Of a DNA stretch of 64,000 bases, positions 1 to 64,000 are shown piece by piece. A program made the translations under genes and the position numbers. The number at the start of each line of letters is the position of its first letter. The first letter of the stretch is position 1. The notes beneath the pieces were generated by a model. It saw only the letters and a program-made list of their open reading frames with translations, was not told where the DNA came from and did not search any database. This DNA is from Bolinopsis microptera (taxonomy: Eukaryota > Ctenophora > Tentaculata > Lobata > Bolinopsidae), in the NCBI RefSeq assembly GCF_026151205.1, contig NC_087073.1, forward strand, positions 22,222,270-22,286,269, written 5' to 3'.

Positions 1-1355
1 AACCGGTGAAGCCGGTAGAGTTCGATGAACCGTTCAGTGCTGACCCCACAGCTAGGGCAGCTCAGATTGAGAAGATTAACATGGCGTCTAATATTGCAGC
101 TACTGAGAATTTGGTGCCATGCAGGAATTGTTCAAGAAAGTTCCTGCCCACTAGGATTGAATCTCACGAGAAAGTTTGCTGCAATCTGAAGATGGCACCA
201 GCTGCGGCCTTGAAATCCAATTCGGGATATTATGGGCAACGAGTGCATGTTGTTGACGGTCAGCAAGTTGATGCTATCGCCATGAAAAAAGAGAAAACAT
301 TTTCAAGCAACACTATCGAGAAGAAGAAAACAGGTCAATTCAATACCAACATTCCCACGAAACCAGTGAACAACAATGCGACCAACGTTCTACAAAGCAG
401 ATCACATACCACAGCGAACCTGGACCTCTCCAGAGGACCCCTGCAAACTGTTCCCTGCCAGTTCTGCGGCAAAGCCATCAGTCACAATGCTATTAACATC
501 CACATTAAAAAGTGCAGATCTCGGTCAGAACCTCTACCCCAAACTTCAGATTCTTCTGAGTGTACGTACTGCAATAAGAAATACCCCCTTAACGTCATCG
601 CTGTTCACATCAGAAATTGCTCTGCAGCTCCTAAGAAGATTTTTGGTCCAAAGGGTCCCTCCGAGAAAGTTTCCCCAAAGAAGCAAAAACCTCAGTTAAC
701 CCCTCCACAAACTCCTCCTAAGAGGATCGAGCCACTGTCAGGCAATGTTAACAATGTTAAGGGTAATGCTAACAATGTTAAAGGTAACCCATACGCTCGC
801 TACTCTCCCAGACCACCATCTGCAGACAGACTGAGTTCCAGCCTGGACACCAGCCTAGAAGTGGAAGTAGATCTGATACTGGGTGTGGATCCTGGTCTGG
901 TTATGAACTGTATGGTATGCGGTCTGATCGTGCTGAAGAGCAAACTCAACACCCACTACCATAATTACTGCCAGAAAACCACCATGACTCGCTCCATCAC
1001 CATACCACCCTCCACCACCACCAAGGTCCCAAAACCTCCCTACGCTCCAAAACAAGAACTTGTCGCCTGTGATATTTGTAACCGTAGCTTCAGAGCTGAT
1101 GTAATTGAGGAGCATGAGATGCGGTGTGCTATCAAGAATCAAGATGAGCTAAATAAGTCGATCACTGTTCCAGATATAAGTCGGGCTCCGAATAACGATG
1201 CAGAGGGGGGTAACTCCTTCACTACCAACGGTTTGAGCTCACCAACTCAAGTCATCGGTAAATTCGTAACGGGGAAGTTTGTACCCTGTATTAACTGCAA
1301 TAAATCGTTTACAGTCCGGTCTCTGGTTATTCATCAAAAACAGTGTATGAAATGA
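1..1355 (+). CDS. C2HC-type zinc finger protein (ZC2HC1-like), 5'-partial
   Basis: The reading frame is open to the left window edge and ends at a TGA at 1353-1355, giving at least 449 residues, so the true start lies outside the window. Five short zinc-binding motifs of the form C-x2-C-x(11-12)-H-x(3-5)-C recur along the protein: near residues 38-59, 149-170, 186-207, 353-375 and 427-447. Typical cores are LVPCRNCSRKFLP and FVPCINCNKSF. This is the zf-C2HC_2 pattern of the ZC2HC1A/B/C family, whose molecular role is poorly known. The linkers are Pro-, Ser- and Lys-rich and look disordered; residues near 240-260 contain two near-identical NNVKGN units. No intron is needed within the visible part. 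Family assignment is fairly sure; orthology to a specific ZC2HC1 member is not. Confidence 0.75.
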   Translation, partial: PVKPVEFDEPFSADPTARAAQIEKINMASNIAATENLVPCRNCSRKFLPTRIESHEKVCCNLKMAPAAALKSNSGYYGQRVHVVDGQQVDAIAMKKEKTFSSNTIEKKKTGQFNTNIPTKPVNNNATNVLQSRSHTTANLDLSRGPLQTVPCQFCGKAISHNAINIHIKKCRSRSEPLPQTSDSSECTYCNKKYPLNVIAVHIRNCSAAPKKIFGPKGPSEKVSPKKQKPQLTPPQTPPKRIEPLSGNVNNVKGNANNVKGNPYARYSPRPPSADRLSSSLDTSLEVEVDLILGVDPGLVMNCMVCGLIVLKSKLNTHYHNYCQKTTMTRSITIPPSTTTKVPKPPYAPKQELVACDICNRSFRADVIEEHEMRCAIKNQDELNKSITVPDISRAPNNDAEGGNSFTTNGLSSPTQVIGKFVTGKFVPCINCNKSFTVRSLVIHQKQCMK

Positions 1356-2212
1356 AATTTTGTAATTTTTAAAGTTGATAAAGTAAGAATGATGTACGTC
1401 AATAACAATAGAAATTACATGTGATGTGTCTTGTCGCCGCTTTCTCCTGCCTTTTCCTTGCTATGCAATCTACTCGAAACTTCCAAAATTAATTGTTGTA
1501 ATTTTGGTTAAATTCAACTCTCTTATATTTTAAGTAGATGATTTCTATTGTAGCGAAAATATTTTTTGTGATGTATTATAACTTGTAAATATAAACCCAT
1601 TCAACAAATTGAATAGTTATAAAAGTTGAATCTATTGTCACTCGCTTTCAACCAAATGTCAACTTCAAACTATTAACTAATATCCTGCTTGTTCATTTCA
1701 TCTGAATCATTCTCCGTTAATAGTGTAAGTGGTCTCTGTAAATAGCGATTCAACTCCACACAAGGATTCATTATAAACTCTTGAAAGGTTATTTATTAGT
1801 GCATTATATACGGGAAGGATCAATCGGTCACAGTAAATAGTAGTAAAGTACGTAGCGCGCATCTCATTATTTGTGATAAAACTTTTCATTTTACGCAATG
1901 TGTGTAGCGGAATTGCGCTGCGCTCGATCATAGCTAAACTTGATTCATTTCAAAACAAGGCCGTTTTTAATACAACTCTATCAGATCGGAGTTTATAAAG
2001 GCTCGTATGAGACACTAATGACAATTTTGAGAGATTGGACGGACTTTTTGCAAACCAAAAATGGAAGCAACTCACGGTATCACTCTCAGAAGAGACATGT
2101 TTCATCATTTACCGGAATTGCAACCAAATATACACAATAAGGTTTGGTACTTTATCCGTACATCCCCTTTAATAGCTACAAAAAATTGTCTATAAAATTT
2201 ACATAAACAAAC
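1356..2212. other. Intergenic, AT-rich, no gene recognised
   Basis: This is the 3' flank of the zinc-finger gene. Short open frames occur on both strands (for example 1707-1931 minus and 1940-2140 plus), but they show no recognisable domain, splice context or compositional sign of coding. Confidence 0.5.
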
Positions 2213-3190
2213 TTAAGAGACCTCAAAGCTCGTCTTCTGAGGAATGAGATTGAAGGATACGTCAACCAGTCCAAGGTGCTGGGCTTTTTGTCTTCCTCTG
2301 ATTCCCCTGAGTGCTATGAGTGTGCTTCGTAGCAGATCAAACCTGAATCGTGTTCTGATGTGATTTTTGACCTGGCTCTTAGCTTCTTTATTGTGGTCAG
2401 CTATCCTTTCAGAAATACGATCTACAAACACAGTGCAGAGTGGGCCCATACCTCCGGATGTTGTAAAAACTAGTGGGACAAAGGACCCTTTCTCTGACTG
2501 AAGTACTCTCTCCTCATATAGATCTTTCTTCTCTTTCTCATGCGCACTGTAGATTTTATCTAGTGGCTTAAATGTATTGGAGTCGCAATTAGGATGAGTG
2601 ACCCTGATGTCAAAGAATGTTCTTTCGAATGGTGCATACAGTCCAACAGCTGCTACGTCCAGACGGGCTTCATCCTGGGTGTTGGTCTTCCTGGAGAATG
2701 AAGTTGGTTGGACAGGTAAGAGTGCAGGTTCTATCCTTACATCCTTATACTTTGCTTCTTGAAGGAAGAAAGCTGCAGTGTCTCTAATGGCATTGTGGCG
2801 CATGTAAACGTATCCACCTAATTTACAATCAAGGGAGTGGTAGACACTGTTTGCATGTCCGCAAGCACAATTAGAGGGCACTCCTTGGATCTTCCATCCA
2901 TAGCGTAGGCGTATGCTGTCTTGGAACTCTTGCTTGTTTAGAACATAGTTGAGGTCCTTTAGAGGTAATGCTGAAAGCCATGTTGATGCTCCCTTCTCTC
3001 TTGCTTGGTTTAAGTGGTTCTTAAGAAGATGATCTGACCCATTATAAAGTATCTTGAACCTTTGTGATAGAAACTCATCTTTCTGTTTTCTCAGTTCTTC
3101 TTTCTTTTCTTTCATCTTGCCAATATCCAGCTTGGTGATATCCTGGTCTTGTTGGTTGATTAAACTCACAAGATCTTTAGTGAGTGCCAC
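2213..3190 (-). mobile_element. C-terminal fragment of a non-LTR retrotransposon polyprotein (endonuclease-like end)
   Basis: An uninterrupted 325-codon frame encodes the end of a LINE-type polyprotein. Near residue 105 there is a zinc-knuckle-like segment (CACGHANSVYHSLDC), followed by the RHNAIRD and RIEPALLPV blocks. After these come EARLDVAA and RTFFDIRVTHP, which resemble the D...D-x-(K/R) core of a PD-(D/E)XK restriction-like endonuclease found at the end of many invertebrate reverse-transcriptase ORFs. The frame begins with a non-ATG codon and has no reverse-transcriptase domain upstream in this orientation, so it is a 5'-truncated or broken copy. The lack of stop codons suggests a fairly young insertion. 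The exact clade is not determined. Confidence 0.65.
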
Positions 3191-3224
3191 TGAGAATGCA
3201 TATTCACGATTTCAAACCAAAAAT

Positions 3225-3795
3225 TGAATAATTATATTGTCCCATTCTCTGTCCCATTTTCAGTTTTTGAAGCTGAAATTTCCAGGGCTGAAATTTTACA
3301 GTTTTGGCCGAATTACTGACCCGCAACCAATTAGTCAGTCAACTATAGATGCCAAATGACACGATTGAGGTGCTAGAAGTTTGATTTGGGTCGGAGGAAG
3401 CTCACAGCAGAAATCTTTACAAAACGAAAAGTTGTATTTTCAAAACTCTGTCCCATTTTCAGATATGAAAATTTCTGAACACACATTTGACAGATTGGAT
3501 GAAATTTTTGCCCACAAACCAATTAGTCAGTTAATTGATGATGGTTTGGAACCAAATTGGGGTACTGGAAGTTAAAATCTCGAAAAAATTGGAAAATCAT
3601 ACTGTCCCATACTCTGTCCCATTTTCAGTTTTTGAAGCTGAAATTTCCAGGGCTGAAATTTTACAGTTTTGGCCGAATTTCTGACCCGCAACGAATTAGT
3701 CAGTCAACTATAGATGCCAAATGACACGATTGAGATGCTAGAAGTTTGATTTGGGTCGGAGGAAGCTCACAGCAGAAAACTTAACAAAACGAAAA
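3225..3795. repeat. Direct repeat pair, about 190 bp each
   Basis: Positions about 3225-3420 recur almost unchanged at about 3605-3795. Both contain the same run from CTGTCCCATTTTCAGTTTTT through GGTCGGAGGAAGCTCACAGC. Between them lies a diverged third stretch that repeats CTCTGTCCCATTTTCAG and CCAATTAGTCAGT, so the array looks like 2.5 units of a roughly 370-bp tandem repeat. It lies beside the 5'-broken end of the LINE fragment. Confidence 0.8.
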
Positions 3796-3826
3796 TTCAT
3801 TTTCAAATATAAACATTTCTGAGCAT

Positions 3827-3862
3827 GTCAGGTGTGAGTGACTTATGTCACTCACACCTGAC
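3827..3862. repeat. Perfect 16-bp inverted repeat with 4-nt loop
   Basis: GTCAGGTGTGAGTGAC is followed by TTAT and then its exact reverse complement GTCACTCACACCTGAC. The DNA can form a strong hairpin. No flanking element boundary is evident. Confidence 0.85.
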
Positions 3863-4054
3863 ACCAACTTCATTTTAAACATTTAGTCATTATCTAGCTA
3901 CAGGCTATAAGTTTCCTTCTATTCTGATGATTTTCCGTTTGTAAGTATATTGGAGTCGGGATTGTAAGACCGAGTTGAGGAATGCTGGTAGTTATTTTAC
4001 TTAACCGTTGCCCTCCGCGGAGAGGAATGGTTGGAGAGGGTCCTTATTTTGGAA

Positions 4055-4345
4055 ATTCTTAGATGTTTACCTGAGGACCCCAGGCTATTATGTTCATTAA
4101 CATAAAGATTTGGCGGAATGACAGGCTGAGCGCGGCCCAGTAACTTAGATGTTAGAGCATATAAGAGAAAATTTACTCCAGTTCATACTGATACAGAGAT
4201 ATATACTGCAACAACAAATGATGAAGATGAGAATGAAGGCAGGGAAGCCCTTGTATCACGTGGTGACCCCCACGGTGACCCCCACGGTCGCTACAGGGGG
4301 AGCCGCGCACTTCGTGCGCGGCGGGTCTTACAACGTATGACAAGG
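4055..4345. repeat. Dispersed palindrome-containing repeat (copy 1)
   Basis: Two modules also found near 55-56 kb occur here. One is CTGAGGACCCCAGGCTATTA through GGCTGAGCGCGGCCCAGTAA (about 4070-4143). The other starts GTATCACGTGGTGACCCCCA, continues into GGGGGAGCCGCGCAC, and ends in a hairpin (GCCGCGCAC-TTC-GTGCGCGGC) followed by TACAACGTATGACAA (about 4252-4342). The recurrence shows this is a mobile or formerly mobile repeat. No coding capacity is seen. Confidence 0.7.
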
Positions 4346-4781
4346 AAGCCCTATACTAGAGAGTAGAGGCTAAAAGTGGATACACGTTGGATATTGCAAC
4401 CGATATTATCGGGCGGATCGGCGATAATTTGTGAAAAATTCATTATCAATTATCGGTTCACGGTTATAGGCGATAATTTTCAACCGATAAACCGATAATA
4501 TTAATATCAAAATCTTTTCTTCAAAAATTATTTCCAAAAAGTTCGAAATACCGTAAAATCACCGGTCAAATTTAGCGTTATTGGACCTCTGGTCCAACGA
4601 TGATGGCGATGCTTAATCAGCTTCTCAACGGATTCCGCTAGCAAAAGAGTTATTTTCACTGTTAACCAAGTCATGGACTCGTCCCCATCACGAAAGGACA
4701 CGTAGACTAAAGAGATCGCTCTCTTCATGGCTACTCCTGGCAAGAAGAAGACTACTGCGATAAGCGAGCTGCATATCTACC

Positions 4782-4971
4782 ATACCACCTACTTCCGTGG
4801 AGGCCGAGAGGACATTTAGCGCCAGTGGGCTTTTCCTCACAAAACTAAGATGTAGGCTCTCGGACAAGTTTTTAGAATTAGATATGTTGATATTCCTAAA
4901 ATTCTATTTCGCCAATAAAACTTTTAAGTCAAGTTACTTGTTTTTCTTTAAACATCTGTAAATTGTAATTT
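4782..4971 (+). pseudogene. hAT transposase dimerisation-domain fragment
   Basis: About 62 in-frame codons contain SVEAERTFSASGLFLTKL and LSDKFLELDMLIFL, the conserved end of hAT transposases. No N-terminal BED finger or catalytic region remains upstream within the element, so this is a relic. Confidence 0.7.
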
Positions 4972-5073
4972 GCACGCACTTTAATTGATATTATTTGATT
5001 GCTTTCTAAATAAATTTACGAAGCCGTTGTGGGATTTCAAATTACGTGTTTAGAACTCGAGTAACACTAACAG

Positions 5074-5247
5074 TAAGGGGTCGTTCACATCATTTTTTGG
5101 AACATTTTTACCCCCCCCCCCCCCCCCCCCATCCCCCTCCGTAATCAGTTTTACACATAGCTATTGTGTCAAAATTACACTAGCGTAATCATTCGGAAAC
5201 CCCCCCCCCCCCCCCAGCTGATTACGTAATATGTGAACGACCCCTAA
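5074..5247. mobile_element. MITE with GGGGTCGTTCACAT terminal repeats, nested in the hAT remnant
   Basis: GGGGTCGTTCACAT at 5077-5090 is mirrored exactly by ATGTGAACGACCCC at 5231-5244. Both are flanked by TAA, a 3-bp duplication of the TWA type used by PIF/Harbinger transposons. The element is about 170 bp and includes C runs of 20 (5111-5130) and 16 (5200-5215). It has no coding capacity. Its position inside the hAT copy dates it as the younger insertion. Confidence 0.75.
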
Positions 5248-5444
5248 CTCAGGAATCATCATTCACAAAGGTGATCAAGGTGTAATTGATTATATCAGTC
5301 ATAAAAATTAACTAAAACCTAGCTCATTGTAAATGTAAATTGTTCTGGCCAAATTTTATCGCCGATAATTTCAAAATTGTTATCGGTTATCGGCGATAAA
5401 AATTATTATGTATTAGACCGATAATGCAAACCCTAGTTGGATAC

Positions 5445-6830
5445 CTCTTCAGTCTTCACTCCTATCTAATCACAACGGCCGGCGCGCGCTAATTCGCTTA
5501 GATAAGAAGATGTAGACACAATGATGTTGAGTATATGATATAATCCTCAGATTTTCCGGAAATACACTATACTATGAGGAAGTGTCCCCACGGCCTCACA
5601 GGCAAACGTAAGTAATGATCATACCAGCACCCTACCAGAAACCGATTTTACACAAATTTCGGTCCCAAATACTACTTGGGTTGCGAGGATAGCATATCTG
5701 AAAATTTCCTACCGTTAGGGGGGGGGGGGGGGGGCACATAACTCATCAGGTGGACGGCAAATTTACTTTTCACCATCGCAAGGGTACACATAATATTAGA
5801 CACGGTCATTTCGCCCAATTCTCGTGGTTATTTCTCGGCCGAGTGAAATAGTATGGGCCTCCTCTAGAGCGGTACAAGGTATCGTGAGAGAAAGAATGCA
5901 GCTGACTAATGATTGATGATCATTTGGGACAGTAATTGATAATTATCTTGTACTGTTTTAAAAGGCGGTAGAAATTGAATATCATGTACACGCGCTCATA
6001 TGCGCGCAAGTTTCTATAAGGAAGCATGGCGTGTTTGCTAGTTTCAGTAGATGTCTTGGCAGAATGGATTCACTTAGAGACCGAATGATCGAATGGGTTG
6101 TGGGACCAATTACTAATTAGATTTCATTGCCAGAGGGAATAACCAACTTCATACATGTTTGTCACGTTCTTCCAGAAACCCCAGAAACTCCTCAATTATA
6201 ATAGAAAGAAAATATTTATTTCCAATTTAAATAGTACAAAATAAAATGAGTCGTTTTAACACTTCATTTTAAAATAAATTCTGGGCAAATCCCCTTATAA
6301 GTGTAAACGGGTAGAAATTTCGGCAGTAACATTTTCGTTTAAAATATAGAAATTTTTTGAAGTATTAAACATTAAACGGTCAGTTTTCAAGCTTAAAACG
6401 GTCAAACTACCTTCCTCGTAAAGTTTAAACTAACATAATGATAATAAACGTGTCGTGCATTCTCCCGAAAACAAGCTGAACGGTATAAAATAGCATGAAA
6501 TATAGATTTCCTCTGGTTGGAATCGAATTAATATCCTAAAATCCTAAAAGTACCAAACCTTAACCCCAAAAGTTGACAAACCCATCAAATCGAACCTCGA
6601 GTAAGCCACGAAAACCTAATAAAATTTATATAATGAAACTTCAACGTCAAATAACTTTTGAAATTGAATAAAACTTGTCTCATAATTAATCGGCAGCGTG
6701 TCATACAATAAAAGAAGTTAAACATCAAACTCATACCTTAATGAATATAATTAGAAAGTTATCGTACACATAGCTAAAATAAATACCTAAATTCTAAACT
6801 ATTTGCACTGGTTGGTCTGTCATAACGTTG
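5445..6830. other. Intergenic, no gene recognised
   Basis: AT-rich sequence with a 17-base G run at 5718-5734. No coding frame longer than noise and no transposon termini were identified. Confidence 0.45.
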
Positions 6831-6833
6831 CGA

Positions 6834-6898
6834 TGACGTCATATCGTTGCGATGACGTCATATCGTTACGATGACGTCATAACGTTATGATGACGTCG
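6834..6898. promoter_or_regulatory. Array of four CRE-like sites at 19-bp spacing
   Basis: TGACGTCA occurs at 6834, 6853 and 6872, and TGACGTCG at 6891, with an exact 19-bp period and intervening TATCGTTRCGA-type spacers. TGACGTCA is the palindromic CREB/ATF binding site. The array lies about 220 bp beyond the lamin stop codon, on its 3' side. It may be a regulatory element or simply a short tandem repeat. Confidence 0.5.
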
Positions 6899-7120
6899 TA
6901 TTGATGTCATGATGTCAAAACATGCAACGAATCATGATACAGTCGTTACAACACACACACACGGCAAACAACTGATAAAAGGTTAAGGGATACATCGCAT
7001 ATAACTTTATAAGTTCATAATCATTGGTAAAATAAAATATTGGTATGATATAATAGCTATAATATTTACATGACACGGAGCCCCTATAATGACGTAACCA
7101 CGCCACACACGGTCACGTGT

Positions 7121-10100
7121 TCACATGAGTGAGCAGGCTCGCTGATCTCCTTCTTCCAAATACTCGGTGCTGGTCTCTGCTTTGGCTTTGTAGGTACTGA
7201 CCACATCCCCGTCTGAGTTCTTCAGGACGATCTGCACGTCCATGGTGTTGGACCAGGCGTCTAGTTTTTTGAATACCAAGTTGAGTGGGGGGTTGTGCGT
7301 AGCTCCAGCCCCAGCGCTGTACACCTTGGTAAGGAAGGGTGGGGTTAGTTGGAGTGTAATAATGTGGCATTACATCAGACTATCAGTGGTCTAAGTTTCA
7401 TCACGGTTATTGGTTGAATTAGGGCACTATCTTAGCGATAAAAGGTACATGGTTTACATGTGATGACAACAGAGAATACAATGACTGCTGAGTGTTGGGG
7501 GCGCTGCTGATTACTCCAGTCAGTCCAATCATACACGCAACAGTTAGCACACATCTTCTAGAACCGTTTAAACTCTAAATTTTTCCTGGTATAGCGGCAG
7601 AAACCCAACAAGTCATCCATGGAGAGTAATACAACGCGCGAAATTATGCAACATAGAGCTGTCACTGCATAGCAATACCGTACATTCGGCAATTACTAAA
7701 CTTCCAAATACGGTTTCGTGAACTATTGAGGATCGCTAACGGACTAATAGTTACCTTGAGGGTTTGATCGGGGCCAATGACTGCTTTAGCGGGGAACTTA
7801 TACTCCAGAGTCTCCTCAGCAGATACCTTGGAGATAGTCCACCCTTTCATTATCTGATCCTTCTCCGTCATGTTGCTTATAGCAACGTAGTCGTGTTCTA
7901 TTGACACCTGGGTGTGGGCTGTTACTTTCATAATTTAGGGTTAAATTATAGACTTATAGACTGTGCTGAAGTCATCGCTATACTGAACGTGACACACGGA
8001 TAACTATACATATTATGTAAGAAGCCAGCATGCTACAAAACGTAGTGGAATGTGTGTAACTTGTAAGTCTTGTAAAATGTAACAATATCGTCATGCAACA
8101 GTGATTAAAATTTCCGCGGCATAATGAATAAATCTCTTGTCCTGCTAATACTTCTATTTCAAGTGACTAGTGGGAGGTAACATTTCTTTGTTAGAAAAGA
8201 ATTGTCCACATTTTCTAGAATTTGAGCGCATACCAATATCTCAATAGTACAGACCAGCGGCCCGACAACTGTTCCCCAGTTTAGACTCACCTCGTCTATA
8301 GAAACATGTGAGTTAGTCTCCGTTGTGAAGCTCTCCTCCATTACTCTCTGTCGTTTCCGGCTGGGAGCATCCGCATCGTTAAACGACAGAGCTGATCTGA
8401 CACGGCCGGACTTGGGTGACGGCGTCAGGTTCAACCTCACCTGGGATAATTGGGGGTTAATTAGGAGTTAATTGGTTAATGACTGGCACGGTAATTCCGT
8501 TAATGGTCATTGTACAACACATCATATCTCTATTTTATGATGACGAGATGTCAGAGTTTAAAGTGTAAGTATAAACCCATTTTAACTAGATGCCATGCTG
8601 CTTAGGAGTTTAGTAATAAAATCTTCGGGTGGAACTATCAATCATTATTAATGAGATAATTACATCATAGCGGCCAAGTTACCACAATAAAATTGCAACC
8701 CCTGGAGTCTGGACTCCATGACGGAGTGGTGTGATACCACTATACTAATTAGTAATTACGGCGCGAAACTGTTTTATGGTTTGCCAAATATTTATTTACC
8801 GAGGAAACTGAGATTTGTATTAAATTAGCGGTTTCAAGTTTCAAATACCATGAAGGACTGTGCTCTGCAGTGCACATCCAATTAGGAGGGACCTAGCCAG
8901 GTGGCCCGGACTATAAATACCGAGTGCTCCATCCCTCTTACATCTTAACCAATTTTAAATGTAATTCTCTTAAAATTAGTGGGGTAAGTAGTACCAAACA
9001 TCAACTGAGAAAAATCAATATTAAGTAAAAACCAACATACCTCTTCTGCTTGAAGGAGTTTTCTGTAAGCTGCAATTTCCATATCTAGAGTAACTTTGAC
9101 ATCCATGAGATCTGAATAATCTTTAAGGAGAGCTTTCATTGCTTTATCTAGCTTGTCTATGTCAGTCTGGGAACAACAGTGTTACATTTGATATCGCAGT
9201 AACATATTTAGTACAGTACGCATTGTATTCGAGTACAGATTATTGAGTGTATAACTTAGAGATATAACGACTGTTGCGGGAAATGTTCATTAACTGATAA
9301 GGGAAATGGTTAACGGTAATACTTAATGTGATGGGGTATAAGTATTTGGGCGGCTTAGTAGATGGACACGGAAGTAATTCTGTGCTAACTGGAGTTTTGA
9401 ACAGACTGTATGAATAACAACACTTTTAATTTCCTAGATATTCAGTGTGAATTTAATTCCTTAATAAGGGCGTCAATTAGGAGCAATATACACACGAAGC
9501 TATGTGTTTAAAAGACTGAGTTAGATAAAGAAAAAAGAGATTAAGTAAGATAAAGAGGAAACTTACCTGATGTTTAGCGTCTTTTTCCCTTGCGTTATCT
9601 TCAGCTTTCTTCAACAGATCCTCCAACATCTTGATTCTCTCTTGGAGTTTCTTCTCCTTTGCCAACATGGCGTCTATCGTGAGTTTCAGCTCCTCAATCT
9701 CTGCCAGGTATTTACGGAACTCGACTGTATGCTCTACCGTTTCCTGAAAAAGTAAGGTGGTTATTTGGGGAATAAGACCGTTACAAAGTAGGGTGTCCAG
9801 CTGGTGTTCGTGATTTCCGTAAAGCTGCTTCTTTAAAAATTACAATGTATCGCTGGGGTGAAATTATTGGAATGTTGTGTTGTAATGAATCTAATAATCT
9901 ACTCAGTTTTAGAGTCAGATATTATTATTATTATTAAGTTGGATGACAAATGTAACATCCCCATGAATCTTAAATGAAATAACTGCTAGCCAGTGTATTG
10001 GTAATTGATTCCAGTACCTTACACACCAGACTACAAGATTAGACAACTAGTAACCCCAGACCACTTAGCTTGTAACCATGGTAATATGAGAAGGTTTACT

Positions 10101-13100
10101 GATATATATCCCTTAGAGGGGCCGTTATTCTGCTGTAGTACCCAGCTCTACTTAAACTACAACTCTATTGCCGTCTAAATATAATATGTCTAATTGTTGA
10201 TGCGATCTGAATGTTTGAATATATTAAAATATTGATAAAAGAGGTCAAAGGAATGTTACAATGCCAGGACGGTGTAATTTGAGTAATTATCTTATAAAAG
10301 TGTAAGTATGGCTTGTTTCCCGCCCAATATCACATTCAAACTAACTCAGAGAGCCCACTTGTACGCTATGAGGAAGTGTGTGTAAGTGTGTTCACTAATT
10401 TGATGTTATTAGAATCACGTGTAAAATGCACTAGTGAACTACACAGGTAGTTCACTAGTTTAGTTGTGTACGGTAGCTAGTTGAATAATGGCAAGCAGCC
10501 AAATTGCCAACAATTAAAACTTAACAATTTAACACGGGAGCAAGAGTTATCATGAAACAGTCCTGCATGTACGAATGCAGCATTTATATTCTAATAATAC
10601 ATGTACTGTACCTTGACGGTGACAGTGCTGGCGAATGCTTTAGCAGAATCCAGCTCCTTCTGGTGCACAGTGGTGAGCTGCTCGCGCAGAATGCGCTTCT
10701 CCTCCTCGAAGTGCTCGCGCGCTTTGCCGAGTGCCTCGCTCAGCTGCATTGCGAACTCTTCCGCAGCTTCCTTCTTTCTTATCTTCCTAACGTGTGTTGA
10801 GGAAGTCTCTCTTCGTAGTTCTGACAGCTCCTAGATAAATTAATATTGTTATTTTTTATTCCACACATTAGAAATTAGGAAATAAAACTAAACCCGGTAT
10901 AATTGTATAACGTCTATTTCTATGCAGACTGCATGCATGATCATATCTGGGATATTTAAATAACTTGATATGAGTATCATCCGAATTTATTGTGTAAGCT
11001 AACAAGGCGATCGTTCAGGGAATTATTGACCAGATTGTTTAAAAATCATTATATTTATTACATAGCAATCTTATAAAATGTTAATAAGTGGGCCAAAAAA
11101 GTACACAGAATAGCATCACTTGACAGTTCACATGCTATTAATAGAAAAGACTTTTTTGGACAATAAGGTTAACTTATCTGGCGGGGAAATCAGAATACAC
11201 TAAAAAAGGTATAAATATAATAAACTAAAAGAACCTTTTCTTTGAGCGAATCTTTGAACTCCATCTCCTCCCTTAGAGTCTGAGTCTTATTCTCGATATC
11301 TATCCTCTTTAGAGTCTCTCTGTCCAACTCGTCCTTGAGATCTTCTAAATTCTTCCTTAGATTCTTCAGGTCACTCTTCATGCTCTTCTCCCTGTCTGAA
11401 TACTCTTTCAGCTGTTGTTTTAGTCTAGTTATGTCGTTTTCGTAGTTTGAAATTACTCGTTCCAGTCGCACGATCTCTTTTTCTGATGATTTCCTGAGAA
11501 AATGAACCAATTATTTCATTAATTAATCAGCAAATGACAAGATGTCTCGAATGGTAGTGAATTTGAGAAATGAATGTAACTAGCTTATTTAAGCGATTTT
11601 GCCTAATGATGTGAAATGACCACAGGATAGTTTTTGAGCTAGACTAATGGAAGGGAGGCAACTTTACTTTATCTAAACTAATCATTTAGACGAAAGGACG
11701 TCTAATTGTATAATTATCACTTTTTCTTTCACTGGGGGCCCAGTGATCTTGACTTAAAATTTAAAACTTGCTGTAAGATTTATAGCTTACTGTACAATAC
11801 ATGGTGAGTGGTGACATAGTAAGGGGTAGTAATTAAATAAGGAGATTAATATAACTACCTGTTATTTTGCTCGTCAGCAAGCTGTTTTCTGATCTCATCG
11901 TTCTCTTTCTGTAATCTCTTGTTATTTGCCTTGGCCTCCTGGATGTCTCCCAGAGCATCAGCAAATTTCTGCTCCAGCTCTTCAATCAGCTTCTTCAGTC
12001 TCTCTATCTCCCCATCTTTATCTTCAAGATCTCTCTTTAGATTATCGATGGCATCAAGATTTCGACTTGCTTCGAGTTCGAGAGCTGCCTTCGCGTTGGC
12101 TGTTTCATCAAGGAGTCTGCGGGCTTCTTCGATCTCGGTGTGGAACAGATCTTTGAGGGATTCCTGGATCTTACTAAGCTCTCCGTCAACCTGTTTTGTT
12201 GGTTTATTTTTAACTAGATAGAAGGAGCTGAAAATAGCAGAATTAATTTTATGGATTTTTGGACAACATTTCATGCCGTTGCGTTCCTAATAATTGATTG
12301 TAACAACAAAATAAAACAAATTTATTAACGAACATAAAAAATTAAAAATCATATGAAGACTTCCATGTACTCATGATCATGAGAACTATGTGACCAGATT
12401 CCTGAGCTGTCAATCAACTAGTTTCGGTTAAATGCTATCAACTAAGGATTCGTCATCTAGCAGATTCTAATTTCAAATATAATAAATCAGTGTATAATTG
12501 CGACTTGTTGGACAGATAAACTTTAAAGGGATGAGCGTAAGCATGAAAAGAAAGCAGGAAATTACTATGATGGTCGCATTTAGGCCAATGAGGGTATGGA
12601 GTGTGGCGGTACAACAAGAAAAACTCTGAACGATATACGCCGACCAAAATACAAACTTCAAACTGCAAAAAGAGACAAACATTGCAGCGCAAGCAAAACA
12701 CAAGGTCCATTTAAACTAGAAACTAAAACACACGTACCAAAAGTTCACTATCAAACAATTAACAAACTAGATTCCAAGAAAGCTGCCCCCTAACTTTACA
12801 CACATATACACAAAGACACGATATAGATAATGGCTTGTCCCAGCATACAACAACAGAGATAAGATACAAGGGCAGGTCTCTCCCACAAGTTGGGATGGCC
12901 TGAGGTGCTTATCTCCTTTTCAGTAACCCTAAGCCACTCTGTTTCGAGGCACTATGCTAGCTGTAGGGGGGTTAGTCCTACGAGCCAGAGACTGTGTATC
13001 ACCAGCCGAAGCTGTACCAAATCACAGCTTGGTAACTGGCCGACTTGCATCCGACCGGATTTGGACCCGGCCTTCTGCTTGGGAGGCGATCGTGTTACCA

Positions 13101-14430
13101 CTACACCACCCAGCCGTCCCAGCATGGGAAGTGGCAACTGTGTAACATATTATGTAAAATGCTGTAGTAGAGTGGACCTTAATTACATTGTGTGAAGATA
13201 TTTCATAGCCAGAATTCCCAGAATTAAAGATAACCCGATTGGAGTGGGATAAACGGCAGTCCAAATTGGTTTACCCAATTTCGCATATAATGTTTTCCGT
13301 TAGTAATTCCCATTTCCCATTCTAATATTATAGAATATTCTTGTTACATAAATTATTACGAAACCCTAATTAACTGTAAAAACCTTAATTAACTGACCTG
13401 AATGGGCTCTTTAATCTCCTTGAGAGATCTCATGTGGTTATCATAGACCAACAAACGTACAAAAAAATCATGTGAAGACTTCATGAGAACTAAGTGACCA
13501 GATTCCTGAGCTGTCAATCAACTAGTTTCGGTTAAATGCTTTCAACTAATATAAGGATTCGTCATCTAGCAGATTCTAATTTCTAATATAATAAATCAGT
13601 GTATAATTGCGACTTGTTGGACAGATAAACTTAAAGGGATGAGCGTAAGCATGAAAAGAAAGCAGGAAATTACTATGGTGGTCGCATTCAGGCCAATGAG
13701 ACTGTGGAGTGTGGCGGTACAACAAGAAAAACTCTGAACGATATACGCCGACCAAAATACAAACTTCAAACTGCAAAAAGAGACAAACATTGCAGCGCAA
13801 GCAAAACACAAAGTCCATTTAAACTAGAAACACACATACACAAAGTTTACTATCAAACAAACTAGATTCCAAGAAAGCTGCCCCCTAATTTTACACACAC
13901 TTACACAAAGACACGATATAGATAATGGAGGAGCTTGCCTTGTCCCAGCATGGGAAGTGGGAATTGTGTAACATATTATATAAAATGCTGTAGTAGAGTG
14001 GACCTTAATTACATTGTGTTCAAAGATATTTCATAGCCAGAATTCCCAGAATTAAAGATAACTCGATTGGAGTAGGATAAACGCCAAACGGCAGTCAAAA
14101 AGTCCAAATTGGTTAATACCCAATTCCGCATATAATGTTTTCCGTTAGTAATTCCCATTCTATTATTATACAATATTCTTTTTCCCCTTTTTATGTAAAT
14201 TATTATGAAACCACAATTAACTGTAAAAACCTTAATTAACTGACCTGAATGTGCTCCTCGGTCTCTTCAATCTCCTTGAGAGATCTCATGTGGTTTACAT
14301 AGACCAACAAACGCTCGTTCAGGTCCCGGAGCTCCTCCTTCTCACGGCATCGGGTGGTCAAACTCTTGAAGTGTTCTGGTGATTTGGGCCGGTACGGCAT
14401 GTTGGGGGTTTGTGTTGCCATCGTAGCGTC
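7121..14430 (-). CDS. Nuclear lamin (B-type, CaaX-ended intermediate filament protein)
   Basis: Eight exons were joined by consensus splice sites with matching phases: 14430-14245, 12190-11859, 11493-11235, 10830-10612, 9743-9567, 9166-9041, 8440-8291, 7907-7755 and final exon 7324-7121 (nine blocks if the head exon 14430-14245 is counted first). From the ATG at 14421-14419 the protein is 598 residues, a normal lamin length. A short head precedes coil 1A ([18 protein letters not shown]). A long heptad rod ends in [17 protein letters not shown], the diagnostic intermediate-filament rod end. Then come a basic nuclear localisation motif (RKRQR), a lamin-tail Ig fold containing [11 protein letters not shown], and the terminal CSLM, a CaaX box for farnesylation. 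It should build the nuclear lamina. The 1B/2 rod length and the tail exclude cytoplasmic vertebrate-type filaments. Confidence 0.93.
12847..13115 (-). mobile_element. tRNA-Gly-derived SINE insertion, 269 bp
   Basis: The insertion is flanked by a perfect 10-bp target duplication, GTCCCAGCAT (12837-12846 and 13116-13125). The homologous place in the second duplicate (near 13945-13955) has a single uninterrupted GTCCCAGCAT. On the minus strand the element starts with a tRNA-like head. An A-box-like TGGTGTAGTGG is followed by an anticodon loop with CCTCCCAAG (CCC, glycine) and a B-box-like GGTCCAAATCC, then an unrelated body and a TTGTTGT tail. The T-stem and acceptor no longer pair, so it is not a working tRNA gene. 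Confidence 0.88.
13402..13455 (-). pseudogene. Duplicated half of the lamin coil 1A exon
   Basis: The plus-strand sequence matches the 3' half of the coil 1A exon (14245-14310), including the CAG|GTCAGT donor. It has a 9-base deletion and a two-base change, and no acceptor upstream. It cannot be spliced in on its own and is a by-product of the tandem duplication. Confidence 0.75.
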
Positions 14431-14649
14431 CTGAAATTGAAATATGTTAATCATAAAGGTGATCACAATTTACAGATGACTTAGCTCTAATACATCGTGT
14501 CATGTGAATTGGTCATCTCTTTTAGTCTTTAGAGTTCATTGTCACGATCAGCAATATTGAGAGGATTACAAACTGTATATTTAATTGATACCGACGGGAT
14601 CCCGACAGTCTTAACATTTGAAGTCTGTCTTAATCATAACTCTACTTAC

Positions 14650-15036
14650 TAGCATGCCTTTTATGTTAGCAATAACATACTGTTTATCTCTCCTTTCTAA
14701 GGACGTGTAATGAGGTCCAAAGCTTTCAACATGACTTTCCAAATCCGAGTCAAAACTCGTGTTGGACTCTATATCAACAATATCCACATTAACATCATCC
14801 CAAGACAGCCGAGGAATCTTGAATTTTGGCAGAACTTTGTACTCCTCGATGCTTTTGGAATAAACACCGCTCCTAGTTTCAATGGTGCTGGAGAAGGACT
14901 TCGTGGAGACCAACTCAGTTTCGGACACCTCCAAAACGGCATCTTGTGGAGTAGGTTCTGGTTCTTGTGGAGTAGGTTCAGGGGATTTAGCCTTTTGTTT
15001 GCCAGACGAACTGGCTGCAGCATTCCTTCTCGGCAT
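14650..15036 (-). CDS. Putative alternative N-terminal exon of the lamin gene (129 codons)
   Basis: An ATG at 15036-15034 opens 129 codons that end at a good donor (CTA|GTAAGT, intron from 14649). Joined to the acceptor at 14431, the frame runs without a stop through D-A-T into the lamin start MATQTP. This would add 132 residues to the lamin head. The segment begins with PRRNAAASSSGKQKAKSPE, has a repeated PEPTPQ motif, and continues into an acidic/aromatic region (LSWDDVNVDIVDIES). No known domain is recognised. It could be an extended-head isoform, a 5' leader exon read by chance, or the first exon of a different gene. Confidence 0.5.
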
Positions 15037-16482
15037 TTCTGGAGCTTAAAAGTGCGACCACAGAAAGCAAACGATAACTTACAAAGCTATTAATGTATGG
15101 CAACGTTCGCGGGCTACATGCTCACATTATGTCATTTCCGGGATATAACGCCATTCTGCATGAATTAAAGATAGTGAGCCTATCATAGAGATCTACAGAC
15201 TATAGAGGTTATAATAGTAGCAACAAGCAAGCCAGTACTATCACGTACAGTGTGTCACGTGGTCCAATAAGATACGGCTTGTTCCAGATGTGGTCCATGT
15301 GGCCGGGCAAGGAAATCATTACACACGTGTTAGGTAGTAGGAATGTAGTTGTGTGGTTACTTTTCCCCTATACATTAAGAGATTAGGCTACTGTAAGTAG
15401 AGTCAGTCGTTAAGAAACACTGGAACAATAAGCAAAATACTGGCGCAAGTTGACCCATTGATTCTTTATCTGTAGTTGATGTATGTCAGTTCCGTTAATC
15501 GTCAGTATCAGTATGTCTTATGTCTGTCAATACTGCAAGATAGAAATATGATTTAGATAATCATTTGAAAACAAGATATAGCTACAAAAAAAGCATTTTC
15601 TACTGAAAGCATGATAATGAAACGTTTGTAAAAATAACCAATAACATGATGAGCAGACAAACCTGATTCTTCTAGTTTAGAAGAGTAAAGTTGAGTTAGC
15701 CGGGGTTTGTCGCTAGCTTTTTGATGGAAGTAGCCGGAGTGAACTGTCCGTTTCTATCACAGAAATTCGGGCTACTGGCGTCCTCGCTAAAACGAAATAA
15801 GGGGCTTCTTAAAACAGTGAAACAGGGTAATTCAGAAAATGTTATAACAATGTAAGACAAATATTCCAACAATTGAATGTATGAATACAAAATGAAGCAG
15901 TAAAAGTCGTGCATGCAGTTCGTATTTTTTATGGAAATATATGACTCCTACCTGACTGCTCCGGAGCCAAGTTTCCCAATTTTCAAATTTTGTACGATAA
16001 ATTTGTTAATACAGTAATTGGGACAACGTTTGGAGAATGAACGAACTCATTTTATTGGACGAATTGAGAATTACTACATCCAAACGTGGATTTATATATT
16101 GAACTTGGCAAAACATCAAAATCAAAGAAAATGTGTATGGGGTCACAGGCAATACGGGTCACGTTGCCAAGCTTTAACTTTTCTTAAAAACCATCAAAAC
16201 AATCAATCATTAACTTGTTCTTCACTAGTCCATAGGATAGATCGGTACTTGGCCCAGAATGTGAGATTTATTTACAGTTCTTATTTTCTCCTCTACTGAT
16301 CATAAAGCCCCTTATTAACATTGAATGCTTTCTGAGCAGGTGACCAGAGCTACTGAATGTCCAAAAACAAAAATTGAATCAAAACAACAATGTTTATAAA
16401 TTAATTAACTGCCCGGCCCTAGCAGAGTCTAATTTTTTTGTGGTATTAGAGGTATAATGAGCTCAAACAGTTTCACTCCTGC
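15037..16482. other. Gap between lamin and NDUFV1; possible minus-strand leader exon
   Basis: Probably holds the lamin promoter and the NDUFV1 3' flank. A minus-strand frame at 15696-15790 (ending in PATSIKKLATNPG) follows a CGTTTTAG acceptor and precedes a possible donor, so it might be a 5' exon of the lamin transcript. It matches no known domain. Nothing else is recognised. Confidence 0.35.
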
Positions 16483-17880
16483 TCATGATTCAGCACGTCG
16501 GGGTTCCATCTTCTCCTGGTATTTCTGGATCCTGTCCTCTATCTCCCCTCTGAAGTGACGAATAAGACCCTGCGCAGGCCATGCTGCTCCATCACCCAGA
16601 GCGCAGATAGTGTGTCCTTCAACTTGATACGAGATCTCAAGCAACATGTCGATCTCCTCAGGCTTGGCATTACCCTCAACCATCCTGTAGAGTATCCTAG
16701 CCATCCAGCCAGTACCTTCTCTGCAGGGGGTGCACTGTCCACAACTCTCGTGCTGGTAAAAGTGCATGAGACGAGCAATGGCCAGGATGATGTCTGTATC
16801 CTTGTTCATCACAATGACGGCAGCAGTTCCGAGTGCTGTCTTGACCTCGGCCAGAGCGTCGAAATCAGTGAGTACAGTGCTGCAGGTTTCCAAGGGGATG
16901 ACAGGAGTGGAGCTGCCACCAGGGATGACTGCCAACAAGTTGTCCCAACCTCCGATGACTCCACCGGCGTGTTGCTCGATCAGTTGTTTTAGAGGAATAC
17001 TCATTTCCTCCTCTACAGTTGTGGGACAGTTCACGTGTCCAGAAATGTTGAAGAGTTTGGTGCCAGTGTTACGAGGTCGACCAAATGAAGCAAACCAGTC
17101 AGGACCACGACGGAGGATTGTTGGGGCAACTGCGATCGTTTCTACGTTGTTAACGGTAGTTGGGCAACCGAACACGCCTACATCTGCTGGGAATGGCGGC
17201 TTCAGACGGGGCTTTCCAGCTTTTCCCTCTAGAGACTCTATCAGAGAGGTTTCCTCTCCGCAGACGTACGCTCCAGCTCCTCTGTGAATGTAAATGTCAA
17301 AATCATATCCAGAATCACAAGCGTTGTGTCCAAGATATCCCTTCTCATAAGCCTGATTGATAGCCCTCATTAAGTTAGATGTCTCGTGATAGAACTCCCC
17401 TCGGATGTAAATGTACGCAGCTCTGGCCCCCATGGCGGACCCAGCAATCAGACATCCCTCGATCAGCTTGTGGGGGTCGTGCCTCATGATCTCCCTGTCC
17501 TTACATGTGCCAGGCTCTCCTTCATCTGCGTTAACAACCAGGTACTTTGGGCGACCATCATCTGGCTTGTTCATGAAACTCCATTTAAGCCCGGAAGGAA
17601 ATCCCGCTCCACCTCGACCACGGAGTCCAGATTTCTTCATCTCATCTACAATCCATGCGGATCCCTTTTGGATTATCTCTTTTGTTTTGTACCAGTCACC
17701 ACGGGCCTCTGCTCCCTGTATTCCCCAATCATGTCGGCCGTACAGATTGGTAAAGATTCGGTCTTCATCCTTAAGGTTACCGTAAGAATCTTTCAGAAGA
17801 GTCTGTGATGTGGAGATGTTCCTACATGCAGTTAGCCGAGCACCATTCCTAACTAAAGACGTGAGCCGATTGCTGATCAT
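16483..17880 (-). CDS. NDUFV1: NADH dehydrogenase flavoprotein 1, mitochondrial (complex I 51-kDa subunit)
   Basis: A single coding exon of 465 residues, one more than the human protein. The ATG at 17880-17878 ([13 protein letters not shown]) was chosen because it opens an Arg/Ser-rich mitochondrial presequence and lies just inside a CTGTTCAG acceptor (17893-17900). This implies a 5'UTR intron. The NADH/FMN site is intact: [13 protein letters not shown] near 88-100 and [20 protein letters not shown] near 203-222. The 4Fe-4S N3 ligands C380, C383, C386 ([15 protein letters not shown]) and C426 are all present. It oxidises NADH and passes electrons via FMN into complex I at the matrix tip. It is transcribed away from the enhancer of polycomb gene, with starts 1.16 kb apart. 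Confidence 0.97.
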
Positions 17881-19038
17881 ACCATCTAAAACCCTGAACA
17901 GAGGTGTACAGATTAACTCGATGGAAACCAAAATACTCTTTACAGAAACTAACAAAAAACCACCAAAGTTCCGAAGTAAACTTGTTTAGAGTAAGTCCGA
18001 TCTTAAGAGGTGGATTTGAAATTCAAAGAAATTTTCTATGACCCAGAAAGCTACGACAGAGATAAATTAACGTGATAATGCAAAACGTGTACGGCACGTG
18101 TGTAACACTGCACACACTAACTAATAAGCAATAAGCAAGTTTGCGCTAAGAAGTTATAATAATGTGCTGTTACACACAGCGTATAACAACATAACTACAT
18201 CACAGCTACAGAGATATGCAATCAGAGTGTAAGTAGGCGACCAGCAAAGAAAACACACTAGCTTGATACAAAATCACACTACGAGACTCAACAGAACGCT
18301 CGATTAGATTTTGAGGAACGCAAAATAGACGAGCCAGATCTCGCGCGGCTTATGTAAAAACAGAATTGGATAACCAGGAATCAAATTTAAAATTTATTAT
18401 AAGTAAATTGATTTACAAATGAAAATTTATATTGAATACATTCATGCATTTTTCATTTATACAATAAATTTGGTATTAAATTAAATCAAATTATAATTAC
18501 CATGACGTTACGTTTAACTTATTTCATGAGCAGTTATATTTTGGTAGCATTAAAATATTTAAAAATTTCAATCAGTTATTAGATTAACGATTATTTAATA
18601 AATCGAAAGGTGAAAACACTTATTTAAAATTATTTTGGCTCTTTATCTTAACTTTACTTTAGATTCGGAAACTTCAAGGCGCCGCGCAGAAAGATTCTCG
18701 TAGAGAACTGAATTGTACGCTAAAACGCAAAATATTGTAAAGGAGCAGTATTAGTCGATGCGTGGTTATTTGCTAGGTACCTCTGCAATATATATGCGCG
18801 CGCACCATTTCTTTGTGAGAGATCAGGCTTTACTGCCCGCCATATTGAATTCTGTAACAAAATGTATACCGATGCGTATGTTTGCCGTCAGTTCATTTGC
18901 TCGTTTTGGGAGTTTGTTTTGCTTATTTTGGCTTATTTTGATCCAAATATTCCCTAGTGATGCTAGATGTGAAGTCCCGGTGGGTAGATCGAAGATCGGT
19001 ACCCTGTACTGCTGCCTTCTCTGACCCGTTTTCCGGTT
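17881..19038. promoter_or_regulatory. Shared divergent 5' region of NDUFV1 and EPC
   Basis: This 1.16-kb stretch separates two head-to-head start codons and must contain both promoters and the NDUFV1 5'UTR exon. It is AT-rich in the middle (18360-18660), with more GC-rich flanks. No unambiguous core promoter motif could be picked. Confidence 0.5.
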
Positions 19039-22000
19039 ATGAGTAAAGTTTCTTTCCGTGCCCGAGCTCTTGATGCCACTAAAGCACTCCCTATCTATCG
19101 GAGTGATGAGATACCGGACCTTTACGACTACAATGTCATCAACAGGGCGGTCCCCCAGATGCCTACGGGAATGGAGAAGGAGGAAGAATCGGTGAGCTAC
19201 TCTTAATGCGTCGCGCGCCCGAAGCGCGCGTTTTTTAAGTGCTAACAACTTTGAGCTCCTGCGCGGCGTATCACGTGCCAGTCACGTGTGTTGGGCAGCG
19301 CGTGTTACATCCAGCATTCGTGTGTGCTGCTATTTTAAGAAAATTGTTTTGAGTTTGGTGTGTATGTGTTCGTCTTGGTTCCCCGTTTCTCACCGCACCA
19401 CTTTCCTGGATCAGTCGTGATGCTTGACTGTTCCGATCGTAAGCCCTTAAGTTTCAGTCTCTGTACTGGAACTCCTGTGGATTTAATCTTGGAAACGAAG
19501 CACACTTCCGGATGTAATTTAGTCTACATAATAGGTATTTTAGGATTCTTATAAATTCCCCTTCGATACATGTTGATCCTAATGTTAACATCATGTTTAT
19601 TATTAGGTTGGAAGATCAATAACAGAGGTCTTCTTATTACAAACATGTGTTGAAATTTTTAAATATGCAATGTCCTAAAAGTAGGTTACATAGTCTCACT
19701 AATAACAACCATGAGAACAGCACTGGACAGGAATTTTTAATGTATATTTAAAATAAATGAAACGTCAAAAAAATTCAATCTTGAGAAAAAAATTCAATCT
19801 GTGTGAGATACCACTCATTAACGCCAGGAAGTCTGGATTTTACGGGAGCCATTACTTGCTACAAATTTTAAAATACGCAACACATGGGGATCTTCCCCGT
19901 TTAAAATTGCGGTAAATATTTCCCCTTAAAGGAGTAGCAAAGATGGGGAATCATTTCATGAAAATTGTTATGCCATAAATGTTGGTGGTCAACAGTGGCG
20001 AAAATTGGAAAATCATTCATTAAATTTAAATATATTTGCTAACGATGGAACTCGAGAAAGGAAAATAAACATTTCGATGAAAATCACGCAAGTTTTTTTC
20101 TTCTCGCCAGGAATTCCGGGAATCTCAGAAATTGGGTGTAGTAAATTTTCGATGGCCACCACCTCCGTAATTGATGGAATGTGGTTACAAATTTATCTGA
20201 ATATGTTAAAGATCGGTGGCTGGCGGGTGACACTATCTTGGGCTCATAGCGGTGGCTTAAAATTTCTAAAAATTGTAATTTTAAATGTTTATTGCAGTCT
20301 CCATCTCTTATAAGGGTATAATACTAGTTTATCAGCTAAAATCAAACATAAAAATTACCCAAATTGGCTAATGATTATCACCACTAATTAGCTATATTAT
20401 GGACGGTAGCATAGTGTAGGTAACTGAGTAGTGGATATTACAACCAAAATATAGTTTAATAGTAATTGGTCTATAAATGTAATTAACTCTGAACAAGTAT
20501 ATCTTGTTCAGAGGTATCAAAATCTTAATGGGATTCTGATACGAAATTTATGTTTGGTAATCTGATTTGACTTTCAAGCTATATGGCATGCTAATGCTCC
20601 TCAAAATGTTTACCCGAGATTGTTTTACACTGCACTATTCACTTAAGACGAGCGAATGAAAAAATAGTGGTTTCAACCGTTCGATTGTCCCACCATTGCA
20701 TGGTCCATGATATTATATAAACTCTGCGACCTGTTCCTCGGAACCTTTACCGCCAATGTCATTCGAATAGTACTGATCTTAACTTATTAATAGTTCTGAT
20801 CTTAACTTATCGAATAGTACTGATCTTTACTTATCAAAAAGTACTGATCTTAACTTATCGAATAGTACTTATCTTAACTTATCGAATAGTACTGATCTTA
20901 ACTTATCAAAAAGTTCTGATCTTAACTTATCGAATAGTTCTGATCTTAACTTATCGAATAGTTCTGATTTAACTTATCGAATAGTTCTGATCTAACTTAT
21001 CGAATAGTACTGATCTTTACTTATCGAATAGTACTGATCTTAACTTATTGAATAGTTCTGATCTTAACTTATCGAATAGTACTGATCTTAACTTATTAAT
21101 AGTTCTGATCTTAACTTATCGAATAGTTCTGATCTTAACTTATCGAATAGTACTGATCTTAACTTATTAATAGTTCTGATCTTAACTTATCGAATAGTAC
21201 TGATCTTAACTTATTAATAGTTCTGATCTTAACTTATCGAATAGTTCTGATTTAACTTATAGAATAGTTCTGATCTTAACTTATCAAAAAGTACTGATCT
21301 TAACTTATCGAATAGTACTGATCTTAACTTATTAATAGTTCTGATCTTAACTTATCGAATAGTTCTGATCTTAACTTATCGAATAGTACTTATCTTAACT
21401 TATCGAATAGTTCTGATCTTAACTTATCGAATAGTTCTGATCTTAACTTATCGAATAGTTCTGATCTTAACTTATCGAATAGTTCTGATCTTAACTCATC
21501 GAATAGTTCTGATCTTAACTTATCGAATAGTTCTGATCTTAACTTATCGAATAGTTCTGATCTTAACTTATCGAATAGTACTGATCTTTACTTATCGAAT
21601 AGTACTGATCTTAACTTATCGAATAGTTCTGATCTTAACTTATCGAATAGTACTGATCTTAACTTATCGAATAGTTCTGATCTTAACTTATCAATAGTTC
21701 CGATCTTTCTTCTAAAATAGATGATTTTAGAAGAAAAATTGTCTTACATAATTTTCTAGCTCGAACACAAGGGTTCCCCGGCCCCCTTGCATAAATGTTG
21801 TACAAATTGTACACATTTTTTACAAATTTCGTGTCTTTTAGTATTATTAATTTGGTACTAAAAGATTCGTCTTATCAAGCTGATATAACGATTATGTTTA
21901 AAAAAATTAAAACTGATACTTTTTGAGTCATAGGCATTTTAAAATCTGCCATTTTTGGCCCTTTTTTACGATGAATTTTACTAAGTCCTTTGAGGCCAGA

Positions 22001-25000
22001 TGTCATACCTTAAAACTCAAAATTGAGAGAAATCCTGTTCCAAAAAATTGGATATGATCATCAGCTTCACTCACAAGAATTTTTGAAGCGATATCTTATG
22101 ACCTGGGTGATTGGTAAAATGTACAACTTTAATAGGAGGCAAAAATTTTAATCTTGCTTCTCTCGACCTTGTTCGGTCTGTAACTTCGTCATTTATTATT
22201 TGATTGCATAATCCTTTGGAGGGCTTCTTGTACGGATTGTAAGTAATGTTCAGTAAAAATCAGCCAAAAAACTTTTAAAATGACTAAATTATCGGTATTT
22301 CAGTGACAGACTTCTCAAAATTTCCAAAAGAATTTTTTTTTTTCGAAATTGCGTACTCTCAAATTTTTTTTCAATGCATCAAATCTTATTGTTTTTATCT
22401 ATACTTTCATAATATGAAGTCAAATCCCGAACCTCGACAAAAAAGGTTTTAATGTGTGTCCCGATCAGTGCACACTTAGTCTTAAGAAAATTTGGGGCTT
22501 AAGTAAGTATCGATTACAATTACGCTTCCAACACGCAATATATATTGAGGCTAACGCAACTTTAAGTGCACGCTAATTTTAACTCCCAAAGTTGTACTTA
22601 AATATTTAAATCATGAAACTTAGGTAAAAAGTTGTACTTAAGTCTAAGACTCAGTTCGTGGATGACAAACGAAGGGTTGTACTTAAATTTATACTTAAGT
22701 CATTTTTAAATACACCATAAACTGTTCGAGGAAGCCACCCAGATCCTAACTTATCAATAGTTCTGATCTTAACTTATCGAATAGTTCTGATCTTAACTTA
22801 TCGAATAGTTCTGATCTTAACTTATCGAATAGTTCTGATTTAACTTATCAATAGTTCTGATTTAACTTATCGAATAGTTCTGATCTTAACTTATCAGGGT
22901 ACCTAAACGACTTCAAGCAAACCAATCGAATGAAATACCTTCAAATATTATCGGGGGGGGGGGGGGGGGGGGTTCTCTACACTTTTTTACACCATACATG
23001 AAAAAAGGCAAAAGTGTAGTGTAAAAACGTGTAATGTAAAAACGTGTAAAAAAGTGACATTTTTTTTTTCTCACTAAAGGTATGTTTTGCCCCTGTTTTG
23101 CCTTGGGAAATGTACTATGTGAAGACTGATGGGAAAATATTAGGAAAAAAGAAGATTTTGAGAAGATGATTTGGTTAAGTGTAATTTAAGGTGTAAAAAA
23201 ACGTAATTTAGTGTACCTTTTTTACTACACTTTTTACTACACTATACACCAAAAAAGGCAAAAGTGTAGTGTACAAAAGTGTAGTGAACACTGAAATTAG
23301 AGGTTGGAATCACCGCCAACTGCCAACCAACACTTCTTAAACGGAATTTTGAATCTTGGGAGAGTCCTCGACAATTACAATTTATTTTATAAGATTTTGA
23401 TTTTTGCAATGGTGAAAAATAAACCATAACTTTTCGACATCTAATTGTGATAAATTTGTCGCCCTCTATGGTAAATATTTTCGAGAATGATATCACCATA
23501 TAATACATGCCATGCACATGATAAAATATATCTTTTCAATAACGTCCTACTCGCTCCTAAGATTTAAAGGCCACAATTGAAAGTCTTGTGTATCCAACTT
23601 CCAAGGGCAAAGTTTTGTTTTAGCCGTAGGTAAAATTTCGAGTTAGAGGGTTAGCAGGAAACCGTCATAAAGGGAGGGTGAAATCTTACCTCTACGACTT
23701 CAGAGTTTAAGAATTCAGACTATACATCTAAAGATAAGAATGGAATGGAGGTTGTTCACACGAGGCAAATACTTCCTATCGTATTCAATAACAAATGAAC
23801 GATACTTACCTCTCCATTCGAAACTAAATCAATTAAGATCTCAATATCGCGACGCTAACATTTCTTCTTTTTCCAGGAGAAGCATTTGCAGCAAGCTATC
23901 TCAGTAGATGCTCTTCAGAAGAACAAGCCTATAATCCCGACCCCAGAAAGCCAAGAAGATGTGCCACACTACGAGAAAGTCTATTCCAGCACATGCCGAC
24001 TTCCACGCAATCTCATTAAACTTTCCGGTGAGTCTCAACAAGTTCTAATTTTCTTGGATTTGGTTGGGACTCGGTTTAATTATGTTGGCTGATAATCAAA
24101 GACATTATTAAGAGCATCAAGTTGATGTTATTTTTCTGGCAGCGTTCGACGCACTTGGTCTTGATGCTGAGTATGCTGATTACGATATGGACTCCGACGA
24201 CGAGGAATTCCTTAAAACTTGTGAAGAGGTACGTTTCTGCCTGCTGGTTTTTCAGTATTATCAGCGTTTATAGCCCTTATAGTGTGTCAGGTTTGTTGTT
24301 CTGGCATTTCAATTGAGTCGGCGGCTAACTTAATTTCAGTCAACTTCCTCGTAGAACCTGCTTGGGCTGTTGCCAACAGTTAAATATTCTAACTTATGCA
24401 CCTATCTTACAATTATTGCATCCTGTTAAATTTTTACACTGCTGCTCAACTAGAGAAGTGTCCCTTTGACTAATTCATTATCAGGAAGTAACGCCGATGG
24501 ATTTCGAGAGGATGATAGAGTCGATGGAGAAGAGCAGCGAGAATAATGTTATCAGTCTACTGGACGCGAAACAGCTTTTCAGTGATGTAAACCACAACAC
24601 TTTAGCACAAATCTACGACTACTGGCTCAACAAACGACTCTCCCTGGTACGTGTTTTATACATCCCGCTATTATTGCTCAATAAACACTGCGTGAGAGAA
24701 CAATTTCTTATTTGGCCACAAATGTAGCGGCGATGCGAATAAAATGCATTGCCAATATCTTATCAACGACGTACCAAGAGAATAATATGGTAACGTGATT
24801 TTAAGGCTCGGATCATGGTATATTTGTTATTCTTCGTGATATGACAAGTAAAACACTTTAAATAGAAAAAGCTGTAGGTTGTGCACTCAGTTGAGCAGTT
24901 AAAATAATCTGTCAAATAAAACCAATCATAAAATAAGAAATCATGTGACATACTTTGATGGATTGATGTTTTACAGTAAACGTTGAAAACATAAAACTGT

Positions 25001-28000
25001 CTCGGTCTAAAAGCCCAGTTCAAGAACTAGGCATTCAAACCAAAAGTGAGGAACCATTGCGAATTATGAATTGTGAAGAGTTATTTTTTAAGAGAACCTG
25101 GTTTTGGAGGTTTCGTTGTAGGTTCCCACACCACAACGCTATCAGCCTAACTCTAACCCAACCCTAACTCTAGCTCATAATAATCTTGTCGCAATATAGT
25201 TGTGGTTGCCCCAGCTTGAAATGATTGGGATTATTTACGCTGCTTTTAAAATAACACATGTCATCGCTCCTTAACTTACTACTCTACTATTTCGTGTTGA
25301 AATCATGCTGTACGATAAGATCTCGTCATAGCAGTTAGGAAATCTCTCAACAGATGGCCATTACATTTTCAGGATTTGAGCACAATATGGCTATAAGACT
25401 ATTTGAAGTGCTTACCTTACTCGTTAGTATTATGGAGGTTAAAGATTGGCGGTTTTTGGGCTATACCGCCATATTTTTAATGGCCATAATATAAACCGCT
25501 GAATTAATTTTTGATGTTCCCGTGTGGTCATAATATGCTAAAATTAGCTTTCTAACGTGAAGACAAACATATACAAGTAGTCATTTGGCTAACAGTAGCT
25601 CAGGCTAGCCGCTAGTCGTAGATACAAGATAACATTTAGATGTGGCGGTTTTTCGGGTATCCCGTCATAATTTAACCCGCCACGATGTTACCAAGTAAGA
25701 TACTTAAAATGTGAAAACATTTTGGTATTCATCACGTGTTATGACACATTTGCAAAGAAGTGTCCTTCTTGATATTATTAGACATTTGCATTGGTCACTA
25801 GTATTGCAACATCAAGTACCATAATCCTACTCTGATTCGTTCTTGAAACATTCACTAAACGCTTAACTTGGTTCAATATATCTTGATTACTCAAATATTT
25901 CTTTCTTCACCAAGAAGACGTATAATCAGCCACTTGTAACGTTATTTACAATGGGATAGATAAATAATGCATGTTTGCAGTTTAGTGTTTGCAGTTTAGT
26001 ATCTGCTTTATAAGATAGGGGTTACATTGATTAGTAAAGAGTATGGATTTGTCGTTTCCAAACATGATCTAGATTGTCTCATATTTGTAGGCGTTCCTCG
26101 TAAACACTAGATCGCAAGTATCATATCCCCCTAAAAGAAATGTATTACTTAACTGTGCTAGTTATAATTTTACAGTACGTAATTAGGTCTTTGTATGACC
26201 TGAAACTAACAAACCCTTAAAGTTTCAATAACAAAAGCTTAAGTCACTGAGTCTACTTGATGGGATTTGTACTCGGACCGATGAGCCGATCCATTGTTCG
26301 TTCCACGAATCTTGAAACATGATCGATGTATAACGCCTCCTGAAAAACTACATGGCTCAATTTAATATCAATTGAGCCAGAGAGTCTTGAGATAATCAAA
26401 TGTTCATTGTGAGACGAGAAATATGTTCCAATAGCTATTAATAACTTTCAATATGGGGAATATGTAGACGTTGGGGAATATGTAGACTTTGGACACTGTT
26501 GAGATACTGAACGAACAGAAAAATCTATTTCTCCAGAATTGCTTTGACTTCAAAATATGAGGTCTAACTTGGTTTCTTATTAATATGGGATTTAACCATC
26601 TACAGACTAGCTTATACTGTATTTGGTAGCAGTACTCCTTCTTGTTTGTATCCAATTTATAGAGACCGTTTCGCGTTCTAATTTCTTAAAACAAGACTTT
26701 GAGACCCTGATCAACTACTGTGCAGGGAATAACCTACGAGAGGGCTTCATGTCAGAACTTTTAAATTTTACACATTTTCCCTTAGATCTTCAACTGATCT
26801 CTCCATCAATTGGTGTTAATTGTATTTCTTCTGAGGTCTCGTATACGTGCAATTCTCGCATTTCTTAGAACATTCAACAACGACTAAACATTGCATAGTT
26901 CTTATACCCTTCCTAATTCATAATGACTTGAGTGACTACTTATATCCCTGAACACCAACTTACTCTTGGTAATTTGCCCTTCAGTAAATTACTCTCCGTC
27001 GAAACACTTAGTTTCATCTATCTGTGAGCAATGAATTGAGAAACTGAGTTGTAACAGACTCACTAAGAACTCTGGCGATTTTGATGGCCAGGTATGAGGC
27101 AAATTGATGCCTTAAATAAACAGAAAATTATTTAATTTGACGTTTCAGTGTCCAAGAAATTCCTTAATTCGGTAGCTTCAAATTTCATCATTATGCCTAA
27201 ACTGTCCTAATCTGCAGGGAAGTTATTATGCTCATTCTTCAATTTGCATATTAAACTTTAATTGAAATCAATTGACTGAGCGTTTAACATAAAATTAGAA
27301 GTATTTATCGTTAATTACTGAGCTGATCTAACTTAAGCAGAAGTTTGAGTAGAGAGAATGGCGCGCATTGCGCAGTAATCTGAGCTTAGTCGGCTAACTA
27401 AGCCTCACTCGTGACGTATAAGATGATCTAATGACTTCTTGTTGAGGATATATCGGCTTAGGGCATTTGGTTTACTAGAATAAGATTGAACCACAGCGCA
27501 TACTGCTTATCTAGGCGAAGGGTGTAAATTCTCCCAATTTGGTTGTCGGTCGAGGCCATATGAATTAGCGAACAGGTGTTGTGTTTTAAAATGGCGGGAA
27601 CATCAGATTCTTTGATTCAGAGTTGAAGATTTATTTTACAATGGTATAGCTTACAGTCAAGGTTACCAATCACAGTACTTAAAATGCTCGATATTTGTAG
27701 TTCCATGTTTACAAATGGACCATACTATATAGCACAGCACAGGAATAATCGCATTTGGACCCGTTTCTGAGAGAGTCACCACCACCAAATATGGAATAAT
27801 TGGGCATCATTGCTGTATCAGGCTTTTGTCTCCATTTGGTTTTCAGCGAGTGTGTGTATAGTTGCATGATGATAGCAGCTGATGGTTCCGCATTATTATG
27901 ACTAATTTCGGCTTATCTATTGTTCATTAACTCGTTAAGCAGACGTGGACAATTGGCAATTTTTACATTGGTCTATTGAGAACGACGTATTAAAGAGCGG

Positions 28001-29821
28001 GAAGCTGAAATTCCTATATGCCAAAAAGATAATGTCAGCATTTAACGCGCGCGTCGCGCGCACTAATTGTGTGTGACTCCGTGTATATTGTGAAGCGTCT
28101 TTGTTGTGAGTCAACATCACGTGACATCCTTTTTGTGCACTGAGCCAACGTTTAGACAATAATGCATGTTTTTCGATCGAGGAAAGTGTCTAGAAATTTC
28201 TGCATGGTTCGAATTTAAATTTCGTTAATAATGCTCGAATATAGACAAGTAAAGTCACGTGAGGCAGCTGCAGTTGTCTTACACGTCTGAAATCTCAACA
28301 CTCGCTTGTCTAATGATAACGGTGTACTGGCTGACTGGCCCAGAGCCAGCTATAGCTGCAATTATCTATCTCTGCAACCTGCAATAACGTGAATGTACTA
28401 TTTCAGCGTATCCCACTGTTGCCTGAAATCAAAACTGGTTCTAAAGAATTGCTTCCGACAGATCCTTATGCTGCCTTCAGAAAGAGACAAGAGAAAATGC
28501 TCACAAGAAAGGTATGATTTGTTTTGGATGCTGCTTCAATGTTGGATGAATCATGAATCTTTTGAAAAATTGTATGGGGTCGCTTGGTTTGATTGTGCTA
28601 CATGAATCTGACCTAAAAACTTCTCAGAATCGCAAGAATGACGAAGCATCTTACTCTAAAATGTTCAAACTGAAGCAAGAAATTACCCGAGCTGTGTAAG
28701 TGTTCTTTCTCTTGAAAATAATTGTTTTAGCGGCTATTCCAATACACAAAATTGGCCAGCTAATTTAATTCCTTAGTGGTAGACGAATCATTTGGTGTGT
28801 TGATTTTATTTATTGTTTTCAGACATCTCCTTGAGCTGGTTAAGAATCGCGAGAAGACAAAACGAGATCTTCTCAAGATAACAGTCGATATTTTCAAGAA
28901 ACGGTTAGTCTAGACGTCTTGATAAGATGTATTTCATCTGTATTTATTTAATCGTGAATTCCGTACATGTGCCAAATTTATCGCGAACTTGTCCCAAAAT
29001 AATGGAGCCAATCCACATTAATATCTCAGTAAGCTTAACTGTATTCTATCAGGTGCGACGTTGGTGACTTCGACGGCACACACTCTCGAGAGTTTAGCGA
29101 CAATGCTGTGGTGGCCAACCTGCGTTACGGCGTAGAGGAGAAACGCCGTCACATCGAAGACGAGGCTGCTCAACTCTACGAAAAGCTGAACCAATACAGT
29201 GCTGAAGAAGAGTCCCAATGCGCATACCCCTTCAAGCGGAAGAAGCATGTGTACTTCAACAAACCGCGCCCCCCGCCGGATGAGCCCTGGCAGTACACTG
29301 AAAATGTGGAGCGGTACAGATACACTTGTAGGAAGCTCTCCTCTTGTCTGGGTCTTAGTCGACGTCGTGTGGGTAGAGGCGGCAGGTATGTACTGAGGAG
29401 TGTGGAGGCCATGTTGGTATCTAGGCGATATGGCCATTGTTAGAATCATCACCTTATCATTAATCTCCACACTAATTGATCAATTTGGCCTCCTGTAGAT
29501 CAATTAAATTAATACTATTAGTATTAGTCACATGAAATTGTTCACTTAAAACGAGACTATCATCACTGTCCTCATATCATTTCTAATAATCCCATTCCCA
29601 GAGTGTGGGTGGATCGAAGACATGAAAGGGATCACCACATCAACTGTTTGCATCCGCCTAAACGAAGACATTCCTCCGAAACTGAGTCCAAACAAGAAGT
29701 AAACGACTTGTTTGACGATCTTTTAAGAAACTTTTCCCCCTCCTACAGTCAGACTAACCGAACTAACACCATAATCAAACAGACAGCGGCCTCGCCTATC
29801 GTAAAGATTCCAGATAGGTGA
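19039..29821 (+). CDS. EPC1: Enhancer of polycomb homologue (NuA4/TIP60 subunit)
   Basis: Nine exons with consistent phases: 19039-19191, 23877-24027, 24143-24228, 24485-24646, 28407-28511, 28628-28695, 28823-28903, 29053-29385 and 29602-29821, encoding 452 residues. The first exon starts MSKVSFRARALDATKALP and contains INRAVPQMPTGMEKEEES, the hallmark start of EPC proteins. The EPcA domain follows, with YDMDSDDEEFL and DPYAAFRKRQEKM, then NRKNDEASYSKM and SRRRVGRGGRVWVD. EPC scaffolds the catalytic core of the NuA4 histone acetyltransferase. The protein is far shorter than vertebrate EPC1 (about 836): it keeps the EPcA region and the RRRVGRGGR block and lacks the long Gln/Ser-rich C-terminus. 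Introns 1 (4.7 kb) and 4 (3.8 kb) are large and carry repeats. Confidence 0.95.
19203..19240. other. GC hairpin followed by a T run in EPC intron 1
   Basis: GCGCGC-CCGAA-GCGCGC followed by TTTTTT just inside the first intron. It resembles a transcription terminator of the Pol III or bacterial type, but there is no upstream RNA gene, so it is probably fortuitous. Confidence 0.3.
20763..21707. repeat. 24-bp minisatellite, about 40 copies
   Basis: A head-to-tail array of a unit built on CTGATCTTAACTTATCG plus AATAGTT or AATAGTA, 24 bp long. Frequent 22-23-bp variants occur (TTATTAATAG, TTATCAAAAAG). Variants recur in higher-order order, for example alternation of the AGTT and AGTA forms. It lies in EPC intron 1. 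Confidence 0.95.
22744..22896. repeat. Second block of the same 24-bp minisatellite, about 6-7 copies
   Basis: The same unit and orientation as the main array, separated from it by about 1.04 kb of unrelated sequence (21708-22743). That sequence may be an insertion that split one array. Confidence 0.93.
22953..22972. repeat. 20-base G run
   Basis: A homopolymer of 20 G directly after the second minisatellite block. Its length in the assembly is uncertain. Confidence 0.9.
22979..23290. repeat. Related GTGTAGTGTAAAA-rich repeats with inverted ends
   Basis: AAAAAAGGCAAAAGTGTAGTG occurs at both ends of this stretch (near 23003 and 23250). Each is preceded by its approximate complement (CTACACTTTTT-ACAC), and the interior is rich in GTGTAAAAA words. 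It looks like a small MITE-like or tandem repeat of uncertain type. Confidence 0.5.
24647..28406. other. EPC intron 4, 3.8 kb, no nested gene recognised
   Basis: AT-rich and without convincing coding frames on either strand. Small frames at 24763-25023 and 26404-26868 lack domains. A short GC palindrome (GCGCGCGTCGCGCGC) lies near 28046. Confidence 0.5.
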
Positions 29822-32800
29822 CTGCCTGAATATTAGAAACTGTTTTTATCTAGTTTTAGCCTTTAACTTTTTTTCATTGATTGTTCATATATACCCATGT
29901 ATACCCTCATTTGCGAGTTTCCCTTGTGACGCTGATTTGTGTTATATATTGTAATTGCGATTGTTATAAAAGTTTGGTATGCTCTTGTTTAACCTGTGCA
30001 ATATTACTGAAACGTGAGATGATAAGCAAATGGAAGTTCAGATCATTATTAATTGAAAAGGTGTGTTTCATTTGTCTAAGTTGTTAAATATGATGGCATC
30101 TAGTTTCATAAAGTAGAACTCCTAGTACCCTAAAATAGACTTGCTGTATTAAAAGCTGGTTTTTCACTCTGGGTTGGATATGGAAGGGCGTCCACATTTA
30201 TTCCCCATTTTTTTGGTAAAATGGGTATTCCATAAACAGCTGAAACTGTATAGTAGTATAGTAGTTTTGACGAAAATAAACTATCGTGCTAATCCAGAGA
30301 GGGGGTTAAGATTTTGCGACTAAAGTGGACGATATGGGGGTGTTAGGCAAAAACCGACGTCACAATTTCCATATGTAAAATTTCGGAACTGTCGATATAA
30401 AAACTGTCTAGCTGAAAATGAATCAACATACCATATAATGTCAATGTGTCCGAGTACCGAAATAAAAGCCCCAAATGTTTTAGATCGTGATCAGTGATGC
30501 TTGAACTGATTATTCTCATATTACGGATCTGTGAAAATCTCCGATGTTTGTGGCATGTGGACGGCCCCTAATAGTATATATAGGGGGTGCACGATAAAAA
30601 TAAACTTGCTCGGATTTTAAAAATTTTTGTACCACGGTTTTCTAGAGACTGTGAGAATTTTCATAATACCAAATTTGTCATACCTTTTTGGAAAGATCAG
30701 TGAGTTTCACCTAGGTGCCATATTTGATGCTGCGCGGCTTTTGGAGCAAAAATAGCTGTAAAAGTCGCGTAATTTGACCAAATTCGTTGATTTTTGTCGT
30801 ATTATTCACAACTGTCTGAAAAATTTGGTGGATATCGGAGTTGATATAGTGATCAAAATGGGGCAAAATACGCTGCTTTTAGCTGTAACATAATATCTGA
30901 TGGTTGGAAAAGCTTTAAATTTTCGGACACTTTCCTTGTAAGTTTATGAGTAAGCTTGCTAATTTTTGTTGCAATCGGAGGTCGGGAAGGATACTTAATA
31001 TCTATTTGTTTGAAGAAAATTGTGCTGGCCGAAATTAGCGCTTAAAAACCATCCTATAGTCGGCACGCGCGGCTCACTGTCGATGGAGCACTACCTACCC
31101 CTAACACCTAAATAGAGTGGTAGTTTTATGGTATCACATATCAGGAATAATTAGATTAGTTAACAATGAACATTGCCAAATGACAATTTGTACTAACGCG
31201 ATGTATGTTGGCTGTATACAGGGCCGGGCTCACTGCGCGCGCATCAACAAATAGTATAACGCGAGATCGTAGCAATGCATTACCGGTGCGGGCTGCTACG
31301 AGCTGTAAGTTGCTACACGTTGTATACCTCTCTCATGAACGCGAAGCGTGCACTGAGCACTCCGGGGTTGCAGCGTGTGTCAAGCTGTAAACTGTGAAGT
31401 ATTAACAATTAAAACCATAAATTTAAATAAAAAATCTCGCTCGCACTTAAACATTAAAATCGCTCGCCCAAATTTTGGGAGAATTCTTGTAAAAAGGCTT
31501 GAGTGCACGGCTCCCCCTGTATCGTAAAAACAATAATAGGGAATAGTATCACCCATTAATTAATTGATTGACAATGTCAACCCATCGAGATCGTTGCTCC
31601 GCGCGCGAAGCAAGAATGCTAGTTTGCGCGGCGCGTCATAGCGGCGAAGTCCTCCAACATCCAAGCTAGTTTAAGTTAAATACGAATTCCATTTGCGATT
31701 ATTTAGGGCTCGGGTTAGAGTTCGGATTGTGGTTAGGGTTGATTTATTGTTTATGGATAGCTTCGGGGTTTTATTTTTTATGGTTATGGTTAGGATTCAC
31801 ATTTGATTGACGATGCGAAACAAGAATGCTAGTTTGCGCGGCGCGTCGAAGCGGCGAAGTCCTCCACGATTCACATAGCCATGAGTCTACGCGTACTGCG
31901 TAATGCGCTTGTTTCACAAGTAGAACTCCTGTGCCACCTTCGGCGGTCGCGTGCTACTGCAAGCGAAAGGGCTCTGGTTAGAGCAATGGTTAGGGTTTGG
32001 ATTAGGATTTATGTAAAACCGTTTTGTTCGGCTGCAAAACCATAAAAGCAAAGTCACGTAATAACTTTTGGACGAGCAAATTAGTAAGAGCAGAAAAATA
32101 TTTCCACATCGTAGGTTCGATCATGCTAGTTAAGTAGCTGGTGCAAGCGAAAGGGTGATGCAACATGTTTCAAAGAAACATGTTAAAATCGAGCGCGTGC
32201 CAAATAAAATGTAAACAATATTTCCGGACAACCTATCGATATAATGCTAATTTCCGCCCCTTATCATTTAATCCTCAATGACTTTTCTCATTATTCGGCT
32301 GAGTCGAATGAGTCGGCATTACACAGATGTTTAAAATTTCGCACAGATCTATTGAATCCTTAGCTTCTCCTTAGACTAGTTTTCACAGGGATCGATCTGT
32401 TTTACTTTGCTGTTGACGGTTTTCACCACTACTGTTATCGTTCGTCAATGTATTTAGCAAAACTAAGACTTTAGTAAAACTAAATCACACTGTACTTTTT
32501 TTCTACGATAATGCTTATATTAAGAAAATGTAATTCTCTACAATGAATTATAACCAATCACATTGCATGTATCGTTTTTATTAAAAGTCCAGATAATCGC
32601 AACAATTAACCGTAAACAGCAAGGATCCGAGTGAAAATGGATCAACTACTCGCCTCATGCTCAGCCGTTGGATGGAATTCCTCCTTATAATATTTCAATC
32701 TGTTGTCTTGATTGTTTTTATTTACTTTGTATCAATAAACTAATCGGTCAGAGTTTCTCCGTTTAATGACTTTAACTTTCCAAGCTTTTCTTCTTTTCAG

Positions 32801-33018
32801 TGGGATTTTGGGCACAGGACAGTTAAGAATTAGATTCAATGATACTAAAATGTTTATTATGAGGCTGAGCATACGAACAGCAGCCCAACATAACACTTAA
32901 CATTGCTGAAATGACAATTTAAATAAGCAACTTTTACATTTTGTTCTTTTCCCGGTAGGTATTCTTTTTGATGCTCATTATTAATTTGTTTGTGAGTTCA
33001 ATCGATTATCTTTTTTAG
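29822..33018. other. Intergenic, repeat-rich, no gene recognised
   Basis: 3' flank of EPC, then unassigned sequence. About 55 bp with AAGAATGCTAGTTTGCGCGG is present twice (about 31605-31660 and 31815-31870), each ending GGCGAAGTCCTCCA. CACGGCTCCCCCTGTATCGTAA near 31500 matches the palindromic repeat family of 4.2 and 55-56 kb. The last 200 bases probably contain the GNPDA 5' region. Confidence 0.5.
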
Positions 33019-33028
33019 ATTGATAGCC

Positions 33029-33844
33029 ATGAGACTGGTTATCAAAGATACTTCTGACGATGTCTCGTTGTGGTCAGCACTGTATGTGAAAGCTAGAATT
33101 TTGGAAGCCAAACCTGACCACAGAAAATACTTTGTTTTGGGACTACCAACTGGTGGTACTCCCAAAGGCATGTACCTGGAACTTGTCAAGATGTGCAAGG
33201 CTGGGGAACTTAGTTTCAAGTATGTAAAAACGTTCAACATGGACGAGTATGTCGGTTTGGACAGAGATCACCCAGAAAGTTACCATTCCTTCATGTGGGA
33301 AAATCTTTTCAAGCACATCGACATTCATCCTGACAATGTCAATATTCTGGATGGCAATGCTGAAAATTTAGTCGAAGAATGTAATGGTTTTGAAAAAAAG
33401 ATTGTTGAAGCCGGTGGAATTGATTTGTTCATTGGTGGGATTGGTCCTGATGGACACATTGCCTTTAATGAGCCTGGCTCTAGTCTTGTTTCAAAAACAC
33501 GTGTCAAAACCCTGAATAAGGAGACCATAGTCGCAAACTCCCGGTTTTTTGGTGGCAGAGAATGTGACGTCCCAACCCAGGCTTTAACAGTGGGTGTACA
33601 AACTATTCTTGATGCTAGAGAAGTGATGATCCTCATCACAGGTTCTCATAAAGCTCTGGCTCTGCACTATGCGATAGAAGAGGGCATTAACCACATGTGG
33701 ACCGTAACTGCTCTGCAACAACACCCAAAGGCTGTATTTGTGTGCGATGAGGATGCCACTCTAGAGTTGAAAGTGAAAACTGTGAAGTACTTCAAGGATC
33801 TGATGACATTGCACGACAAATCTATAACACCTAATCTAGGTTAA
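33029..33844 (+). CDS. GNPDA1: Glucosamine-6-phosphate deaminase
   Basis: An intact single coding exon of 271 residues. The ATG at 33029 was chosen because it aligns with family starts and lies ten bases inside a TTTTTTAG acceptor (33011-33018), implying an upstream 5'UTR exon. The enzyme converts glucosamine-6-phosphate to fructose-6-phosphate and ammonia in the cytosol, linking amino-sugar catabolism to glycolysis. All key residues fall at their canonical positions: D72 (FNMDEYVGL), D141, H143 and E148 (GPDGHIAFNEPGS), R172 and K208. It lacks the variable C-terminal extension of the vertebrate isoforms. AATAAA lies at 33869, only 25 bases past the stop, giving a very short 3'UTR. Confidence 0.97.
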   Translation: MRLVIKDTSDDVSLWSALYVKARILEAKPDHRKYFVLGLPTGGTPKGMYLELVKMCKAGELSFKYVKTFNMDEYVGLDRDHPESYHSFMWENLFKHIDIHPDNVNILDGNAENLVEECNGFEKKIVEAGGIDLFIGGIGPDGHIAFNEPGSSLVSKTRVKTLNKETIVANSRFFGGRECDVPTQALTVGVQTILDAREVMILITGSHKALALHYAIEEGINHMWTVTALQQHPKAVFVCDEDATLELKVKTVKYFKDLMTLHDKSITPNLG

Positions 33845-33868
33845 CTGTAGTTGACATTTAAGTGGGAA

Positions 33869-33874
33869 AATAAA
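33869..33874 (+). terminator. Poly(A) signal of GNPDA
   Basis: AATAAA 25 bases after the TAA stop, the first such hexamer downstream. Confidence 0.6.
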
Positions 33875-33899
33875 CCTTGACCAACCATTTGCATTGCAT

Positions 33900-34175
33900 A
33901 GTAGGATATTAGATAGATTTTTATTATATCTTTAATTGTTAGGCCATGGACTTGGGATTGCATGTTTTTTTGTTGGTTGACTTTTCCTAACCAACAGAAG
34001 AAAAAAATTTACCCAATACCCATATTATTAATTGGAACATTAATTCGTGTTTGATGTGACCAAACATTACATAGTTAGATATTAGATAGATTTTTATTAT
34101 ATTTCTAATTGATAGGCCATGGACTTGGGATTGCATGTTTTTTGATGGTTGACTTTTTCTGACCAACAAAAGTTT
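33900..34175. repeat. Direct repeat pair, about 105 bp
   Basis: About 33900-34000 recurs at about 34069-34175. Both share ATTAGATAGATTTTTATTAT, GGCCATGGACTTGGGATTGC and a GGTTGACTTTT...ACCAACA end with a few substitutions. The copies lie in the GNPDA 3' flank. Confidence 0.85.
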
Positions 34176-34620
34176 TTTTTAAATTTTTAGATTTTGTGAA
34201 TTTATCTTTATCGTTCCTGTGTCAATTAATTTATTATTACATCACACTCAATTATTCGAGTTCAAATTACTTTAGTATGTAGAATTTTCCGACTTAAGGA
34301 ATTATTATGTTATTTTTTAAACTAAATTTTTATACATCATTAGCTTGGTTTCACTCTCACCATAAATGATAATAATCATGATCTGGATCTAGTGTTATGC
34401 TTTAGAAAGTATTCGATCACATTTCATTGATATTGATCTTTAAATTATATCTCATTGAACACAGCATTTCTGCCATAATAACAATACGTGATTCTTTGTC
34501 AGTAAGGTTACATTTCCTCAAATTAACAACCGAACATCTTTGTAGCTGATGTGAATCTGCTGACTTGAACCCTGAACTCTGAACCCTGAACCTCCCCACA
34601 CACACAACAACTTGTTCTGG

Positions 34621-36684
34621 ATGATCTGGCTGCTAACGGTTCTTATATCATGTTTAACTGCATCTGCTCAGATATGTAATGTGACATTGCAAGTCGGCAA
34701 GGTTATCCAACCTAAACCCAGTGTGCTTAACGGAGCCACATTCCTATCTCATTTACACACTGATACTAAGGAACTGTGCCAAAAAGGTGAGTCATGAAAT
34801 ATAATACTGTATTTTTACTAGCTGTGATGGTTTTAATCTCATGGAAACTTTTCTAAACAGACAGTATGTTTCTCAGTGTAGTAGAATACGATTCTATTGC
34901 TTAATGATATTTGAAACTCCATATTTTCCAGAATGCTGCAACGATGAAAGGTGCGATACAGTCTTATACACAGACTCCAAAGTAGGCCCAAAAGGAAACA
35001 ACTGTTTCTATTTCGACTGCCTGGACCACTGTGTCTTTCGAGACTCAACTCCAGAAGAGAGTAATTTCTCTGTCGCAATCATTTCACGATCAACCGCTCC
35101 CCAAGAATTACCAGGTAGAATCTGGAGAATATTCTATTGTCTTACTTTATTTTGTTCATACATGCACAAAGTGCACAATACACTTAATTTGTTCTATTTA
35201 GATATTTCAACATATTTCATTATGACAATACGTTTTGATAATCATTTCCTCAGATTTTTCTAACATATTTGTGAGCTCCGGACCGGATGTAGTGAATCAT
35301 GCTGATAATGCGACTGAGAGCCATCAAGGTTAGTCGATCTGTACTAGTTATCAAAATCTCTACCGCTAAAAGTTATATTTCCATCTGGACATAAAAACTT
35401 AGTTTGAGTGGTTATCACAAAACACCGCATACTTAATAAAATACTTTTCAGCAGCTGATTCTCCTGTTGAACCACAGAAAAGTTCTACTCCAGCCAGTGA
35501 TGTGAAAGCTGACGAGGAAAAAGTACAGCCTGATACTTCCGCTCCATTAGAACAACAACAACCTGAAAGTCAATCAGCAGAACCTGTAGCAGAACCTGTA
35601 GCAAAAATCCCCGATTCTCCTTCGGAAATTCCGGAATCTCAGGTCAAAACCCCAGATGCTACGGTAAAACCCGAAGTTTCTGCAACCTCCAAAGTCGAAA
35701 CCGCAAAGAACAACACAGTAGACGCGAAAGAGGTACAGAAAGAAGCCGAGCAGACCGAACCAACCCAATCTTCATCCCCAGACACCAACGCTGTCACAGT
35801 GAAAAACAACGACGAGAAGCCAGACATTCCTGACACGATTCAGAAAGCTGTTCCCAAACCAGCCACAGCAAAACCTGACGATGTTGTAACAGAGAAGGAA
35901 GAAGTGACTCCTACTGAAAAAGCGAAACTCCCTAACGAAGTTCCTGTTGTTGAAGGTAAAGTGGAGGTTAATACAGATGTGAAGGTGAATGGGACGGTGA
36001 GTAAAGCGAGCACTTCTGAGGAGGACCAGAGTAAAACTGTGATCGGGCAGGAGAAACAACCTGCAGTTGTCGTGGTTGATAAGCCTGAGGAAACTAAGAA
36101 AAAATCCGACGAATCTATGCCAGCAGCTAACGTTAGGTAAGAATTACCATTTATTAATTGCTGGTTATAAGAAGATCTGTTATCTTTTTCCAATCTTTGA
36201 ATTTTAATATTTTACAATTTTCATGACTGCATCTTTCAATTATTCATGTTTCGTGGTTTGTACTTATCAAAAAATAAGCATTTAATCTTGATCTGGAAAT
36301 TGGTGTGCTATGTTTATACAATGTACAATATGTACAATATGTACAATGTACACAGACAGTTTCTGTCTATACAGAAAAATACATATAATTGTATCTCATT
36401 TCTTATAATATTCAGTATCACATGTCTAACCACTAACTAGTAACCGCTAACCACTATCCTCCCCACCTTCCCACAGTGTCGAGGTAGATATCCACACTAT
36501 CCAGACTAAACAACCTGACACCTACACAAAGAAAGATGTTATGTTTTGGGTTTCCGTTGTCGGCGGCTCAACTCTCATCGTCCTCGGTCTTGGTCTCGTC
36601 GTTCGTTACTATGGAAACAAGAGGAGACGCCTCTACTCCTCCCTTACTGACGATTACCTTATCAATGGAATGTACAGTATCTAG
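34621..36684 (+). CDS. Type I membrane protein with an N-terminal MANSC domain
   Basis: Five exons in phase (34621-34786, 34932-35114, 35254-35328, 35452-36136, 36477-36684) give 438 residues. A signal peptide (MIWLLTVLISCLTASAQ) is followed by a Cys-rich domain at about residues 19-100 with ELCQK|ECCNDERCDTVLY and CFYFDCLDHCVF. This is the MANSC pattern found in MANSC1, LRP11, KIAA0319 and HAI-type proteins. A stalk of about 230 residues, rich in Glu, Pro, Thr, Val and Lys and including repeated AEPVAEPVA, resembles a disordered extracellular spacer. One membrane segment lies at about 391-412 (SVVGGSTLIVLGLGLVV). The cytoplasmic tail is short (NKRRRLYSSLTDDYLINGMY), with tyrosines that might serve in sorting. 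The role is unknown. Confidence 0.85.
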
Positions 36685-37735
36685 ATGTGCGGATATTTTA
36701 TCATGTTTCCATGGTTACCGGACTTTAAGTTCGCTCCTTGTCTTGTTCATTTGTATTTATCTTGTGGAACTGCGGTCATATTCTTCAGAGTAGATGAAAA
36801 CTTACAGTTTAATTTATAATTCAGATAATTAGATATATGCTGGCCAATCATTTTATTCAGCAAATATAGATATAGTTGTATCAGTTCATGGTTAACTGTT
36901 TAATATTGCATTGTTCATGTATAATATATATATGAAATCAATCGACCTTTTAAAGGAAGAACGATTTGTAAATTGATCGTTTTACGAAATATTTTAACCA
37001 TTTCAAAAATCAAAAAAAAACTTGTAAAAAGTGATACATTTTTATTCTTAATTAACACTTAATTAATAGTAAAATATTGCGATGTTTCATGGGCTGCTGA
37101 ATGTAAATACGTAGCATTGCCAGCGGAGAATTGTTTATTTTGCCACCATTTGTTGATAATTAAGTAATAATTCGATGATTAAGTGATAATTCGATCAGAG
37201 TAAATTAATAATAATTATTAAGTATTGGTATATTTAACTAAATTATGAATGAATAAGACTCTTAACTTTAACTTCCTCAAATTGCTTAACATTTTGTTTG
37301 ATGTATTTACTTCTTTTTCCTTATAGTTTACAGCTCGGCTAGAAATGCGATGGTAGAGTGTTATCTTTTGTTTGTTTGAATGAATTTAAAATCTTGTTTT
37401 AATGTAAAAGCTCTTCATTTTCTTTACTTCAACTATCAGAATGGTTTGCATTGATCCAAGTTAAGTGAGACTCACGAGTCAGGATGTAATTTGAACGGTC
37501 ACGCAAATAAAAAATGGCTACCAATCACCATGACAATTGACAATTAAGCAACATAAAATAAAACTCCTGTACTATTTATAACTCTAGTCGTTCTCAATGT
37601 TCACATCTTAACCACACTCTGACCAGATGATGAGATCACTACTCTGGTAACTCCAGTAGTGACTGTAGTGACTGTAGTGACTGTAGTGACTGTAGTGACT
37701 GTAGTGACTGTAGTCACCAGAGGAGCAGTGAGGAC
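36685..37735. other. Intergenic between the MANSC gene and POLE2
   Basis: AT-rich 3' flank of the MANSC gene, then the POLE2 promoter region. Apart from the 9-bp repeat at its right end nothing is recognised. Confidence 0.45.
37655..37717. repeat. 9-bp tandem repeat just upstream of the POLE2 start
   Basis: GTAGTGACT is repeated about seven times, ending 18 bases before the POLE2 ATG, so it lies in the 5'UTR or core promoter. TGACTGTAG resembles half of an AP-1/CRE site, but the periodicity alone suggests replication slippage. Confidence 0.85.
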
Positions 37736-40568
37736 ATGGCTCCGGATCCTCTGCGGAGTAAGATTGTGAAGACATTCAGATTACATGGGTTATCCTTGAG
37801 GAGCGAGGGGAGCACCTACCTTCAGGTGAATTAAATCATTTTCATTCGTTACATAGTAAGGTCAGATGAAATATCAGCTTTTTCACGATACATCAGTCGA
37901 AGTTGTTGCAGAGCTATGGTTTTTTTTTTCAGAGACGAAGAATTTTATGTTGAAAATGTATAACTTTGATTATCTATGCCACTCTCTAAATTCCACACTT
38001 CTTCAGTCACTGCTGCGAGAATCAGATCACTCCGAAGCGGATGAAGCATTATCTCGTATTATAGACGTGTTAAGTAACCTCAACCTTCCCTCCCCAGTTG
38101 TGGACAAATCAGTACTCGAGTCTGCTGTTTCAGAGTGTAATGACGATGTTCAGCCTGAGAACTCAGACAAGGTGATGACTCGTTTTCACGTGTAGAGAAT
38201 AAAATTAACTTAGATCGAAATACACTGTCATAATCATATTAGAAGACTGCCACAAAAGCTCACGCCCCTCCTCTACTCAGATGTTTAATGTGATAGACGT
38301 ATTTGAAGCTCCCCGGCACAAATACAACTACGAACGTAAGAAGCTCCTCCTGGACACGTCCCCTAAATCCCTATTTGGCTGTGCTGCCGACAAGACGCGC
38401 ATCACAAAGGACCGGTACTGGCTAATCATGCAGAGGATCGAGCGACACGACCTGTTTACGCCGCCAGTACCGGGCGCTATTAGTCAGAGTCACAAGTTTG
38501 ATCTGCAGACGGTGGAGCAAGTGTTGGGGCAGCAGGGCGAGCATAAACACACTATTGTCATGGCTATGTTAGTGCAGATCGAGGAGGGCAAGTGAGTTAT
38601 TAGTACTTATATTAGACATATTACACATATTACACATATTACACATATTACACATATTACACATCACACTCTTACACTAAACTTGTTGGTTTATTAATCA
38701 TCATTTAATGCTCGTGATGATTATACATACTTTACGTATATATATCTAAAGGTGTGCAATTAGAAACCAACAATTTCCTCCTATTATGATCTTTTATTAC
38801 GCCAATTTAAACATTAGCTCGATATTTTCATTCTCAACCTGTCCAACAACTTTTATTCTGCTCACACAATCAAAAGCTCTCACTCTCACTCTCAACCTGG
38901 ATGTTTCTAAAATTATATTTCCAGTGTAACTAAAAGCACCCTCAATATTCAGGTATTTTCTAGAAGATGCCTCGTCCCACATGCTGTGCGACCTGAGTGC
39001 TGCTAAATTCCACGTAGGAATGTTCACTGAGAACACCTTCGTTCTAGCTGAGGGTTCTTACGACGATGTTAAGAATGTGTTCAAGGTATCAGGAGTGGGG
39101 CTGCCACCCCCAGAACCCCCCAGAATCACCAGGAACTACTTTGGGAGCACAAACTTCTTCGGAGGTCCCTCCACGGCCAGTGTGGGGAGTATTCAGCTGC
39201 TGAGGGACATGGAGCGGGAGAAGCAGGATGCTATGTTTGTCTTCGTATCAGGTTAGATACAGATTAGAGAAATTGAGTGCAGGTTAGATACAGATTAGAG
39301 AACTTGAGTGCATGTTCTCTTTTAGAAAGTGCAATAATTTGATAACACGTATCTAATTAAACGATAATTTCACATGAGATGTACCACTGCACTGTACACT
39401 GTACACAGTACACTGTATAATGTATATAATGTTTGTTAAGTACATGATCTGAACTATCTACAATGAGGCCCAATTATTTTTCTTTGAAGTTTCTTTGTCT
39501 TGATCATAGTTACACAATGCACCTGTTCAACTGGTGTACATTTACACCGTTTGCTGCTTTATTAGGTCAACTTATAAGCTCTTTTGTCTCAAGGTTGAAT
39601 ATCTTGACAATAGAAATTGTTAGGTATTCAAAAACTCTCCAATCACAACAAGAATATTAAAAGCCTCGAATTCCGTATTTCAATACTGCGCTATTTTCAG
39701 ATGTTTGGTTAGACCAACCCTCAGTTTTGAGCAAGCTGAAGACTATGTTTACTGGATACAGCAAGGTCCCGCCCTTTGCTTTTGTCTTCTTCGGTAACTT
39801 CACCTCTGGACAATCACATAAGAACACTGTCAGTAAGGTAAGCAATACTAAAGATATGAAGCACTTAACGATGGTAGCATCACTTCATATCACTTAAAGC
39901 AAGGAAGCAAGCCACCATGGTCCTTTAAATAAGTAACACGTGATTAATAACATCATGTATCATATCTACACACTTTCTAACTCTAAATTAACCTCAGATG
40001 AAGGCAGGATTTAAGGCTCTAGCAGACATGTTGTCCTCTGTTCCCCTCTCTATGTTCAGACTCCTACTTCCTCTTCGTCCCCGGTCCTCAGGATCCAGGC
40101 CCTGGTCCGGTCCTCCCCCGCCCTCCTCTCCCCGCCTCTATTGTGGAGCCCGTCACCAAGAAACTAGCACGTGCCCGCATGTGTTCTAACCCTGCACGTG
40201 TCCAGTATTGTAGTCAGGAAATGGTGTTGTTCAGGGAGAATCTAATTAACAAGATGTGCAGACATTGTATCAAGTTTCCGCTGCGCAGCGAGGAATTGCA
40301 CGTGCATTTAGCGAAGACACTGCTGTCACAAGGACATCTGGCGCCGTTACCGCTACACGCCATGCCCGTGTACTGGTCACATGACCATGCCCTCAGACTC
40401 TACCCAATACCGGATGTAGTGGTGGTAGCTGATAAGTATGATGCGTTTAGCGTGTCAGCTACTGACTGTCTCATCTTCAACCCTGGCAGCTTTCCTAAAA
40501 GTAATTTCAGTTTTAAAGTGTATTTGCCTGCTCAGAAAAAGATTGAAAACTGTGAAATTTCAACGTAG
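37736..40568 (+). CDS. POLE2: DNA polymerase epsilon subunit 2, with one frameshift
   Basis: Six exons: 37736-37825, 38007-38171, 38281-38591, 38953-39251, 39701-39837 and 39998-40568. The protein starts MAPDPLRSKIVKTFRLHG, as POLE2 does. It contains LFTPPVPGAIS and AMLVQIEEGKYFLEDAS of the OB fold, NYFGSTNFFGGPS, and the calcineurin-like region ending CPVYWSHDHALRLYP...LIFNPGSFP. POLE2 is the essential B subunit of the leading-strand replicase. In exon 6 the frame for LADMLSSVPLSMF is interrupted by one surplus base at about 40058; the downstream frame resumes DSYFLFVPGP through to the stop. Removing that base gives about 523 residues, against 527 in human, with no gap in alignment. An assembly indel or a real lesion are both possible. 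Confidence 0.93.
38619..38664. repeat. 9-bp tandem repeat (ATTACACAT) in POLE2 intron 3
   Basis: About five copies of ATTACACAT lie 28 bases after the exon 3 donor. Confidence 0.85.
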
Positions 40569-40921
40569 ATTTTACAAACCTTTTTACATTTTGATTATGT
40601 TTTTAAAGCTTTTAGTTGCCATGTTGTATTTGAAGTTCTATCATATAAATTATTTCTAAATTATATAATCATTTCTAATTTACTGTCAACATGACTATTA
40701 TGATAATTCATTTCAACTGCACTCGTTTTATTTTAATTTCAAAACATAATACTTTAGCTTTAGTACGTGCTAATTTCTTTTCAGTGCATAAATAATCGTC
40801 AATCTTATCAATCAATCAATCCAAATTAGCTCCCTTCAATTCTCATCAACTAATTAATCCAAACTTATTAACTAATTAATCCAAACTAAGCCCAGTTAAT
40901 ACTAAATCCATCCAGGTCAGT

Positions 40922-43173
40922 ATGCCGGCTGATGGACCTGCAGTTAGCGATGATTCTCACATCTCCTTCGCGAAGCGCTTGGCACACAACAACAAGGACA
41001 CGCGGGAATCTGCGCTGAAGAAAGTGAAACGTTGGCTGGTTACCAAAAGCAAACAAGGGACCCTGGACCACGACGAAATCATCAAGATATGGAAAGGTCT
41101 GCATTACTCGATGTGGTACAGCGACAAACCTCTCACTCAGCAAACCCTTGCACTTGATATCTCTCAGATTGTATCTCTTCTACCGGATATCGACGATGGT
41201 ATCAGTTTTTTCGGTGGGTTTTGTGAGACGATCGCCCGTGAGTGGGTCGGGATTGATCGTCACAGACTGGACAAATTTTACATGTTTATCAAAACAGCGC
41301 TGAAATGTGTAATGGAATTCTGTAAAGAAAACAATTGGGATGATACGATTGTAAGCAATGTGGTGGATACCCTTGATATCAGGATCATCAACTCACAATC
41401 TCAGTGCCCTGATTCCATCTCCGTTTTTATCTCAGAACATTTATACCCAATCTACTCAGCAATTTGTAATGACTCAACGTCTCCTCTTTTCATCACTGAG
41501 ATGCTCTTGTGTTATGTCACTGCTCTGTCCAAAACACCCAAGAAAGATCTCAGTCGTGTTTTCATGGAAAATCTTTTCAGCCCGATAATTTATAAATCTA
41601 TCAGTTTTAAAGTTGATCACGAGCAGTTGACTTCTTTTATCACCACAATTGCTATTCAACCAGATATTTTGACGAGAAACCGAAAGTTGCTATATAAGCT
41701 TCGTAATGATATTGCAACAGCCGGCGGGGTAGATTTATCCAGTTCTTCTCCCCTTGGCAAACACAAACTGGAGAATGTCAACGACGAGAATGTAAGTTCC
41801 AATAGTCCAGATGGGGCTGAAGTTGGTGATGAGGTTAAACCACCAAAGAAGAAGAAAAAGAAGAAAGTGAAACAAGCTGTCGAGGAAAGTATTGCTGACA
41901 TAACTGAGGAGAATGGAGCAGAAAGTAGTGATACTAAAGTTGAGGAAGCTGCCGCATCTGTCAGTGAAATAGTAGATCAGGGTGAAAAAGAAACTATTCC
42001 TGTAAATGAGCCAGAAGCAGAATCTGCAACTGTTGAAGTTGATCAGAATAACACTGAAGATGTTGAGGAAGCTGAAGATGAGCCGATGGAAACAGAAACA
42101 CATGTTTCTGAACCAGACTCTGTTGTGATCCCCGTTACTGAAGTAGAGTTTGCAGTTCCCACTGTGGTAGAAGAAGCTCCGGTGGTCTCTAATGGTGGAG
42201 TTGAGGATGATAGTGCAATTAATGATGCAGCTGTCATAAGCGAACAAGTTGTTGATGACGTTAAAGAAGTCGTTGATGATACCGTCGCAAGAGAAATGGA
42301 TAATAAGACTTCAGAAGATGGCCAAGAAACTGTTGTTGAAGACGATACCAAAGATGACAGTAACGATACCGGCGGGGATGTAATGGCTGCCGATGAAAGG
42401 AAGAATCCGTGGAACAGACTGTTGACTTAACAGACGAAACGGTCATCGCTCCAGCAGTAATGGATACAAAAGATGAGATTGAGCCATCACTTACCCAGCC
42501 CGAGTTGGAGGTTCCAGCCAAGAAAACTGAAAAACGAAAGTCTACCAAAGGTAAGAAAACACCAAAGAAAACACCAAAGAAGCAGCCCCTGGAACCTGCT
42601 GGACCTGCTGAGAACGAAATCACCGTAGAATTGGAACAACCTTCAGTGGAGAATGGTCAGGAAGTTGCTTTACCCTCAGACGAAACACCAGCCAAGAAAA
42701 CTGAAAAACGAAAGTCTACCAAAGGTAAGAAAACTCCAAAGAAAACACCAAAGAAGCAGCCCCTGGAAGCTGCTGAGCCTGCTGAGAACGAAGTCACCGC
42801 AGAATTGGAACAACCTTCAGTGGAGAATGGTCAGGAAGTTGCTTTACCTTCAGACGAAACAGGTGCAGTATCACCATCTCCAAAAGGAACAAGGACAGCA
42901 GCTTCACTTCGCAAGAGAAAGAAGAAGTCAATCTGTCAAACACCTACCCCTGAATCACCCTCAACCCCCATCGCAGATCCACCCTCAACTAAGAAGAAAG
43001 TGAGGCTGTCAATGGAGAACAACCAAACGTTTTTCTTCAAGAAAAATACATCCTTGGAGAGCCCTAAACCATTCGACAGCACAAGAACGCCACTGAAAGG
43101 TGTTTTGAAGATGTCCCCTGCTCTAACTCGATCACAAGCCAGAAAGAAAGGAAAATCTAGGGTTAAACCTTGA
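40922..43173 (+). CDS. RRP1: Ribosomal RNA processing protein 1 (RRP1/NNP1), with one frameshift
   Basis: The N-terminal NOP52 domain (about residues 12-225) includes FAKRLAHNNKDTRESALKKV and KIWKGLHYSMWYSDKPL, conserved in RRP1. A basic tract PPKKKKKKKVK near residue 305 is a nucleolar/nuclear signal, followed by a long acidic region. At about 42395-42400 one base seems missing in GATGAAAGG: the first frame ends soon after at 42428-42430, and the next frame carries on without loss of sense to 43173. The rejoined protein would be about 750 residues, close to human RRP1B (758). Its end (KKVRLSMENNQTFFFKK, then RTPLKGVLK) resembles the RRP1B tail. RRP1 acts in 27S pre-rRNA processing for the 60S subunit. 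It starts 353 bases after POLE2. Confidence 0.9.
42517..42861 (+). repeat. Two tandem 58-residue repeats in the RRP1 tail
   Basis: A 174-bp unit starting AKKTEKRKSTKGKKTPKKTP is present twice back to back (42517-42690 and 42691-42861) with only a handful of differences. This indicates a recent in-frame duplication of the basic, Lys/Pro-rich tail. Confidence 0.92.
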
Positions 43174-43604
43174 CCTGTTGCAAGTTATTCACACCGAATA
43201 CCTATTGCGACATATTTATTTACCCCGGGATCTTTTTAGTAAAGCCTTAAACGCTTTACAGTCTTTTTATCATTGTTTTGTATTGATTCTAAATGATGTT
43301 TGTGGCTAATTATATACAGTAAAGTTTTAACTTATTAATTTTATCACTTCAAACTCTCGTTTGTGTAATTACGAAATTTAGCACATTCTACACAGAGACC
43401 TCATTTTCAATAAACGTGGGACAAAATTATAAAAGTACTTCAGATACTAGCAAACTTCTACGTTTCTCTTGTAAGAACTTTAAAACCTCGCGCGCACGCG
43501 TGTTCTTTTCTCTTAAATTATGCCACATGATTCGAATAATACACTGGAAAATATATGACAATTCAAATCAATCCGGATGATTGAAAAACAACCTATCTTG
43601 CAGG
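43174..43604. other. Intergenic between RRP1 and the KH gene
   Basis: Contains AATAAA near 43409, 236 bases after the RRP1 stop. Before the KH-gene start there is a CTTGCAG acceptor (43596-43602), so its 5'UTR may be spliced. Confidence 0.5.
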
Positions 43605-46600
43605 ATGGCAGATTATCAAAGCGGCGATACGCAAGTTGAGCAACAGGGCTACGATGACCAGCAGGGCCAATATGGTCAGGAATCGTACGATCAGCAGGAT
43701 CAGTCCTACACTCCGCAAGAATCCTACACAGAACAGAAGGAGAGTAGCTACCCAGAGGAAAATTCGGGAGGTTATCAGAATCAAAACACGCCGTAAGTTT
43801 GTCGCGAAACACGATTTATATCAGCTTTCCATTTTATGTGGCTCCCAGCCCGGCCCTCTCCTCTTAAAGAAGAAACGTAAAATTAAACAAATTAGGTGAT
43901 TTTAGAGAATACGCTGGTAAAATTTTAATAGCACTTTAGAGTTCAGTTTTTCAAAATGTTCCCACATTCAAACGACGATTTGGCGCCCCCCGCACAGCGC
44001 CCCCCTTCGTTACGCCACTGCTGACTTCGAATACTGCTATTGGATTCATCAATCTTTCGGTTTTCGTTTAAACTGACTTGTTTAGTATTGGTATGCAATT
44101 ATGTATCTAAAGTGATTTTGTTTCAGGTACAATGGTGGTAACCAAGGTACCAGAGGACGCGGCCGTGGCCGTGGTGACTCCAGAGGGGGAGGTTTCCGGG
44201 GGAATTCCCGTGGAAGAGGCAGTTCTTTTGGTCGTGGCGGCGGTTCATTTGGTCGTGGAAGTGGGGGTGGGGGTGGGGGTGGGCGCGGTGGTAGCGCACC
44301 TCGTGGAGGCGGTGGTGGAGGATTCACGGCTCAGAAGCGCAGTTATCAACAAGACGAATACCAAGGCAACATGACCGGGTCTATAGAATTCGTGAAGAAG
44401 AGGAAAGTTAACGATAACGTTTACAGAATACTTGTTCCTGTTCGCAGTGTCAAATCAATCATAGGCCCCGTGAGTTCACTTGTGCTATTTCTCATTATGT
44501 TTATGATACTCTCATATTCGACCTCTAATTTTCAATGCAACTCAGTCTTATTATACCAATTTATTGACATAGTTTTAATTTCAGGGTGGCCAAAACATAA
44601 AACAGCTGAAAGAAGCAGCCGGTGAAGGATGCAAAATCTCTATTTATACCCAAGGAGTAAGTTTTAATGTGAATTTAATGATTTGACAAATAATCTCGAA
44701 AAGATATGAGGATTGAAATTGACCTGTAACACCTTGTAATTTTCAGCACCTGCCGTTTGAGTCATCGGCCCAACTGTCTTCCTAAATTCAACTTCATATA
44801 ACAAAACCTATTTGTCTTACAGTTATTAAGTCGATACTTCCCAACTTTAAAGAGTACTTACTATACATTGAATTTGGGTGATAAATCAAATTATCTAATA
44901 ATATAAAAACTAGTCGTCTAGATACATTCTTAAAATTTAGATCTTGGCCGATACTCTTGGCATTCAAACCATCCGTTCTACTTACGAGATTTGCAAAATA
45001 AATATCTGAATTTGCGAAAAATTGGTAAATAGTCGTATAATACATAATTCTGAGCCCTTCCCATGACTGCAATCTAAACGAATGAAATTCCTGGCCTATT
45101 ATATATATATTCAATCTTCATCTTAAATTTCGTTGTTAGTTGATAAGGAGACTAAAAACATAGCAATTTGAATGATAGTGTATACTGACTTTAACATGAA
45201 TGTATGTACCTATAAATGCCTGTAAATATGAAGAATTAGTTATAATAAAGAAATCGACCGTTAAAATTCAAAATTTGAAAGACTATGTAGATGGTATAAA
45301 CTTTCAATAATTTTACAGGTTGCCTGGTTGCAGCCATGACAACTTAATTAAGATAACAAACGAAATGTGTACTAACAAAATCTTTCCAAAGCTTTGCCTC
45401 AAAGAGGCTCAAACCCCCGAAATCTCGATGAAATGCTGAAATGTGTTGATGAAAAATGAGAAAAACTGAAAACTAACAAAACGTTTTCCTGTCTAGACAA
45501 ACAAAGTACCACTGCCTGAGGGTACTGCTGAACGGTAAGAGGAGAATTTCAACAATTGGTTATAAATTAATTCAATTCTATAATTGTTAGAAAGGGGCAA
45601 CCAACTCTATAATTGTTCATGATTATGAAATAATTCGTATCCAAATTTAAGTAAACAATCGTGACCACTTTCACTGACGATTTGGGAAAACTGTACATCC
45701 TAGAGTACGTAAGACGGAAAATTTAATGCGTCGATGAATTTTGATAGTCTTTAAATTATAGTTCGTACGTTATATCAATCCCCAATCAATGACTCTAAAA
45801 ATAATAAACAAATTGCTTTAAGTTTTTGCCATGATAAGAATAAAGAAAACAAATTTTGAGTTGGTTGCCTGCCCATTTTATAATTGTAATCAATAAAATA
45901 TGTTTAATCTAAAAAACCAAATCGTAATACTGAAAAACATTCAATTATGCCAAATGAACAATAAAAATATTTAATGTAACAAGTTCAGAAATGCAAAATA
46001 CCTAAAAATATGTGTAAAATCCGCAACCTAAAAATCATTTAAACTGCTATTATTCATCGCCTAAATTCTATTTCCATTTAGCGTTGTTAGTATCGAAGGA
46101 AGCCCTGAGCAGCTCAAGATCTGTTTGAACGAGGTCGTCAAGAATGTGCAAGCGGTAAGTTCCAAGACTATACGGTGTATACTGTATAGTGTATACCTCT
46201 TAACGTTTCCCTGAATTAGTGTTTTGGACGCAAGTCATAGTTTTTGATAATTTTCATCTTGAAAGCCAACAGTGTTAAAAAATGGTGGGCCCCCCCCCCC
46301 CCCCCCCCCCCCCCTTAAAAAATGGTGGCACCACAACTTTAAACAACTTTAAAATCTTAAAACCATAATTTTCAGGCACCGTTTGACAGGTACAGAGGAA
46401 AGTTCATCTTGAAGTTGATGGTACCAGAACATACGTGCAGTATTGTTATCGGGCCTAAGGGAGCAAATACCAAGAAAATCAGAGAGGTAAGATAAAAAAT
46501 ATCTGTAAACTGATGACCAACTGTTTTTTATTTTGTTTTAAATGGTTTTCTTTCCAGACTATTTTTCAAGTCGTGTCTGTGTATGGCATTATTGGAGGCC

Positions 46601-49600
46601 GCGCCGGAGGGGGTTGACTAAGATTTACATATAATGCAATTTTATACAATTTTATTAAATTCACGGCATCACGACTAAATTTTTCGCGAGTTCGATAATA
46701 AATACTGTAACAGTCACACTCTCCAAATAAAAGGCAAAATCTGAAACAGTGAAACATGTCCTAAAGATGGTGATAGAAAAGTACAAACAAATCCCAGTTA
46801 CAAAATCACGTGAACTCAAAATTGGAATTCATTTTTTTAAAACGCTGGATCTTATTTTAATATGGACTGCAGGATGAAACGCCGCTCAAACCCACCCCCG
46901 CTGCTTCACAGTTCTCTTCATGTAGTAGGACAGCCCTTTTTGGCCTGCTTATCCTCGCACGGAAGCCTTGAATTATTTTGGATTGGAACAGTTTTTTGAT
47001 TTATTCATCTGCAAAACGTTTCAGTTTGTTTGAAACATCAAATCTCCAATCCTTTAAGAAGGTCTTTACTAGTGATATCTAGGTTAAAGTAGACTTTTAT
47101 CGGCAGTGACATAAAAAGGGGGAACCTTAGTCAGGAGTAAAATTTAGTCAGGAGGAAAATTTAGTCAGGAGGAAAATTTAGTCAAGAGGAAAATTTAGTC
47201 GCCAGTTCATGGTATATAAACTTTCCATCCTTACCATATGCAAGCCCACATGTTGGTTCTGAGTCGTACACAAAGTCTCCGTACTTATAGGTGTTACAAG
47301 TTATCGTTTTGCTGCCAGTGTTGATCCAACCATCCTGACACAACACAGTTATTGTGGTACCCGTATCCACTGGAAACTTTGTCTCTGTCGTCACTCTAGT
47401 CCAGCCATCGGGTAATCCAGTGCAAACTATAAAATAGGTTCATTATCATAACTGATTATATAACTGAGAGGACCCCGTGCTCAATGTACCTTTTTTTCTT
47501 CATAATTGATAACATGGGTTCAAGGGAATTTCCTTACCTTCAATTAGTTGCCTATATGCATCTGAAGCGCTATCAAGAGTTCCAAATTTGAAGTGTGCGA
47601 AATCCAAAGACCACATTGTTCTGCACTTAACTTTAGATGATTCTGCGATATTTAAGTCGAATATCTCTAGTCCATTGCAGCTAAGTTGAAGTCTGCTGCT
47701 TTTCATTCTGATCGTCCAAATTCTAAATTCCTCCGCACAGGGCATGGTGAAACTGATTAATTTAGGGGTACAGAGGCCAATGATATATTCCGGGGGATTG
47801 TTAAAATTAACTGTTATCCCTGGACCGTGGTCAGAATTTAACTCAACAAATCGCACCCAGAGGGTATCTCCACTTCCAACCACAGAGTTAGTATGAACTT
47901 GTAGCGGAGCAGAATAAATGTCAAAATCGATGTTGGTGTCTCGAGGTCCACAAGCAGTCCAACCTGTAAACATTTATTGTTCAAATTTCAACTCTATAGA
48001 AGTCCTGCCAATATATGACAGGGAGTAAAGTCAAATATAATCTTGGTGAATCAGGACATAAAGGTCAGAGGAACATTATCTCACCTGATATTTGTGAAGC
48101 GAGAAACCATTGTAAAATAGACAGTAATATGAAAATTTTCATCCTGCAACGTGGTAATATTAAGCTAAAGTGACAAGAGTTGCCATCAGTTGAAAAACAG
48201 GGCCACAAATTGAGTCCAGAAAGATCCGTTGACACAAGTAATCATCAATATTTTTACTCTCTTGAAACAAACAGATGAGAATCAGGACATTTACTTTGCC
48301 CTTTGCAATCACGGAACGCGTGACTATAAATAGGTAATACGTCAGACAATGCCGCCAAAAACCGTCGTTTGGTGGTCAGTACAGCTGGTTGCAATTAGGA
48401 ACCGACCGGTGTAGGGGTTTAGACTGCCGTACCGGAAACGGCCGGATATCAATATATTTTCCGGACCGGAATCAGGTGTTAAGAAAAGGAAATTTGAGGC
48501 TGCCAAAAATTGCCAGAAAATTGAAATTAATCCTTATTTGTGGGCTTTTTTCAATTATAACATTAAAAAAGCCATGTGGATTAACACAATAAGACCGTGT
48601 TTAAAGTCCGACTTACTGTGTTTATACTCAGCTCTATCAGAGGTAACTGGTTGTTTTGCTGTATGATCAGAGCTAGAAACGAGTTGGATTCAAATGAAAA
48701 CGCATATTTCAAGAGTTCACCGCGCCATTCGTAACTAAAATATAGATAAGAGGTTCTTCTAGAAATAAAACCAAAAACCCGGCTCTCACATATTCGTGGC
48801 GTCGACATAACCGAGGATAATGTCCTCTGCTTGCGATTGTTTTGTCATTGGTCTGGGTACCTGCTTTGACTCCTTTCTTTGTGTTACAAAAGAAAAACTC
48901 ACATAAACGGGTCTATAGCATTGGCTGACAGATTACAAGCTACTATGAATTAACTGAGACCATGCTGACTAGATGCAGCTCAACAAGGATTATGCTGGAC
49001 CAGGATGGTCCTACTCATAACATCTTTGGGAGAAAGAGAGAGGGAGAGTGCGACTAATGGTTCCGTCTGAGTTACGATGCGACTAGATCATTTACCTCCT
49101 TTCGCTGGATGCCACATAATCTTTAAAAGCACAATAACATTACATTCAGCTGATGATGCTGTTGCTTAGAGGCGGTGGCTACTGTTCTTGGTTCCTAAGG
49201 GATGACGAGAAATAAGAGGTCTGGATTGCCCCAGGGTCATTAATATCCTTATAACTGCATGTACCCGTAATATCCTTTTGCTATAGGAGTGATAGTCTAT
49301 CATCAGTCACTTAGTCGTTAGCAACCGAGAGCTCAGCATGAGGTCTTAGTGACAAGGCTACTTACTTAACAAAGCCCTAAATATCGTGGGTGTAATCAAA
49401 TCGGGTTTTCTCTATACTAGCCATGACAAAAATAACGACATTTTTGACACAATACCGAAAATGGTGAAACAAATTTCAGTAGACAGTAGATGTTGTCCTT
49501 GACAAATTTCTTTCCTGTTAGATTATATCTTGGTTAAGGAATAGTTTGAAAAAGAGCATAAATGTACCAAATTCATGCCAGTGCTTTACTTGCTCTTTCT

Positions 49601-52600
49601 CACCATCAGTCGCGCAAAAGAAATGTCTGTTAGAATGTGTTTCAAAAATTTAATACACCCGAGTCTGAAGGTTCGTGAAACCTTCGGACTCCAGCTTAAG
49701 AAATATAAACTTTCCATCCTTACCATATGCAAGCCCACATGTTGGTTCTGAGTCGTACACAAAGTCTCCGTACTTATAGGTGTTACAAGTTATCGTTTTG
49801 CTGCCAGTGTTGATCCAACCATCCTGACACAACACAGTTATTGTGGTACCCGTATCCACTGGAAACTTTGTCTCTGTCGTCACTCTAGTCCAGCCATCGG
49901 GTAATCCAGTGCAAACTATAAAATTAAGAAGTTAGCTTGTCTACTGTTGGGGAGGTGATACCCGTGTATTTTGACCCGTGACTGCTATAATTACATTAAT
50001 TGGATCTTCTAGTTGAATATGTAGATATATAAATTTCGCTGTGACAATAGCTTTCGTCAGAACCTCTAACTAAAAACGTACAAGTCACAATTATTACCTT
50101 TAGTGAGTTGTCTAAACATGTCCGAAGCTGTATCAGTGTTAGCATCTGTGCTCATAAATTTAATACGCGCAAAATCCCACGCCCACTTTGTTTTGCAGGT
50201 AATTTCTGATGATTCTTTAAAGTTATAGTCGAATAGTTCTACTCCATTACCATTAAGTTGCAACGTTTCGTTTTGCTTGCTGATCGTCCAAATTTTATGC
50301 TTATCAGCACCGGGCATAGTGAATTCAACATTCGAAATGTTACTGCACTGGCCAATTGAGTATGTCGGGGGATCATTAAACTTTATGTATATCCCTGGAC
50401 CGTCGTCAGAATTGAATTTTACAAATCTAACCCACAGCAAATCACCACTTCCGACTACTGAGTCAGTCTGTATCTGTAACGGGCAAGATTGCAGGTCGAA
50501 ATCAATGTTTGTGTTTCGAGTTCCAGCAGCAGTCCAGTCTGAAGGCAATAAATGAAATACAAATAAATTAGAGAAAGGTATTATAAGATCCTGCGTATCG
50601 AAAATAAAAATATCGTTTATTATTATTATTTATAAGCCGGTAATGATGGGTAGGTTTCGTCATGATCATAAACAAATTAACTTGTAGAATGAAGATTGAA
50701 TAGTTTCCACGTGCCAAAATTATCCGGTGACACACTAACAATGAATGGCATGGGGTGACACAGAAAAAAACTTGTAATTTGTCAACACGATTGATGACAT
50801 GAGACTCTGAGAGAAATTGCTTACCTTCGATTTGTTTTCTATAGGAATCTGAGGCTGTGTCAGCAGTTTCAAATTTAAAATGTGCGAAATCCAAAGACCA
50901 TTTTGTTCTGCAGCCATCTCTAGATGCTTCTGCAAAGTTGAAATCGAGTATCTCTACTCCATTGCAGTTAAGTTGAAGTCTATTGTTTTCCATTCTAAAT
51001 GTCCAAATTTGAATTTTCTCAGCATCGGGCATGTTGAAACTGATTGCATCTGATAAACAATAACCCATTTCGTATAACGGAGGATTTTCAAACTTTACGG
51101 CTAACCCTGGACCGTTGTCAGAATTTGACTCAACAAATCTAACCCACAGCACATCTCCACTTCCGACTACAGAGTCAGTCTGAATCTGTAGCGCGGAAGA
51201 TTTTATATCGAAATCAATGTTTGTTCTTCGGGTTCCAGCAGCAATCCAATCTGAGAACAAAAACAGTTTACTATTTTGAATACTTACAGAAGCATTCGGT
51301 GCTCAATATTTGGTACACTATCTTATGAAAGGTATTGGAAGTAATGTTTAGGTTGGCGAGGTATGTAGAACATCGCCCTAATCATGGAACATTCGTCAAA
51401 TATCTTAAATAAAGTTACCAGCTTACCATTTGATCGAACAAGGCTAATGAAAAGAAAAAGCAGCCACATTTCAAGCACTTTTTATCTGTTCTCAATACGA
51501 CTCCGAAAACAAAAGTTTTAAAATGTTAACTATTAATTTTCTCTCAACAGCTACCAAATTACCCACAGTTATTATCGTAGCACGTGAATTTTGGCAGCTA
51601 TAATTGACCAGTGACCTCTTAAACCAAGGTTTAAAACTCGTTTAATAGCTTGTAATTGTTCATTGCTAAGCAACTGCAGCTGTAACACGTGACACGTGCT
51701 CCAGAGTGCAAGTGTTACTCTGTTGTTGTTATAAATAGAGTCATTATAATTACTGAGCACTTATTGCGTAGCAAACTCCTGGAGTGCTCATAACACACGA
51801 CGATTATTGGTCACTCGAAATCGACCCGTTAAGAATGCAATGTATGTGTGATGGTTGTTTCTGCGTATTTGTTACCTGTTACTAATTAATCAACAGGATC
51901 ATAATGTTGATTGTATCGATAAAACATGGATTTAAGGCATAAGGAAGCATTGTTGGGTTCTGAAACCAAGTTTAATCGATTTCTCGTGCAATTTTAGGTT
52001 AGCTAGGGATGGTCATCAAAATAAGTTTATAACAATGTCGATACTTTGGTAAATTTCTAGCTTTCTGCCAGAAAATAAATTTTCGGTTTCTATAGGGCCA
52101 TAGGGGGTAATTAGGTATAAACTACAGTACAGCTGTACTTATGTAATAATTGAAATTATTTGAGAAAGTTGAATAATCTCTGCGGTCGACCGATCGAATC
52201 GTGCCTGTCAAAACAGTTATTTGTCGTTTCATGATAAAACGTGGTTTCGACACAGCAAAAAAACAGTTTTTAAAGGGTGCATCTCAAAGATATGAGCCTA
52301 GCCAAACATACCCTGATACCCTTAAGTCTACGTTTCTTAGACACATATTTTCGATACATTACGTCTAGATCACACAACCTCCCATTAACAAATAACTCTT
52401 GTCCTCAGGAGACAGATACGATAGTCCAGTTGTTCAGAGATCCACTGCCTGCTTCAGGAGAACATGTCGTCAACCTCAAGAATCAAGATCACGAGAAGTT
52501 GGTCGAAGCTGCAATCGGCGTCTACGAGAACATTCAGGAGGTTAGTTTCTGGCATTCAAATCTTACCTATCCATATATTAATCTAGTAGTAATGCGACCT

Positions 52601-53408
52601 ATGGTAAGATCATTGTGTTAAATGTTATTTCTGTCAATAACATATTATACAAACCTCGTGTTCTATGTTATTTCCTATACTTTTATTCTCCCAGGCTAAA
52701 AGTAAGAACAACATTCTACTCTACGAGCCTCATATGTGGACGCCTGGAGAGTTTGGAACCACTGGCAGCTTCCACGATGAGGAGTACGAAGTGTACACCC
52801 GTTACAACAACAACAACCAACAGCAACAACAACAACCCCAACAGTTCTACAACAACCAAGGCTACAGTGAGGATCAGACTTTCTATAACGACGACTACGC
52901 AGATGACCAGAGTTACTACAACGAGCAGGGAGCAGGGTACGGCAATCAGGGTGGGTACGAAGAGGAATACTCGGAGAGCTATCCAGATCAGGGCGGGTAC
53001 CAAGATCAGGGGTATGAACAGCAGGCCCCACCAGTGCAGCAAGCACCCGCTCCTAGAGGGGGTCCGCGGGGCCGCGCTAGAGGTCCCTTGTTAGGATCCT
53101 CGCCGAGTAACAGAGGAGCGCCACGAGGCGGTGTTGGTAGTGGCACTCCCACCCAAAGAGGTGGTGCTCAGAGGGGTAGTAGTTTCAGTGGACGGGGCGC
53201 TTCTCAAGGACAGCAAGCACCGAGGGGAGGATTTGGAGGATCCCGAGGTGCTCCAAGAGGTGCTCCCAGAGGCGGCACCCAGCAAGGTGGCTTTGGTGGG
53301 TCTCGTGGTGGTGCAAGAGGAGGATTTGGTGCCCCTCGAGGTCGAGGTGGAGCACCAAGGGGGGCCAGTCGTGGAGGAGATAGAGGCCGTGGTAGAGGAG
53401 GAAACTGA
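43605..53408 (+). CDS. Two-KH-domain, RGG-rich RNA-binding protein (hnRNP K-like)
   Basis: Eight exons in phase (43605-43792, 44127-44469, 44585-44656, 45497-45534, 46082-46154, 46376-46486, 52409-52540, 52695-53408) give 556 residues. The start is Gln/Tyr-rich (QQGYDDQQGQYGQESYDQQD), prion-like. A first RGG block is followed by KH1 (about 162-238, YRILVPVRSVKSIIGPGGQNIK, GxxG = GPGG) and KH2 (about 241-320, CSIVIGPKGANTKKIRE, GxxG = GPKG). After a bridging segment (NILLYEPHMWTPGEFG) comes a Gln/Asn/Tyr-rich stretch and a long terminal RGG domain. The KH pairing resembles hnRNP K KH1-KH2, but no KH3 is present. It likely binds pyrimidine-rich RNA and could phase-separate. Intron 6 is 5.9 kb and contains two antisense genes. 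Confidence 0.87.
46290..46314. repeat. 25-base C run
   Basis: A homopolymer flanked on both sides by TTAAAAAATGGTGG, a direct repeat, in the intron before the KH2 exon. Confidence 0.9.
47182..48142 (-). CDS. Secreted protein, single WT-AAG domain plus Sushi-like domain (nested gene A)
   Basis: Three exons (48142-48085, 47963-47538, 47426-47182) joined in phase 1 give 242 residues. A signal peptide (MKIFILLSILQWFLASQIS) is followed by a roughly 142-residue domain starting GWTACGPRDTNIDFD and including GSGDTLWVRF, GPGITVNFNNPPEY, RIWTIRMKSSRLQLSCNG and ASDAYR. That domain recalls uncharacterised extracellular domains of invertebrate proteins with a conserved D-x-A-S-D-x-Y-R end; I cannot name it with confidence. 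A four-cysteine Sushi/CCP-like module follows (VCTGLPDGW, LCQDGW, TITCNTY, PTCGL). The gene lies antisense inside an intron of the KH-domain gene. Secretion and a recognition or adhesion role are inferred. Confidence 0.75.
47214..47433 (-). repeat. Near-identical Sushi exon, copy in gene A
   Basis: Over about 220 bp, including part of the intron boundary, no difference was seen from 49705-49924 in gene B. The upstream domain exons of the two genes differ widely. Confidence 0.88.
48143..49649. other. Spacer between the two nested genes
   Basis: Should hold the promoter of gene A and the 3' end of gene B. No further exons of the duplicated domain were found here. Confidence 0.45.
49650..51469 (-). 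CDS. Secreted protein, two WT-AAG domains plus Sushi-like domain (nested gene B)
   Basis: Four exons (51469-51427, 51250-50825, 50538-50098, 49915-49650), all phase 1, give 391 residues. A signal peptide (MWLLFLFISLVRS) is followed by two copies of the gene A domain: DWIAAGTRRTNIDFD...TASDSYR and DWTAAGTRNTNIDFD...TASDMFR. The Sushi-like module then matches gene A almost residue for residue. The first domain exon is 426 bp, exactly as in gene A; the second is 441 bp. The C-terminal residues after the module differ (FIFLKLESEGFTNLQTRVY). Symmetric phase-1 exons explain easy domain duplication. Like gene A it is antisense within the KH-gene intron. Confidence 0.75.
49705..49924 (-). repeat. Near-identical Sushi exon, copy in gene B
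   Basis: Partner of 47214-47433. Homology stops abruptly on both sides: within the intron after AACTATAAAAT, and within the last coding codons. Confidence 0.88.
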
Positions 53409-54300
53409 TTTGTCTGAGACAACAGAGACTAGAAGATGATGATGATGCTGCCATCCTTTTATCGACGTTTTTAGGAAACGAAATTTCAATTTTATTTATC
53501 ATCTTAAAGTGTACGTAAATTGTGTCGTGTCACCGCCGAAGCAACATTCTTAAAGATGCTCAGAACGAAGCACTGCCAAGAAATGGTGTATATTTTGATA
53601 TATGTATTAATTTAAACTTATTTTTCTTGAAACTTGATATTTTTATCTTGTACGAAAGCTGGTTTGTTTCTTGTTTTTACAATATCGCTAAACCTGAACA
53701 GTGAACTGGAACCTACCGCTCCTGATAATGATATTCATCATATCCCTGTTGTCTGATTCCCTTTCCTTCAAGCAACAAGTGCAAAGTGTGGATAAGTCTT
53801 CGAGGATTTTCTGAAAAATATTCGACCTGACCTTTGTATTTTACCTTCAAAACAAAACTAATACATAATAACTGTTGAAAAACCAGTATAGTTTTGCGCG
53901 TGCTCGAGAGATCTGACAGGTCCCTTGTACGACATGTTCACTGTCAGAGTGCGCGCAAGGCTATATTGGTTTAGCAACGACGAAGTGGGAGAATGACGCT
54001 GTCCATTATGATCAAGAGGGTCAATAAAAAGCTTTTAAATTTAGTAATCTACTAGATTAGAACTGGACCGCTTTGTGCAGGTCAGGTGCCTACATGTTTA
54101 ATACCTAATCCCTATATTATAATACAATACTATACACGGAGCTGGTTTCGAGCTTAACTTCAGTGAGAAAAGCGAGCAATTAAATAGACTAGCAAGCTAA
54201 TTAATAGATTAATCCGCTCAGCTCGAAATATTTAGCTCAGTTACCTTGTACTTGGCACCCTATTGCCTATGCGTGGCGCTCTTTCGATCCACTTGCACTC
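53409..54300. other. 3' flank of the KH gene
   Basis: No gene recognised. An AATAAA-type hexamer (CAATAAAAAG) lies near 54023. Nothing else supported. Confidence 0.4.
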
Positions 54301-54328
54301 ATCTTGACCATTGTTAATGGTCTGGCCT

Positions 54329-55145
54329 TACTGGGCGGCGCTCAGCCTGTCATTCCGCCGAATCTTCTCACAGCTAGATCGGCGAGATGCGCTACTGTGC
54401 CGCGCCGAGCTGCGATGAATTGACCTCGTCAATTAATGATTAACATCCGTCAAGCACTTCTGGCATATCCGTGAGGGAATCGAGCAATAGTGAATACAGA
54501 AAAGACTAACATTAACAAACTATGACTATGAGCTAAGTAACTATGAACTGGCGATGGTGTAATTATGAATTTAGTCCCAGCCTATACTATCCGCGGAGTT
54601 TCGTAGCACTTACTTCCCTCACTTGGACCCGCCGCGCACTTGACGGATGTTACTTATCGTCTAAATTTCTTCGAAGTAGCGCGCGCCGCTTTCTTCTCGA
54701 AATGTTGGCCCGATGGCAAGTGCAAAGTGCTACGAAGTAGTGCGCGCCGGGCCAGACCATTAACAATTAACAATGGTCAAGCCGCGCACAAGTGCGCGGC
54801 TATATCGTGACTTTCGAGCTATTTTACTAATTTGCTCGCCCAAAAATTTTACGTGGCTTTGGGCTTTGGTTTTTATTTGACGGATGTTACTCGTCTAAAT
54901 TTCTTCGAAGTAGCGCGCGCCGCTATCTTCTCGAAATGTCCCGATGGCACGAGCTACGAAGTCAGAAGTAGCGTGCGCCGGGCCAGATCATTAACAATGG
55001 TCAAGTTTTTATGTGTTATGGTTTTGCAGCCGTACAAAATTTAAACGATTTTACATGAACCTTACTGGGCCGCGCTCAGCCTGTCATTCCGCCTAATCTC
55101 TATTATGTTAATGAACATAATAGCCTGGGGTCCTCAGGTAACATG
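54329..55145. repeat. GC-rich dispersed repeat cluster
   Basis: A unit of about 130 bp starting TTGACGGATGTTACT and ending CATTAACAATGGTCAAG is present at about 54638-54780 and about 54878-55004. TACTGGGC(G/C)GCGCTCAGCCTGTCATT occurs at about 54328 and 55066. The second occurrence continues as the reverse complement of 4070-4143. The family is therefore interspersed and present in both orientations. Confidence 0.8.
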
Positions 55146-55789
55146 AACCCTGACAAGATTCATCAAAAACCTACCTTTTGTCTGCTTTCAAATTCAAAAG
55201 TGATAGTTAACTTAACACTTAACAAGACTGACTGACAAAGCATATTGAACTAGTAACACAAGCCCTTTAAAGCTTGTATTGCTGGGGCTCCACTTATCGA
55301 AGCTTCTTCGCATCCTTTTCCGAATAAAAAACGAAACCAAATATGAAATAACAGATCTGAATGTCGATTAATTACTTAACGGTATTTATGATTTACTTGT
55401 ATGTTTATAACCTACCAGGACGCGCGCCGAATAATTGGAACAAATATTTTACAAGTATCACCCGTTAAGTATTTACTTACTGACTTCGTAGCGCGATGCA
55501 CTACTGGGCCGCGCGCATCCATTTCCAATAATGATTCTCGCAACCACCGTATGCAGATCGGCGAGATGCGAAGGATTGACATCGTGAATCAATTACTTAC
55601 TCTGCTATCGTGTATCGTTGATTAACTTCAAGTATCAAGTACAGTATTTAATACAGCAGAGTCGATGACTGCTGATAATATTGAATATATGAAGCCAAAG
55701 TGCAAAGCGAGCGCAGAAACAAGAAATAGCGCGAAATTAAAATCTCCGCATACGGCGTATAATATGGTATAAAAGCTTTGTCATACTGC

Positions 55790-56284
55790 ATAAGTTGTAT
55801 TATGACCCGCCGTGCACGAGTGCACGGCTCCCCCAGTATCGTAAGAACGACCGTGGGGTCACGACGTGATACAAGTGATCAGCTCATCGATACGAAACTT
55901 TTAGTACTAATATTTTAAGATTTAAAAGACAACTATTTTCTAAATTTTTTAATCTGAACACAAGTGACAAGGCCCCTTGTATTTGAAATGTTGAACAAAT
56001 TTTTGAAAAATTTGGTGTTTCAAATAATATAATTTTGGTGCCAAAAGTTGCATCTGACTAAGCTCATTACGAATACGATCCTGTAAGAATTATTTCAAAA
56101 TATTCAATATTTTAGGAGTTATACTTATAGTGTACAGGCATTTTAAGCAATAAATTTGTATCACGTGGTGACCCCCACTGTCGCTTCACTATAGATAGTA
56201 TACACTATAGATAGTATACACTATAGATAGTATACAGGGGGAGCCGCGCACGAAGTGCGCGGCGGGTCATACAACGTATGACAA
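55790..56284. repeat. Two facing copies of the GAGCCGCGCAC palindromic repeat
   Basis: About 55795-55873 (minus orientation) and about 56157-56284 (plus orientation) carry the same modules as 4252-4342: GTATCACGT-GTGACCCC, GGGGGAGCCG, a hairpin of GCCGYGCAC / GTGCRCGGC, and CGGGTCATA with TATGACA. The plus copy has three 16-bp ACTATAGATAGTATAC units inserted in its interior (about 56190-56237). Confidence 0.78.
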
Positions 56285-57940
56285 CAATAAATTACCCATT
56301 TTACGTCCTTTGTACACTCTTTCAATGCACAGGAGGCCCACTACACATATAATAGTAATACAGCTCGACGTTATCGCGCTACACGGTGAATTTTCATTAT
56401 TCACAGTTAGAGGCAACTTAAAACTTTTGGTACCAAATTTATCAAAATCAGAGACAAACAATTCTGTGCCAACTCATGGCGCTTATTACATAGACTATAA
56501 TGAAGATCTGCAGTGCACGGTGACCGCATCCTTTCCAATATAATGGTTGAATAGTTGCTCCATTACCGCAAGATGCGCGACCCTTTTCGCGTGCTTGAAA
56601 AGGGCATACAACGTGTGCTAATTGCTCCACGATGATTCTATTTAGTAGATTTCTCTAGCAGTCACCATCTCCCGAGCTACTAATTATGTTGAAGTTCGCA
56701 GTCGTTTGCTGATAGTGATAAATTCGATCTCGAACCTTCAGCGTCAACAAATCTGCATTAAACAGTTTAAACTTTAGGAATTATTTGTACGAAGTAAGAA
56801 AGCATTTAACATGGTTTAATGATAAAATTTGTACTTGATGATTGCTTAACGACCAGCAAGATTCTTCCATTTTAACTCCGACCGGCCGGTTCAACGACGC
56901 GTGATGGAACCGTTTACAACAGACGCGTTGGTTCCCATAAGTGGCAAAATCATATGCAAGGATGATAAGACCAAGTGTCTTATTCTTATGATTAAAATCG
57001 TAAGAAGAAGACCCGCATCATGCATTGCATCAGCGTCCAAAAGTTATCGTCCCGTGGTACACAAAATGTGTAGGAGTTTATGACAAATTGGAGTGATTAA
57101 TCCGCCTCTGTTAGCATAGTGCCTTCAGCGTTGTTTTGAAAAGGGCCGGTCGGAGTTGACAAATTTTAGATTTCCTGTCACAAATTTTAGATTTCCTGTC
57201 ACAAATATCTAGACAACAAATCACAGGATGTCAGAAGAAAGAAACGATTTGCATACATTAACCGATGGGTACAGCAAGCGCCGCTTCAAATTAATATTGC
57301 CCTCTGTCAAGTAAAACCTTGATCTTGAAAAGCCAAACCAAGTTGAGAAATAGATGTCATATCATAGAATTAGAAGCTTTCAATAATGTATAACTTCGAG
57401 TTGACTTGAACTTAAAAATTATTTAAGATCACAGTTAACCATATTTATAACGTGACACACCTGTGTTTCAATCATTAGGGCTAAAATATCAGATATGTCG
57501 ATTCATAGATCTTGCTGGAGTGACGATGAGCGTTATTGCCATCCATCAGTATTTTGCAGCTTAAAAACTTAAGTATAGTGGATTCTGTAAAGAGCATGAT
57601 CAGTAATTTAAAATTAAATTTTTAGGTACTACAAAACTATGATTATAAATACTAAGCTTTTAAACAACGATTTTGAATGCCTTAAGGAACGAAATCATAA
57701 AGTTAAGCTATTGCTAGCTTGTTCTTGTGACAATTTGAACTAGAAAATACCATCCACGGTCATCTAAAGTTTAAGCCGGTTATTTTAAAATAGTATCAAA
57801 ATCCATAAAATAAATTACACAGCAGTAGCGAATGATGTAGGTTACCATGGCTTTTTTGAACCATCCGGTAACTTAAATATCCATAAGGGGCTCAATTATA
57901 TATATGGAAAAATATATCGATCAATGATATGGCACACGTG
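56285..57940. other. Intergenic, no gene recognised
   Basis: AT-rich with short uninformative frames. A small direct repeat, CAAATTTTAGATTTCCTGTC, occurs twice near 57160-57200. Confidence 0.45.
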
Positions 57941-57942
57941 CT

Positions 57943-57970
57943 GTGACGTCATCACACGTTCTGTGACGTC
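57943..57970. promoter_or_regulatory. Pair of CRE sites, 20 bp apart
   Basis: TGACGTCA at 57943 and 57963 in a tandem of CACACGTGCTGTGACGTCAT; the surrounding CACGTG is also an E-box. Confidence 0.5.
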
Positions 57971-58416
57971 ATCACACGTGCTGGCGGACAATCTTAAAAA
58001 TTTAAAAATTGCAGTCCCTTTTGTGAAGATATATCCTGTCGTAAAGGATTCAATTGTAAATCATACAACAATATATAATACTAATGTATATCATACTATG
58101 TATTTTACTTCAAGAGTCCGTATCAGTTGACACGAGAAATAATTCCAGCTCGAGTAACATGAGTCCTATCCCAAAACAAGATATCATCCGTTACCATAAC
58201 AACATGATATTATCTGCTGATAAACACCGGCCCCAAAGTGATCACAAACTTCAACATCGAACATAATATAACCGGAGGGAGAGAGAGGGGCGCAGAAGAC
58301 AGGTCAGCCGCGCAACAAATATAGATAAACTTCATCCCACCACATATGAACAGTACGTGTGTCGGACATAGACCCAGCTGAGAGCTGCAACTTAAATACT
58401 CCGACTCACCCCACGT

Positions 58417-58464
58417 GACGTCATCAATTTCACATGACGTCATCAAACTCACGCGTGACCTCAT
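58417..58464. promoter_or_regulatory. CRE-like cluster upstream of a possible first exon
   Basis: CACGTGACGTCATCA (58414), ATGACGTCATCA (58435) and GTGACCTCATCA (58456) are spaced about 19-21 bp apart. They lie about 130-180 bp before an ATG with good coding appearance at 58594, so they may form a CREB/ATF- or bHLH-ZIP-responsive promoter. Confidence 0.5.
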
Positions 58465-58593
58465 CACCCTGACACAATATCACAGGAAGATGATTTCTCC
58501 TTACACGGACATGACGTGACAAGTGTTGGATAGAGAGGTAGGAATAGAGAGGGTAGTAATCTGAGCAAGGTGTAGATATAAGTGTAGTGAAGG

Positions 58594-58739
58594 ATGGACC
58601 ACGGCTCCCACTCATTGCGTGGGGAGTCGAGGGAGGAGGTCGAGGAGGTACTCGCGGAGCTGGCCACTTTGCCCACTGTGATCTCCCCCCGAACTCTTGT
58701 CAGCTTCCGAGTTCGAGCTAGCGCTGTTCTAGAAATATT
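58594..58739 (+). CDS. Possible first coding exon (48 codons), unknown product
   Basis: ATG at 58594 in context AAGGATGG opens MDHGSHSLRGESREEVEEVL and continues through 48 codons to a GTGAGT donor at 58740. An in-frame stop lies just inside the intron. The exon is markedly more GC-rich than its surroundings and sits downstream of a CRE cluster. No following exon was found before the window end and no domain is recognised, so the call is tentative. Confidence 0.3.
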
Positions 58740-58935
58740 GTGAGTTACTTTGTGTTAAACTTTTGGGGCTTATCAAAGGGTTCTGCTCGGCTCATTAAAG
58801 TGGGACTATATATATAGTATCACATAATTGTGAACTGAAGTGGGAGCCTTTTGAAAACCACACAATGAACCTTTTGTAGCGATCGTAAATGTAAAGCGTG
58901 CATACATTTATGTAAGATCATTTGTGTCACTGAGT

Positions 58936-58988
<53 letters not shown>
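58936..58988. repeat. 53-base G run
   Basis: An uninterrupted homopolymer of 53 G. Runs of this length are rare and hard to sequence, and the true length is uncertain. Confidence 0.9.
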
Positions 58989-58991
<3 letters not shown>

Positions 58992-59806
58992 GTATGAGGT
59001 AAAGAGAACTAAATAGTAAAATCATCCGAGCGCCACTACAGTATTAACATATCTAAATACATTCTAAATTACCTTACTCTAAACTCAATTATGACATTTA
59101 GTAGCCGCTTTAATTTTGTACAACCAGTTCACCAGTAAGTCAGCACCAAGCTTAACCGCGGCTACATTTTAATATAATAGGCTAAAATAGTGTGCTTTAC
59201 ATAACATACTGCAGAGTAATCAAGTGCTGCCGGTTGCCTGTATAGAACAAAGAACACATGACGTATATTAGATGTTGTGTACCGGTCTTCAGTTACATTC
59301 AGATAGATATCTAGGTTGCTAATTATTGCAGATCATTATGATAATACTGGGAATTTGTCAGATCACACTTTTCTCAGGGTGTGTGAGAGTCACACACACA
59401 CGTACTGTGTGCGCGCGCCAATTAACCTATCAAGAGTCGCTAATTGCTTATTTGTAATTAGCACTGTGAGTGAACTATGAAATTGCAGTGAATATGAAAT
59501 ATGTCATGCGTGTAAGTGCTGACGAAGTTTGGTTTCTGTGTTATCTGGGAGTAATAGCGGGCCACTAATATACAGGGCCGTGTCGCTGTTGTAGACAGAG
59601 TATGCATTTGTAATTGAGCCGGAAATTGAATGTGAGTTACACACTTTGTCACACCAACACTGTAGGCTACACACCTCTATGTATTGTGTTTTTCTACACA
59701 CCAGGAATCAAATTGGTTGGGTTCCACAAGTTGTATAGATTGTGTACGAATTATTCCCCCACCATAGAGATGTTAACTTGAGTGATAGAAAGTGTGAGTC
59801 AAAATG

Positions 59807-62547
59807 TTAAAAACCTGTGAGGTGGTGTGAGGCATGAAACTTCTGAGAACGTTTTTTAGTTTTCTTAGAAGTACATTTGGCGCAGTTCTTAAGCAGCTCA
59901 TGTCCTTTACTTCGTGATCTAGAGAGCTTCACACAAGCAAGATGGGGACCTTTCTCGTTCAGAACAGCGGTCATGCGCTGTATTTTATCCAGTAACTTGC
60001 GGCAATTGTCAATGTTGAGACGTGAAGTGATTTGGTGGCGATGAAGCATGCTTTTGAAGGTGAGCTGGTTCAGCAGCTCCATGAGGTGACGTGATTGCAG
60101 CTGCACGTGCAAACTGCGCAGCGCATCTTCTGAGGGGACCTGATAAAGTGAACGGTCATGAAAGTGAATAGTCATGAAAGTGGGTGAAAAAAAAGTAAAA
60201 GCTCCCGATCTTATCTCCGATCGAACCACCAACATGAACAGGGTTTTCTCCAACTTCAACAACATTTGCTCCAACCCCTAAATGTGCACGTACACATTAT
60301 ATTTACACTGATATCCGCACTGTACTATCAACAAGTCCGTGTGTACCGCTGCTTTCAACCCACTATGACAGGTGTGATCCTATACTATATAGAGGGGACA
60401 ATGTGCAGTGGGTTTATGTGTGTGTGTGCTATTATTCGCAACGGTTTGTATCGTGTAACTTGAGTCGCTAATAGCCGATAATAAGTAGCAGCCTTCTGCT
60501 GATTGCTCTAGAATAGAAGATCGGCAGCTGCGGTGTTGCACAACTTATTTCGGGCTCTCTATGTAATGATGCCCACTATATTAGAGTTTACATTATTTAC
60601 ATGTGGTTACGGGAACATTGGAATCAAATTTCAGCAGGAAGAAAAATAATACATTTCTGAAGTTCGGTCCTACAATCAAATTAATTCTAGTTACTTAAAA
60701 GGATTCATCCCTTACTTATGATAGGATAGGCCGAAAGGAATGCTGTTCAAATCAATGGAATCTCAAGAAAAAGGGCTAATAAGTTTAGTAAAGGAATTAC
60801 GAACCTGTAGCAGGTTGAGCGTGTTGCTGGCCTGTTGACCGCGTTTGGTGAGCTGAGCAAGCAGTTGGTTGGTAGGGTCCTGTGTGAACTTTAAATTGAA
60901 AATTAGACCCCGATCTCCAAACAGTCAACCACGTCACGTATTCAATTCAGATGATAATATTATCGTATACAATTTATAGTTCTAGTTTGAAGTAAAAAAG
61001 AACAATATGTCACGAACCTTTGTTAATACCCACGATGTAAAAGTTAAAAGTTAAGGAACACGAGTTACGAGTATCATACCTGTAGCAGGGTGTTAAGAGC
61101 GGAGTTGGTGGATCCGGGCTGCTGTCTGCTCTTCTGGAGGTGTTGGAGGAGTTGGTTAGCTATCTGCTGTCGTTGTAGCTGCTCCAAAGTCTGCTGCTGC
61201 AGCTGCAGTTGCAGTGTTCGCTGCTGCTGCTAAAATTGGGGAGCTTGTTTAGTTTCTCTGAATGTATTGTTGCTATAGTAATAAGTCTTGCTATGGATGT
61301 TTAAATTTTGAAGAAATTAGTATAGAGAATAAACTTCGATAACAATTTATACTTGTTTTCAAACCCAGCTTTAAAAATGTTCATTCTGCATATAATATGC
61401 AAAAGAAGGTAGACATAAAAGCAGGATTCGCAATAAATTTTACCTCCATAATTTGCTGTTGTTGCTGCCGCTGTTGTTCAGCAAGTTTCTGTTGCATCAG
61501 TTGCTCCTCTCTCTGTTGGTTCTGGAGCTGACGTTCGAACTCCTTCTCCTTTTGGACCACTTTGATAAAACCTTGTTTCAATCGTTCCGTGTGCTCTTCC
61601 CGCACCTGGGTATTTCTCGTCATTTTTATTCTTCATTTGGAATGATGGACAGAAAACTGCTTACAGTACAGAATTAACAGAAGAAAATGAGACTTCAAAC
61701 GAAGAAAAGTGAAGTAAAAAACCCGATTCGGCAGAAATGGGTATTTAAGGAAACAATGATTATTATAATAACCGTTTTCCGGAGTTTTGAAGTGAAACAG
61801 TAATAGCACTCGAACTTGTCCTCGAAGTCTGTTTTCTCCCACTCGGGAGAGAAGTCCAGACCGCACACCACACAAGTTATGTCCAGAGAGGGGGAGGCGG
61901 TGTCCGGTTTGGTGGGGTTCTTCAAACGATCCACAATAAACTCTAGACCTGTTGAGAGATGGGTGAGATTTAGATCTAATTATATACTAATATGAAAAAT
62001 ATACATTCAGTAAAATATTGTAGATCTTGATAAAACGGTTCATCAATGAAATGAAAAGGATGGTGTGGACTGGGGACCAATATAATTAATCGAGGGAGCA
62101 CTTGCCTGTGTAGTGAAGATATTCTTGGTCGTTGATATTCGGACAGATTGGCCACTGAAGGACCTTGGGTTTAGGGCTGGGCTGTTGGAGAATCATCTCC
62201 TCGAGTATCTTGGCCATGGCAGCCCGGTTGGGCTGTATGGAGCTGACGCCCTGGGCTCGATGCATATTGCTGCTCTGGATGGCAGGCGCGCTGATGCTAC
62301 TCAGCGATTGAAGCGAGTTCACTAGACTACTCGTATCGGGTTTAGGTTTTATAGTCTGACTGTTGGACACGATCACAGAAAAGGGTTTAGTTGCTTTGGC
62401 TTGGTTGGTGTTAGGGGAGTTGGTACATCTGGCGGCTACGACTTGCTCGGATGATTTGAGAAGGGGCGGGGGCGGCGGCAATGTCGTGGTGGCGGCGGCA
62501 GCGGCAGATGGGATGGTGGTCACGGTATCCTTACTTTCTTCCTTCGT
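59807..62547 (-). CDS. GATAD2: GATAD2/p66-like NuRD subunit, 5'-incomplete
   Basis: Six exons (62547-62106, 61948-61773, 61605-61444, 61229-61080, 60879-60805, 60139-59807) give 445 residues. The first follows a CTTAG acceptor, so the start lies further upstream and was not found. Exon 2 carries a GATA-type zinc finger (CVVCGLDFSPEWEKTDFEDK then CYYC). It runs across the next junction into TSKLRKT|VREEHTERLKQGF, which aligns without gap to the p66 block TSNQKKALKAEHTNRLK. Long Gln-rich coiled segments follow (QQRQQQQQ; LQLQLQQQTLEQLQRQQ), then a basic C-terminus. p66 links MBD2/3 to CHD4 in the NuRD chromatin-remodelling complex. Intron 1 of this set uses a GC donor. The N-terminal CR1 coiled coil is not seen here. 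Confidence 0.87.
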
Positions 62548-64000
62548 CTAAGAGGGAGATACATGTTAAAACTATGTGCGGTGTGAAACATTCTGAACTT
62601 TAAAACATTAACGAGCAATACTTGTGTGTGTGCATATGTGAGTGTGTTTGTGTGTGTATCGCACGCTAATTTTACTCCAGATATCAATGATAAACACGAA
62701 TACAAACACTGGTAATAACACTTATTAACTTTCAAACTTTAAAATCAATTGCTCTAATAAAAACTTTAAAAGAACAGAATCCAACGAAACAGATAACACC
62801 GAGATGTAAGCAACATATCAAATACATTCATCGCTTGTATTATATACAACCAATAACGGTATGTCAAACTAAAGAGCGGACAAAACCGAGAGGTGATTTG
62901 AGCAGTCCTCTCTTATTGTTGATGATAGCTCCCAAGTAAGAAAATTAGTAAGTGTGGGTGTAGCAAGAGACCGGACTAGAGAGAGAGCTCCTTATTGATA
63001 ATGACGTGTCGATGCCGTTCCTAAAAACGTTTAACACTACGAGTATACACTACGGAGATCACAGGTCTGTCAGTTGTAGGATTACTTGATCTGGGTAAAC
63101 AAAAGCAGGGTAAACGGATAGACGGGCAAACGAAATAAGATAAAATCGGATCCGGAACACTGCACTCAAAACTAGGTTTCGCCAATTTACGGGCTGTCTC
63201 TCTCGCATTCGGATCGCATATAGAGAGAAGGATATAAAATGTGCAACTTGTCGAACAAAAATTTGTGGTCTTGGGAAGCCAAACAAGCACCTCACTACGC
63301 TATAATATACATTTTCTTAATTTATTTATTACAATAAGACACATGAGAGGTATGCGCGTGAGTATATAGCAAGTACCGAGCAGCTACCCCCAGCTCCATC
63401 CTCAGCAACTGCCAGCCACCGATTAGGGCGAACAATTAGATTTCAGGGTTAACCAATTCCAACCGTCCAAAATCTCGTAGAGGCTCGTGGGATGTAATGG
63501 GAGGGAGGCCAGGCTAAAACACGCCAATATTCACCAGATAGGTGCGAAGAGAAGTCTCACACATTGGCCTAACCCTTACCCAAGATAATAATCAATTGTG
63601 TAAATAACTATAGGTGAGATGCGATCAGCAGATTTAGTAACTTTTATCAGACTTCAGATTTTTCGACCTGGAATGGAATTTGGGAATGCAAGGCATTTTG
63701 GAGAAGGAGGCTGTAATAAGCTTGCTTTCGATCATCAGGATAGGAGTTTTATTGCAGTAGAATTGTAGCTGTAATTATCATGCATTGACATTGAACTTTA
63801 ATACAGGCGCCAGGGCCACACGGGACTCGGGAGAGATATTACACAACATAAGAAAAGATAAGGTCGAGCTATAAACTGATAATGATGATATTTAAAAAAT
63901 AGAGCTAAACAATATATCACGAACAGGCACTGGCCAAACATTTGACATTAACCACAAACTGTCATCGTATAGCTGACATTTATAGGTCACATGTTGAGGT
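62548..64000. other. Upstream part of the GATAD2 gene or its 5' flank
   Basis: Should be intron and/or promoter of the GATAD2-like gene. No exon encoding the CR1 coiled coil or a start codon could be recognised here, so the remaining exons may lie beyond the window. Confidence 0.45.

Follow-up and report, generated by a model that had tools for sequence, protein, structure and literature searches.

Inside one intron of a KH/RGG (RNA-binding protein) gene of the ctenophore Bolinopsis microptera there appear to lie two short genes on the opposite strand, and the question is what kind of proteins they encode and whether their position in the intron matters. The analysis covered a stretch of 64,000 nucleotides (contig NC_087073.1, hereafter the window), and all positions refer to it (Table 1).

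Gene models in the host intron

Profile analysis of the joined host exons revealed a KH_1 match (E = 2.9e-08, residues 12–67) that runs continuously over the exon junction after residue 37; the host intron is therefore in phase 0 and, as the original prediction had stated, splits a KH domain. The nested genes, A and B, are whole gene models within this single intron, and the view that both are complete antisense genes was borne out at the level of gene models, with both minus-strand models open and cleanly spliced. In each gene, a hydrophobic N-terminus ends at a phase-1 GT donor, in agreement with the signal peptides proposed for them, which were called here by a simple hydropathy rule rather than by SignalP. 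In gene A, AG directly precedes the ATG. No polyA signal was found in the 900 nt after the gene B stop. The proposed duplication of the domain exon in gene B was also recovered (B1 and B2, both phase 1-1).

The last exons of A and B matched Sushi (PF00084) at E values of 0.006–0.009, with 17.4 and 16.8 bits, and we call them Sushi-like because these scores fall under the curated cut-off (20.7). The Sushi-like module of the original prediction is backed by same-strand neighbours in relatives (see below), whereas its own Pfam match is weak. Judged from sequence and structure prediction, each nested gene would encode a signal peptide followed by galectin-fold modules (one in A, two in B) and, last, a Sushi-like module.

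Table 1. Features of the host intron and of the two nested genes in the window
Feature	Position	Strand	Remarks
Host KH/RGG gene exon before intron	46376..46486	+	First half of KH domain; TTTCAG acceptor, GTAAGA donor
Host intron around both nested genes	46487..52408	+	5,922 bp, phase 0; GTAAGA..CTCAG borders, joined frame open
Host exon after intron	52409..52540	+	Second half of KH domain
Gene A model	48142-47182	-	242 aa; signal peptide, domain, Sushi-like exon; open, clean splicing
Gene A exon 1, putative signal peptide	48085..48142	-	19 codons + 1 base; hydropathy; donor GTGAGA
Gene A predicted galectin-fold domain exon	47538..47963	-	426 bp, phase 1-1; aligned with modelled B1 domain
Gene A Sushi-like last exon	47182..47426	-	Stop codon 47182-47184
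AATAAA, 177 nt past gene A stop	47000..47005	-	Short motif, may be chance
Gene B model	51469-49650	-	391 aa; signal peptide, two domain exons, Sushi-like exon; clean splicing
Gene B exon 1, putative signal peptide	51427..51469	-	14 codons + 1 base; hydropathy; donor GTAAGC
Gene B predicted galectin-fold domain exon B1	50825..51250	-	426 bp, phase 1-1; sequence used for modelling
Gene B predicted galectin-fold domain exon B2	50098..50538	-	441 bp, phase 1-1
Gene B Sushi-like last exon	49650..49915	-	Stop codon 49650-49652
222-nt identical tract, gene A copy	47214..47435	-	100% match to 49703-49924
222-nt identical tract, gene B copy	49703..49924	-	100% match to 47214-47435

Predicted fold and genome-wide family

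The domain had been left without a secure name, and Pfam gave it none: no family matched the three window domains at E 1, and 42 family members yielded scattered matches among 13 families at E values of 0.013 or worse, with PF00337 (galectins) absent. AlphaFold2 models of window domain B1 and of a member of the main branch of the family reached pLDDT values of 95.2 and 95.9, respectively. In structure comparison, galectins topped the list for B1 (Z 12.0, 2.9 Å, 124 of 141 residues) and led for the main-branch member (Z 10.7, 2.9 Å, 121 residues), with best Foldseek E values of 2.7e-05 and 7.4e-05. The check by AlphaFold and Foldseek put forward earlier returned a galectin fold, and the domain is predicted to be a galectin-like beta-sandwich. 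The gene A domain is 65% identical to the modelled B1 domain. In the Foldseek list of the main-branch member, pentraxin, laminin, and other sandwiches ranked under the first galectins.

The likeness to galectins lies in the predicted fold over the whole domain, whereas a sequence-level match and the sugar motif are lacking. Because hhalign profile comparison with two canonical galectin repeats of the same genome gave a probability of 0.2%, kinship with galectins is argued from the fold alone. The galectin sugar motif comprises H-x-N-x-R and W-x-x-E-x-R, and a canonical galectin of this genome shows the version H-x-D-x-R and W-x-x-E-x-R; the galactoside-binding motif (H-N-R, W-E-R) was not found in the family alignments. 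The likely counterparts of the sugar-binding positions (50, 52, 54, 60, and 62), with equivalence judged from strand order rather than superposition, were among the most variable. Canonical galectins occupy 30 places in the genome, none of them, by eye, among the best 150 domain matches. A further difference is that the A and B domains follow signal peptides and occupy phase-1 exons; to our knowledge, classical galectins have no signal peptides.

Several other identities were tried and rejected. Farnesoic acid O-methyltransferase (PF12248) gave no genome matches (the control was also silent) and was absent from the families matched by the 42 members. CUB matched only two of the 42 (best E 0.11), a PDB sequence profile search yielded a single chain at E 1.4 and was dropped, and a prokaryote origin was discarded as none of 40 stretches fitting a short pattern was a relative. 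Spliced-leader sequences, sought as a sign of a ctenophore genome, gave 8 matches, against 4 with the reversed control.

Genome searches, in which the best 150 of 340 and the best 150 of 426 candidates were scored, revealed at least 147 further places matching the domain far beyond chance (E 2.1e-28 to 3.6e-08). With at least 150 domain exons, distributed over all 13 large contigs, the family is not the small one originally supposed. A stop codon was present in four of the best 150 scored places, and in-phase AG and GT flanked 79 of 80 family exons under a lenient nearest-site rule. The exact 426-bp length attributed to the domain exons holds for A and B1 but not for B2, and carries little weight because the 80 exons vary from 405 to 465 bp (one of them being 426 bp). 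A rough tree placed the three window domains in one group (100/90; bootstrap unsettled), sister to locus L006 on C11, where a separate Sushi-like exon follows after 147 bp. A and B appear to be old, outlying members of this large family.

Domain exons adjoin Sushi-like or Cys-rich exons, with the joins to Sushi, Cys-rich, and 7TM exons in relatives assigned by position and strand. Among the matches listed, at least 42 of the best 150 domain exons had a Sushi-like exon within 5 kb on their own strand; none of the 150 had one on the opposite strand. A signal-peptide exon (hydropathy rule) was not found within 3 kb of six of eight main-branch exons; the other two had candidates. Eight main-branch loci share aligned blocks of up to 2.9 kb around the exon, at about 74–98% identity, part of which are tandem Cys-rich exons. 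As to a possible spread by transposons, no element carrying the domain exon was found around the main-branch loci, and Pfam analysis of nine chosen flanking ORFs gave two reverse-transcriptase matches, one of them below the cut-off.

Eleven of the best 150 domain exons, at nine loci, were followed on their own strand by a 7tm_2 match no more than 15 kb away, and none of the 150 had one in the three other strand and side arrangements. At C8, a single 757-aa frame downstream of one Cys-rich and one lectin-like exon contains GPS (E 1.1e-08), 7tm_2 (E 1.3e-19), and an HRM match below threshold, in likeness to adhesion GPCRs; GPS and 7tm_2 are also present at C5, where three lectin-like exons precede the receptor, and at C4. 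The difference from adhesion GPCRs is the galectin-like exon before the receptor, a module that we know from no other adhesion GPCR, and that A and B have no receptor part, GPS and 7tm_2 not having been found in either gene model. Across the three receptor loci, backbone pN was 0.012–0.018 and pN of the lectin-like exons 0.092–0.177, apart from one near-identical pair (0.009); pS was higher in the lectin-like exons (0.044–0.132) than in the backbone (0.021–0.049).

The variable face and its possible ligands

Main-branch domains combine a conserved scaffold with 23 hypervariable columns that alternate along three adjacent strands (permutation p 2e-4). The variable face comprises residues 33/35/37, 48-54, and 58-62 (B1 numbering) and probably matches the side on which galectins bind their ligands, to judge from the fold and strand order. 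Twenty-two exons served to choose the columns and 26 others to test them; out of sample, their dN was 1.015 against an all-column dS of 0.201, a ratio of 5.0 (4.3–6.0 in half-subsamples), and about 2.3 times the dS of those same columns, while scaffold dN/dS was 0.56, with the pairwise values being non-independent and inter-copy conversion able to lower scaffold dS. Flanking introns diverged by 10.7–17.5%. Among 325 pairs, the 21 closest had a hypervariable-column pN of 0.40 versus an overall pS of 0.066. When the face was defined by strand parity in 48 main exons, with strands and parity selected after inspection of the first batch, pN was 0.593 (pS 0.26) versus 0.083 on the reverse face. Diversifying selection is strongly indicated, though not proven, as the driver of main-branch hypervariability.

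The nested genes share this pattern in part. In the window trio, face pN was 0.421 versus 0.107 on the reverse face, with pS of about 0.5 on both, so the variable face evolves about four times faster here too, without dN exceeding dS. Because pN (0.477) and pS (0.491) were about equal in the hypervariable columns of the trio, these values do not indicate positive selection on A and B themselves; across many copies, dN exceeded dS at putative ligand-side residues in the main branch only.

We favor, with a probability of about 0.6, the reading that the nested duplicates are old members of a modular family of germline-diversified binding proteins with a variable galectin-like face. The phase-1 galectin-like exon would act as a module beside Sushi-like, Cys-rich, and sometimes adhesion-GPCR-like 7TM exons. 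The copies would differ in the ligand face that they present: some, such as A and B, would be secreted freely together with Sushi modules, and others would be carried on a receptor able to signal via its 7TM part. A and B themselves are most likely secreted recognition proteins. More tentatively, at somewhat less than even odds, this germline-diversified recognition repertoire would be unlike those we know from other animals: its galectin-fold modules would number over 150, some of them lying ahead of near-identical adhesion-GPCR backbones, and selection would have made the three-strand ligand face hypervariable on a frozen scaffold. A and B would form its soluble, Sushi-bearing older arm. Snail fibrinogen-related proteins and other germline-diversified invertebrate lectins are multigene families with variable ligand-side residues on a stable scaffold. 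The present family resembles them in its large size, variable putative ligand-side residues, and stable scaffold, but differs in its fold and in that the variability lies between loci of one genome.

The ligand class could be different with the anatomy unchanged, the variable face being used to recognize gametes or self, to capture prey, or for adhesion through mucus; we consider this possible but distinctly less probable. Diversifying selection also occurs in gamete-recognition and adhesive proteins, and the occurrence of the domains with signal peptides as well as near adhesion-GPCR-like exons would fit such roles, whereas the distinct hypervariable signatures of 46 of the 48 main exons suggest many ligands rather than one partner.

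It is unlikely that the variability stems from a local process beyond ordinary mutation and selection, such as mutation that is directed to these sites or locally elevated, or conversion that draws on a set of variants. Such a process would account for the rise of pS along with amino-acid change (0.332 in hypervariable columns vs. 0.139 in the scaffold, second batch), for the many scaffold codons that are nearly unchanged even synonymously, for the weak prediction of similarity in one variable block by the other (r 0.14), and for the exon-wide identity between the two diverged window genes (222 nt). However, dN exceeds dS within the same columns, the variable columns track protein geometry, as expected of selection, and no strong one-base bias was seen among the variable positions: a majority base below 70% was found at 22 of 123 A, 13 of 102 C, 19 of 104 G, and 11 of 106 T positions. 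Diversity-generating retroelements direct mutagenesis at template adenines; such an element was rejected here, the majority base being A at only 22 of 65 variable positions.

The nested pair in its intron

Comparison of the window domains in pairs gave dN values of 0.24–0.32, dS values of 0.63–1.10, and dN/dS values of 0.29–0.44, and these domains are under overall purifying selection at the protein level. A and B probably arose from one ancestor by duplication within the host intron. One end of their 222-nt identical tract falls 9 bases into the intron and the opposite end within the last exon, and the sequences differ beyond it; the adjacent domain exons, A and B1, show 75% identity.

Antisense transcription might, as originally proposed, interfere with host splicing, but that the nested genes act chiefly in this way on the host gene is very improbable. 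Both are antisense within one intron, and PMC8527503 lists antisense competition among the roles that nested genes in general may have; against this, domain frames and splice sites have been kept under the purifying selection described above, and at least 147 scored relatives sit elsewhere in the genome. Least probable of all is that the two genes are decaying duplicates or a product of misassembly: the perfect repeat could mark a mis-join and gene B lacks a nearby polyA signal, but all exons are open and complete from ATG to stop with inner AG/GT borders, the tract ends within intron and exon with differing sequence beyond, and the host KH frame runs on across the intron.

Nor does the arrangement itself seem as unusual as first supposed, since the Hormiphora californensis study counts 2,357 nested intronic genes in 1,654 hosts (PMC8527503), making nesting ordinary in ctenophores. 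Our genes resemble those in being antisense and wholly within one intron, with the small addition that they form a tandem pair in which one exon is homogenised. On our favored reading of diversified binding proteins, nesting would be a functionally irrelevant by-product of genome packing.

Among the literature matches listed, which largely exclude subscription journals, no paper described a hypervariable galectin-like family in ctenophores. A survey of immune genes in Mnemiopsis, Bolinopsis, and Hormiphora relied on Pfam domains (PMC11797021); since none of the Pfam models matched the present domain in our analysis, that approach would presumably overlook it. The targets may be microbial or own glycans, gametes, or prey, with microbial recognition as a first guess, and the face residues listed above offer direct targets for testing.

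Antisense gene models within an intron of the KH/RGG gene

The host intron at window positions 46487-52408 is bordered by GTAAGA..CTCAG, and the peptide of the joined host exons gave a KH_1 match (E 2.9e-08) within which the exon junction falls; the intron is therefore real and in phase 0, and an RNA-binding host gene with its KH domain split by an intron was correctly anticipated by the original prediction. A later host exon encodes a Q/N- and RGG-rich stretch. Intronic host sequence directly ahead of the KH exon contains 25 consecutive C (46290-46314), possibly a product of assembly slippage. The region 40880-43173 (+), which precedes the host gene, has long open frames in which a KTEKRKSTKGKKTPKKTPKKQPLE unit recurs; their N-terminus may resemble RRP1/Nop52.

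The two complete antisense genes expected in this intron were recovered as computed gene models, with all inner exon borders AG/GT and in phase 1, and both predicted proteins have hydrophobic N-termini. Their nesting had been called unusual, but PMC8527503 lists 2,357 nested intronic genes in 1,654 hosts (12.24% of exonic bases) for Hormiphora, and such nesting is ordinary for ctenophores.

Coordinates of the nested gene models (window positions) and of reverse-transcriptase fragments (positions in the fetched stretches L048 and L050)
Feature	Coordinates	Strand	Description
Gene A	ATG 48142; exons 48085-48142, 47538-47963, 47182-47426	-	242 aa gene model
Gene B	ATG 51469; exons 51427-51469, 50825-51250, 50098-50538, 49650-49915	-	391 aa gene model
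Reverse-transcriptase fragments	L048:517-1146; L050:5670-5999	-	RVT_1; zf-RVT

Gene A carries one domain exon (A) and gene B two (B1 and B2), with 65% (A) and 58% (B2) identity to B1. The coding sequences of these domains are maintained by selection, since pairwise dN was 0.24-0.32 against dS of 0.63-1.10. In a tree of 83 exons, whose bootstrap had not settled, the three formed one group (100/90), with A and B1 paired (100/95) and B2 outside; the ancestor of both genes thus probably had tandem domains, and gene A either lost one of these or was copied with only one. Over 222 nt (47214-47435 = 49703-49924), A and B are identical in their last exons, whereas identity is 75% between domain exons A and B1, and the next best Sushi-like exons, among the genome matches listed, reach at most 57% in protein. 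We interpret this difference as a recent gene conversion at the locus or as a duplication confined to the last exon. A 17-bp tandem repeat (47120-47204) overlaps the coding end of gene A, where the likeness between A and B stops.

Predicted fold of the domain

The domain, which had been left without a secure name, matched no Pfam family at E 1 in any of the three window copies, and the best matches of 42 family members were scattered, at E 0.013 or worse. The original prediction had proposed AlphaFold with Foldseek as a check. AlphaFold2 modelled a window domain with a pLDDT of 95.2 from a 42-row alignment drawn from its own genome, and galectins headed the lists of both Foldseek (best E 2.7e-05) and VIA-align (Z 12.0, rmsd 2.9, 124 residues). 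A separately modelled member of the family's main branch (defined below) had a pLDDT of 95.9 and likewise matched galectins (Z 10.7, 2.9 A, 121 residues). However, hhalign against two canonical galectin repeats of the same genome gave 0.2%, and the 30 places found genome-wide by the PF00337 profile included, by eye, none of the family matches listed. The models thus point to a galectin fold, yet the domain is not recognisable as a galectin by sequence. Outside the new family, G000:C6:8729711-8730511 (stretch L056) encodes a canonical galectin of two domains, in which the motifs H-x-D-x-R and W-x-x-E-x-R are present.

Family size and neighbouring modules

The genome searched comprised 264,652,675 bases in 232 contigs, and the window corresponds to C2:22222270-22286269. 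Twelve of the 13 large contigs (C1-C13) measure 15.2 to 26.2 Mb and a match position puts C7 at 18.46 Mb or more; the 13 make up about 97% of the assembly (at least 256 Mb). With the gene A domain as query, a six-frame protein search returned 340 candidates, of which the best 150 were scored (all E ≤3.6e-08, 4 with a stop); a main-branch query returned 426, with 150 scored, including places not among the matches of the first query. Every one of the 13 large contigs carried family matches, as did C45. Among 80 exons fetched from 147 relatives, none being one of the 4 with stops, in-phase AG and GT were present in 79 under a lenient nearest-site rule, and lengths were 405-465.

Module joins were computed by position for the 150 scored domain exons. 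At least 42 had a same-strand Sushi-like exon no more than 5 kb away (40 downstream, 2 upstream), and none, among the matches listed, had one on the opposite strand. A Cys-rich exon followed at least 34 on the same strand at a distance of up to 3 kb (upstream in at least 4, opposite strand in at least 1), and a lectin-like exon, as we call the exons of this family, lay within 10 kb upstream of 110 of 150 scored Cys-rich places. For 7tm_2, matches within 15 kb were downstream on the same strand for 11 domain exons (9 loci) and were absent from the three remaining arrangements; extending the distance to 30 kb brought the counts of the four arrangements to 14, 1, 0, and 1. TSP_1 (E 2.5e-12) adjoined a family member in stretch L047, and another in L045 lay beside Ephrin_rec_like, which scored 23.4 bits against a cut-off of 23.1.

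Near-identical Cys-rich (Ephrin_rec-like) exons were repeated downstream of a lectin-like exon in L049 (C8), L054 (C13), and also L052 (C11), with a spacing of about 735-745 bp in L049 and L054. Three similar open frames (L045:798-3173, +) precede the lectin-like exon at C11 to which the nested genes are most closely related; we read them as discoidin-like, and the one frame scanned gave only a sub-threshold Tectonin match. Fragments of RVT_1 (E 1.6e-18) and zf-RVT (E 8.6e-04, under its cut-off) adjoin two main-branch copies; a mobile element may have spread the exon. Elsewhere, the end of the ctenophore spliced leader (ATTAATTTGAGGT) is partially matched three times on one strand within 67 kb (G000, C13:12827397-12894453), possibly a leader cluster.

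At three loci, on C8, C5, and C4, the lectin-like exons are followed downstream by Cys-rich exons and a single long exon, which matches GPS, 7tm_2 and, below or close to the threshold, HRM. The long exons differed between these loci by pN 0.012-0.018 and pS 0.021-0.049, and the lectin-like exons by pN 0.092-0.177 and pS 0.044-0.132, except for a near-identical C5 pair (0.009). Amino-acid change in the ectodomain is thus about 8-14 times that of the signalling part, although ectodomain pS is higher as well. At G000:C5:19223549-19226813 (L100:593-3932), three tandem lectin-like exons, two nearly identical (pN 0.009), precede one 7TM backbone; these may represent tandem domains or, alternatively, exons used in a mutually exclusive way.

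A hypervariable face in the main branch

The main branch comprised 48 of the 80 fetched exons, with the common donor GTRACTAA. Hypervariable columns (entropy ≥1.8 bits; 23 columns) were chosen on 22 first-batch exons and tested on 26 second-batch exons; per-column entropies of the two batches correlated at 0.84. In the second batch, dN in the chosen columns was 1.015 against a dS of 0.201 over all columns, a ratio of 5.04 (half-subsamples 4.31-5.95; pairwise rates are not independent), and scaffold dN/dS was 0.56. However, pS was also higher in the hypervariable columns (0.332 vs 0.139 in the scaffold), so that against their own dS (0.44, worked out) the ratio falls to about 2.3; this raised pS may reflect partly multiple hits in one codon and partly a higher local rate. 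In the closest pairs (pS <0.10; 21 of 325), pN was 0.40 in hypervariable columns against an overall pS of 0.066. Flanking introns differed by 17.5% upstream and 10.7% downstream.

Fixed and variable residues alternated along strands 33-38, 48-54, and 58-63 in B1 numbering (permutation p 2e-4, second batch; segments picked after the first batch had been seen). Across all 48 exons of both batches, the face formed by residues 33, 35, 37, 48, 50, 52, 54, 58, 60, and 62 had pN 0.593 and pS 0.26, and the reverse face, assigned by strand parity, had pN 0.083 and pS 0.108. The nested genes share this face pattern, since the same split of their three domains gave pN 0.421 vs 0.107, but they lack dN > dS (pS 0.48 and 0.51). 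Hypervariable signatures were distinct in 46 of the 48 main-branch exons, and similarity in the first variable block only weakly predicted that in the second (r 0.14), a result compatible with either reshuffling or strong selection.

By strand order, the galectin-1 strand bearing H44, N46, and R48 presumably corresponds to 48-54 of the new domain, which would make the variable face the one that binds sugar in galectins. The predicted proteins would be secreted and would bind ligands through this face, in a putative recognition role whose targets may be microbial.
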